This document shows positions 1 through 38,486 of a stretch of DNA of 38,486 bases, in pieces. Origin of the DNA: Bacteroidales bacterium. Lineage in GTDB: Bacteria; Bacteroidota; Bacteroidia; Bacteroidales; UBA7960. The translations under genes and the position numbers were made by a program. The notes beneath the pieces were generated by a model that was given only the letters and a program-made list of their open reading frames with translations, made no database searches and was not told the DNA's origin. The stretch is from NCBI GenBank assembly GCA_007120085.1, contig SKOK01000135.1, positions 1-38,486 on the forward strand, written 5' to 3'. The first letter of the stretch is position 1; every line of letters begins with the position of its first letter.

Positions 1-1244
1 GATTGTGACTTGAGCACTTCGGTTGGCTGAAAGCGCGACATAAACAAACCGGGATAAAGTCCGGCAAGCAATCCTACCAATATCAAAATAAGCAACAAGC
101 CGATATTGAACAGCGGATTCCGGATAAAATCAATCTGAAGGCTTGTGCCCAAAAGGGTGTTAAACTCCGGGATCATCAGCTCCAAAAGCAGCAGGGCAAG
201 AACCATGGAAACAAATGTGAGCACCATCGACTCACCAACAAACTGAAATGTGAGCTTTTCGCGACTAGCACCCAAAACCTTGCGCATACCCACTTCGCGC
301 GCCCTTTTGGCTGCATTGGCCGTGGAAAGGTTGATGAAGTTTATGCAGGCTATGGCCAGAACCAGCAGTGCAACCAGCGTAAACACATACACACTGTTGA
401 TGTTGCCCATGTTTGTGTACATCTGGAACTTGATGTGACCTGACCGCAGATAAATCTCACCGGTATCCTGCAGGTAAAATGTGACCAGCATAAAGCTGTG
501 CCCTGATTCACCGGTATTTTCGCTTTCGTAATGCCGGTTGATGATGTTTTCAACGTTTTTTGGGTCAGCCGTGCGCGGCAATGCCAGGTAAGTAGCCACG
601 CTGTTATTGCCCAGGTATAGCAGCCACGGCGAATCGTACTCTATCGTACTGATTGATAGCAGCACATCAAAACCCAGGTGTGTTTTTTGTTCTTCGTTAT
701 CAAATACACCTGTGATGCGATAGGGCAAGCCATTATTTCTGAAAGTTCTACCCAGCACATCTTCTTGCTTATACATGCGAATTGCAGCCTCCCTGCTGAT
801 GATGGCCGTATTGGGCTCGGATAGCATCGCGGACTCATCGCCACCGCTTATCACAGGAAAACCAAAATAGTTCGCAGCACGTCCCTCTGAAAAATAGGTT
901 AATTCGCGAAATACCTCACCATCAACATCCAGTGTGGAAGATGCATACATCAGGCGGAAGGCTTCGGTTACTTCCGGCACGTTTTCATTCAGGTAGGGGG
1001 CCCAGCCTCCACTGGTAATGGCTACATGCTGGATATCAATTCCAGGAGGTTCCTGTATGCCAACCAGGCGGTACATTTTTATATCATCCGGCAACTGCTT
1101 GTCATACGACAGCTCATTCTGCAAAAACAAGGCAATCAGCATAAAAGCAGATATGCCCACGCTCAGGCCAATGATGTTAATGATCGTAAAGGATAAGTTC
1201 TTTTGCAAGAACCGGATTGCTGTTTTGAGGAAGTTGTATAGCAT
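1..1244 (-). CDS. ABC transporter permease, MacB/FtsX-like (truncated by window edge; N-terminal ~414 aa present)
   Basis: Reverse-complement reading from ATG at 1244: MLYNFLKTAIRFLQKNLSFTIINIIGLSVGISAFMLIALFLQNELSYD...VFTLVALLVLAIACINFINLSTANAAKRAREVGMRKVLGASREKLTFQFVGESM; typical MacB_PCD plus FtsX domains. Open to window edge, so absent from the ORF track. Confidence 0.93.
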   Translation of the reverse strand, partial: MLYNFLKTAIRFLQKNLSFTIINIIGLSVGISAFMLIALFLQNELSYDKQLPDDIKMYRLVGIQEPPGIDIQHVAITSGGWAPYLNENVPEVTEAFRLMYASSTLDVDGEVFRELTYFSEGRAANYFGFPVISGGDESAMLSEPNTAIISREAAIRMYKQEDVLGRTFRNNGLPYRITGVFDNEEQKTHLGFDVLLSISTIEYDSPWLLYLGNNSVATYLALPRTADPKNVENIINRHYESENTGESGHSFMLVTFYLQDTGEIYLRSGHIKFQMYTNMGNINSVYVFTLVALLVLAIACINFINLSTANAAKRAREVGMRKVLGASREKLTFQFVGESMVLTFVSMVLALLLLELMIPEFNTLLGTSLQIDFIRNPLFNIGLLLILILVGLLAGLYPGLFMSRFQPTEVLKSQ

Positions 1245-1315
1245 GGTTAGGGGTTTATGGTTCAGGGTTACGGGTTTAGAGTTAGGGGTTCAGAGTTAGG
1301 AGTTGTTGGTTTCTA
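1245..1315. repeat. Heptamer array (GGTTNNN)n upstream of the ABC permease start
   Basis: gttaggg gtttatg gttcagg gttacgg gtttaga gttaggg gttcaga gttagga gttgttg gtttcta. Confidence 0.75.
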
Positions 1316-1440
1316 ATTTATGACATTTATCCATGGAAGCGCGACTGTATTGGCCGGGCTTGACCGGCCATCAATATATCCGGCAGGTTGCTGTAGGGAC
1401 GACACTGGGGTCGTCCGCACATGTGTCGGAAAACATCAGG

Positions 1441-1642
1441 GTTCATGGTTCACGGTTCACGGTTACTGGTTCATTGTTAAATTTCTAATTGATGGTTTCT
1501 GGGTTCTGGTTCAGAACCTCATGTCATTAGTAACGATAGCCTCTCCTGAGTGCAACGAATGGATTAGGATGACAAAGAAACACTTCAACAATTAAACGAT
1601 TCAACAATTCAACAATTAAACCATTAAACAATTCAACAATAA
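1441..1642 (+). repeat. Composite intergenic repeat copy A (7-nt array, core, 8-nt array)
   Basis: gttcatg gttcacg gttcacg gttactg ... CAGAACCTCATGTCATTAGTAACGATAGC...GGATTAGGATGACAAAGAAACACTTCAACAATT...; matches the reverse complement of copy B. Confidence 0.8.
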
Positions 1643-1795
1643 ATTTAACAAAAACCATACAACAGCCCGTAAATAATTATTATTCAAATTATTAGCGACT
1701 CAATCAACTCGCCAGCAATTCCAGATTGTGTCCGGATCAACACAGCAATGTACAATAGCGTACACCCTCCTGCGAAAAAAAAAATCAAAAAAAAT

Positions 1796-1827
1796 TTGTT
1801 TTTTTTATACATAAATATTTACATTTG
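1796..1827 (+). promoter_or_regulatory. Candidate Bacteroidetes-type promoter (TTG at 1796-1798, TACATTTG at 1820-1827)
   Basis: Matches TTG / TAnnTTTG consensus with 21-nt spacing; 24 nt upstream of a 25-codon leader ORF. Confidence 0.6.
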
Positions 1828-1850
1828 TACATGCTTAAAAAATAGCAGCA

Positions 1851-1928
1851 ATGAATCATATGTCGCACCATACCTTCTTCTTCTCTTTTTCCTGGGCTTG
1901 GTGGCCAGCCTCTCCGGCTGCCTTATAA
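1851..1928 (+). CDS. Candidate aromatic amino-acid leader peptide MNHMSHHTFFFSFSWAWWPASPAAL
   Basis: ATG...TAA, 25 codons with three consecutive Phe codons and Trp-Ala-Trp-Trp, upstream of a TrpB gene and just downstream of a consensus promoter. Too short for the ORF track. Confidence 0.6.
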   Translation: MNHMSHHTFFFSFSWAWWPASPAAL

Positions 1929-2083
1929 CGACATATAACCCCCTAAAGGAGCGTGCGGCTCCGTGAATACCAAAAAACATTTTTGCCAATAATCTGAACA
2001 CATGTGGCAATGGTGATTTAGCTCGATGCTGGAGGCTGGAAGTGGTCGCGTAATATATAGAGAAAGGTAGAGGCTGAAAAAAG

Positions 2084-2157
2084 AAAATCTAAAATCTAAA
2101 ATCCAATTTCCAAAATCTAACATCTAACTTCTAACTTCTAACTTCTAACATCCAATC
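2084..2157. repeat. Heptamer array (TTCTAAC)n between leader ORF and trpB
   Basis: aaatctaaaatctaaaatcc...atctaac atctaac ttctaac ttctaac ttctaac atccaat. Confidence 0.75.
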
Positions 2158-2273
2158 GCCATTTTAGGAACAAATACAAAACGAAGATATACAAAGACTT
2201 ATGTAAACACAAACACATAAAGACCACAGAGTTAAACATTTAAACATATTTCAAACACTAAAACTTCATTATC

Positions 2274-3635
2274 ATGGAAAACAAAATTTTATTGACAGAA
2301 CAAGAGATCCCTCGCTTTTACTATAACATCATGGCGGATATGCCAAACAAACCCTTGCCCCCCCTGCACCCGGGCACAAAACAACCCATCACACCCGATC
2401 TGCTCGAGCCATTATTTCCGCGTGATTTGATATTGCAGGAGGTTTCCACTGAACGTTATATCGAAATACCACGCGAGGTGCGTGAAATTTATGCAAAATA
2501 CAGGCCATCTCCATTGTTCAGGGCCAGGGGACTTGAAAAAATGCTGGACACGCCGGCCCGTATCTATTATAAATATGAGGGTGTAAGTCCGGCCGGGTCA
2601 CACAAGCCCAACACGGCAATTGCACAGGCATTTTATAGTTATGTAAGCGGTGCAAAGCGCATTGTTACCGAAACGGGAGCCGGACAATGGGGCACAGCCC
2701 TTGCTTATGCCTGCCAGAAGTTTGGCCTTGAATGTGAGGTATATATGGTCAGGGTAAGCTATGATCAAAAGCCCTATCGAAAAATTATGATGAACACCTT
2801 TGATGCCAGTGTTTACCCCTCCCCTTCTGACCGCACTGAGTTTGGAAGAAGGGTGCTTGCAGAGAACCCCGATTCAAGCGGATCGCTGGGCATCGCCATT
2901 TCAGAAGCCATCGAACGTGCCCTCCAGGACCCGCAAGCACATTATGCTTTGGGCAGCGTGCTCAACCACGTGCTGCTGCATCAAACCATCATTGGACAGG
3001 AAGCCATTATCCAGATGGAAAAGGCAGGTGACCAGCCCGACATCGTAGTAGCTCCCTTCGGTGGCGGCAGCAACTTTGCCGGCATTGCCTTCCCGTTCTT
3101 ACACAAAAACTTCAGCGAAAAGCAAAACATCCGCTGCATCGCCGTTGAGCCCACATCCTGCCCCAAGCTTACCAGGGGAGAGTTCCGTTACGACTTTGGC
3201 GATACCGCCGGCATGACACCGCTGTTACCGATGTACACCCTCGGGCACGATTTCATGCCCCCTTCAATCCACGCAGGCGGGCTGCGCTACCACGGCGCCG
3301 GAGTACTCGTTAGCCAGCTTCTGAAAGACGGACTCATTGACGCCGTTGCCAAAGACCAGGCAAGCTGCTTCAAAGCCGGCCTCGACTTTATCAAGGCAGA
3401 AGGCATCATTCCAGCACCGGAAGCCACCCACGCCATCGCAACAGTAATTGATGAAGCAATGAAATGCAAGGAAGAAGGTACAGAAAAGACAATATTGTTT
3501 AACCTTTGCGGCCACGGTTACTTCGACATGGCATCTTATGAGTCATACCTTTCCGGTGAACTAAAGGATGCAACCATCAGCAATGAAGAAATCAGCCAGT
3601 CAATAGCAAGCACAAATGAATTGCAACCACAATAA
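2274..3635 (+). CDS. trpB: TrpB2-type tryptophan synthase beta chain (PLP-dependent)
   Basis: 453 aa; ...YKYEGVSPAGSHKPNTAIAQAFY... (PLP lysine), TETGAGQWGTALAYA, FGGGSNFAG, SGSLGIAISEAI, typical of the long TrpB2 subfamily. Confidence 0.92.
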   Translation: MENKILLTEQEIPRFYYNIMADMPNKPLPPLHPGTKQPITPDLLEPLFPRDLILQEVSTERYIEIPREVREIYAKYRPSPLFRARGLEKMLDTPARIYYKYEGVSPAGSHKPNTAIAQAFYSYVSGAKRIVTETGAGQWGTALAYACQKFGLECEVYMVRVSYDQKPYRKIMMNTFDASVYPSPSDRTEFGRRVLAENPDSSGSLGIAISEAIERALQDPQAHYALGSVLNHVLLHQTIIGQEAIIQMEKAGDQPDIVVAPFGGGSNFAGIAFPFLHKNFSEKQNIRCIAVEPTSCPKLTRGEFRYDFGDTAGMTPLLPMYTLGHDFMPPSIHAGGLRYHGAGVLVSQLLKDGLIDAVAKDQASCFKAGLDFIKAEGIIPAPEATHAIATVIDEAMKCKEEGTEKTILFNLCGHGYFDMASYESYLSGELKDATISNEEISQSIASTNELQPQ

Positions 3636-3718
3636 TTTGTATGGTTTTCTGCATATATTCTCATTTTTTTGAACATATGTTTTTCCCGGATTGTTGTAAA
3701 TGATAAAATTGGGTTAAT

Positions 3719-3740
3719 TTAGCCAATAAACGGTGGCTAA
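3719..3740 (+). terminator. Inverted repeat TTAGCCA-N8-TGGCTAA downstream of trpB; possible terminator or operator
   Basis: Perfect 7-bp arms, 8-nt loop, ~85 nt after the trpB stop; no strong U tract, so function uncertain. Confidence 0.3.
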
Positions 3741-3853
3741 TTGCATACTACCAATCGCAAGATCCATTTATCCGCTGAGATAGCCAATGAACTGTCTTTT
3801 GATTTCTTGTAGCTCCTGTCTAACCAAAACACTTAACAATTAAAACAGCAATC

Positions 3854-4996
3854 ATGAATTATGCCTACACAGAAGAGCAGCAACTCATCCGCGAAACGGC
3901 CCGTGATTATGCCAGGCGCAATCTCATCAAAGATGTGCTGGAGCGGGATGCAAAGGCCATTTATCCTGCCAAGCACGTTAAAAACATAGCAGAGCTTGGG
4001 TTTTTTGGCATGATGATCAAACCCGAATATGGCGGGGTTGATACTGATAACATTTCTTACGCCCTGGCGCTGGAAGAGATATCGAAGGTGGATTCCTCCG
4101 TAGCTGTCATCATGGCCGTTCATAACTCGCTGACATCCTATGGTATTCAAACCTATGGGAATGATGCGCAAAAGGAACAGTACCTGCCTTCTCTTGCCAG
4201 TGGTGAGATGATAGGCGCATTCCTGCTGAGTGAACCTGACGCAGGGTCAGATGCATCCTTCCAGAAGACCACAGCTGCTGATAAAGGGGATCATTACCTT
4301 GTGAACGGCGTAAAAAACTGGATAACAAGTGCCCAGTCCGGCAGCATTTACCTGGTGATGGCACAAACCTGGCCAGAGAAAGGTCACAAAGGCATCAACG
4401 CTTTCATTGTGGAGAAAGACACACCAGGCATTAGCATTGGTCCGCACGAGGACAAGATGGGAATGCGCAGCTCCGACACCCACTCGGTAATGTTCAACGA
4501 CGTAATGATTCCAAAGGAAAACAGAATTGGTGATGATGGGTTTGGCTTTCGTTTTGCGATGAAATTGCTGGAAGGCGGGCGCATTGGCATCGCGGCACAG
4601 GCACTGGGCATCGCCTCCGGTGCCTATGAACTGTCAGTCAAATATGCCAGGGAACGCAAAGCTTTCGGCACAGAGATCATTAACCACCAGGCCATCGCTT
4701 TTAAACTGGCCGATATGGCCACTGAGATCGAAACTGCCCGGCTGATGGTACTCAAAGCCGCATGGCTCAAAGATCAGGGAAAACCGCATGGCACCGAAAG
4801 CGCCATGGCCAAGCTGATCGCAACCGACGTCGCCATGAAAACAACCACAGAAGCCGTGCAGATCCATGGCGGCTACGGCTATGTAAAAGAATACCACGTC
4901 GAACGACTGATGCGCGAAGCCAAACTAACACAGATATATGAAGGTACATCGGAAATACAAAAGCTGATCATCTCGCGGGCCATTGCGAAAGGATGA
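3854..4996 (+). CDS. Acyl-CoA dehydrogenase (short-chain/butyryl-type)
   Basis: 380 aa; MNYAYTEEQQLIRETARDYARR...AFLLSEPDAGSDA...WITSAQSG...QIHGGYGYVKEYHVERLMREAKLTQIYEGTSEIQKLIISRAI, catalytic Glu in IYEGT. Confidence 0.95.
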   Translation: MNYAYTEEQQLIRETARDYARRNLIKDVLERDAKAIYPAKHVKNIAELGFFGMMIKPEYGGVDTDNISYALALEEISKVDSSVAVIMAVHNSLTSYGIQTYGNDAQKEQYLPSLASGEMIGAFLLSEPDAGSDASFQKTTAADKGDHYLVNGVKNWITSAQSGSIYLVMAQTWPEKGHKGINAFIVEKDTPGISIGPHEDKMGMRSSDTHSVMFNDVMIPKENRIGDDGFGFRFAMKLLEGGRIGIAAQALGIASGAYELSVKYARERKAFGTEIINHQAIAFKLADMATEIETARLMVLKAAWLKDQGKPHGTESAMAKLIATDVAMKTTTEAVQIHGGYGYVKEYHVERLMREAKLTQIYEGTSEIQKLIISRAIAKG

Positions 4997-5051
4997 TGCA
5001 GGGAGGAGTTGAGACGTCCCATAAAAGCCAGATGGCCAGGCCTTTTGAAAT

Positions 5052-5119
5052 GGGTCCCCCCGGAGAGTAGTAAAGTCTTTTTACCGTCAGCTAAAGCAGA
5101 CGGCAATGGATAGGGACCC
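5052..5119. repeat. Intergenic palindromic element (outer arms GGGTCCC/GGGACCC, inner CCGTCAGCTAAAGCAGACGG)
   Basis: Nested inverted repeats in the acyl-CoA dehydrogenase/enoyl-CoA hydratase gap; CCGTC/GACGG and GCT/AGC arms around AA. Confidence 0.5.
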
Positions 5120-5129
5120 TGGTTCATTT

Positions 5130-5292
5130 TTATACATACTACATGTCACTCCCGCATTGTGGCCACCGCCTTTCGCGTGGGCTCAGCACTCAGAATGACA
5201 AAAGACCATGAACAGCAACCAGAAACCAGAAACCAGCAATCAGCAATCAGCAATCAGAAACAAGTAACCAGTAACTGTGAACCCTGAACCCA
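5130..5292 (+). repeat. Composite intergenic repeat copy C, ending in a 7-nt-period array
   Basis: CATGTCACTCCCGC...CTCAGAATGACAAAAGACC followed by AACCAGA AACCAGC AATCAGC AATCAGC AATCAGA ... AACCCTG AACCC abutting ATG at 5293; related to copies A and B. Confidence 0.7.
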
Positions 5293-6063
5293 ATGCTTAA
5301 ACTAAAAACCGAAAACAATTGCCTCCTCTGCACCATATCCCGGCCTGAGGCATTAAACGCACTGAACAGCAATTTCTTTCAGGAATTTGATGCGATGCTT
5401 GACTCCCTGGAATCTCCGGATAATGAAATCAGTGCGCTCATCATTACCGGCGAAGGCAAAGCCTTTGTTGCAGGCGCCGACATTGCCGAGATGCAACACA
5501 TGGATGAAGCAGCAGCACGGGCTTTTTCGTTCAATGGGCAACAGGCTTTCGCAAGGCTGGCCAAACTGCCCATACCTGTAATTGCTGCCATCAATGGCTA
5601 TGCGCTCGGTGGTGGTTGTGAGCTTGCACTTGCCTGCGACCTGCGTTTGGCCGGCAACAAAGCCAAATTTGGCATGCCCGAAGTCAAACTGGGACTGATC
5701 CCCGGATACGGTGGGACACAAAGGCTGCCAAAACTTGTTGGCACAGGCAATGCCCTATACCTGCTAATGACGGGCGACACCATCGACGCTGATGAGGCAC
5801 TCCGAATCGGCCTCGTTCAAAAAGTGTATGACGATGAACAATTGCTCGATGAAGCAATGGCACTGGCAAACAAGATAAGTGACCAGGGGCCTGATGCCGT
5901 TCGCACAGTAAAAAAGCTGGTGCACCTGCACAACAGCACCAAAATTGATGAAGGCATCGGCCAGGAAAACATGCACTTCCCTGGCTTGTTTGCCACCGAT
6001 GGCCCTGAAGGAATCAGCGCCTTCCTTGAAAAAAGAAAACCCGATTGGAAATCAAAAAATTAA
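5293..6063 (+). CDS. Enoyl-CoA hydratase/isomerase (crotonase family)
   Basis: 256 aa; ALIITGEGKAFVAGADIAEM, PVIAAINGYALGGGCELALACDLRLA, PEVKLGLIPGYGGTQRLPKLVG. Confidence 0.96.
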   Translation: MLKLKTENNCLLCTISRPEALNALNSNFFQEFDAMLDSLESPDNEISALIITGEGKAFVAGADIAEMQHMDEAAARAFSFNGQQAFARLAKLPIPVIAAINGYALGGGCELALACDLRLAGNKAKFGMPEVKLGLIPGYGGTQRLPKLVGTGNALYLLMTGDTIDADEALRIGLVQKVYDDEQLLDEAMALANKISDQGPDAVRTVKKLVHLHNSTKIDEGIGQENMHFPGLFATDGPEGISAFLEKRKPDWKSKN

Positions 6064-6071
6064 CACCTGCC

Positions 6072-7403
6072 ATGAACTACGACGAAAGAATCAGGCGTGC
6101 GGCCGTATTGGGAGCCGCCGGAAAAATGGGATCAGGCATTCTGCTGCTCACCGCTGCGGAAATGACCGACATCTCACTGAAACCAGAAAACAAAAACAAG
6201 GTTTTTAATTTATTTGCCATCGACATCTCCGAAGAGGCACTTAAAGGATTGCGTAAATACCTGGCTATCCAGCTGTTAAAAATTGCCGAGAAAAAAACCG
6301 TTAGCCTGCGGCAACTCTACCGGGACCGGCCCGAACTCATTGAAAATGAAGACATCATCAGGCAGTATGTTGACGACGCCATGAGCATCATCAACTTTTC
6401 TACACGCCTTGAGTCAGCCTATGATGCGCATATCGTATTTGAGGCTGCCGTCGAGGATGTAGATCTTAAAGTCAATATTATCAGACAAATCAAGGACAAC
6501 TCAAATGAAGCACCTTGGTTTCTCACCAACACTTCTTCGATACCAATTGCCGAATTGGACGAAAAAGCCGAATTGGACGGACGCATCGTGGGGTTTCACT
6601 TCTACAATCCACCCGCCGTGCAGCGCATCCTTGAATTTGTTGCACCCGAAGGCTGCAACCAGGATCTGCTGGAGTTCTCCCTCAAGCTGGCAAAAAACAT
6701 GAAAAAAGTGGTGGTTCAGCCTGGTGACTTTGCTGGATTCATCGGCAATGGCTTCCTGATGCGCGATACCCTTTACGGGATTGCAGAAGCCGAAGAACTG
6801 GCGAAAGAGATTGGCTTTCCACAGGCCGTTTATATCATCAACCGCATCAGCAACGAGTTCCTGGTAAGACCCATGGGCGTTTTCCAGTTGATGGACTATG
6901 TGGGCATTGACGTGTGCCAGAAGATCATGCTTGTCATGGCCGACCGCCTTGACAAGCCCCAACTGCACAGCCCGCTGATTGATAAGCTGATCAGCCAGGG
7001 CATCAAAGGAGGTCAATATGCTGATGGTTCGCAAAAACCAGGCATCCTGAACTATGAAAAAGGGAAACCCGTTAAAGTGTATGATCCGGAAAAAGATGCA
7101 TACGTTTCAATTGATAGCCTCCAGGATGAATGCGATGCCTTCATAGGACCTTTGCCTGAGAGTCATAAACCTTGGAAGTCAGTGATACGCCTGCCGGAGA
7201 AAGACGTTTTGCTCGCAAACTATTTTGGTGAACTGAAGACAATGAATCAAAATGGGGCTAAAATTGCGTTAAACTATCTTGAAAATGCAAAAAACATCGG
7301 GCTGCAACTCGTTGACAGCAAGATCGCCCGCAATGCCGAAGACGTCAACACCGTCATGATGACCGGCTTCTTTCATGCCTATGGCATCATAAATGATTAT
7401 TAA
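6072..7403 (+). CDS. 3-hydroxyacyl-CoA dehydrogenase, ~440-aa form
   Basis: ORF 6045..7403; likely start at 6072 (MNYDERIRRAAVLGAAGKMGSGI). NTSSIPIAEL, GFHFYNPPAVQRILEFV and GDFAGFIGNGFLMRD motifs of the 3HCDH family. Confidence 0.9.
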   Translation: MNYDERIRRAAVLGAAGKMGSGILLLTAAEMTDISLKPENKNKVFNLFAIDISEEALKGLRKYLAIQLLKIAEKKTVSLRQLYRDRPELIENEDIIRQYVDDAMSIINFSTRLESAYDAHIVFEAAVEDVDLKVNIIRQIKDNSNEAPWFLTNTSSIPIAELDEKAELDGRIVGFHFYNPPAVQRILEFVAPEGCNQDLLEFSLKLAKNMKKVVVQPGDFAGFIGNGFLMRDTLYGIAEAEELAKEIGFPQAVYIINRISNEFLVRPMGVFQLMDYVGIDVCQKIMLVMADRLDKPQLHSPLIDKLISQGIKGGQYADGSQKPGILNYEKGKPVKVYDPEKDAYVSIDSLQDECDAFIGPLPESHKPWKSVIRLPEKDVLLANYFGELKTMNQNGAKIALNYLENAKNIGLQLVDSKIARNAEDVNTVMMTGFFHAYGIINDY

Positions 7404-7437
7404 TACCGGAAGATAGAGGATTGATGTTGATAGTTGT

Positions 7438-7642
7438 TTAATCGTTTAACTGTTGAATTGTTGAATTGTTGAATCGTTGAATTGTTGAATTGTTTCTTTG
7501 TCATCCTAACGAAGCATAGCGGAGTGAAGGATCTGTTTAGGCTGAGGGATTCTTCGCTATCGCTCAGAATTACATGAGGCTCTGAACCAGAAACCATAAA
7601 TTAGAAACCAGAAACCAGAAACCCGTAACCAGAAACTGTTTT
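7438..7642 (-). repeat. Composite intergenic repeat copy B (8-nt array, GTCATCC...core, 7-nt array)
   Basis: (GTTGAATT)n, TTTCTTTGTCATCCTAACG...GATTCTTCGCTATCGCTCAGAATTACATGAGG, then AACCAGAAACC arrays up to thiolase ATG at 7643; reverse complement matches copy A. Confidence 0.8.
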
Positions 7643-8878
7643 GTGATGAAAAAAAAAGTTTACATGGCCGCCGGATACAACACTGTGTCTTTCGGCACCG
7701 GAAGGAAAGAGTTTAATCCACGCAAGCCCCGTCCGGGCATAGAGCATTACATAAGCGAAGCCGGCCAGGGATCATTGAAGATGCTTGGCGGCGCGAAAAA
7801 TGTGGACGAAGGAGTTGTAGGCAACTTCATGGCCAGCCGTTTTGTAAAGCAGGCCCATTTAGGTGCCTTCATGCCTTTTGTTGATGAGGGGCTGCGCCAC
7901 AAACCATCGCACCGCGTTGAAGGTGCGTGCGCCAGCGGCGGGCTGGCACTCGTTGCAGGCTTACGGTCAGTGCTCGCCGACTCCGCCGATGTTGTGCTCG
8001 CCCTCGGTGTGGAAGTACAAAACTCCGTCAAGGCCATTTATGGCGCAGACATCCTGGCAGGTGCCGGATGGTTCCAGGAGCGTAAAGACGGACACGCTTA
8101 CTTCTTTCCCGGCAACTTCAGCGACAGGGCGGGAGCCTATTTCGAAAAACATGGCAGGGAAAAAAGCCGCAAAGCCTTCGCACACTGGTATAAGCAGGCT
8201 GTCGAAAATGCAAGGCTCTGCTCCACGGCACAGGAATATCACAACACAAACCCTGACCTTGTCAGCCTGGCCCTCACACCACCAAATCCGAAATTCTTTA
8301 CAGAACACCTCAACGTGTTCGACTGCTCCAAAGTTTCGGATGGTGCTTCTGCCATTGGCATCCTTTCTGAAGAAGGACTGAAAAAAGCCGGCATCCCACG
8401 ATCGGAGGCTGTTGAGGTTGTCGGATGGAACCTCAGCGTTGACAACATCACCGAAAAGCCAAAAGACCTTACGAAGCTTGAAACAGTAGCCACGGCGGCA
8501 AAAAAGGCAATGAATATGGCTGGCATTACCATTGAAGACCTGGCCACCATCGAGCTGCACGACTGTTTCACCATCGCCGCTGTTATGATCCTGGAAGCAC
8601 TCGGCTTTGCTGATCCCGGCAAAGGTGGTGACCTGATCATTAACGGCGACACTTCGCGGGATGGCCGCATTCCGGTAAACACCACCGGAGGCCTCATCGG
8701 CTGGGGACACCCAACCGGAGCAACAGGTGTGCATCAGGCTGTGACCATCTGGGAGCAACTCACGGGAAAAGCCGGTGACTCACAGATCAGCATCCCGGAC
8801 AATAAGCAATATGCCCTGTCCATCAATATGGGTGGTGATGACAAAACTGTAGTGGCCATCGTTTACAAAAAAACCTGA
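7643..8878 (+). CDS. Thiolase (SCP2-like acetyl-CoA acyltransferase)
   Basis: 411 aa; RVEGACASGGLALVAG (Cys), IELHDCFTIAAV, TTGGLIGWGHPTGATG. Confidence 0.93.
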   Translation: MMKKKVYMAAGYNTVSFGTGRKEFNPRKPRPGIEHYISEAGQGSLKMLGGAKNVDEGVVGNFMASRFVKQAHLGAFMPFVDEGLRHKPSHRVEGACASGGLALVAGLRSVLADSADVVLALGVEVQNSVKAIYGADILAGAGWFQERKDGHAYFFPGNFSDRAGAYFEKHGREKSRKAFAHWYKQAVENARLCSTAQEYHNTNPDLVSLALTPPNPKFFTEHLNVFDCSKVSDGASAIGILSEEGLKKAGIPRSEAVEVVGWNLSVDNITEKPKDLTKLETVATAAKKAMNMAGITIEDLATIELHDCFTIAAVMILEALGFADPGKGGDLIINGDTSRDGRIPVNTTGGLIGWGHPTGATGVHQAVTIWEQLTGKAGDSQISIPDNKQYALSINMGGDDKTVVAIVYKKT

Positions 8879-8906
8879 CCATGCAAATAAATGCTTGACA
8901 GCCGTA

Positions 8907-9299
8907 TCATTCACGCGTCCAGGTTCCTGTCATACCTGCAATGCGCGGATCGCATTCGTCCTCCTGAACGGTAATTTCCAGGACATCACCATCAATGATG
9001 GCTGAATAAACTCCCGTTATATCAAGGCAATCAACGTCATCCATAATCCTGAGTACCTCATCCATAAAACTGTAGCTACCTGTGCTTGGCGAATGCTGAT
9101 CTGTTTCAACACGCGGTTCCCACCGAAAAGTGCCATCGCAACAATCAAACTTAATACGAAGAGGCACATCAGTTACCGAATGATTCGTGATCCAGGTTCC
9201 GGATATTGAAACAAGGCCATCCTTGTCATCAGAACAAGCCGGCATCAAAAAAAAGTTAATAATAACCAGGGCAAAAAGAATAAAAAGAGGTCTTTTCAT
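8907..9299 (-). CDS. Small lipoprotein, lipocalin-like
   Basis: 130 aa; signal peptide MKRPLFILFALVIINFFLMPAC then SDDKDG; SISGTWITN...TGTWTRE. Confidence 0.65.
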   Translation of the reverse strand: MKRPLFILFALVIINFFLMPACSDDKDGLVSISGTWITNHSVTDVPLRIKFDCCDGTFRWEPRVETDQHSPSTGSYSFMDEVLRIMDDVDCLDITGVYSAIIDGDVLEITVQEDECDPRIAGMTGTWTRE

Positions 9300-9333
9300 T
9301 TGTAAAACTTTAAAACTACATCATAATAAGCTG

Positions 9334-9341
9334 CAAATTTA
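9334..9341 (-). promoter_or_regulatory. -7 box TAAATTTG for the minus-strand lipoprotein
   Basis: Reverse complement of CAAATTTA, 35 nt upstream of the ATG at 9299; matches TAnnTTTG. Confidence 0.45.
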
Positions 9342-9475
9342 GCATCTAAGTCAGACAGAAAAAAACAAATTTTCCCAAAAATACCATCAAATGCTTGCGC
9401 GATGAGCACAGGATAATGAAACCCATTGAACAAAAGCCTCATGTAAAAGCGTTACTATAATAGAATCATTTACCA

Positions 9476-9513
9476 AATCATCCATAATCCATAATCCATA
9501 TTCCATAATTAAT
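9476..9513 (+). repeat. Heptamer array (CCATAAT)n
   Basis: tccataatccataatccatattccataattaat, 7-nt period, ends 4 nt before ATG 9518. Confidence 0.75.
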
Positions 9514-9517
9514 AAAA

Positions 9518-9985
9518 ATGGCCTTTTACCAGCTACGAAAACAACAATTTGTGCCTGCAAGCCTTGATGAGGTCTGGGGTTTCATCTCATCTCCCAAAAA
9601 CCTGAAAGAGATCACCCCTGAACACATGGGTTTTGACATCACCACGCCGGATCTGCCTGAGAAAATGTACAAGGGAATGATCATCAGCTACAAGGTAAAA
9701 CCCATGCTGGGCATTCCGCTGACCTGGGTAACAGAGATCACCCAGGTGGAGGACAAAAAGTTTTTTGTTGATGAACAGCGTGTTGGTCCCTATGCGATGT
9801 GGCATCACCAGCATCATATTGAAGAAGTTGAAGGCGGTGTGATGATGCTGGACATCGTGTCATACAGGCCGCCAATGGCATTCCTGGGAAGCATTGCCAA
9901 CGCCCTGTTTATCCGCAAACAGCTTGAAGGGATATTTTCCTTCAGGGAAAAAGCGATGATGAAAAAGTTTCCACCGGCAGGATAG
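9518..9985 (+). CDS. SRPBCC (START/polyketide cyclase-like) family protein
   Basis: 155 aa; FYQLRKQQFVPASLDEVWGFISSPKNLKEITPEHMGF...HHQHHIEEVEGGVMMLDIVSYRPP. Confidence 0.85.
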   Translation: MAFYQLRKQQFVPASLDEVWGFISSPKNLKEITPEHMGFDITTPDLPEKMYKGMIISYKVKPMLGIPLTWVTEITQVEDKKFFVDEQRVGPYAMWHHQHHIEEVEGGVMMLDIVSYRPPMAFLGSIANALFIRKQLEGIFSFREKAMMKKFPPAG

Positions 9986-10037
9986 CATTTTCAAATTTAA
10001 CCTGCAAACGTAAACCCTACTCACAAAACAGACATAA

Positions 10038-10643
10038 ATGAACGCCCACGCAATTTTTACAGTTATGATGACGCTGGCCATATTCGCTCAGTGCCAGAAC
10101 CCGCAAAACAACCCTACAATGACAGTAAACAAATCAGATAACGACCCCGGAACATACAGGATTGAAAGATCCGAAGCTGAATGGAAAGAGATGCTTGACA
10201 GACAGCAATTTGAAATACTGCGAAAGGCAGGCACTGAACGTCCTTATACCGGCAAATACTACAACACTTCAGAGGAAGGCATTTACTATTCGGCAGCCAC
10301 CGGGCAACCGCTTTTTTATTCCGACACCAAGTTTGACTCAGGCTGTGGCTGGCCTAGCTTTTTTGAGCCCATCACGCCGAATGCCGTATATTATCGCACC
10401 GATAAATCATATGGGATGATACGGACCGAAGTGATCGATTCGGGCAGCGGCTCACACCTTGGTCATGTATTTAATGATGGCCCACCACCCACCGGCCTGC
10501 GTTACTGCATGAACAGCGCCGCACTGATCTTTGTACCTCTTGGTGAAGAAGCACCCCCAAAGGTAAAGAATTACATGGAGCAACATGCAAGCGACGAAGA
10601 ACTAAAAGCAGTGTCTGCACTGGTGGATCGATCGCAGCAATAA
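10038..10643 (+). CDS. msrB: Peptide-methionine (R)-S-oxide reductase, exported form
   Basis: DSGCGWPSFFEPI, RTEVIDSGSGSHLGHVFNDGPPPTGLRYCMNSAALIFVP; hydrophobic N-terminus with Cys (TLAIFAQC). Confidence 0.93.
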   Translation: MNAHAIFTVMMTLAIFAQCQNPQNNPTMTVNKSDNDPGTYRIERSEAEWKEMLDRQQFEILRKAGTERPYTGKYYNTSEEGIYYSAATGQPLFYSDTKFDSGCGWPSFFEPITPNAVYYRTDKSYGMIRTEVIDSGSGSHLGHVFNDGPPPTGLRYCMNSAALIFVPLGEEAPPKVKNYMEQHASDEELKAVSALVDRSQQ

Positions 10644-10752
10644 AGAAAGACAACCCCACGTTCCATATCCTGTTTGTCACATTCAACGATCAGAAAGCGA
10701 TAATCGAAAATTCACAATCGAAAATCGGTCTTCACCGTATATCATATTTGCT

Positions 10753-10760
10753 TATTTTTG
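10753..10760 (+). promoter_or_regulatory. -7 box TATTTTTG upstream of histidine kinase
   Basis: Matches TAnnTTTG, 43 nt upstream of ATG 10804; no clear TTG at -33. Confidence 0.4.
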
Positions 10761-10803
10761 CACTTCTAAAAAGCATCCTTCATGTTAAACCCACACATTT
10801 ATC

Positions 10804-12156
10804 ATGAAACCCGATAATCAGGACCAAAAGATCAGGCAGTTATTCCTTAAACTAAACAGGAAAAGGATGCTCTATGCATCTGCTGCAGGTATTGTGGTAA
10901 CGCTTATCCACATCATAGATTTTTTTTATAAGCTTGTTGAGCCAGGAACCGAAAAGTATATATGGCAGGTGGGGATCATCCTTTCGCATGTGGTGTTGCT
11001 GACAGTTTTTGTCTTCATGGGTGTTTTCGTGACCATTACCCGGAAAAGTGTCCTGGAGTCACCAGGTGTTCACTGGACGATATTTTACCTGACGCAGTTC
11101 ATTATTCTATATACAGGTGTGGGGCTCACTGTTATTGACCAACTGGTTATTAACACGGTAACACCCTTCATTATTCTTTCTTTCGCCATAGCCATCCTGT
11201 TTCTAATGCATCCCTTCAGGGCTGTTTTGCTCTTTTTGACGGCATTTTTGCTGCTTTATTTTGCCTTGCCGATCACCCAGAACGATCCGGATGTATTGCA
11301 TTCGTTGCGGGTAAACGCACTATCCATCGCAGCGATCAGCATATTGCTGTCCATCATGTTTTGGCGTACCAACAAAACCAAATACAGGCAGTCGCTGGTC
11401 ATTGAAGACCAAAAAAGAGAACTGGAACAGGCAAATGCAGATTTGCAGGAACAAGCCAGAGAGCTGCTGGACATAAATGAAACCAAGGATAAGTTTTTCT
11501 CCATCATAGCCCACGACCTGAAAAGTCCGTTTAATGCGGTAATGGGCTTTTCCGACCTGCTGGCAGAAAATGTAAAGAACAAAAACTTTGAGGGTATCGA
11601 AAAATATGTGAGCAACATTCAGAAATCGTCCTACCTGGCGATGGACTTGCTGAACAACTTAATGGATTGGGCCCGCTCACAGACCGGAAGAATGGCATTC
11701 GAGCCTGAGAAGCTCCGGTTATTACCTGTTGTCAATGAATCTGTTTCTTACTGGGACGATGCTGCCCATGCTAAATCCATCACCATCGCCAAAGAAATAC
11801 CTGAATCGGCAAGTGTATATGCTGACAAGCAAATGCTTAACAGCATCCTGCATAACCTGATTAGCAATGCAATTAAATTTACCCCCAGAGGAGGCAAGGT
11901 TTCAATCAAAAGTGATTCACTTCATGATGAAACAAAAATATCTGTAACAGACACAGGTATGGGCATTGATAAACAAATGCTCGCTGATCTTTTCAACATT
12001 GACAAAAACACAGGAAGACAAGGCACCGAGGGTGAACCATCAACAGGGCTTGGATTATACATCTGTAAGGAATTTGCGGAAAGGCACAATGGCAGGATAT
12101 GGGTTGAGTCAAGAGAAGGCAAAGGTTCTGCATTTTTTGTGTCCTTACCTGCATGA
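10804..12156 (+). CDS. Membrane sensor histidine kinase (about six TM helices)
   Basis: 450 aa; hydrophobic N-terminal half; DKFFSIIAHDLKSPFNAVMGF (HisKA), NLISNAIKFTPRGG, DTGMGID, STGLGLYICKEFAERHNG. Confidence 0.95.
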   Translation: MKPDNQDQKIRQLFLKLNRKRMLYASAAGIVVTLIHIIDFFYKLVEPGTEKYIWQVGIILSHVVLLTVFVFMGVFVTITRKSVLESPGVHWTIFYLTQFIILYTGVGLTVIDQLVINTVTPFIILSFAIAILFLMHPFRAVLLFLTAFLLLYFALPITQNDPDVLHSLRVNALSIAAISILLSIMFWRTNKTKYRQSLVIEDQKRELEQANADLQEQARELLDINETKDKFFSIIAHDLKSPFNAVMGFSDLLAENVKNKNFEGIEKYVSNIQKSSYLAMDLLNNLMDWARSQTGRMAFEPEKLRLLPVVNESVSYWDDAAHAKSITIAKEIPESASVYADKQMLNSILHNLISNAIKFTPRGGKVSIKSDSLHDETKISVTDTGMGIDKQMLADLFNIDKNTGRQGTEGEPSTGLGLYICKEFAERHNGRIWVESREGKGSAFFVSLPA

Positions 12157-12552
12157 GATCACCGTAACGACCACCTCCCGCTTCTTACGCGGGCCGTCAA
12201 ATTCACATAAGAAAATGTTTTGCCAGATTGACAGGGCCAATTTGCCTTTCATGATTGGTATGGTCTCCTGTGGCCCTACAAGGCCAGCCTTCAGATGGGA
12301 GTCGCCATTGCCATCCTGGGCATCGTGCAGCCAGACCCCGGCAGGGATGAGCTTCCGAAGCAAATGTACCACGTCGGTTTGCACCGAATCATCCCAATTC
12401 TCCTGTATCATGATGGCTGCCGTTGCACCCCGGACATAAACATTCACAAGACCGGAATGACAAGCAGCACGGGAAACAACATCAGAGACTGATGCTGTTA
12501 TGTCGTATAAACCCTCTCGGGCATTTGTAGGTATGCTTATGATTGTTTGCAT
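12145..12552 (-). CDS. YjbQ/UPF0047 family protein (secondary thiamine-phosphate synthase-like)
   Basis: From MQTIISIPT...: LVNVYVRGATAAIMIQENWDDSV...LKAGLVGPQETIPIMKGKLALSIWQNIFLCEFDGPRKKREVVVTV. TAACTTTG -7 box at 12577-12584 favours ATG 12552 over 12579. 3' end overlaps the kinase by 12 bp. Confidence 0.9.
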   Translation of the reverse strand: MQTIISIPTNAREGLYDITASVSDVVSRAACHSGLVNVYVRGATAAIMIQENWDDSVQTDVVHLLRKLIPAGVWLHDAQDGNGDSHLKAGLVGPQETIPIMKGKLALSIWQNIFLCEFDGPRKKREVVVTVISCR

Positions 12553-12752
12553 AATGCCAAAATGGATTGGACTATACAAAGTTACAGAAAAACAGTTTAT
12601 TCTTTATATAGGAAGAGTCATTGTATCTCGAAAAAATGACTGAAAAAGCCAAACAAATAGCCGAATAATATGATTTGATTCAATAAAATTTCTAATTTTA
12701 TGGTTTTAATACAGGATGATTGCTTTAACAGCCAAGGCAGTAACAAAACACT

Positions 12753-14810
12753 ATGCATCAACAATCTAAACGTATCGACAAACTTTTTCCGGAAAACGAA
12801 AAACTTCGCAAAGAGAATAAAAAGTTACAGGCAATGCTTAAAAATCAAATTGAAAGCAAATCTTTGGAAGAGGTTATTGGTGGGGAGGCAGTTCCATGTG
12901 CGCACGAAGAGGCTTTCAGACTGTTTTTTGAAAATGCCCCGGACGGAGTAGTTGTTGTTAACGAACAAGGTCTTTATATTGACACCAATTCAGCCACTGA
13001 AAGGATTACGGGATACAGCAAAGAAGAGTTGATTGGTATGCATGTGAGCGAAATCATTGTACCTGAAGAGCGTGAAGCAGCAATGCAACATTTCAGAACA
13101 GTGTTAACATCGGGAAAGGCTGATGGTGAATATCGCTTCAGGCACAAAAATGGTGACATACGTCACTGGTCTGTTAAAGCGGTAAAAATAGCTGAAAACC
13201 GCTTCCTGGGATTTCTCTCGGATATTTCGAAACTGAAGCGGTATGCAATGCAGCTGGAAAACAAAATTGCCGAAAACAAAAAAAATGAAGAAGCCTTGCA
13301 GGTGAGCGAAACCCGCTTCAGACTCATTTTGGAGAATATGCCAATCCTGCTGAATGCATTTGATGAGAAAGGGAACTTCATCGTTTGGAATAAAGCCTGC
13401 GAGCAAAGCACAGGCTATTCGGCAGACGAAATCATTGGCAACCCCAAAGCCATGGAATTGTTGTATCCCGACCCTAAAAACAGGCAGAATGTGATCCAAA
13501 TGTCAGATGACCCACAGGCAAACCAAAACACTTTTGAGCTCACAACAAAAAGCGGCAGAAAGAGAACCATCACCTGGTTTGACACTTACCATTATTTTGA
13601 TATCCCCGGTTGGGCATCCTGGGGTTTAGGCCTCGACATCACCGAACGCATCCAGGCAGAGCAAGAGCTGATAAAAGCCAAAGAGCGTGCCGAAGAGAGT
13701 GACCGGCTGAAAACCGCTTTCATCAATAACATATCCCACGAAATACGCACGCCTCTCAACAGCATCCTGGGGTTTGGCCAGTTCCTTGCCGAACCCGGAC
13801 TGCAGCAGCAGGAAAGAATTGAGAACTATCAATATCTTGAAAAAAGCAGCCAGCGCCTCCTGCAAACCATCACAGACATTATGGATGTTTCGCTTATCAC
13901 GGCTCAAAGCATCATTGCAAACAAGGAAAGCATTGAAATCATTCCTTTTATGAATGACCTGCTAATAAAAACCAGGAAAATAGTGTCTGCAAAAAATATC
14001 CTGGTGAACCTGGAAGCTCCCAATAGTGACAACGATCTCATTCTGCAAAGCGACAAGGAGTTGCTCACGAAAATATTTGATCATCTTATCAGCAATGCGG
14101 TAAAGTTTACTGAAGAAGGAAGAATCAAACTGGGGTTTCAACTTAATCAGGACAAGATCAACTTCTTTGTAAAAGACACAGGCAAAGGCATTGCTCCCGG
14201 AAAACAATCGATGATTTTTGAAGCATTCGCACAGGAAGACATATCTGCAACGCGTGGATATGAAGGCAGTGGCCTTGGCCTGACCATAGCCAAAGGTTTT
14301 ATCAACCTGCTTGGCGGAAACATCTGGCTGGAGTCTGAAACAGGCAAAGGCTCAACATTTTACTTTTCCCTGCCATACGTCACCGGACAACAGCACACCA
14401 TCACTGAAACAGCATCTGATGCCAAAGCCCGGGACATAAAAAACCTGCTCATATTGATTGCTGAGGATGATGATGCGAATTATAAATACACACAAACTGT
14501 ATTGCAAATGGCAGGGTACAGCAGCCTGCACGCGCAAAATGGAGCAGAAGCGCTGGAAATGTGCGGGAAATACCAGGAAATCTCCCTGGTATTGATGGAT
14601 ATCAAGATGCCTGTAATGAACGGGCTGGAGGCCACAAAAAAGATCAAACAAATCAGGCCAGGGCTTCCGGTAATAGCCGTTACGGCGCATGCGCAAACCG
14701 GCGATGAACAAAAGATGATAGCTGCAGGATGCAATGGATACATGGCAAAACCGGTAAGCGTAAAGAAATTGCTCAACACCATAAACATGCACGTCATTTC
14801 TAACTCTTAA
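12753..14810 (+). CDS. Hybrid histidine kinase: coiled coil, PAS, PAS, HisKA, HATPase, REC
   Basis: 685 aa; two PAS domains, [37 protein letters not shown]-terminal REC (ILIAEDDDANYKYTQ...LVLMDIKMPVMNGLEATKKI). Confidence 0.95.
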   Translation: MHQQSKRIDKLFPENEKLRKENKKLQAMLKNQIESKSLEEVIGGEAVPCAHEEAFRLFFENAPDGVVVVNEQGLYIDTNSATERITGYSKEELIGMHVSEIIVPEEREAAMQHFRTVLTSGKADGEYRFRHKNGDIRHWSVKAVKIAENRFLGFLSDISKLKRYAMQLENKIAENKKNEEALQVSETRFRLILENMPILLNAFDEKGNFIVWNKACEQSTGYSADEIIGNPKAMELLYPDPKNRQNVIQMSDDPQANQNTFELTTKSGRKRTITWFDTYHYFDIPGWASWGLGLDITERIQAEQELIKAKERAEESDRLKTAFINNISHEIRTPLNSILGFGQFLAEPGLQQQERIENYQYLEKSSQRLLQTITDIMDVSLITAQSIIANKESIEIIPFMNDLLIKTRKIVSAKNILVNLEAPNSDNDLILQSDKELLTKIFDHLISNAVKFTEEGRIKLGFQLNQDKINFFVKDTGKGIAPGKQSMIFEAFAQEDISATRGYEGSGLGLTIAKGFINLLGGNIWLESETGKGSTFYFSLPYVTGQQHTITETASDAKARDIKNLLILIAEDDDANYKYTQTVLQMAGYSSLHAQNGAEALEMCGKYQEISLVLMDIKMPVMNGLEATKKIKQIRPGLPVIAVTAHAQTGDEQKMIAAGCNGYMAKPVSVKKLLNTINMHVISNS

Positions 14811-14827
14811 CAACAACTTCAAGAACA

Positions 14828-14989
14828 ATGAGTGATTCCAACAAGACCCGAGAAGAACTTTTACAGCAAATAAAAGAGTTGCGTGAAGTAAACAAGCTGC
14901 TGAAGGACAATCAGATTAAGCTTGAAAAAGCATTGCAGCTGGCCAGGGATATTACTGCTGCAAAAATTGCTGAACAAAACCTCATTTAA
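14828..14989 (+). CDS. 53-aa coiled-coil small ORF
   Basis: MSDSNKTREELLQQIKELREVNKLLKDNQIKLEKALQLARDITAAKIAEQNLI*; 17 nt after the hybrid kinase and 3 nt before cheW. Below the ORF-track cutoff. Confidence 0.6.
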   Translation: MSDSNKTREELLQQIKELREVNKLLKDNQIKLEKALQLARDITAAKIAEQNLI

Positions 14990-14992
14990 GGG

Positions 14993-15505
14993 ATGAAAAC
15001 ATCCGGAGAAACATATCTTACCTTCTCAATTGACGAGAAACCATTTGCCATACCGCTGCAACACATCAAGAGGGTGGTCAGGGCAGTTTCTGCTACTACT
15101 GTACCCGAAAGCAGCAAGAAATTACACGGGGTAATAAATTTCGAGGGTACGATTGTACCGTTGATCAACCTGCGCGAGTGTTTAGGCTTGCCTTCAAAAG
15201 ATATTTCCGTAAATGACAGCTTCCTGATCCTGAATACACCGCAACGCTTACTTGCGGTTACGGTGGATGCCGTGAACAAGCTATATGATATCAGTGAAGA
15301 TGAGCTAAGCAACATTGAAATACCCGCCAGGAGAAACAATAACAAATCAAGCAGCACCATCACCTTAAAACATCATCGCGTTTACGGCGATGAGGAAGGC
15401 ATTATTGTGATATATGATATTGAAGGCTTGCTTAACGCAGAAATGACCCTGCAGATTGATCAGCTGCTGGATGACTTTTTAAAAACCAACAAGGGGGGCA
15501 GGTAA
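14993..15505 (+). CDS. CheW-like scaffold protein (WspB-like position)
   Basis: YLTFSIDEKPFAIPLQHIKRVVRA...GVINFEGTIVPLINLRECLGLP...LLAVTVDAVNKLYDI. Confidence 0.92.
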   Translation: MKTSGETYLTFSIDEKPFAIPLQHIKRVVRAVSATTVPESSKKLHGVINFEGTIVPLINLRECLGLPSKDISVNDSFLILNTPQRLLAVTVDAVNKLYDISEDELSNIEIPARRNNNKSSSTITLKHHRVYGDEEGIIVIYDIEGLLNAEMTLQIDQLLDDFLKTNKGGR

Positions 15506-15511
15506 ATTATC

Positions 15512-16945
15512 ATGGAGAAGCACACATACATGGCTCGCATTAACCGGCGCATCAATGAGCTGCTGGGGCTGCACTTCTCCGAAAACCAATGGGAAGGCCT
15601 GGAACGCAGGTTGCAAAAAGCCGCAGCGGCCATGCACATAAAAAAAACGCTGGATCAGCTGGACCAATGGATTGCCCAACCCCACATTCCGCAACATCAG
15701 CTGGAAGTCTTAATCGAGCACCTAACTATTTGTGAAACATATTTTTTCAGGGAAAAGCAGGCACTAACCCTGCTTACTGAAAGCATCATTCCATTAATCA
15801 AGCCATCCACATACAATGGCAAGAAGCAGCTGCGCATTTGGTGTGCCGCCTGCAGCACAGGGGAAGAGCCCTACTCCATTGCAATGACCCTCAGGGATTC
15901 ACTGCCAATCCCGGATGAATGGGAAATTACACTGCTGGGCACTGACCTTAATGTCCAGGCCCTCGAAAAGGCCCGGGTGGGCAGCTACTCTCCATGGTCA
16001 TTCAGGGATACACCTGAGGCTATTAAGCAGAAATACTTTATTAAAAGTGATAAGAAACTGCTGATCAAGCCTGACATCAAAAAGATGGTGCAATTCAGGC
16101 AGCACAACCTGGCCACGGAAGCTTTTCCCGCCCCCGGCAATGGCAGCAAACAATGGGATGTGATCTTATGCCGCAATGCGCTGATGTACTTTTCTCCTGA
16201 CGTCATTAAACGCATCACCAAAAAATTTCATGAGGTTTTGAAGCCAGATGCCTGGTTCATCACCAGCCAGGTGGAATTAAACGACGATTATTTTGGCATT
16301 TTCAAAAGGGTATTGTTCCAAAATGCCATATTCTACAGGAAAAGCCCAAAAGAGCCTCCAATTCAACAAGTGCAAGTTCACATAGCGAAAAAAACACAGC
16401 AATCATCCTTAAGTCTGCTTAAGCCAAAGCAGATTAACAAGGCAACCAAAGCAGGTCTGCGAAACAGATCAAAAGCATCATCGCAGGTTCGCGTCAAAAA
16501 GCAGGAGCATTCGCTCATCAGCAAGAAGGGCAGCGAACTAACTGCCAGTCATGATGCGGTGCTGTTTGAGCAAGTCAAGGCGCTGGCCGATGCAGGCAGG
16601 CTCGATGAAGCTGCAGAAGCCATGTCAGGCTTGCTGAAAAACGGTAGCGGGCAAGCAGAACATTATTATGTGTATGCCACAGTGTTGATGGAAATGGAAA
16701 GACTCGGGGAAGCAGATCAAAACCTGGTTAAAGCACTTTACCTGGAACCCGGGCACCTTGCAGCCAGGTTAAACAGGAGCCAGCTGCTGAGAAAAACCGG
16801 AAAGCATGAACAGGCATACAAAGAAATGCAAAACCTGCTGGACGACATCAGTACCTTTGACGATCATGCCCCCCTGCCCCACCTCGATGGCCTCACCGCC
16901 GGCAGGGTGAGGCAAATGGCAGGGTTGTTCAGTGTAACGACCTGA
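15512..16945 (+). CDS. CheR-type methyltransferase with C-terminal TPR-like region (WspC-like)
   Basis: YFFREKQALTLL, LRIWCAACSTGEEPYSIAMTLRD, LGTDLNVQALEKARVGSYS, WDVILCRNALMYFSPDVIKRI; C-terminal helical repeats DAGRLDEAAEAMSGLLKNG...ALYLEPGHLAARLNRSQLLRKTGKHEQA. Confidence 0.95.
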   Translation: MEKHTYMARINRRINELLGLHFSENQWEGLERRLQKAAAAMHIKKTLDQLDQWIAQPHIPQHQLEVLIEHLTICETYFFREKQALTLLTESIIPLIKPSTYNGKKQLRIWCAACSTGEEPYSIAMTLRDSLPIPDEWEITLLGTDLNVQALEKARVGSYSPWSFRDTPEAIKQKYFIKSDKKLLIKPDIKKMVQFRQHNLATEAFPAPGNGSKQWDVILCRNALMYFSPDVIKRITKKFHEVLKPDAWFITSQVELNDDYFGIFKRVLFQNAIFYRKSPKEPPIQQVQVHIAKKTQQSSLSLLKPKQINKATKAGLRNRSKASSQVRVKKQEHSLISKKGSELTASHDAVLFEQVKALADAGRLDEAAEAMSGLLKNGSGQAEHYYVYATVLMEMERLGEADQNLVKALYLEPGHLAARLNRSQLLRKTGKHEQAYKEMQNLLDDISTFDDHAPLPHLDGLTAGRVRQMAGLFSVTT

Positions 16946-17008
16946 TCAGGCAGCATACGCAGCAAGATCTTAACACGGGCATTCAAAAACCTGTAAAAAC
17001 TTATCAGA

Positions 17009-17521
17009 ATGAGCTCAGATGATCAAATACTGAAAGAGCGGGCAAGGCAATTGGCCAAAAAGCGGGAAAACGGTAACAATGATACCGGGAAAACCCTTGT
17101 GGTTGAATTTTTGCTATTCCCCGAAAAATATGCCATTGCAGCAAGCTTTATTGAAGAAGTGCTTACCTTGCAGGAAATCACGCCGCTTCCGGGCACAGCA
17201 GAACATCTGATGGGGGTGGTCAATTTCAGGGGCAAGATTGTTCCAATCATAAACCTTAAAAATCTCTTCATGCTAAAAGAGCAAGGGCTCACCGAAATGG
17301 ATAAAGTAATATTGCTGCGCCAGGGTCAAGTGGTTTTTGGCCTGCTGGCTGATAGCATCACGGGTTCGCAAAGCATTGACATGGATCAACTGGCAGAGCC
17401 CCCGCTCAACTTGAGCAAGATTGGCAATGAATTCATCACAGGACTGATGCCTGATGGCACCATTGTGCTGGATGCAGCAAAAGTTTTTGCCAGCAATTCA
17501 TTAATCAAAACAGCAAAATAA
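17009..17521 (+). CDS. CheW-like scaffold protein with charged N-terminal extension (WspD-like position)
   Basis: ILKERARQLAKK...VEFLLFPEKYAIAASFIEEVLTLQEITPLPGTAEHLMGVVNFRGKIVPIINLKNLF. Confidence 0.93.
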   Translation: MSSDDQILKERARQLAKKRENGNNDTGKTLVVEFLLFPEKYAIAASFIEEVLTLQEITPLPGTAEHLMGVVNFRGKIVPIINLKNLFMLKEQGLTEMDKVILLRQGQVVFGLLADSITGSQSIDMDQLAEPPLNLSKIGNEFITGLMPDGTIVLDAAKVFASNSLIKTAK

Positions 17522-17560
17522 TAGCACTTACCCATACACTAACTTTCAAAAAAAGGAACT

Positions 17561-19054
17561 ATGAACATACTACAAAACATCAGCTTTCGTGCAAGGTTGC
17601 TTATTGGTTTTTCTGTAATCCTAATCGGCATAACAGCCACCTGGATCATCGCAATGAACAGCCTGAATCTCATTGTGAAAGCAAAGGCTGAGCTGGACGT
17701 TGCCCAGGACACAGCCAGGGAACTGACAAGCCTTCGTTCAGACCAAAACAGGTTAAACACCCTGCTTTTGCTTGCCACCACCAGTGAAAGCAGCGATCAA
17801 AGACAACAATATCTTGATGAGCTTGCAGGGATATGGAACAGCATTGATCAAACTGTTTCGGGAATGGGCGTAGTCCTGCAAGAAAACACAGCTGTCTTAC
17901 CCACATTCAGGGAAGTGGCGGTATGGAAAGACAGATCGAGACAAAACCAAATGAGACAGATTGAGCATATTAACAATGATCAGCCTGAAGCCGCCATGGA
18001 AGTTTACAGGGAAGTGGTGCAGGTTGGCTGGGAAACACTTCGAAACCATATCAATACGCTTGAAGACCAACTCGAAAAACAGGGTGATGTGCTGCTTGCA
18101 CAATCCGATGCACGCGTAAACAGAAGCAATTTCTCACTCACCACCATTGGAATTGTTGTCATTCTTATCACATTACTGATTGTTTTAGGAACTATGCGAA
18201 TGATTACCCGCATCACCACAGACATCAAAGAGGGGATTACCGTTTTGGGAAGCAGTGCGTCGGAAATTCAATCAACCGTTAATGAAATATCAACTGGTGC
18301 TGCCGAAACGGCATCTTCCATATCAGAGACCTCCACCACTGTAGAAGAGATCAGGCAAACATCAATTGTAGCAGGTAAAAAAGCGAAAAGCCTGATGGAG
18401 AACTCCGAAAAAGCCTCAGAAATTGGAGAACGTGGCCTGGAAACATCGCAAAAGATGATTGATGCAATGGAGCAGATTGACAGGCAGATGAAAAACATTC
18501 ACAACACCATCACCAAATTATCGGAACAAAACCGTTCGATCGGTGAAATAACAACCACGGTTTCTGACATAGCCGACCAGTCGAACCTGCTGGCAGTGAA
18601 TGCAGCCATCGAGGCTGCCAAAGCCGGTGAACACGGGCGCGGCTTCTCAGTTGTTGCCCAGGAGATCAGGAGCCTCTCTGAGCAATCCAAAAAATCAACA
18701 GCACAAGTTAAAGATATTTTGAATGAGATTCAAAAGTCAGTAATTCAGGCCGTTGAGGTGATCAACCAGGGCACAAAAACTGTCGAAGAAGGCAACAAAA
18801 CGGTCGCAGAGGACAGGGAAGTGGTTGAAACGCTTATAGAAAGCGTAAATGAAGCAACTGAAGCCGCAGTGCAAATATCATCAACCAGCCACCAGCAAAT
18901 GGCAGGCATGGACCAGATCGTGCCAGCCATGGAAAACATCAAGCAGGCAAGTGAACAAAATGTATCAGGCATAAGGCAAACCGAAGAAGCGGTGAAAAGT
19001 CTTTATGAGCTGGGTGAAAACCTGAAAAGCGTTATCACAAAATACAAACTCTAG
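17561..19054 (+). CDS. Methyl-accepting chemotaxis protein (WspA-like position)
   Basis: Two TM segments around a helical 4HB-like region; hairpin tip TTTVSDIADQSNLLAVNAAIEAAKAGEHGRGFSVVAQEIRSLSEQSKKST. Confidence 0.96.
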   Translation: MNILQNISFRARLLIGFSVILIGITATWIIAMNSLNLIVKAKAELDVAQDTARELTSLRSDQNRLNTLLLLATTSESSDQRQQYLDELAGIWNSIDQTVSGMGVVLQENTAVLPTFREVAVWKDRSRQNQMRQIEHINNDQPEAAMEVYREVVQVGWETLRNHINTLEDQLEKQGDVLLAQSDARVNRSNFSLTTIGIVVILITLLIVLGTMRMITRITTDIKEGITVLGSSASEIQSTVNEISTGAAETASSISETSTTVEEIRQTSIVAGKKAKSLMENSEKASEIGERGLETSQKMIDAMEQIDRQMKNIHNTITKLSEQNRSIGEITTTVSDIADQSNLLAVNAAIEAAKAGEHGRGFSVVAQEIRSLSEQSKKSTAQVKDILNEIQKSVIQAVEVINQGTKTVEEGNKTVAEDREVVETLIESVNEATEAAVQISSTSHQQMAGMDQIVPAMENIKQASEQNVSGIRQTEEAVKSLYELGENLKSVITKYKL

Positions 19055-19060
19055 TGCAGG

Positions 19061-21394
19061 ATGGGTAAAGATAAAGAGGCATTTTTAAAGGAGCTGCTTA
19101 ACGATTTCAAGATCGAAGCATCCGAGCACCTTCAGTCTATCTCAAACGGACTGCTGAAGCTTGAGAAGAACTTCCAAACTCCTGAAAGCAAGGAGGTTGT
19201 TGAAAATGTTTTTCGCGAGATTCATAGCATTAAGGGTGCCGCACGTGCCGTTAACCAGCTGCAAATTGAACGCCTGTGCATGAGCATGGAAAGCGTTTTT
19301 TACCAGGTCAGGAAAGGCAGCATCAGTCTTGCACCCCCCATGTTTGATGTGTTTTTGCAATTTTCCGACCTGCTGGATAAGATGCTGAAAGAAATTGACA
19401 ACACAACAAAGAGTGTCTCAGAAAACAACATACGAAAACTTTCAGTAAAAATCTCATCGCTTTCACAAACCAAGGCTCTGGCACCAAAGAAAGTTATGGT
19501 TCCAGGATTATCTGAAAACCCCAGATCCGAAACAAGTAACCAGGCTGCCATGCCATCGCCGATTGCCCAAACTGATGATACGGGCGCATTACAGGATACA
19601 GACACCCACAAAGACGCACAGCCCGGTGACATGCATGCGCTGACAGCAGAAAGCCCAAAGCAGGAAACTATTAGAGTGGCATCATCAAAGCTGTCTGAGA
19701 TTCTCAACAGGGCAGAAGAGCTGATCACCATCAAAAGCCGTCTGCAGCACCAGGCGAGGCAATTGCAAGCGCTTGCCGGACAAATGTCCTATTGTCAGAA
19801 AAAATTCGAAGAAAGAGTGGCTTACGGCAGCGGCGACCTTAACAAAGCTGACCCGGCCGAAACGCACAGAGAACTGGAGCAGCTCAAAAAGAACAAAAAC
19901 GAACTGACTGCACTGGTAGGCAGCATGGATAATTTACAAAGCACTGCCGGACGGTCAGTCGATGAGCTGATCCTCAGCATCAGGAAAAGCATGATGCAGC
20001 CTTTTTCTTCCCTGTTCATGATTGTGCCACGCATCGTCAGGGATCTCTCAAAAGAATTTGGCAAGGAGGTTCATCTCGACCTTAAGGGTGCTGATATTGA
20101 GATAGACCGGAGGATACTGGAGGAGATGAAAAACCCGCTGATACACCTTATCAGGAACTGCATTGACCACGGCATGGAGAGCCGCGATGAAAGAAAAAGA
20201 AAAAACAAAAGCGTAACCGGCGTTCTCCGCATTGCCGCAGGCATCGAATCGGGACAAAAAATCCATATCGAGATCAGCGACGATGGCAGAGGCATCGATC
20301 GGGAGAAGCTCATAAGTGCCGCCCTGAAATCGGGCAAGGTGACCATGGAAGAAATGCAGCACATGAATGAAAAAGAGATCAATATGCTCATTTTCAGGTC
20401 GGGTGTTTCTACCAGCCCATACATAACAGATGTATCAGGTCTGGGGCTCGGCATGGCCATCGTGGCCGAAAAAATTGCCGGGCTTGGCGGCAGCATCGAT
20501 GTTGAAAGTGAAAAGGACAAAGGAAGCACATTCAGCATCACACTGCCTCAAACGCTTGCCACATTCAGGGGCGTGCATGTAAAAGCATCCGGCAGCAGTT
20601 TTCTGATCCCTACCTCTGCCATTGTAAAAGCATTGAAAATATTGCCAGCCGACATACGGAAGGTAGAATCCAGAAATGCAATAAAATTTGACAACGAAAC
20701 TATTGGCTTAGTCAGCCTGGCCGATGTGCTGGGCATTCGGAGAAGGCATACCGGAAAAATGAGCAAAGCCTTGCAGGGATTAATCTTACATCATGCGCTT
20801 AAGAAACTTGTGTTCATTGTTGAAGATGTGTTTGGGGAGCAGGAAGGCGTGGTAAAAGCCCTGGGCTTGCAGGCGGAGCATGTCAGGAACATTGCCGGTG
20901 CCATCCTGTCGGGCGATGGCACGGTTTTGCCAGTGCTGAATGTGGCTGAGCTGATGGAGTCAGCTGCAGGAAAAAGCTATTTCACAGTTGATGACAGTGA
21001 ACTCAGCCCTCAGAAAGATACAAACCAAAAACAAATCAAGGTGCTGGTGGCTGAAGATTCCATCACCGTTCGCAATATGTTGCGCAACTACCTGGACTCA
21101 GCAGGCTTTGTTGTTACCACGGCCGTTGACGGAATGGATGCTTATGAGCGGCTGCAAAACGACACCTTCGACATTGTTGTTTCCGATGTAGAGATGCCGC
21201 GAATGAACGGTTTTGAGCTTACAGAGAAGACCCGGGAGGATTCCCGGACCACAAGCCTGCCGGTGATCCTGGTCACGGCGCTCGAATCGGCCGACGACCG
21301 CAGGCGGGGCATGGAAGCCGGCGCCAACGCATACATCGTAAAAAGCAGTTTTGAAAAAGGAAACCTGATCGACACCATTAAACGCTTAACGTAA
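19061..21394 (+). CDS. CheA-type kinase with Hpt, HATPase, CheW-like and C-terminal REC domains (WspE-like)
   Basis: 777 aa; FREIHSIKGAARAV (Hpt), HLIRNCIDHGMESRDERKRKNK, GLGLGMAIVAEKIAGLGG, CheW-like region, REC KVLVAEDSITVRNMLRNYL...DIVVSDVEMPRMNGFELTEK. Confidence 0.96.
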   Translation: MGKDKEAFLKELLNDFKIEASEHLQSISNGLLKLEKNFQTPESKEVVENVFREIHSIKGAARAVNQLQIERLCMSMESVFYQVRKGSISLAPPMFDVFLQFSDLLDKMLKEIDNTTKSVSENNIRKLSVKISSLSQTKALAPKKVMVPGLSENPRSETSNQAAMPSPIAQTDDTGALQDTDTHKDAQPGDMHALTAESPKQETIRVASSKLSEILNRAEELITIKSRLQHQARQLQALAGQMSYCQKKFEERVAYGSGDLNKADPAETHRELEQLKKNKNELTALVGSMDNLQSTAGRSVDELILSIRKSMMQPFSSLFMIVPRIVRDLSKEFGKEVHLDLKGADIEIDRRILEEMKNPLIHLIRNCIDHGMESRDERKRKNKSVTGVLRIAAGIESGQKIHIEISDDGRGIDREKLISAALKSGKVTMEEMQHMNEKEINMLIFRSGVSTSPYITDVSGLGLGMAIVAEKIAGLGGSIDVESEKDKGSTFSITLPQTLATFRGVHVKASGSSFLIPTSAIVKALKILPADIRKVESRNAIKFDNETIGLVSLADVLGIRRRHTGKMSKALQGLILHHALKKLVFIVEDVFGEQEGVVKALGLQAEHVRNIAGAILSGDGTVLPVLNVAELMESAAGKSYFTVDDSELSPQKDTNQKQIKVLVAEDSITVRNMLRNYLDSAGFVVTTAVDGMDAYERLQNDTFDIVVSDVEMPRMNGFELTEKTREDSRTTSLPVILVTALESADDRRRGMEAGANAYIVKSSFEKGNLIDTIKRLT

Positions 21395-21399
21395 AATTC

Positions 21400-22476
21400 G
21401 TGAAAGAAAAGGTACATCAGAAAATTAAGGTTTTAATCGTTGACGACAGCCCTGTAAGCCAGAGGATCTATCGTCGTATCATCGCTGCCGACAGCCGGCT
21501 GGAGATTGTGGCAGTGGTATCAAACGGACGCGAAGCCGTTAATTACCTTTCAGAAAACAAACCGGATGTTGTCAGCATGGACCTGAACATGCCCCACATG
21601 GACGGGATAGAGGCCACAAGGCATATTATGCAACACAATCCTGTCCCCATTGTGGTTTCCAGCAGCCTTTACGACCCTGGCCAGCAGGAAATGGCCATGG
21701 AAGTACTGGAGGCCGGTGCTGCGGGCATCATGCCAAAACCACCAGGGCCGGGACATCCCGATCACGACCGCGCAGCGAAGCACTACCTGAGGCTGCTAAG
21801 GTCAATATCGGAAATAAAGGTGATCAGAAGGCGACCACATCTTAAAAATAATACATTGCACCCGGTTTCAGTAGCTGATGAAAAGAACATTCCTGGTGAC
21901 CTAAAACACAAAGACTACCGCGTATTGCTCATTGGGGCATCCGCCGGCGGACCAGAAGGCGTAAAGGCCATACTGGCAGGACTGAAACCCGGGTTTCCGC
22001 TTCCTGTGATGATTGTGCAGCATATCGACTGGCATTTTACGGAAGGGTACAGGCTCTGGCTGCAGTCATATACAAAAATCCCCGTGCTGGCTGCCGGCAA
22101 CAACCAGGCGCTGATGCCCGGACATGCCGTCCTTGCCGCAGGAAACAAGCACCTGGTTATAAAATCTGAAGGCATCGCAGGCTTCAGTGACGAGCCCGCT
22201 CACAGGGGACACAGGCCCTCAGTAAGGCATCTCTTCAAAAGCGCCGCCGAAATATACGGCAATAAAGCCATTGCCGTATTGCTCTCAGGAATGGGCACCG
22301 ACGGCGCAGAAGAACTCAAATTGCTTAAGGATGCCGGCGCCCTTACCTTTGCACAGAACAAGGAAACCTCCCTGGTCTTCGGCATGCCGGGTGAAGCCGT
22401 AAGGCTGGGCGCCGCCACAATGGTGATGTCGCCCGAAAATATCAGCAATTACATCAATGAAATATTCACCACATGA
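21400..22476 (+). CDS. CheB methylesterase (REC plus esterase; WspF-like position)
   Basis: GTG start; VLIVDDSPVSQRIYRR...VVSMDLNMPHMDGIEATRHI; catalytic motifs IGASAGGPEGV, IVQHIDWHF, LLSGMGTDGAEEL. Confidence 0.95.
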   Translation: MKEKVHQKIKVLIVDDSPVSQRIYRRIIAADSRLEIVAVVSNGREAVNYLSENKPDVVSMDLNMPHMDGIEATRHIMQHNPVPIVVSSSLYDPGQQEMAMEVLEAGAAGIMPKPPGPGHPDHDRAAKHYLRLLRSISEIKVIRRRPHLKNNTLHPVSVADEKNIPGDLKHKDYRVLLIGASAGGPEGVKAILAGLKPGFPLPVMIVQHIDWHFTEGYRLWLQSYTKIPVLAAGNNQALMPGHAVLAAGNKHLVIKSEGIAGFSDEPAHRGHRPSVRHLFKSAAEIYGNKAIAVLLSGMGTDGAEELKLLKDAGALTFAQNKETSLVFGMPGEAVRLGAATMVMSPENISNYINEIFTT

Positions 22477-22492
22477 AACCCAAAGTTTAATT

Positions 22493-23749
22493 ATGGATAA
22501 TGTATTAAATATCAGTTTTGACAAAGGATATGTGCTTGCTGTGGAAGACTCAAAAGTACAGGCAAAACGTATTCAGCATTTCTTTTATGAAAACAACATC
22601 CCTGCAAAAATTTGCAGCAATGGTGCCGAAGCCCTTGAAACGGCCATAATGGAAAAACCGCTGATCATCGTCAGCGATGTGGTGATGCCGGTAATGGATG
22701 GTTACGAGTTTTGCAGCAAGATCAAGGGCAACCCGGAGTTGGCTGACACACCCGTCATTCTGCTGACATCGCTGAGCGACCCCCTCGATATCATCAAAGG
22801 CCTGCAAGCCGGTGCAGATAACTTTATCACAAAACCATATGAAGATGAGTACCTGCTCACCCGAATGAAATACCTTATCGCCAACAGGCATTTCCGCCAG
22901 ATGGGATCTGGCGAAATGGCCATTGACATCGTATTTCAAAACCAGAAATTCAAGATCAACTCCGACAAAAAACAAATCCTCAGCCTGCTGCTGTCTGTAT
23001 ATGAAGCTGCCGTCAATCGCAATGAACAGCTCATAGAAGCACAACAGCAACTGGAAATAATGAATGAGAACCTGCAAGCGGCCAATAAAGAGCTTGAAGC
23101 TTTTTCGCACACCGTATCGCACGACCTGAAATCACCACTTAACGGCGTTATCGGATTTGCGGAACTGCTAAAGTCTGTTTATGGTGATGTACTTGACGAT
23201 GAAGCTAAATCCTACCTCAACAATATGATCAAGTCGGCCTATAACATGGCTCAGCTGATTGAAGACCTGCTGAACTTCTCCAAATCGGGCAGGGCGCAGA
23301 TCAATCCGGAAGTTTTTGATCTGAGTGAGATGGTTCATATTGTGGTTGATGAACTTAGAGAGATGACGTATAAGGGCCATTACGACATTCACATTGAGCG
23401 GGACATCATGATTAAAGCAGACCCCGGACTGGTGCGCGTTGCACTCAACAACCTGGTGAGCAACGCACTTAAATACAGTCGGAACAAAGAAAAGCCTGAA
23501 ATTCATTTCGGGACCATGGAAAAAGATGGTGAAAAAGTGTTATACTTGCGTGATAACGGGGTGGGTTTTGACATGAACAAAGCCGATGACCTGTTCAGGC
23601 CCTTTATACGTCTTCATTCAAACCGCGAATTCCAGGGCACGGGCGTTGGACTAAGCACAGTGAAACGAATCATTGAAAAACACGGCGGCGACATATGGTT
23701 TGAATCAGCACCCGGCGCAGGAACATGTTTTTATTTCACATTCGAATAG
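22493..23749 (+). CDS. REC-histidine kinase fusion
   Basis: Likely start MDNVLNISF (ORF opens at 22457). REC (LAVEDSKVQAKRIQ...IIVSDVVMPVMDGYEF), linker, FSHTVSHDLKSPLNGVIGFAELL, GTGVGLSTVKRIIEKHGG. Confidence 0.93.
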   Translation: MDNVLNISFDKGYVLAVEDSKVQAKRIQHFFYENNIPAKICSNGAEALETAIMEKPLIIVSDVVMPVMDGYEFCSKIKGNPELADTPVILLTSLSDPLDIIKGLQAGADNFITKPYEDEYLLTRMKYLIANRHFRQMGSGEMAIDIVFQNQKFKINSDKKQILSLLLSVYEAAVNRNEQLIEAQQQLEIMNENLQAANKELEAFSHTVSHDLKSPLNGVIGFAELLKSVYGDVLDDEAKSYLNNMIKSAYNMAQLIEDLLNFSKSGRAQINPEVFDLSEMVHIVVDELREMTYKGHYDIHIERDIMIKADPGLVRVALNNLVSNALKYSRNKEKPEIHFGTMEKDGEKVLYLRDNGVGFDMNKADDLFRPFIRLHSNREFQGTGVGLSTVKRIIEKHGGDIWFESAPGAGTCFYFTFE

Positions 23750-23812
23750 TTAAAAACTTGTTTTAACAACCCTTATGGCATAGCTTGACCTTGTCATCAA
23801 AAACAAAAACAC

Positions 23813-26575
<2,763 letters not shown>

Positions 26576-26585
26576 CCAAAACGAA

Positions 26586-27704
26586 ATGGAAGCGCCAAAA
26601 GCAACAAAACAAAAAGAGATGATCCTGGTTGTGGATGACCAAATGACCAACCTGAAAATCTTATCGAGCATTTTAAGCAAGGAATATTCGCTGGGCATAG
26701 CCAACAGCGGCGAAAATGCAATGAAGTACCTGGAAAACAACACCCCCGATCTCATATTGCTTGATATCATGATGCCGGAAATGGACGGATACGAGGTGTG
26801 TCAGAAGATCAAACAGGATGAGGCCTGCCAGGATATTCCCGTTATCTTCCTGACAGCCAAAACTGATATTGATGATGTGGTCAAAGGCTTCGAATACGGC
26901 GCAGTTGACTACATTACCAAGCCGTTCAACATCTCCGAACTGAAAGTCAGGGTTAGAAACCATCTCAATCTGCAGGCTGCCCGCAACGAACTAAAAAAGG
27001 CGAACGCACAGCTAACAAAAATCAACCAGGAGAAAGACAGGTTTTTCTCCATCATCGCGCACGACCTCCGAAGCCCCTTATCCGGTTTTGCAGGGTTGAG
27101 CGAGTTGCTCGTAGAGCAGATCAGGGCAAACAATCTCGATATGATTGAAAAATATGCAAGTGCGATGCAGCAATCTTCAAAGATCACCATGGAGTTGCTT
27201 ATGAACCTCATGACATGGTCGCGCGCACAAACCGGAACCCTCGAATATCAGCCGGAAAGGCTATCAATACAAGGGATTGTCAAAGAGAATGTTGCATTAT
27301 TACGACATGCCGCCGATGAGAAATCCATCACAATTGAAACCCAAAGAATTGATGATGAAGAATTTAGTGCTGATAAGGAAATGGTAGGTGTGATATTGCG
27401 AAACATCCTTTCAAATGCAATCAAATTCACCAATACTGGCGGTTCTGTTAAGATCAGTGCTGAAATAAATGCACAGGAAGTAAATTTCTGTGTTGTTGAT
27501 GATGGCATCGGGATGAATAAAGAAATGCTGGATTCGCTTTTCAGGATCGACACCAAGATTCGCCGCATTGGAACCAACAAGGAACCCAGCACAGGCCTGG
27601 GCCTGCTGCTTTGCAAAGAATTTGTCGATATGCACGGTGGTCAGATCAGTGTCGAAAGCGAAGAAGGTAAGGGGACAAAGATTACCGTAATTATCCCAGT
27701 TTAG
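26586..27704 (+). CDS. REC-histidine kinase fusion
   Basis: Start MEAPKATKQ (ORF opens 26517). REC ILVVDDQMTNLKILSSIL...DLILLDIMMPEMDGYEV; HisKA FFSIIAHDLRSPLSGF; STGLGLLLCKEFVDMHGG. Kinase half resembles the HK at 10804. Confidence 0.94.
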   Translation: MEAPKATKQKEMILVVDDQMTNLKILSSILSKEYSLGIANSGENAMKYLENNTPDLILLDIMMPEMDGYEVCQKIKQDEACQDIPVIFLTAKTDIDDVVKGFEYGAVDYITKPFNISELKVRVRNHLNLQAARNELKKANAQLTKINQEKDRFFSIIAHDLRSPLSGFAGLSELLVEQIRANNLDMIEKYASAMQQSSKITMELLMNLMTWSRAQTGTLEYQPERLSIQGIVKENVALLRHAADEKSITIETQRIDDEEFSADKEMVGVILRNILSNAIKFTNTGGSVKISAEINAQEVNFCVVDDGIGMNKEMLDSLFRIDTKIRRIGTNKEPSTGLGLLLCKEFVDMHGGQISVESEEGKGTKITVIIPV

Positions 27705-27823
27705 CAAGAATGACCTACCCTGCCATTTAGCGCGGAAAGACTTGCGTGTTATAGTGTTGATAAAGCATTCACAGATCATAAAGCAACCAAAATAAATCTT
27801 TGTAATTCCAGAATAAACGTTTT

Positions 27824-29212
27824 ATGCGTTTTAGAATATTCATAGTAGAAGATGATCCCTGGTACGGGCAGTTTATGACGTACCAGCTATCCTCAAACCC
27901 CGACCACGACGTGGTTCTGTACAGCTGTGCAAAAGACATCCTGGATAATCTGCACAAGCAGCCCGACCTGGTGTACATGGATTTTGGCCTTCCCGACATG
28001 GATGGGGATAAACTCCTGAAAGAGATGCTCAAGAGAGTGCCGGACTTGCCTGTGGTCATCGTAAGCGGGCAGGAAGACATTTCCGTGGCTGTTAACCTGC
28101 TGAAGGCCGGGGCCAGGGACTACATCGTTAAGAATGATCACACGAGGGACCTTTTATGGCGTTCTGCCAATAATGTGAAGGAGAATTATTCGCTACGGCG
28201 GGAAGTAGCAGACCTGAAGGAACAGCTCGAGGAAAGATTTTCCCTTGACAAAAGCATCATTGGCCGGAGTGATGCCATACAACAATCGCAAATGCTTGCA
28301 AAAAAGGCCATTCATTCAGACATCAACGTCTCCCTGTTTGGCGAAACAGGAACAGGCAAAGAGGTGTTTGCCCGAGCCATCCATTTCAACAGCAAAAGAC
28401 GAAAGCATCCCTTCATCGCCGTTAACATGACAGCCATCCCCAAAGACTTGGTTGAAAGCGAGCTGTTTGGGCATGAAAAAGGAGCCTTTACGGGTGCCAT
28501 CGTCCAGAAAAAAGGGCGGTTTGAAGATGCAAACAAAGGAACAATATTCCTGGATGAGATTGGTGAGATGGACATGCAACTACAGAACAAACTGCTCAGG
28601 GTGCTCCAGGAACGCCAGCTGGTCCGGGTGGGGGGAAATAAGACCATTTCGATTGACATCCGCCTGATCACAGCCACCCAGAAAGACCTCGCAGAAGAGG
28701 TCAAGGCAGGCAATTTCAGGGAAGACCTCTACTTCAGGATCATGGGACTGCCCATAGAGTTACCGCCATTAAGAAAGCGGCAACAAGACATTCTGCTGCT
28801 TGCAGATCACTTCATAAAAGAATATGCCAAACAACACAAAACCGCGCCACCCGCCTTCACTAATGACGCTAAGGAGAAGCTTCACAATCACACATATCCC
28901 GGCAATGTAAGGGAACTCAAAGCCGTCATCGATCTGGCGTGCGTCATGTGCAACGGCGATGCCATCACAGCCGACGACATAAGCTTTTACCAGCTTGGAG
29001 TGGAAGACACCTACACCTATTCCGAAAAAACACTCAAAGAGTACAACAACGAAATCATATCACATTACCTGAAAAAATACGACAACGACGTTATGACGGT
29101 TGCCAGCAAGCTGGCTGTCAGCAAATCAAAAATTTATGATCTGATAAAATCAGGGCAGATAAAAACCACGTCATTCCGACCGGCAGGAAGGAACCAAAAC
29201 CTGCAACCATGA
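27824..29212 (+). CDS. Sigma54-dependent NtrC-type response regulator (REC-AAA+-HTH)
   Basis: REC (YMDFGLPDMDGDKL), Walker A GETGTGKEVFARAI, ELFGHEKGAFTGAI (GAFTGA), TIFLDEIGEMDMQLQNKLLRVLQE, C-terminal HTH VASKLAVSKSKIYDLIKSG. Confidence 0.96.
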   Translation: MRFRIFIVEDDPWYGQFMTYQLSSNPDHDVVLYSCAKDILDNLHKQPDLVYMDFGLPDMDGDKLLKEMLKRVPDLPVVIVSGQEDISVAVNLLKAGARDYIVKNDHTRDLLWRSANNVKENYSLRREVADLKEQLEERFSLDKSIIGRSDAIQQSQMLAKKAIHSDINVSLFGETGTGKEVFARAIHFNSKRRKHPFIAVNMTAIPKDLVESELFGHEKGAFTGAIVQKKGRFEDANKGTIFLDEIGEMDMQLQNKLLRVLQERQLVRVGGNKTISIDIRLITATQKDLAEEVKAGNFREDLYFRIMGLPIELPPLRKRQQDILLLADHFIKEYAKQHKTAPPAFTNDAKEKLHNHTYPGNVRELKAVIDLACVMCNGDAITADDISFYQLGVEDTYTYSEKTLKEYNNEIISHYLKKYDNDVMTVASKLAVSKSKIYDLIKSGQIKTTSFRPAGRNQNLQP

Positions 29213-30324
29213 ATCCAACCTACGCAATAAACATTCACGAACTGGAGGATCAACTGTCCCTGATGGCTGCTGATGAAGATGTTCAATCGGTTTTACTGAT
29301 GGGTGCCGATGAGGGCCACCCGGCAAAGGAAGAACTGGATCCTCTGTTGGCAGCTTTCCCAAAACCACTTATTGGTGGCATATTTCCGGAGATAATCACT
29401 GATAACAAACGCACAAAAACCGGATTCCTGCTTTTCCCCTTATCATTTGAACTAAAAACGACAGTGATTGAGCTAAGTTGCGATGATAGTGACTGTATTG
29501 ATCTTCTGAAAAACAAATTTGACGTAAATGAGATCAAACGGGCAAAAAGTCTTTTTGTCTTTGTTGATGCGTTTGGCCATAAGAAAAAGAGCTTTGTGCA
29601 TTCCCTCTTTAATTTTTTTGGAAACACGGTGAAATACCTTGGTGGAGGTGCTGGCTCGTTGTCATTTGAACCCTTTGAATGCATTTTGCATAACAGCGGG
29701 GCATATCAGAATGCGGCAGTGCTTGGATTATGTGAGCAACCGCTATCACTGGGCGTGGCACATGGGTGGACACCGATCGGCAAACCCCTGAAGGTAACAA
29801 AGGCAGAAGGCAACAGCATCATCAGCCTTGAGTGGAAGCCGGCTTTTGAGACCTATAAGGAACAGATTGAAAGGCATTCGGGCTTAAGCATCACGGAAGA
29901 AAATTTCTTTGACATTGCGAAATCATACCCGCTGGGAATGGTAAAACTTGACAGTGAGATGGTGATCAGGGATCCTTACCGTGCTGAAAGCGGGGTGCTG
30001 CATATTGTGGATGAGGTTCCGGAAGGCGAATATGTCCGGATCATGCATGGCAATATCGACTCCTTGCTGAACGGGGCCGGGGCCGCCCTTGATGAGGCAA
30101 AAACATACGCCAGGAGAATGGATCAACCTTCAATGCTGTGCATCGACTGCATCTCACGCGTACTCTACATGCAGGATGACTTTTCCAGGGAAATTAAGGT
30201 TGTCAGCGACCAGCAAGCAGTTAACGGTGCACTGAGCATAGGTGAGATTGCCAATGCCGGCGAAACATTCCTGGAGGTTTACAATAAAACAATCGTAATC
30301 GCATTATGGCAAACGAAAACTTAG
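29209..30324 (+). CDS. FIST domain sensory protein
   Basis: 371 aa; VQSVLLMGADEGHPAKEELDPLLAAFPKPLIGGIFPEII...AAVLGLCEQPLSLGVAHGWTPIGKPLKVTKAEGNSI...MLCIDCISRVLYMQ; ATGA overlap with the preceding regulator. Confidence 0.85.
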   Translation: MNPTYAINIHELEDQLSLMAADEDVQSVLLMGADEGHPAKEELDPLLAAFPKPLIGGIFPEIITDNKRTKTGFLLFPLSFELKTTVIELSCDDSDCIDLLKNKFDVNEIKRAKSLFVFVDAFGHKKKSFVHSLFNFFGNTVKYLGGGAGSLSFEPFECILHNSGAYQNAAVLGLCEQPLSLGVAHGWTPIGKPLKVTKAEGNSIISLEWKPAFETYKEQIERHSGLSITEENFFDIAKSYPLGMVKLDSEMVIRDPYRAESGVLHIVDEVPEGEYVRIMHGNIDSLLNGAGAALDEAKTYARRMDQPSMLCIDCISRVLYMQDDFSREIKVVSDQQAVNGALSIGEIANAGETFLEVYNKTIVIALWQTKT

Positions 30325-32630
30325 AAACCAGGGTGCTGCTGGAGATTGCCCTGCAGCAGCTTTATGAAGGCAGTGCCGGGAAAATTCTACAGCATACACT
30401 GCCAATTTACATGCGCAAGCTCAATTGCTTCATGGCCGGCGTTGTGGTCGCCGACAAAGAAGAGGTGGTGATACCGTATACCTTCTATGGTTCAGATAGC
30501 TGGCATGAACTCAAGCAGTTTTTTCTTGAACAGAATACTGACCAGGCTCGGCTTGTTGAATACCAAGCCGGGGGGAAATACTACTATGGCTATTCGATGC
30601 CGCACTATGGATGGTTAGTGTTGGGAAAAAATCAAGCTTTTGCTGTCGACATAAAGAACGAACTTGTGCGACTTGTTAGCCAGCTTGGCCGGTCGCTCTG
30701 CCAGGCGGAAGAAGAGGCACGCCTGAAACTACTGCAAAACCTGATCAATAATTCTTCTGATGCGGTGCAGGTAGCAAAAGAGTCGGGCCAGATTTACTAT
30801 ATAAACCATCTGGCTGAAGAGCGCCTGGGGATAAAACAGCAAGATGCCCACAAGTATCATATCCGGGATTATGAGTCCGTTTTCAAGGAAGAAGGAGCCT
30901 GGGAAAAGCATGTTAAAGAATTGAAGAGCAAAGGATTTCTAACATTAGAGGGCTTGAACATCAACCAGACCACCGGTCATAGATTTCCGGTTGAGGTCAC
31001 CGTAAAATACATTCAAATAGGCTCTGAAGGTTATGTTATTGCCAACTCACGCGACATCAGTGAGCGCAAAGCTACCGAAAAACAGCTGGCCGAAGCAAAA
31101 AGCGTCGCTGAAAGGGCATCCCAAGCCAAAGAGCTGTTCCTGGCAAACATGAGCCATGAGATCCGCACACCACTCAATGTGATCATTGGCATGATCAGAC
31201 AGCTGAGCCGGGAAACACTCAGCGGTGACCAGTTGTATTATGTAAATCAATCGGCTGCGGCAGCCACCCACCTCCTGGCAATACTCAACAACATACTGGA
31301 CATGACCAGTATTGAAGCCGGCGAGCTGGTGCTCGAAAACAAGGATTTCAGCATAAGCGCCATTGCACAAAATGCCCAAAGCATCCTTTCATCGCAGGCT
31401 AATGAAAAAAACATTGATTTTCAGCTGCATATTTCACCCCAGGTGAAAGAGGCGCTGTATGGAGATGATGTGCGCATCAGGCAAATCCTGATCAACCTGC
31501 TGGATAATGCCATCAAATTTACAGAAAAAGGTTTTGTAAGACTTTCCATATCAGTGTCTGAAACGACTGCAAACAAGCAGGTAGTGCGTTTCGACATTGA
31601 AGACAGTGGCATTGGCATGTCTGATGATTTTACATCAGACGTTTTTAAAACCTTTACCCAGGAACAAGCCACCGCCAACCGGCAGTTCGGTGGTGCAGGG
31701 CTTGGTTTAAACATTGCCCATGACCTGCTCCAGCTGATGGGCTCAGAACTAAAGTTAAAAAGCAAGAAAGGAACAGGTACACACATAAGCTTTGAATTGA
31801 AGCTGCCCGCCGGTGATCCAGAGAAGATATCCGGTAAAAGCATCAGCATCAATGCCAATGCCTTTGAAGGCTTTCGTGTGATGCTGGCCGAAGACAATGA
31901 CATGAACCGCTTCATTGCGCTGCACAGCCTTTCGCACGTGGGATGCATCGTGTCAGAAGCGACCAATGGCAAGGAAGCTGTTGAACTGGCCAGGAAAGAA
32001 GCTTTTGACCTCATCCTCATGGACATCCAGATGCCCGAAATGGATGGGCTGGAAGCAACCAGGATTATCCGCAATGAACTCAAAATTGACACACCCGTCA
32101 TTGCCCTCACGGCAAATGCCTTTAAACATGATATTGATAAATATTTAGCCAATGGCATCAACGACTACGTCATCAAACCTTACGACGAACAAGACTTTTA
32201 CCGTAAAATAAGTCATTATTTCAGCCTGGCAAAAATTGCTGAAGGGTCAGCAACAGAAAGCCCCGCAGGCAAGCAGGCCAGTCCGCCGCTTTACAATCTT
32301 GACAAACTCCGGGATTTGAGCAAGGGCAATGAAGGCTTTGTTCAGAAAATGCTGGGTATATTTGTTGCACTTGCACAGGATGGCATCAACAAACTGGAAG
32401 ATGCGCAGAAAAACAACGACAGGGAAGCAATGCGCAAAATGGCACATAAGATGAAACCCAGCATTGATCAACTGGATATCAAATCACTTTATGAAAAGGT
32501 GCGAATGCCGGAAAAGCCCGCATTTCGCGAGCTTTCCGGTGATGAAGTTAACGACTGGGTTAATGATGTTACCAAAACACTTATGAAAGTTTCCCGGCAG
32601 ATCAGTGAGCGGGAAATCAACACTGACTAA
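30306..32630 (+). CDS. Hybrid histidine kinase: N-terminal sensor-like region, PAS, HisKA, HATPase, REC, Hpt
   Basis: 774 aa; [57 protein letters not shown]...[20 protein letters not shown], Hpt-like [15 protein letters not shown]; start overlaps the FIST ORF by 19 nt. Confidence 0.95.
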
Positions 32631-32639
32631 TCCCCGTGA

Positions 32640-34712
32640 TCAGTTATTGTTGTTATTGTTGTTAGGCCGGTTGTATATCTTGTTTGGATTTCTGTAACCG
32701 GGCTTATCCTTGTACCAGTCCATAAAACTGAACCCGCTGCTTTGTGCCCATTGAGGAAAAACAAGGTGAGCCACTACAATGTCTTCCTTTTCCATCGGAT
32801 AATCAAACCTTTCAGGGAGATGCATACCCCATGGCAAATTCGTAGCCGATTTGTAGTACTTTCCAATGGAAGGATCTGTATCATCATCGCCAGTGCCAAA
32901 ATAAGCGGTATTGACCAGGTCTGTTGGGGGATACCCTGGCAGATGCACTTCCCGCCCACGGTCTTGGTTTACAATCAGAAACGGATTATAAGGTGGCATT
33001 CCAATCGCCTGGGCTGTTTGTGGCGGGTCTAAAATGATCCTCACGGTGATCGACTCAGGCTCAACATAGTCCATATAAGGCTGTGTGTTTACGAAACCCG
33101 AACCAATGCCATCAAAAAGATTATACGTGTTATCGAAAGGAATGATGACCGCCTTGCTCTGGCCACTTTCCGTGTTGTTGGCATTCAATGATATGATGTT
33201 CCCTGTGTGGTTCAACCCGATCACATCAGCAACCACCGATGGCGGTACATCCAGCTGGAAACCAAAGCCATTTTTAAATCCCGCTCCAATAGCTTCAATG
33301 GTATAGGTAGCACGTATCTCTGCTACCAGGTTATCCGCATTTGTTATTTGATTGATATTGTAAGACAACACCAGGTCATTGAAGTCATAATCGCCTTTTT
33401 CCGGCCACAGGTCTTCGAAAGCCAGGCCTCCTACCCTGTTGCGGCCTGGGAAATAATTGTCAAAAGCCAGGTTGGGATCATCCGGATAATCATCCATTAC
33501 ATCTGGAATGCCATCTCCGTCTGTATCAATCAGGTTGGGATCAACCAAGGGAATTGACATCTTGTCAATGGCTTCAACCGGGTTGGATGTGACATAAAAA
33601 AGCGCATCGTTGAAATCATGGTCACAGCCACCATGCTCCCTGTTTAAGTCCTCAAAACCAATAACATGCAATTGACGTACAGCATCATAAAGCAAAACAG
33701 TGTGTTGCCTGAGTTCTGGATCAGACTCAGGGTTGAATGCCGGGTTTGAAAAAAAATGTACACGGGTTGTATTCACACTCGACGCTGCAAAACCATTGGC
33801 AATCAATACCCAACCAATACCAGTTCCTTCCGGAAAAGTTCCAAGGTGCAGTTTGTCTCCTGAAAACAAGCCACCCCCGCTGTTCATGTATGAGAAATTT
33901 GGAAATGCTATGATGATCTCATCAATGTCCTCTCTTGATGCAGGAGGGTTATTTATATCATAAGTGTAAAACCCCAGGGAATTACGGTGAGCAGCACCTT
34001 CGTGCACGAATGTGATATAAACATCTGCTTCTTCAAGCAATTGTATTTCAGTTTGATTGCCTTCTGCCAGGTAATGCGGATTATGAATAGGAACCGAAGC
34101 CCTTTCCGGCAATGCTGCGTCCAGGTCACGCAACAATTCAAAGTCAACAATGTCGCCAGGCTCAACCAGGCACAGTGGCACACCCTGATGACCATATTCG
34201 CACAAGAAAGAATAACCATCAGGCAATTCCTTAAGAAAGAAATCATCATCATCTGCCGGTGCAGACTTCGCACCATTACCACCAATCGTAAGGTTTAGCT
34301 GACCATTGCTGAGATCAGCAATGGTAAGGGTGGGCAGACCAATATAGCGCGTTACGACAAAAAGCTCTTCAGCAGTAAATTCAATTGGAAACATGACATT
34401 AAACACACCTGATGAATTTGTCATTCCGGTAAGCAACAAATCCCCCGAATCTTCAAATTCATCATAATCACGGTATATCTCAATGCGCGCACTGGGAATT
34501 GAATTGCCGTAGTTATCCTGTGTTAGAATATTGATTAACAGGATCTCTGTTGTTTTCCAGTCAAAATCATCGGCAATGACCATGTCATCACTCGAGTTGA
34601 TCTCGTCAGGGATTTGATCTTCCTCTTCCAGGTCCTTTTGGCAGGAATTCATTGTGATGACAAAAGGCAGCATCATGGCTGCAATCAAAAGCAATTTTAA
34701 ATGTTTTTTCAT
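32640..34712 (-). CDS. Secreted lipoprotein with DUF4114-like, Ca-binding and LruC-like domains
   Basis: 690 aa; signal peptide/lipobox ...VITMNSCQKDLEEED; GFEDLNREHGGCDHDFNDALFYVTSNP; DTDGDGIPDVMDDYPDDPN; LAFEDLWPEKGDYDFNDLVLSYNINQ; C-terminal Asn7. Confidence 0.88.
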   Translation of the reverse strand: MKKHLKLLLIAAMMLPFVITMNSCQKDLEEEDQIPDEINSSDDMVIADDFDWKTTEILLINILTQDNYGNSIPSARIEIYRDYDEFEDSGDLLLTGMTNSSGVFNVMFPIEFTAEELFVVTRYIGLPTLTIADLSNGQLNLTIGGNGAKSAPADDDDFFLKELPDGYSFLCEYGHQGVPLCLVEPGDIVDFELLRDLDAALPERASVPIHNPHYLAEGNQTEIQLLEEADVYITFVHEGAAHRNSLGFYTYDINNPPASREDIDEIIIAFPNFSYMNSGGGLFSGDKLHLGTFPEGTGIGWVLIANGFAASSVNTTRVHFFSNPAFNPESDPELRQHTVLLYDAVRQLHVIGFEDLNREHGGCDHDFNDALFYVTSNPVEAIDKMSIPLVDPNLIDTDGDGIPDVMDDYPDDPNLAFDNYFPGRNRVGGLAFEDLWPEKGDYDFNDLVLSYNINQITNADNLVAEIRATYTIEAIGAGFKNGFGFQLDVPPSVVADVIGLNHTGNIISLNANNTESGQSKAVIIPFDNTYNLFDGIGSGFVNTQPYMDYVEPESITVRIILDPPQTAQAIGMPPYNPFLIVNQDRGREVHLPGYPPTDLVNTAYFGTGDDDTDPSIGKYYKSATNLPWGMHLPERFDYPMEKEDIVVAHLVFPQWAQSSGFSFMDWYKDKPGYRNPNKIYNRPNNNNNNN

Positions 34713-34897
34713 GATTTGTCTATATTATTTTATGTTTGTTGGTCATTTTGTGCAGCAAAAATCTTTTAATCTATATTGCTGCAATTTACAAAATATTTTC
34801 TACTCTAAATACATTTATGCTCTTGCATTACCAACAAACAGGCCAAAAACATAATACACTGATTTTTAGCTTATTGGCAAAAAATAAGGCTTTGTCA

Positions 34898-34929
34898 TTT
34901 TCCAGATTTTGTTATTTTTCCAGATTTTG
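34898..34929. repeat. 18-bp-spaced direct repeat TTTTCCAGATTTTG x2
   Basis: Identical 14-mers at 34898-34911 and 34916-34929 in the divergent intergenic region. Confidence 0.6.
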
Positions 34930-35117
34930 GAAACAATCGTTTATTTAGGCATGAAAATACGGGAAAGATGAATTGGATGCTTTTTTCATAAAAACAATAC
35001 AAGTTCACGCAACATAACACTTGCTTTTTGTATTTTTACGGAATGCAATTTTCGCCCTCCCGGTATTTTTAACAATACATCAATGCTGGAAGCAGAGCGA
35101 CAACTGCACGTTTCTGT

Positions 35118-36272
35118 ATGGACAAACACAAAACATATCGCATTGCTTTTCTTACATCATTTGACCCCGGTGATGAAAGAAAATTATCAGGTTCTTCATA
35201 TTACATGCTCAGGGCATTAGAGAGGCAGGGTTGTTTTGTTGATAAGCTGGGGCCTCTTAATGTTCGGAAATGGTTAAAGGGGCCATTGGCACGCCTGTCG
35301 CAAAGCTTTAAACGCCCCTACCACCTTGGGCACAGTTATTTGATGGCTTACTTGTATGCCAATGCACTCCAGGATAAACTAAAAAAACAGCATTTTGATT
35401 GCATTTTTGCACCAAGATCATCTACAGAAATCGCATTATTAAATACACCAATCCCAATTATTTATTACTCCGATGCGACTTTTTCTTCTTTATACAACTA
35501 TTATGAGTGGTTTTCAAACTTTATGCGCATTTCTGAACGGGAAGGCAACCGCATCGAAAAGGCTGCATTGAATAATTGCACATATGCCGTATTTTCGTCG
35601 GAATGGGCGGCCCATTCAGCCATCAATGATTATTGCATCGATGCATCAAAAGTCAGCATTGTGCCCATGGGGCCAAACCTGAGGCAGATACCAGGCAGGG
35701 AGCTGGCCCTGCAAGCCAGGGAAAAAGACAAGTGTAAGTTGTTATTCATTGGTGTGGAATGGGAAAGGAAGGGCGGACAAATTGCTTTTGACACCATGCA
35801 GGCATTAAAGGCAAAGGGGATTAATGCTTCACTGACCATGGTTGGCTGCACCCCGCCACCCTCGGTTCAGGACGCTGACCTGCACGTCATTCCCAGGCTA
35901 AACAAGGCCAATCCGGCAGAATACGAAAAGTTCATGGAGTTGCTGTCAACACACCATTTTTTCATTTTGCCCACCCGTGCTGAATGCTTTGGCGTGGTGT
36001 TCTGCGAAGCCAGTGCGTTCGGCTTGCCATCAATTACCACGGATACCGGTGGCATCCCTTCTGCGGTGCGCAATGGAGTCAATGGATACAGATTACATCT
36101 GACAGCAACGGGCGAAGAATATGCTGAACGGATTGCAAGCCTGTTTTCTGACTACGACAACCAGTACGTCCCATTGTGCATCAGCTCACGCAATATCTTT
36201 GAAAAAGAACTCAACTGGGATGCCTTCGCAGTAAAGATGATGGTGCTTTTTGAGAGGGCAAGCATTGCTTGA
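35118..36272 (+). CDS. Glycosyltransferase family 4-like protein
   Basis: 384 aa; KLLFIGVEWERKGGQIAFDTMQAL, FFILPTRAECFGVVFCEASAFGLPSITTDTGGIPSAV (EX7E). Confidence 0.93.
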   Translation: MDKHKTYRIAFLTSFDPGDERKLSGSSYYMLRALERQGCFVDKLGPLNVRKWLKGPLARLSQSFKRPYHLGHSYLMAYLYANALQDKLKKQHFDCIFAPRSSTEIALLNTPIPIIYYSDATFSSLYNYYEWFSNFMRISEREGNRIEKAALNNCTYAVFSSEWAAHSAINDYCIDASKVSIVPMGPNLRQIPGRELALQAREKDKCKLLFIGVEWERKGGQIAFDTMQALKAKGINASLTMVGCTPPPSVQDADLHVIPRLNKANPAEYEKFMELLSTHHFFILPTRAECFGVVFCEASAFGLPSITTDTGGIPSAVRNGVNGYRLHLTATGEEYAERIASLFSDYDNQYVPLCISSRNIFEKELNWDAFAVKMMVLFERASIA

Positions 36273-36336
36273 AGCTTACAGTTGATTCTGCCAAAACACC
36301 ACGGGTGCAGAAGATCATCAAAATCCTGTCAGGCAT

Positions 36337-37431
36337 TTAAGTTTTGTTATTTTCCAGCTTTAGAATTTCCCTGATCACTTTCCTGGCCATGAAACCAAGG
36401 GCTTTCCCCCTGTAAGAGAAGTCATTGAATGTGCCAATCACATACGATTCGGTAATGGGGTGGTAAAACATGAATGCCCCGGTTGCTCCCACACATCCCC
36501 AGCAGGCATATTTTGCGGGCATGATGACCGGCAGGGTCTTCATCTTCCAGATGGCATATCCGTAGCGGAAGCCCAGCGTCGGGAAGCCCATGTTGATGTC
36601 GTCGCTGATCATGCGGTTGAGTGTTTCTTTCTTAATGAGATGCCCGTTTTGCAGTGCTTTCATGAACAGCAGGTATTCACCAAGCGGTGCAGTCACACTG
36701 CCACCGGCATAATCAACCTGGTGGATGCCATTTATCGAGAACAGGCTCCGGCCATTTACGTACAATGGTGCAGTGGGCGTTTTTGATGCCTTTTTTGGTG
36801 TTGAGAAGCCATACATATAGGCATGGTGCATGCCTATTCGATCAAAAACAAATTCATGCATCACCTCGTGGAATGCCTTTCCCGTAATGTTTTCTATGAT
36901 CAAGCCCAACAGGTAATAGTTTGTATCCGTATAGAAATGCCGTTTACCCGGAACTGCGACGGGCTTCAGATTCTCCCTGCCCCACTTTACAGCTTCCTTT
37001 GGCGTTATCCTGAAATCCGGTTCCTGGATCATTTTCTTCATCAGGTGGTAAAAAACGTCATTCAGACCGGAGGTTTGCATCAGCAGGTGCCTGATGGTTA
37101 TCTTTTCTGAATGATCCTGGGCTTTAAATACGTGCAGGCCTTTCATCAGATCTGCATCAAGATGCTTGTGGATTGGGTCGTCAAAGTCCAGCATTCGCCG
37201 CTCATGGAGCATACCGGTGACTGTGGCCGTAAACAACTTTCCTACGCTGGCCAGGTGATTCGGCTGGGAACTATCGGCTTTGACATCTCCTGTGGCGCCT
37301 TCGGCAATGTCCAGGTGGATATCGTGTTTCTCAGAATGTACGAGCAGGTAAGCATTCTTAACCTTCCTGTCGTCTTGCACCTTTTTCCTGAAGGCGGCTT
37401 CGATGTTTGATTGGATGGTGGTGGGGTTCAT
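36337..37431 (-). CDS. Serine hydrolase, beta-lactamase/class C-like
   Basis: ORF opens at 37473 but likely start is MNPTTIQ at 37431; NHLASVGKLFTATVTGML (SxxK), YTDTNYYLLGLIIENITGK (YxN-like). Confidence 0.9.
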   Translation of the reverse strand: MNPTTIQSNIEAAFRKKVQDDRKVKNAYLLVHSEKHDIHLDIAEGATGDVKADSSQPNHLASVGKLFTATVTGMLHERRMLDFDDPIHKHLDADLMKGLHVFKAQDHSEKITIRHLLMQTSGLNDVFYHLMKKMIQEPDFRITPKEAVKWGRENLKPVAVPGKRHFYTDTNYYLLGLIIENITGKAFHEVMHEFVFDRIGMHHAYMYGFSTPKKASKTPTAPLYVNGRSLFSINGIHQVDYAGGSVTAPLGEYLLFMKALQNGHLIKKETLNRMISDDINMGFPTLGFRYGYAIWKMKTLPVIMPAKYACWGCVGATGAFMFYHPITESYVIGTFNDFSYRGKALGFMARKVIREILKLENNKT

Positions 37432-37464
37432 GGTTGCGGGTTGCTGGTTGCTGGTTGCTGAGTT
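37432..37464 (-). repeat. Heptamer array (AACCAGC)n upstream of serine hydrolase start
   Basis: Plus strand ggttgcgggttgctggttgctggttgctgag, 7-nt period, adjacent to ATG 37431. Confidence 0.75.
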
Positions 37465-37492
37465 GATCATCATCTTCTATCTTCTTTAATCA

Positions 37493-37525
37493 CAAAGATA
37501 AGGTCATTTCATCAAATCACAGCAA
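37493..37525 (-). promoter_or_regulatory. Candidate promoter for serine hydrolase (TATCTTTG, TTG)
   Basis: Plus strand CAAAGATA at 37493-37500 and CAA at 37523-37525; 22-nt spacing. Confidence 0.5.
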
Positions 37526-37645
37526 TTTCAGACCAGTGAGCATCGAGTTTTACTTTATGCATTTCTGCTGATACATCTTTCATCTGTTTATATTTGCGAA
37601 AGTGATTGTATGTCTGCGGCTTGTACTTATTCCTAAGATGGTGAA

Positions 37646-37733
37646 TGGATGTTAGATATTAGAAGTCAGATGTTAGATTTTCTTTTCCAAACCTCTATCT
37701 TCCAACCTCTAACCTCTAACTTCCACCATCCAG
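37646..37733. repeat. Heptamer array that switches strand (NNNTTAG units then TCTAACN/TCCAACC units)
   Basis: atgttag atattag aagtcag atgttag ... acctcta tcttcca acctcta acctcta acttcca ccatcca. Confidence 0.75.
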
Positions 37734-37959
37734 CTTGCATAATCATCCCCCTGTGTGTCAAAAATCCTGTCATGGGTGTTTGGCTTCGCCGAGCTCGCAA
37801 GTGCTCGGTTCATGTGTTTATAATTTCTATCACTACTGTCAGGTGAATAATTATATACGGCCTAACGGGACTGCCTCGATAGGGACGAAACATATCAAGC
37901 GTTTCAGAGCTATCACCTAATGTTTCCCGGACATTAGTGTAAATTTTTTATAAAACCAA

Positions 37960-37989
37960 TTGTATCATTAATTTTATGGCGTATATTTG
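37960..37989 (+). promoter_or_regulatory. Candidate Bacteroidetes-type promoter TTG-N19-TATATTTG
   Basis: TTG 37960-37962 and TATATTTG 37982-37989, ideal spacing; no ORF for ~200 nt downstream. Confidence 0.5.
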
Positions 37990-38186
37990 CAATCATATAT
38001 CTTTATTATATTGCTTCTTAATTTAATTTTATCATTTTAAAAAAACATTGTTTCCGACCGGTTGTTGATTGTATCCAGGCTCAAAATTGGCAAATCAGGA
38101 TTCGAAGAGCTAACGGCAGAAAGCAAATAGAGGTCAAACATGCTCATAATTAGATAAAAAAACCATAAATTTGAAAAAACACCATC

Positions 38187-38372
38187 ATGAAGTATTTAGA
38201 CCCAAAGAGTGTTCTCACATTTAAGCGGGTATTTGAAATGAATATACCTAAAAAGGACATCATAAATTTGACAGAGCTGTCCAAAGAAGTTTAGGCAAGG
38301 CTGACGAAACTTTATGATAAATATGGGAAGGATGCAATACTGAATATTAGGGAATTAAATGATATAGATTGA
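38187..38372 (+). pseudogene. Degenerate Rpn/PD-(D/E)XK transposase-like remnant
   Basis: MKYLDPKSVLTFKRVFEMNIPKKDIINLTELSKEV*ARLTKLYDKYGKDAILNIRELNDID*; N-terminus resembles (R/K)YLDPKNDLTFKRVFGE of the Rpn family, with in-frame TAG at 38292. Confidence 0.5.
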
Positions 38373-38427
38373 ATGCTTTAGAGAATCGAAACCAACGTAA
38401 TAAAAACCAAAAAATACAAATAATACC

Positions 38428-38486
38428 ATGCAGAATTATCTTAATCAGCTTATTGGCGACATGCGATGCGCAGCCAAAAACCTGCC
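38428..38486 (+). CDS. Start of an unidentified ORF truncated by window edge
   Basis: MQNYLNQLIGDMRCAAKNLP... open to the end of the window. Confidence 0.35.
   Translation, partial: MQNYLNQLIGDMRCAAKNL

Follow-up and report, generated by a model that had tools for sequence, protein, structure and literature searches.

A chemosensory operon of a Bacteroidales bacterium with a putative receiver-histidine kinase output, related to Wsp and separate from it

Introduction

Which process would a chemosensory array control in a bacterium in which neither flagellar nor GGDEF genes are detected? The question is raised by an operon from a Bacteroidales bacterium (assembly GCA_007120085.1, contig SKOK01000135.1). 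The entire contig of 38,486 nucleotides was analysed and is referred to here as the window. The original prediction took the operon for a Wsp-like system in which WspR is replaced by a protein with receiver (REC), HisKA and HATPase domains (REC-HK), so that the array would act on another kinase instead of on c-di-GMP or a motor.

Two published observations frame the problem. Alternative cellular function (ACF) systems are recognised by a multidomain response regulator as output, and REC-HK regulators account for about 40% of the response regulators in gene clusters that encode CheR-TPR (PMC3447774). In Burkholderia, the REC-histidine kinase WspH occupies WspR's place downstream of the hybrid CheA WspE, and this Wsp H-system was published as limited to that genus (PMC8552884). 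We hold with strong confidence the system-level reading of the window operon as an alternative-function array; a self-contained array with a REC-kinase output is likely the best explanation overall. Judged by its sequence, the system is related to Wsp but is not a member of it.

Results

A seven-gene operon that ends in a REC-kinase

A Pfam search of the window's open reading frames bore out the claimed seven-gene set and its domains (Table 1), and the coordinates agree with the intergenic gaps of 5-63 nt that had been given. Domains of all seven genes score above the Pfam cut-off, with two exceptions: the H-kinase_dim domain of CheA falls below it, and in CheR three TPR models match residues 353-444, each individually below its curated cut-off. 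CheA has Hpt, HATPase, CheW and REC domains and a weakly recognised P3; Pfam found no P2 domain. Its Hpt histidine (H55) and REC aspartate (D709) are invariant in 14 orthologues. In the REC-kinase, an orthologue alignment shows D31, D74, T104 and K126 of the receiver and H222 of HisKA to be invariant; the catalytic residues of both proteins are intact. The open reading frame list begins this gene at an ATG at 22457; orthologues start at the position of the ATG at 22493, as originally predicted, which leaves a 16 nt gap after CheB. A 54-codon frame at 14828-14989 has no meaningful Pfam match, and a promoter and terminator scan gave results near the shuffled expectation.

Table 1. Features of the chemosensory operon and its surroundings in the window.
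Feature	Position	Strand	Evidence and remarks
CheW-1, 170 aa	14993..15505	+	PF01584 7e-25; 1 of 3 CheW domains in genome
CheR methyltransferase with C-terminal TPR region, 477 aa	15512..16945	+	PF01739 1.5e-44
CheW-2, 170 aa	17009..17521	+	PF01584 1.9e-27
MCP, 497 aa	17561..19054	+	PF00015 7.6e-36
CheA-REC, 777 aa	19061..21394	+	Pfam: Hpt, weak P3, HATPase, CheW, C-terminal REC
CheB (REC and methylesterase), 358 aa	21400..22476	+	PF00072 and PF01339 4.8e-53
Output protein, REC - hairpin/S-helix linker - HisKA - HATPase	22493..23749	+	Pfam
REC-to-output linker coding stretch	22868..23056	+	beta-hairpin residues 156-167, then long helix begins
Neighbouring two-component genes	23813..32630	+	Pfam; outside conserved module

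The only array in sight in the genome

A Pfam scan of the other window frames found no GGDEF, CheZ, CheD, flagellar gene or stand-alone CheY, in line with what had been predicted for this stretch. The same holds further afield for the two families searched genome-wide: the source assembly (2.56 Mb, 329 contigs, 88% complete) contains no GGDEF match and no match to the flagellar family FHIPEP. It encodes one CheA, one MCP and three CheW-domain proteins, which are the two CheWs of the operon and CheA itself. Two further CheB matches both lie in open frames of ~1,000 aa. Subject to the 88% completeness, at which GGDEF or flagellar genes could have been missed, the operon is the only chemosensory system in sight in this genome. 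A single MCP and no FHIPEP match were also found in most Bacteroidota relatives searched; two of the Bacteroidota relatives carry GGDEF genes.

Since the array is the sole one and neither GGDEF nor FHIPEP is found in the genome, a motor or c-di-GMP output is unlikely, and assignment to the flagellar (F) class was rejected. Its output must then be something else, and the conserved partner, as described below, is a kinase; to this extent the output predicted originally is upheld.

The gene order is conserved among Bacteroidota

A search of GTDB contigs based on three aligned CheAs yielded 23 loci, some of them cut by contig ends. The order CheW-CheR-CheW-MCP-CheA-CheB-REC-HK is kept in every complete Bacteroidota locus among these, and the REC-HK of each is closely orthologous to that of the window; this answers the neighbourhood comparison proposed with the original prediction. 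As no complete Bacteroidota relative of the close lineage departs from this order, the arrangement is confirmed as real and far beyond chance. It is found as well in other classes of the phylum and in Proteobacteria, some of these loci having additional MCPs or PAS domains. Identity of the REC-kinase is 47-67% to orthologues in Bacteroidia and 40% to the Collimonas protein; relatives on plasmids are distant (CheA about 28-30% identical). Distribution is patchy in the window's own family, where a profile of the REC-to-output linker matches 4 of 47 genomes, and among 395 genomes drawn from the class the source genome alone scored as a full-length member.

CheA and REC trees place the system outside Wsp

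The component set of Wsp (two CheWs, CheR-TPR, hybrid CheA, CheB) is present, and this part of the original prediction stands. The two features of the ACF class are found as well, namely a multidomain response regulator as output (REC-HisKA-HATPase) and a CheR-TPR, the latter from the CheR match together with the sub-threshold TPR matches. NCBIfam gave no class assignment for the CheA. For comparison, the genome of the Collimonas locus supplied a reference Wsp cluster, in which the MCP gene leads and the REC-GGDEF gene closes; additional Wsp loci came from Burkholderiales, one of which (L171) is of the WspH type, with a REC-HK gene 5' of WspA. Trees of 75 CheA proteins and of REC domains were computed with a short search and SH-aLRT support only.

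In the CheA tree the Wsp clade comprises 14 rows (ten with WspR, one with WspH and three with REC-SpoIIE) at a support of 100. The window CheA lies outside it, in a separate 16-row group, also with a support of 100, together with 15 REC-HK modules of Bacteroidota type; this group adjoins REC-PAS-HK and REC-GGDEF-EAL systems of the same gene order. The flagellar- and Tfp-type CheAs of Collimonas fall outside the window's clade. The REC tree splits in the same way, the receivers of WspR, WspH and REC-SpoIIE clustering together and apart from that of the window.

These data bear on the possibility that the locus belongs to Wsp proper, as a WspH-like form in which a REC-histidine kinase has replaced WspR. 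The components are those of Wsp, the REC-HK architecture is common to WspH (PMC8552884), and a WspH-type locus did turn up in our own collection. Against this stand the position of CheA outside the Wsp clade (SH-aLRT 100), the clustering of the three Wsp-type receivers away from the window's, an MCP that is the fourth gene here but the first in Wsp loci, a receptor that lacks HAMP, and a linker missing from all Wsp outputs examined. We consider this possibility very unlikely, and Wsp membership was rejected on the same grounds. Because both trees place it apart, the window system is taken to lie outside Wsp; it is probably one lineage within the ACF / CheR-TPR class.

Wsp-clade loci with REC-SpoIIE (phosphatase) outputs were found outside Proteobacteria, in the window's own phylum. 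They call into question the published claim that restricts Wsp to beta- and gammaproteobacteria.

A receptor without HAMP

The MCP has a first transmembrane helix at ~13-31, a four-helix-bundle ectodomain, a second transmembrane helix (TM2) at ~191-209 and, on either side of the hairpin tip at E357, symmetric arms of ~20 heptads. Three lines of evidence establish that this receptor has no HAMP domain: (i) Pfam finds no HAMP match; (ii) in the Bacteroidia receptors 145-148 residues separate TM2 from the tip, against 191-194 in typical WspA-type receptors, a difference that corresponds to a single HAMP domain, and the arm running from the tip to the C-terminus measures ~140 in both; (iii) in the AlphaFold model the helix continues uninterrupted through TM2. 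The ectodomain has a TM-score of 0.88-0.90 to the 4HB ligand-binding domains of Vc1313 and MCP2201.

A linker shared by different outputs

The least expected part of the system is the linker between REC and HisKA. Its ~60 residues are predicted to form a beta-hairpin followed by a long signalling helix, the hairpin being modelled at a pLDDT around or below 50. A profile of 48 residues, derived from eight Bacteroidia sequences, was run against 6,500 ORFs from all collected loci. Its matches (E at most 7e-7) are confined to output-type proteins of these modules, and no WspR, WspH or REC-SpoIIE protein among those ORFs is matched. Comparison with Pfam and PDB gave no convincing match, and a non-exhaustive literature search found no published name for the linker.

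Across different phyla the linker stands ahead of HK and PAS-HK outputs; in Burkholderiales it also stands ahead of GAF-PAS-GGDEF-EAL. Of 20 whole genomes, 18 have one linker in each module; in the other two no match was found, probably owing to contig ends inside the module. One genome, G056, has in addition a REC-linker-HK gene whose ~12 kb of examined surroundings contain no che gene. This orphan counts against a kinase-output model, as the partnership is not perfectly exclusive.

Neighbouring two-component genes

Downstream of the operon lie genes for a PAS-PAS-GAF-HK-REC hybrid kinase, a second REC-HK (26517), an NtrC-type sigma-54 response regulator (27824), a FIST protein and an HK-REC protein. 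The REC-kinase may have a local target in the adjacent hybrid kinase or NtrC-type regulator. In the fullest form of this idea the REC-kinase would head the neighbouring island and CheA would feed a local phosphorelay to the NtrC-type regulator, as in the Che3-CrdS-CrdA pathway of Myxococcus xanthus, a precedent cited in PMC3868531. That kinases and an NtrC-type regulator follow in one long stretch on the same strand fits such a relay. However, the downstream kinases and the NtrC gene are not beside the module in relatives, those of the same genus included, and the REC-HK at 26517 is a closer partner for the NtrC gene. We therefore regard the relay as doubtful, and a link between the REC-kinase and the neighbouring NtrC regulator as improbable to the same degree. 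The NtrC/hybrid-kinase pair was rejected as a conserved partner, not being retained in relatives. Most relatives have no response regulator next to the module, which suggests that the target of the array output is unlinked to it.

Discussion

We propose that the operon encodes a signalling unit made up of a membrane receptor with a 4HB sensor and no HAMP, two CheWs and CheA-REC, with adaptation presumably set by CheR-TPR and CheB, as homology would suggest. The Hpt histidine of CheA would be autophosphorylated and the phosphoryl group passed to Asp74 in the REC domain of the seventh-gene kinase. The state of this receiver would then reach the HisKA/HATPase core by way of the hairpin-helix linker and a coiled coil, and would make the kinase more or less active on a response regulator that would usually be encoded elsewhere. 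Transfer from CheA to the kinase's receiver is probable by analogy. In Rhodospirillum centenum, CheA3~P phosphorylates REC1 of CheS3, and CheS3 then controls CheY3 (PMC3868531); given this precedent, phosphorylation of D74 by CheA, with a resulting change in kinase activity, is the most likely course. CheA's own REC domain could act as a competing sink, which counts against the kinase-output model.

Phosphoryl flow might instead run in reverse, with the REC-kinase phosphorylating the REC of CheA or CheB as feedback inside the array and no external regulator. Such a circuit would accord with the REC that always terminates CheA, and with the absence of a stand-alone response regulator by the module in most relatives. 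Yet CheS3 of R. centenum is unable to phosphorylate CheA3-REC (PMC3868531), and the output position in related modules is held by GGDEF-EAL enzymes, that is, by an outward effector. Feedback of this kind appears distinctly unlikely, and output through the REC-kinase is the reading we retain.

More broadly, a single chemosensory lineage, separate from Wsp and spread across Bacteroidota and Proteobacteria, may address its output through a dedicated cassette of REC plus hairpin/S-helix, behind which effectors (HK, PAS-HK, GAF-GGDEF-EAL) are swapped. The kinase effector would be used where Bacteroidales lack detectable GGDEF, so that the array controls a two-component pathway. We put the chances of this generalisation at about even. 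A portable REC-linker cassette would serve as a sequence marker for finding this lineage's outputs and as a system in which to study how a single receiver signal can drive different output enzymes. The window itself offers a minimal one-receptor chemosensory system in bacteria without detected flagellar or GGDEF genes.

A REC-kinase as output of a chemosensory array is already known, from WspH, from CheS3 and from the ~40% share of such regulators in CheR-TPR clusters. What is newer is that the lineage is separate, that its receptor has no HAMP, that interchangeable outputs stand behind one and the same linker, and that Wsp-clade loci with phosphatase outputs occur outside the Proteobacteria. 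WspH differs from the window kinase in CheA clade, REC clade, linker, gene order and HAMP, its gene lying 5' of WspA. The Comamonas Flm pathway was set aside as a precedent, being of the Tfp class with single-domain regulators (PMC6391922, PMC8880074). Che3-CrdS-CrdA of M. xanthus is likewise a che system with a two-component pathway, and not a motor, as its target; according to PMC3868531, however, CheA there acts as a phosphatase on CrdA, and CrdS is membrane-bound and not a REC-kinase. The Che3 cluster of R. centenum shares with the window two CheWs, CheR, MCP, CheA-REC, CheB and a second REC-containing histidine kinase, but CheS3 has the architecture REC-REC-PAS-HWE kinase, and a stand-alone CheY3 is encoded in the cluster (PMC3868531). 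With the ACF / CheR-TPR clusters (PMC3447774) the window has the CheR-TPR and the multidomain REC-HisKA-HATPase regulator in common, and we see no fundamental difference between them.

Genomic surroundings of the array

The chemosensory array is embedded in a dense island of two-component genes, all on one strand. Besides several histidine kinases, the island encodes a FIST protein and a sigma-54 regulator of the NtrC type. A DUF4842/DUF4114 protein follows the island. The overlap of the FIST-domain gene with an HK-REC gene is reminiscent of NosP-NahK nitric-oxide sensing pairs; the NosP model scores the FIST protein at 20.5 bits, far below its cut-off of 450. The product of a short ORF ahead of the array resembles a coiled-coil linker and matches no family.

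Positions of features (window coordinates, or those of the locus named)
Feature	Position	Remark
Two-component island	10804-32630	one strand
Short ORF	14828-14989	53 aa, helical; between upstream hybrid kinase and CheW-1
HK-REC and FIST genes	29209-32630	overlapping
DUF4842/DUF4114 protein	32640-34712	strand opposite to island
Fragmented module	L041:5145-13585	Bacteroidales isolate M55B145
REC-linker protein	L156:6145-6852	235 aa
Second REC-linker-HK copy	L178:4160-5437	G056:C210
REC-SpoIIE outputs	L165:5719-6948; L167:5094-6290; L168:5189-6409

Variants at other loci

The second copy in G056 is the sole orphan REC-linker-HK found, with no che gene in the ~12 kb examined around it. At L156 a protein of REC and linker alone fills the module's output position and a separate REC-HK gene lies further downstream; the two are possibly a split form of the output protein. 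In M55B145 the module is broken into many short frames, through either decay or sequencing errors. At loci L007-L015, which come from further genomes of the window's family, CheA is of another type that spans 700-720 aa and lacks REC; in many cases a stand-alone CheY-like gene lies immediately upstream of it.

Wsp has been described as exclusive to beta- and gammaproteobacteria. In contrast, L165, L167 and L168 belong to the window's own phylum, yet their CheA falls in the Wsp clade (41-46% identity to WspE), and the last gene of each system encodes a REC-SpoIIE (PP2C-type phosphatase) protein.
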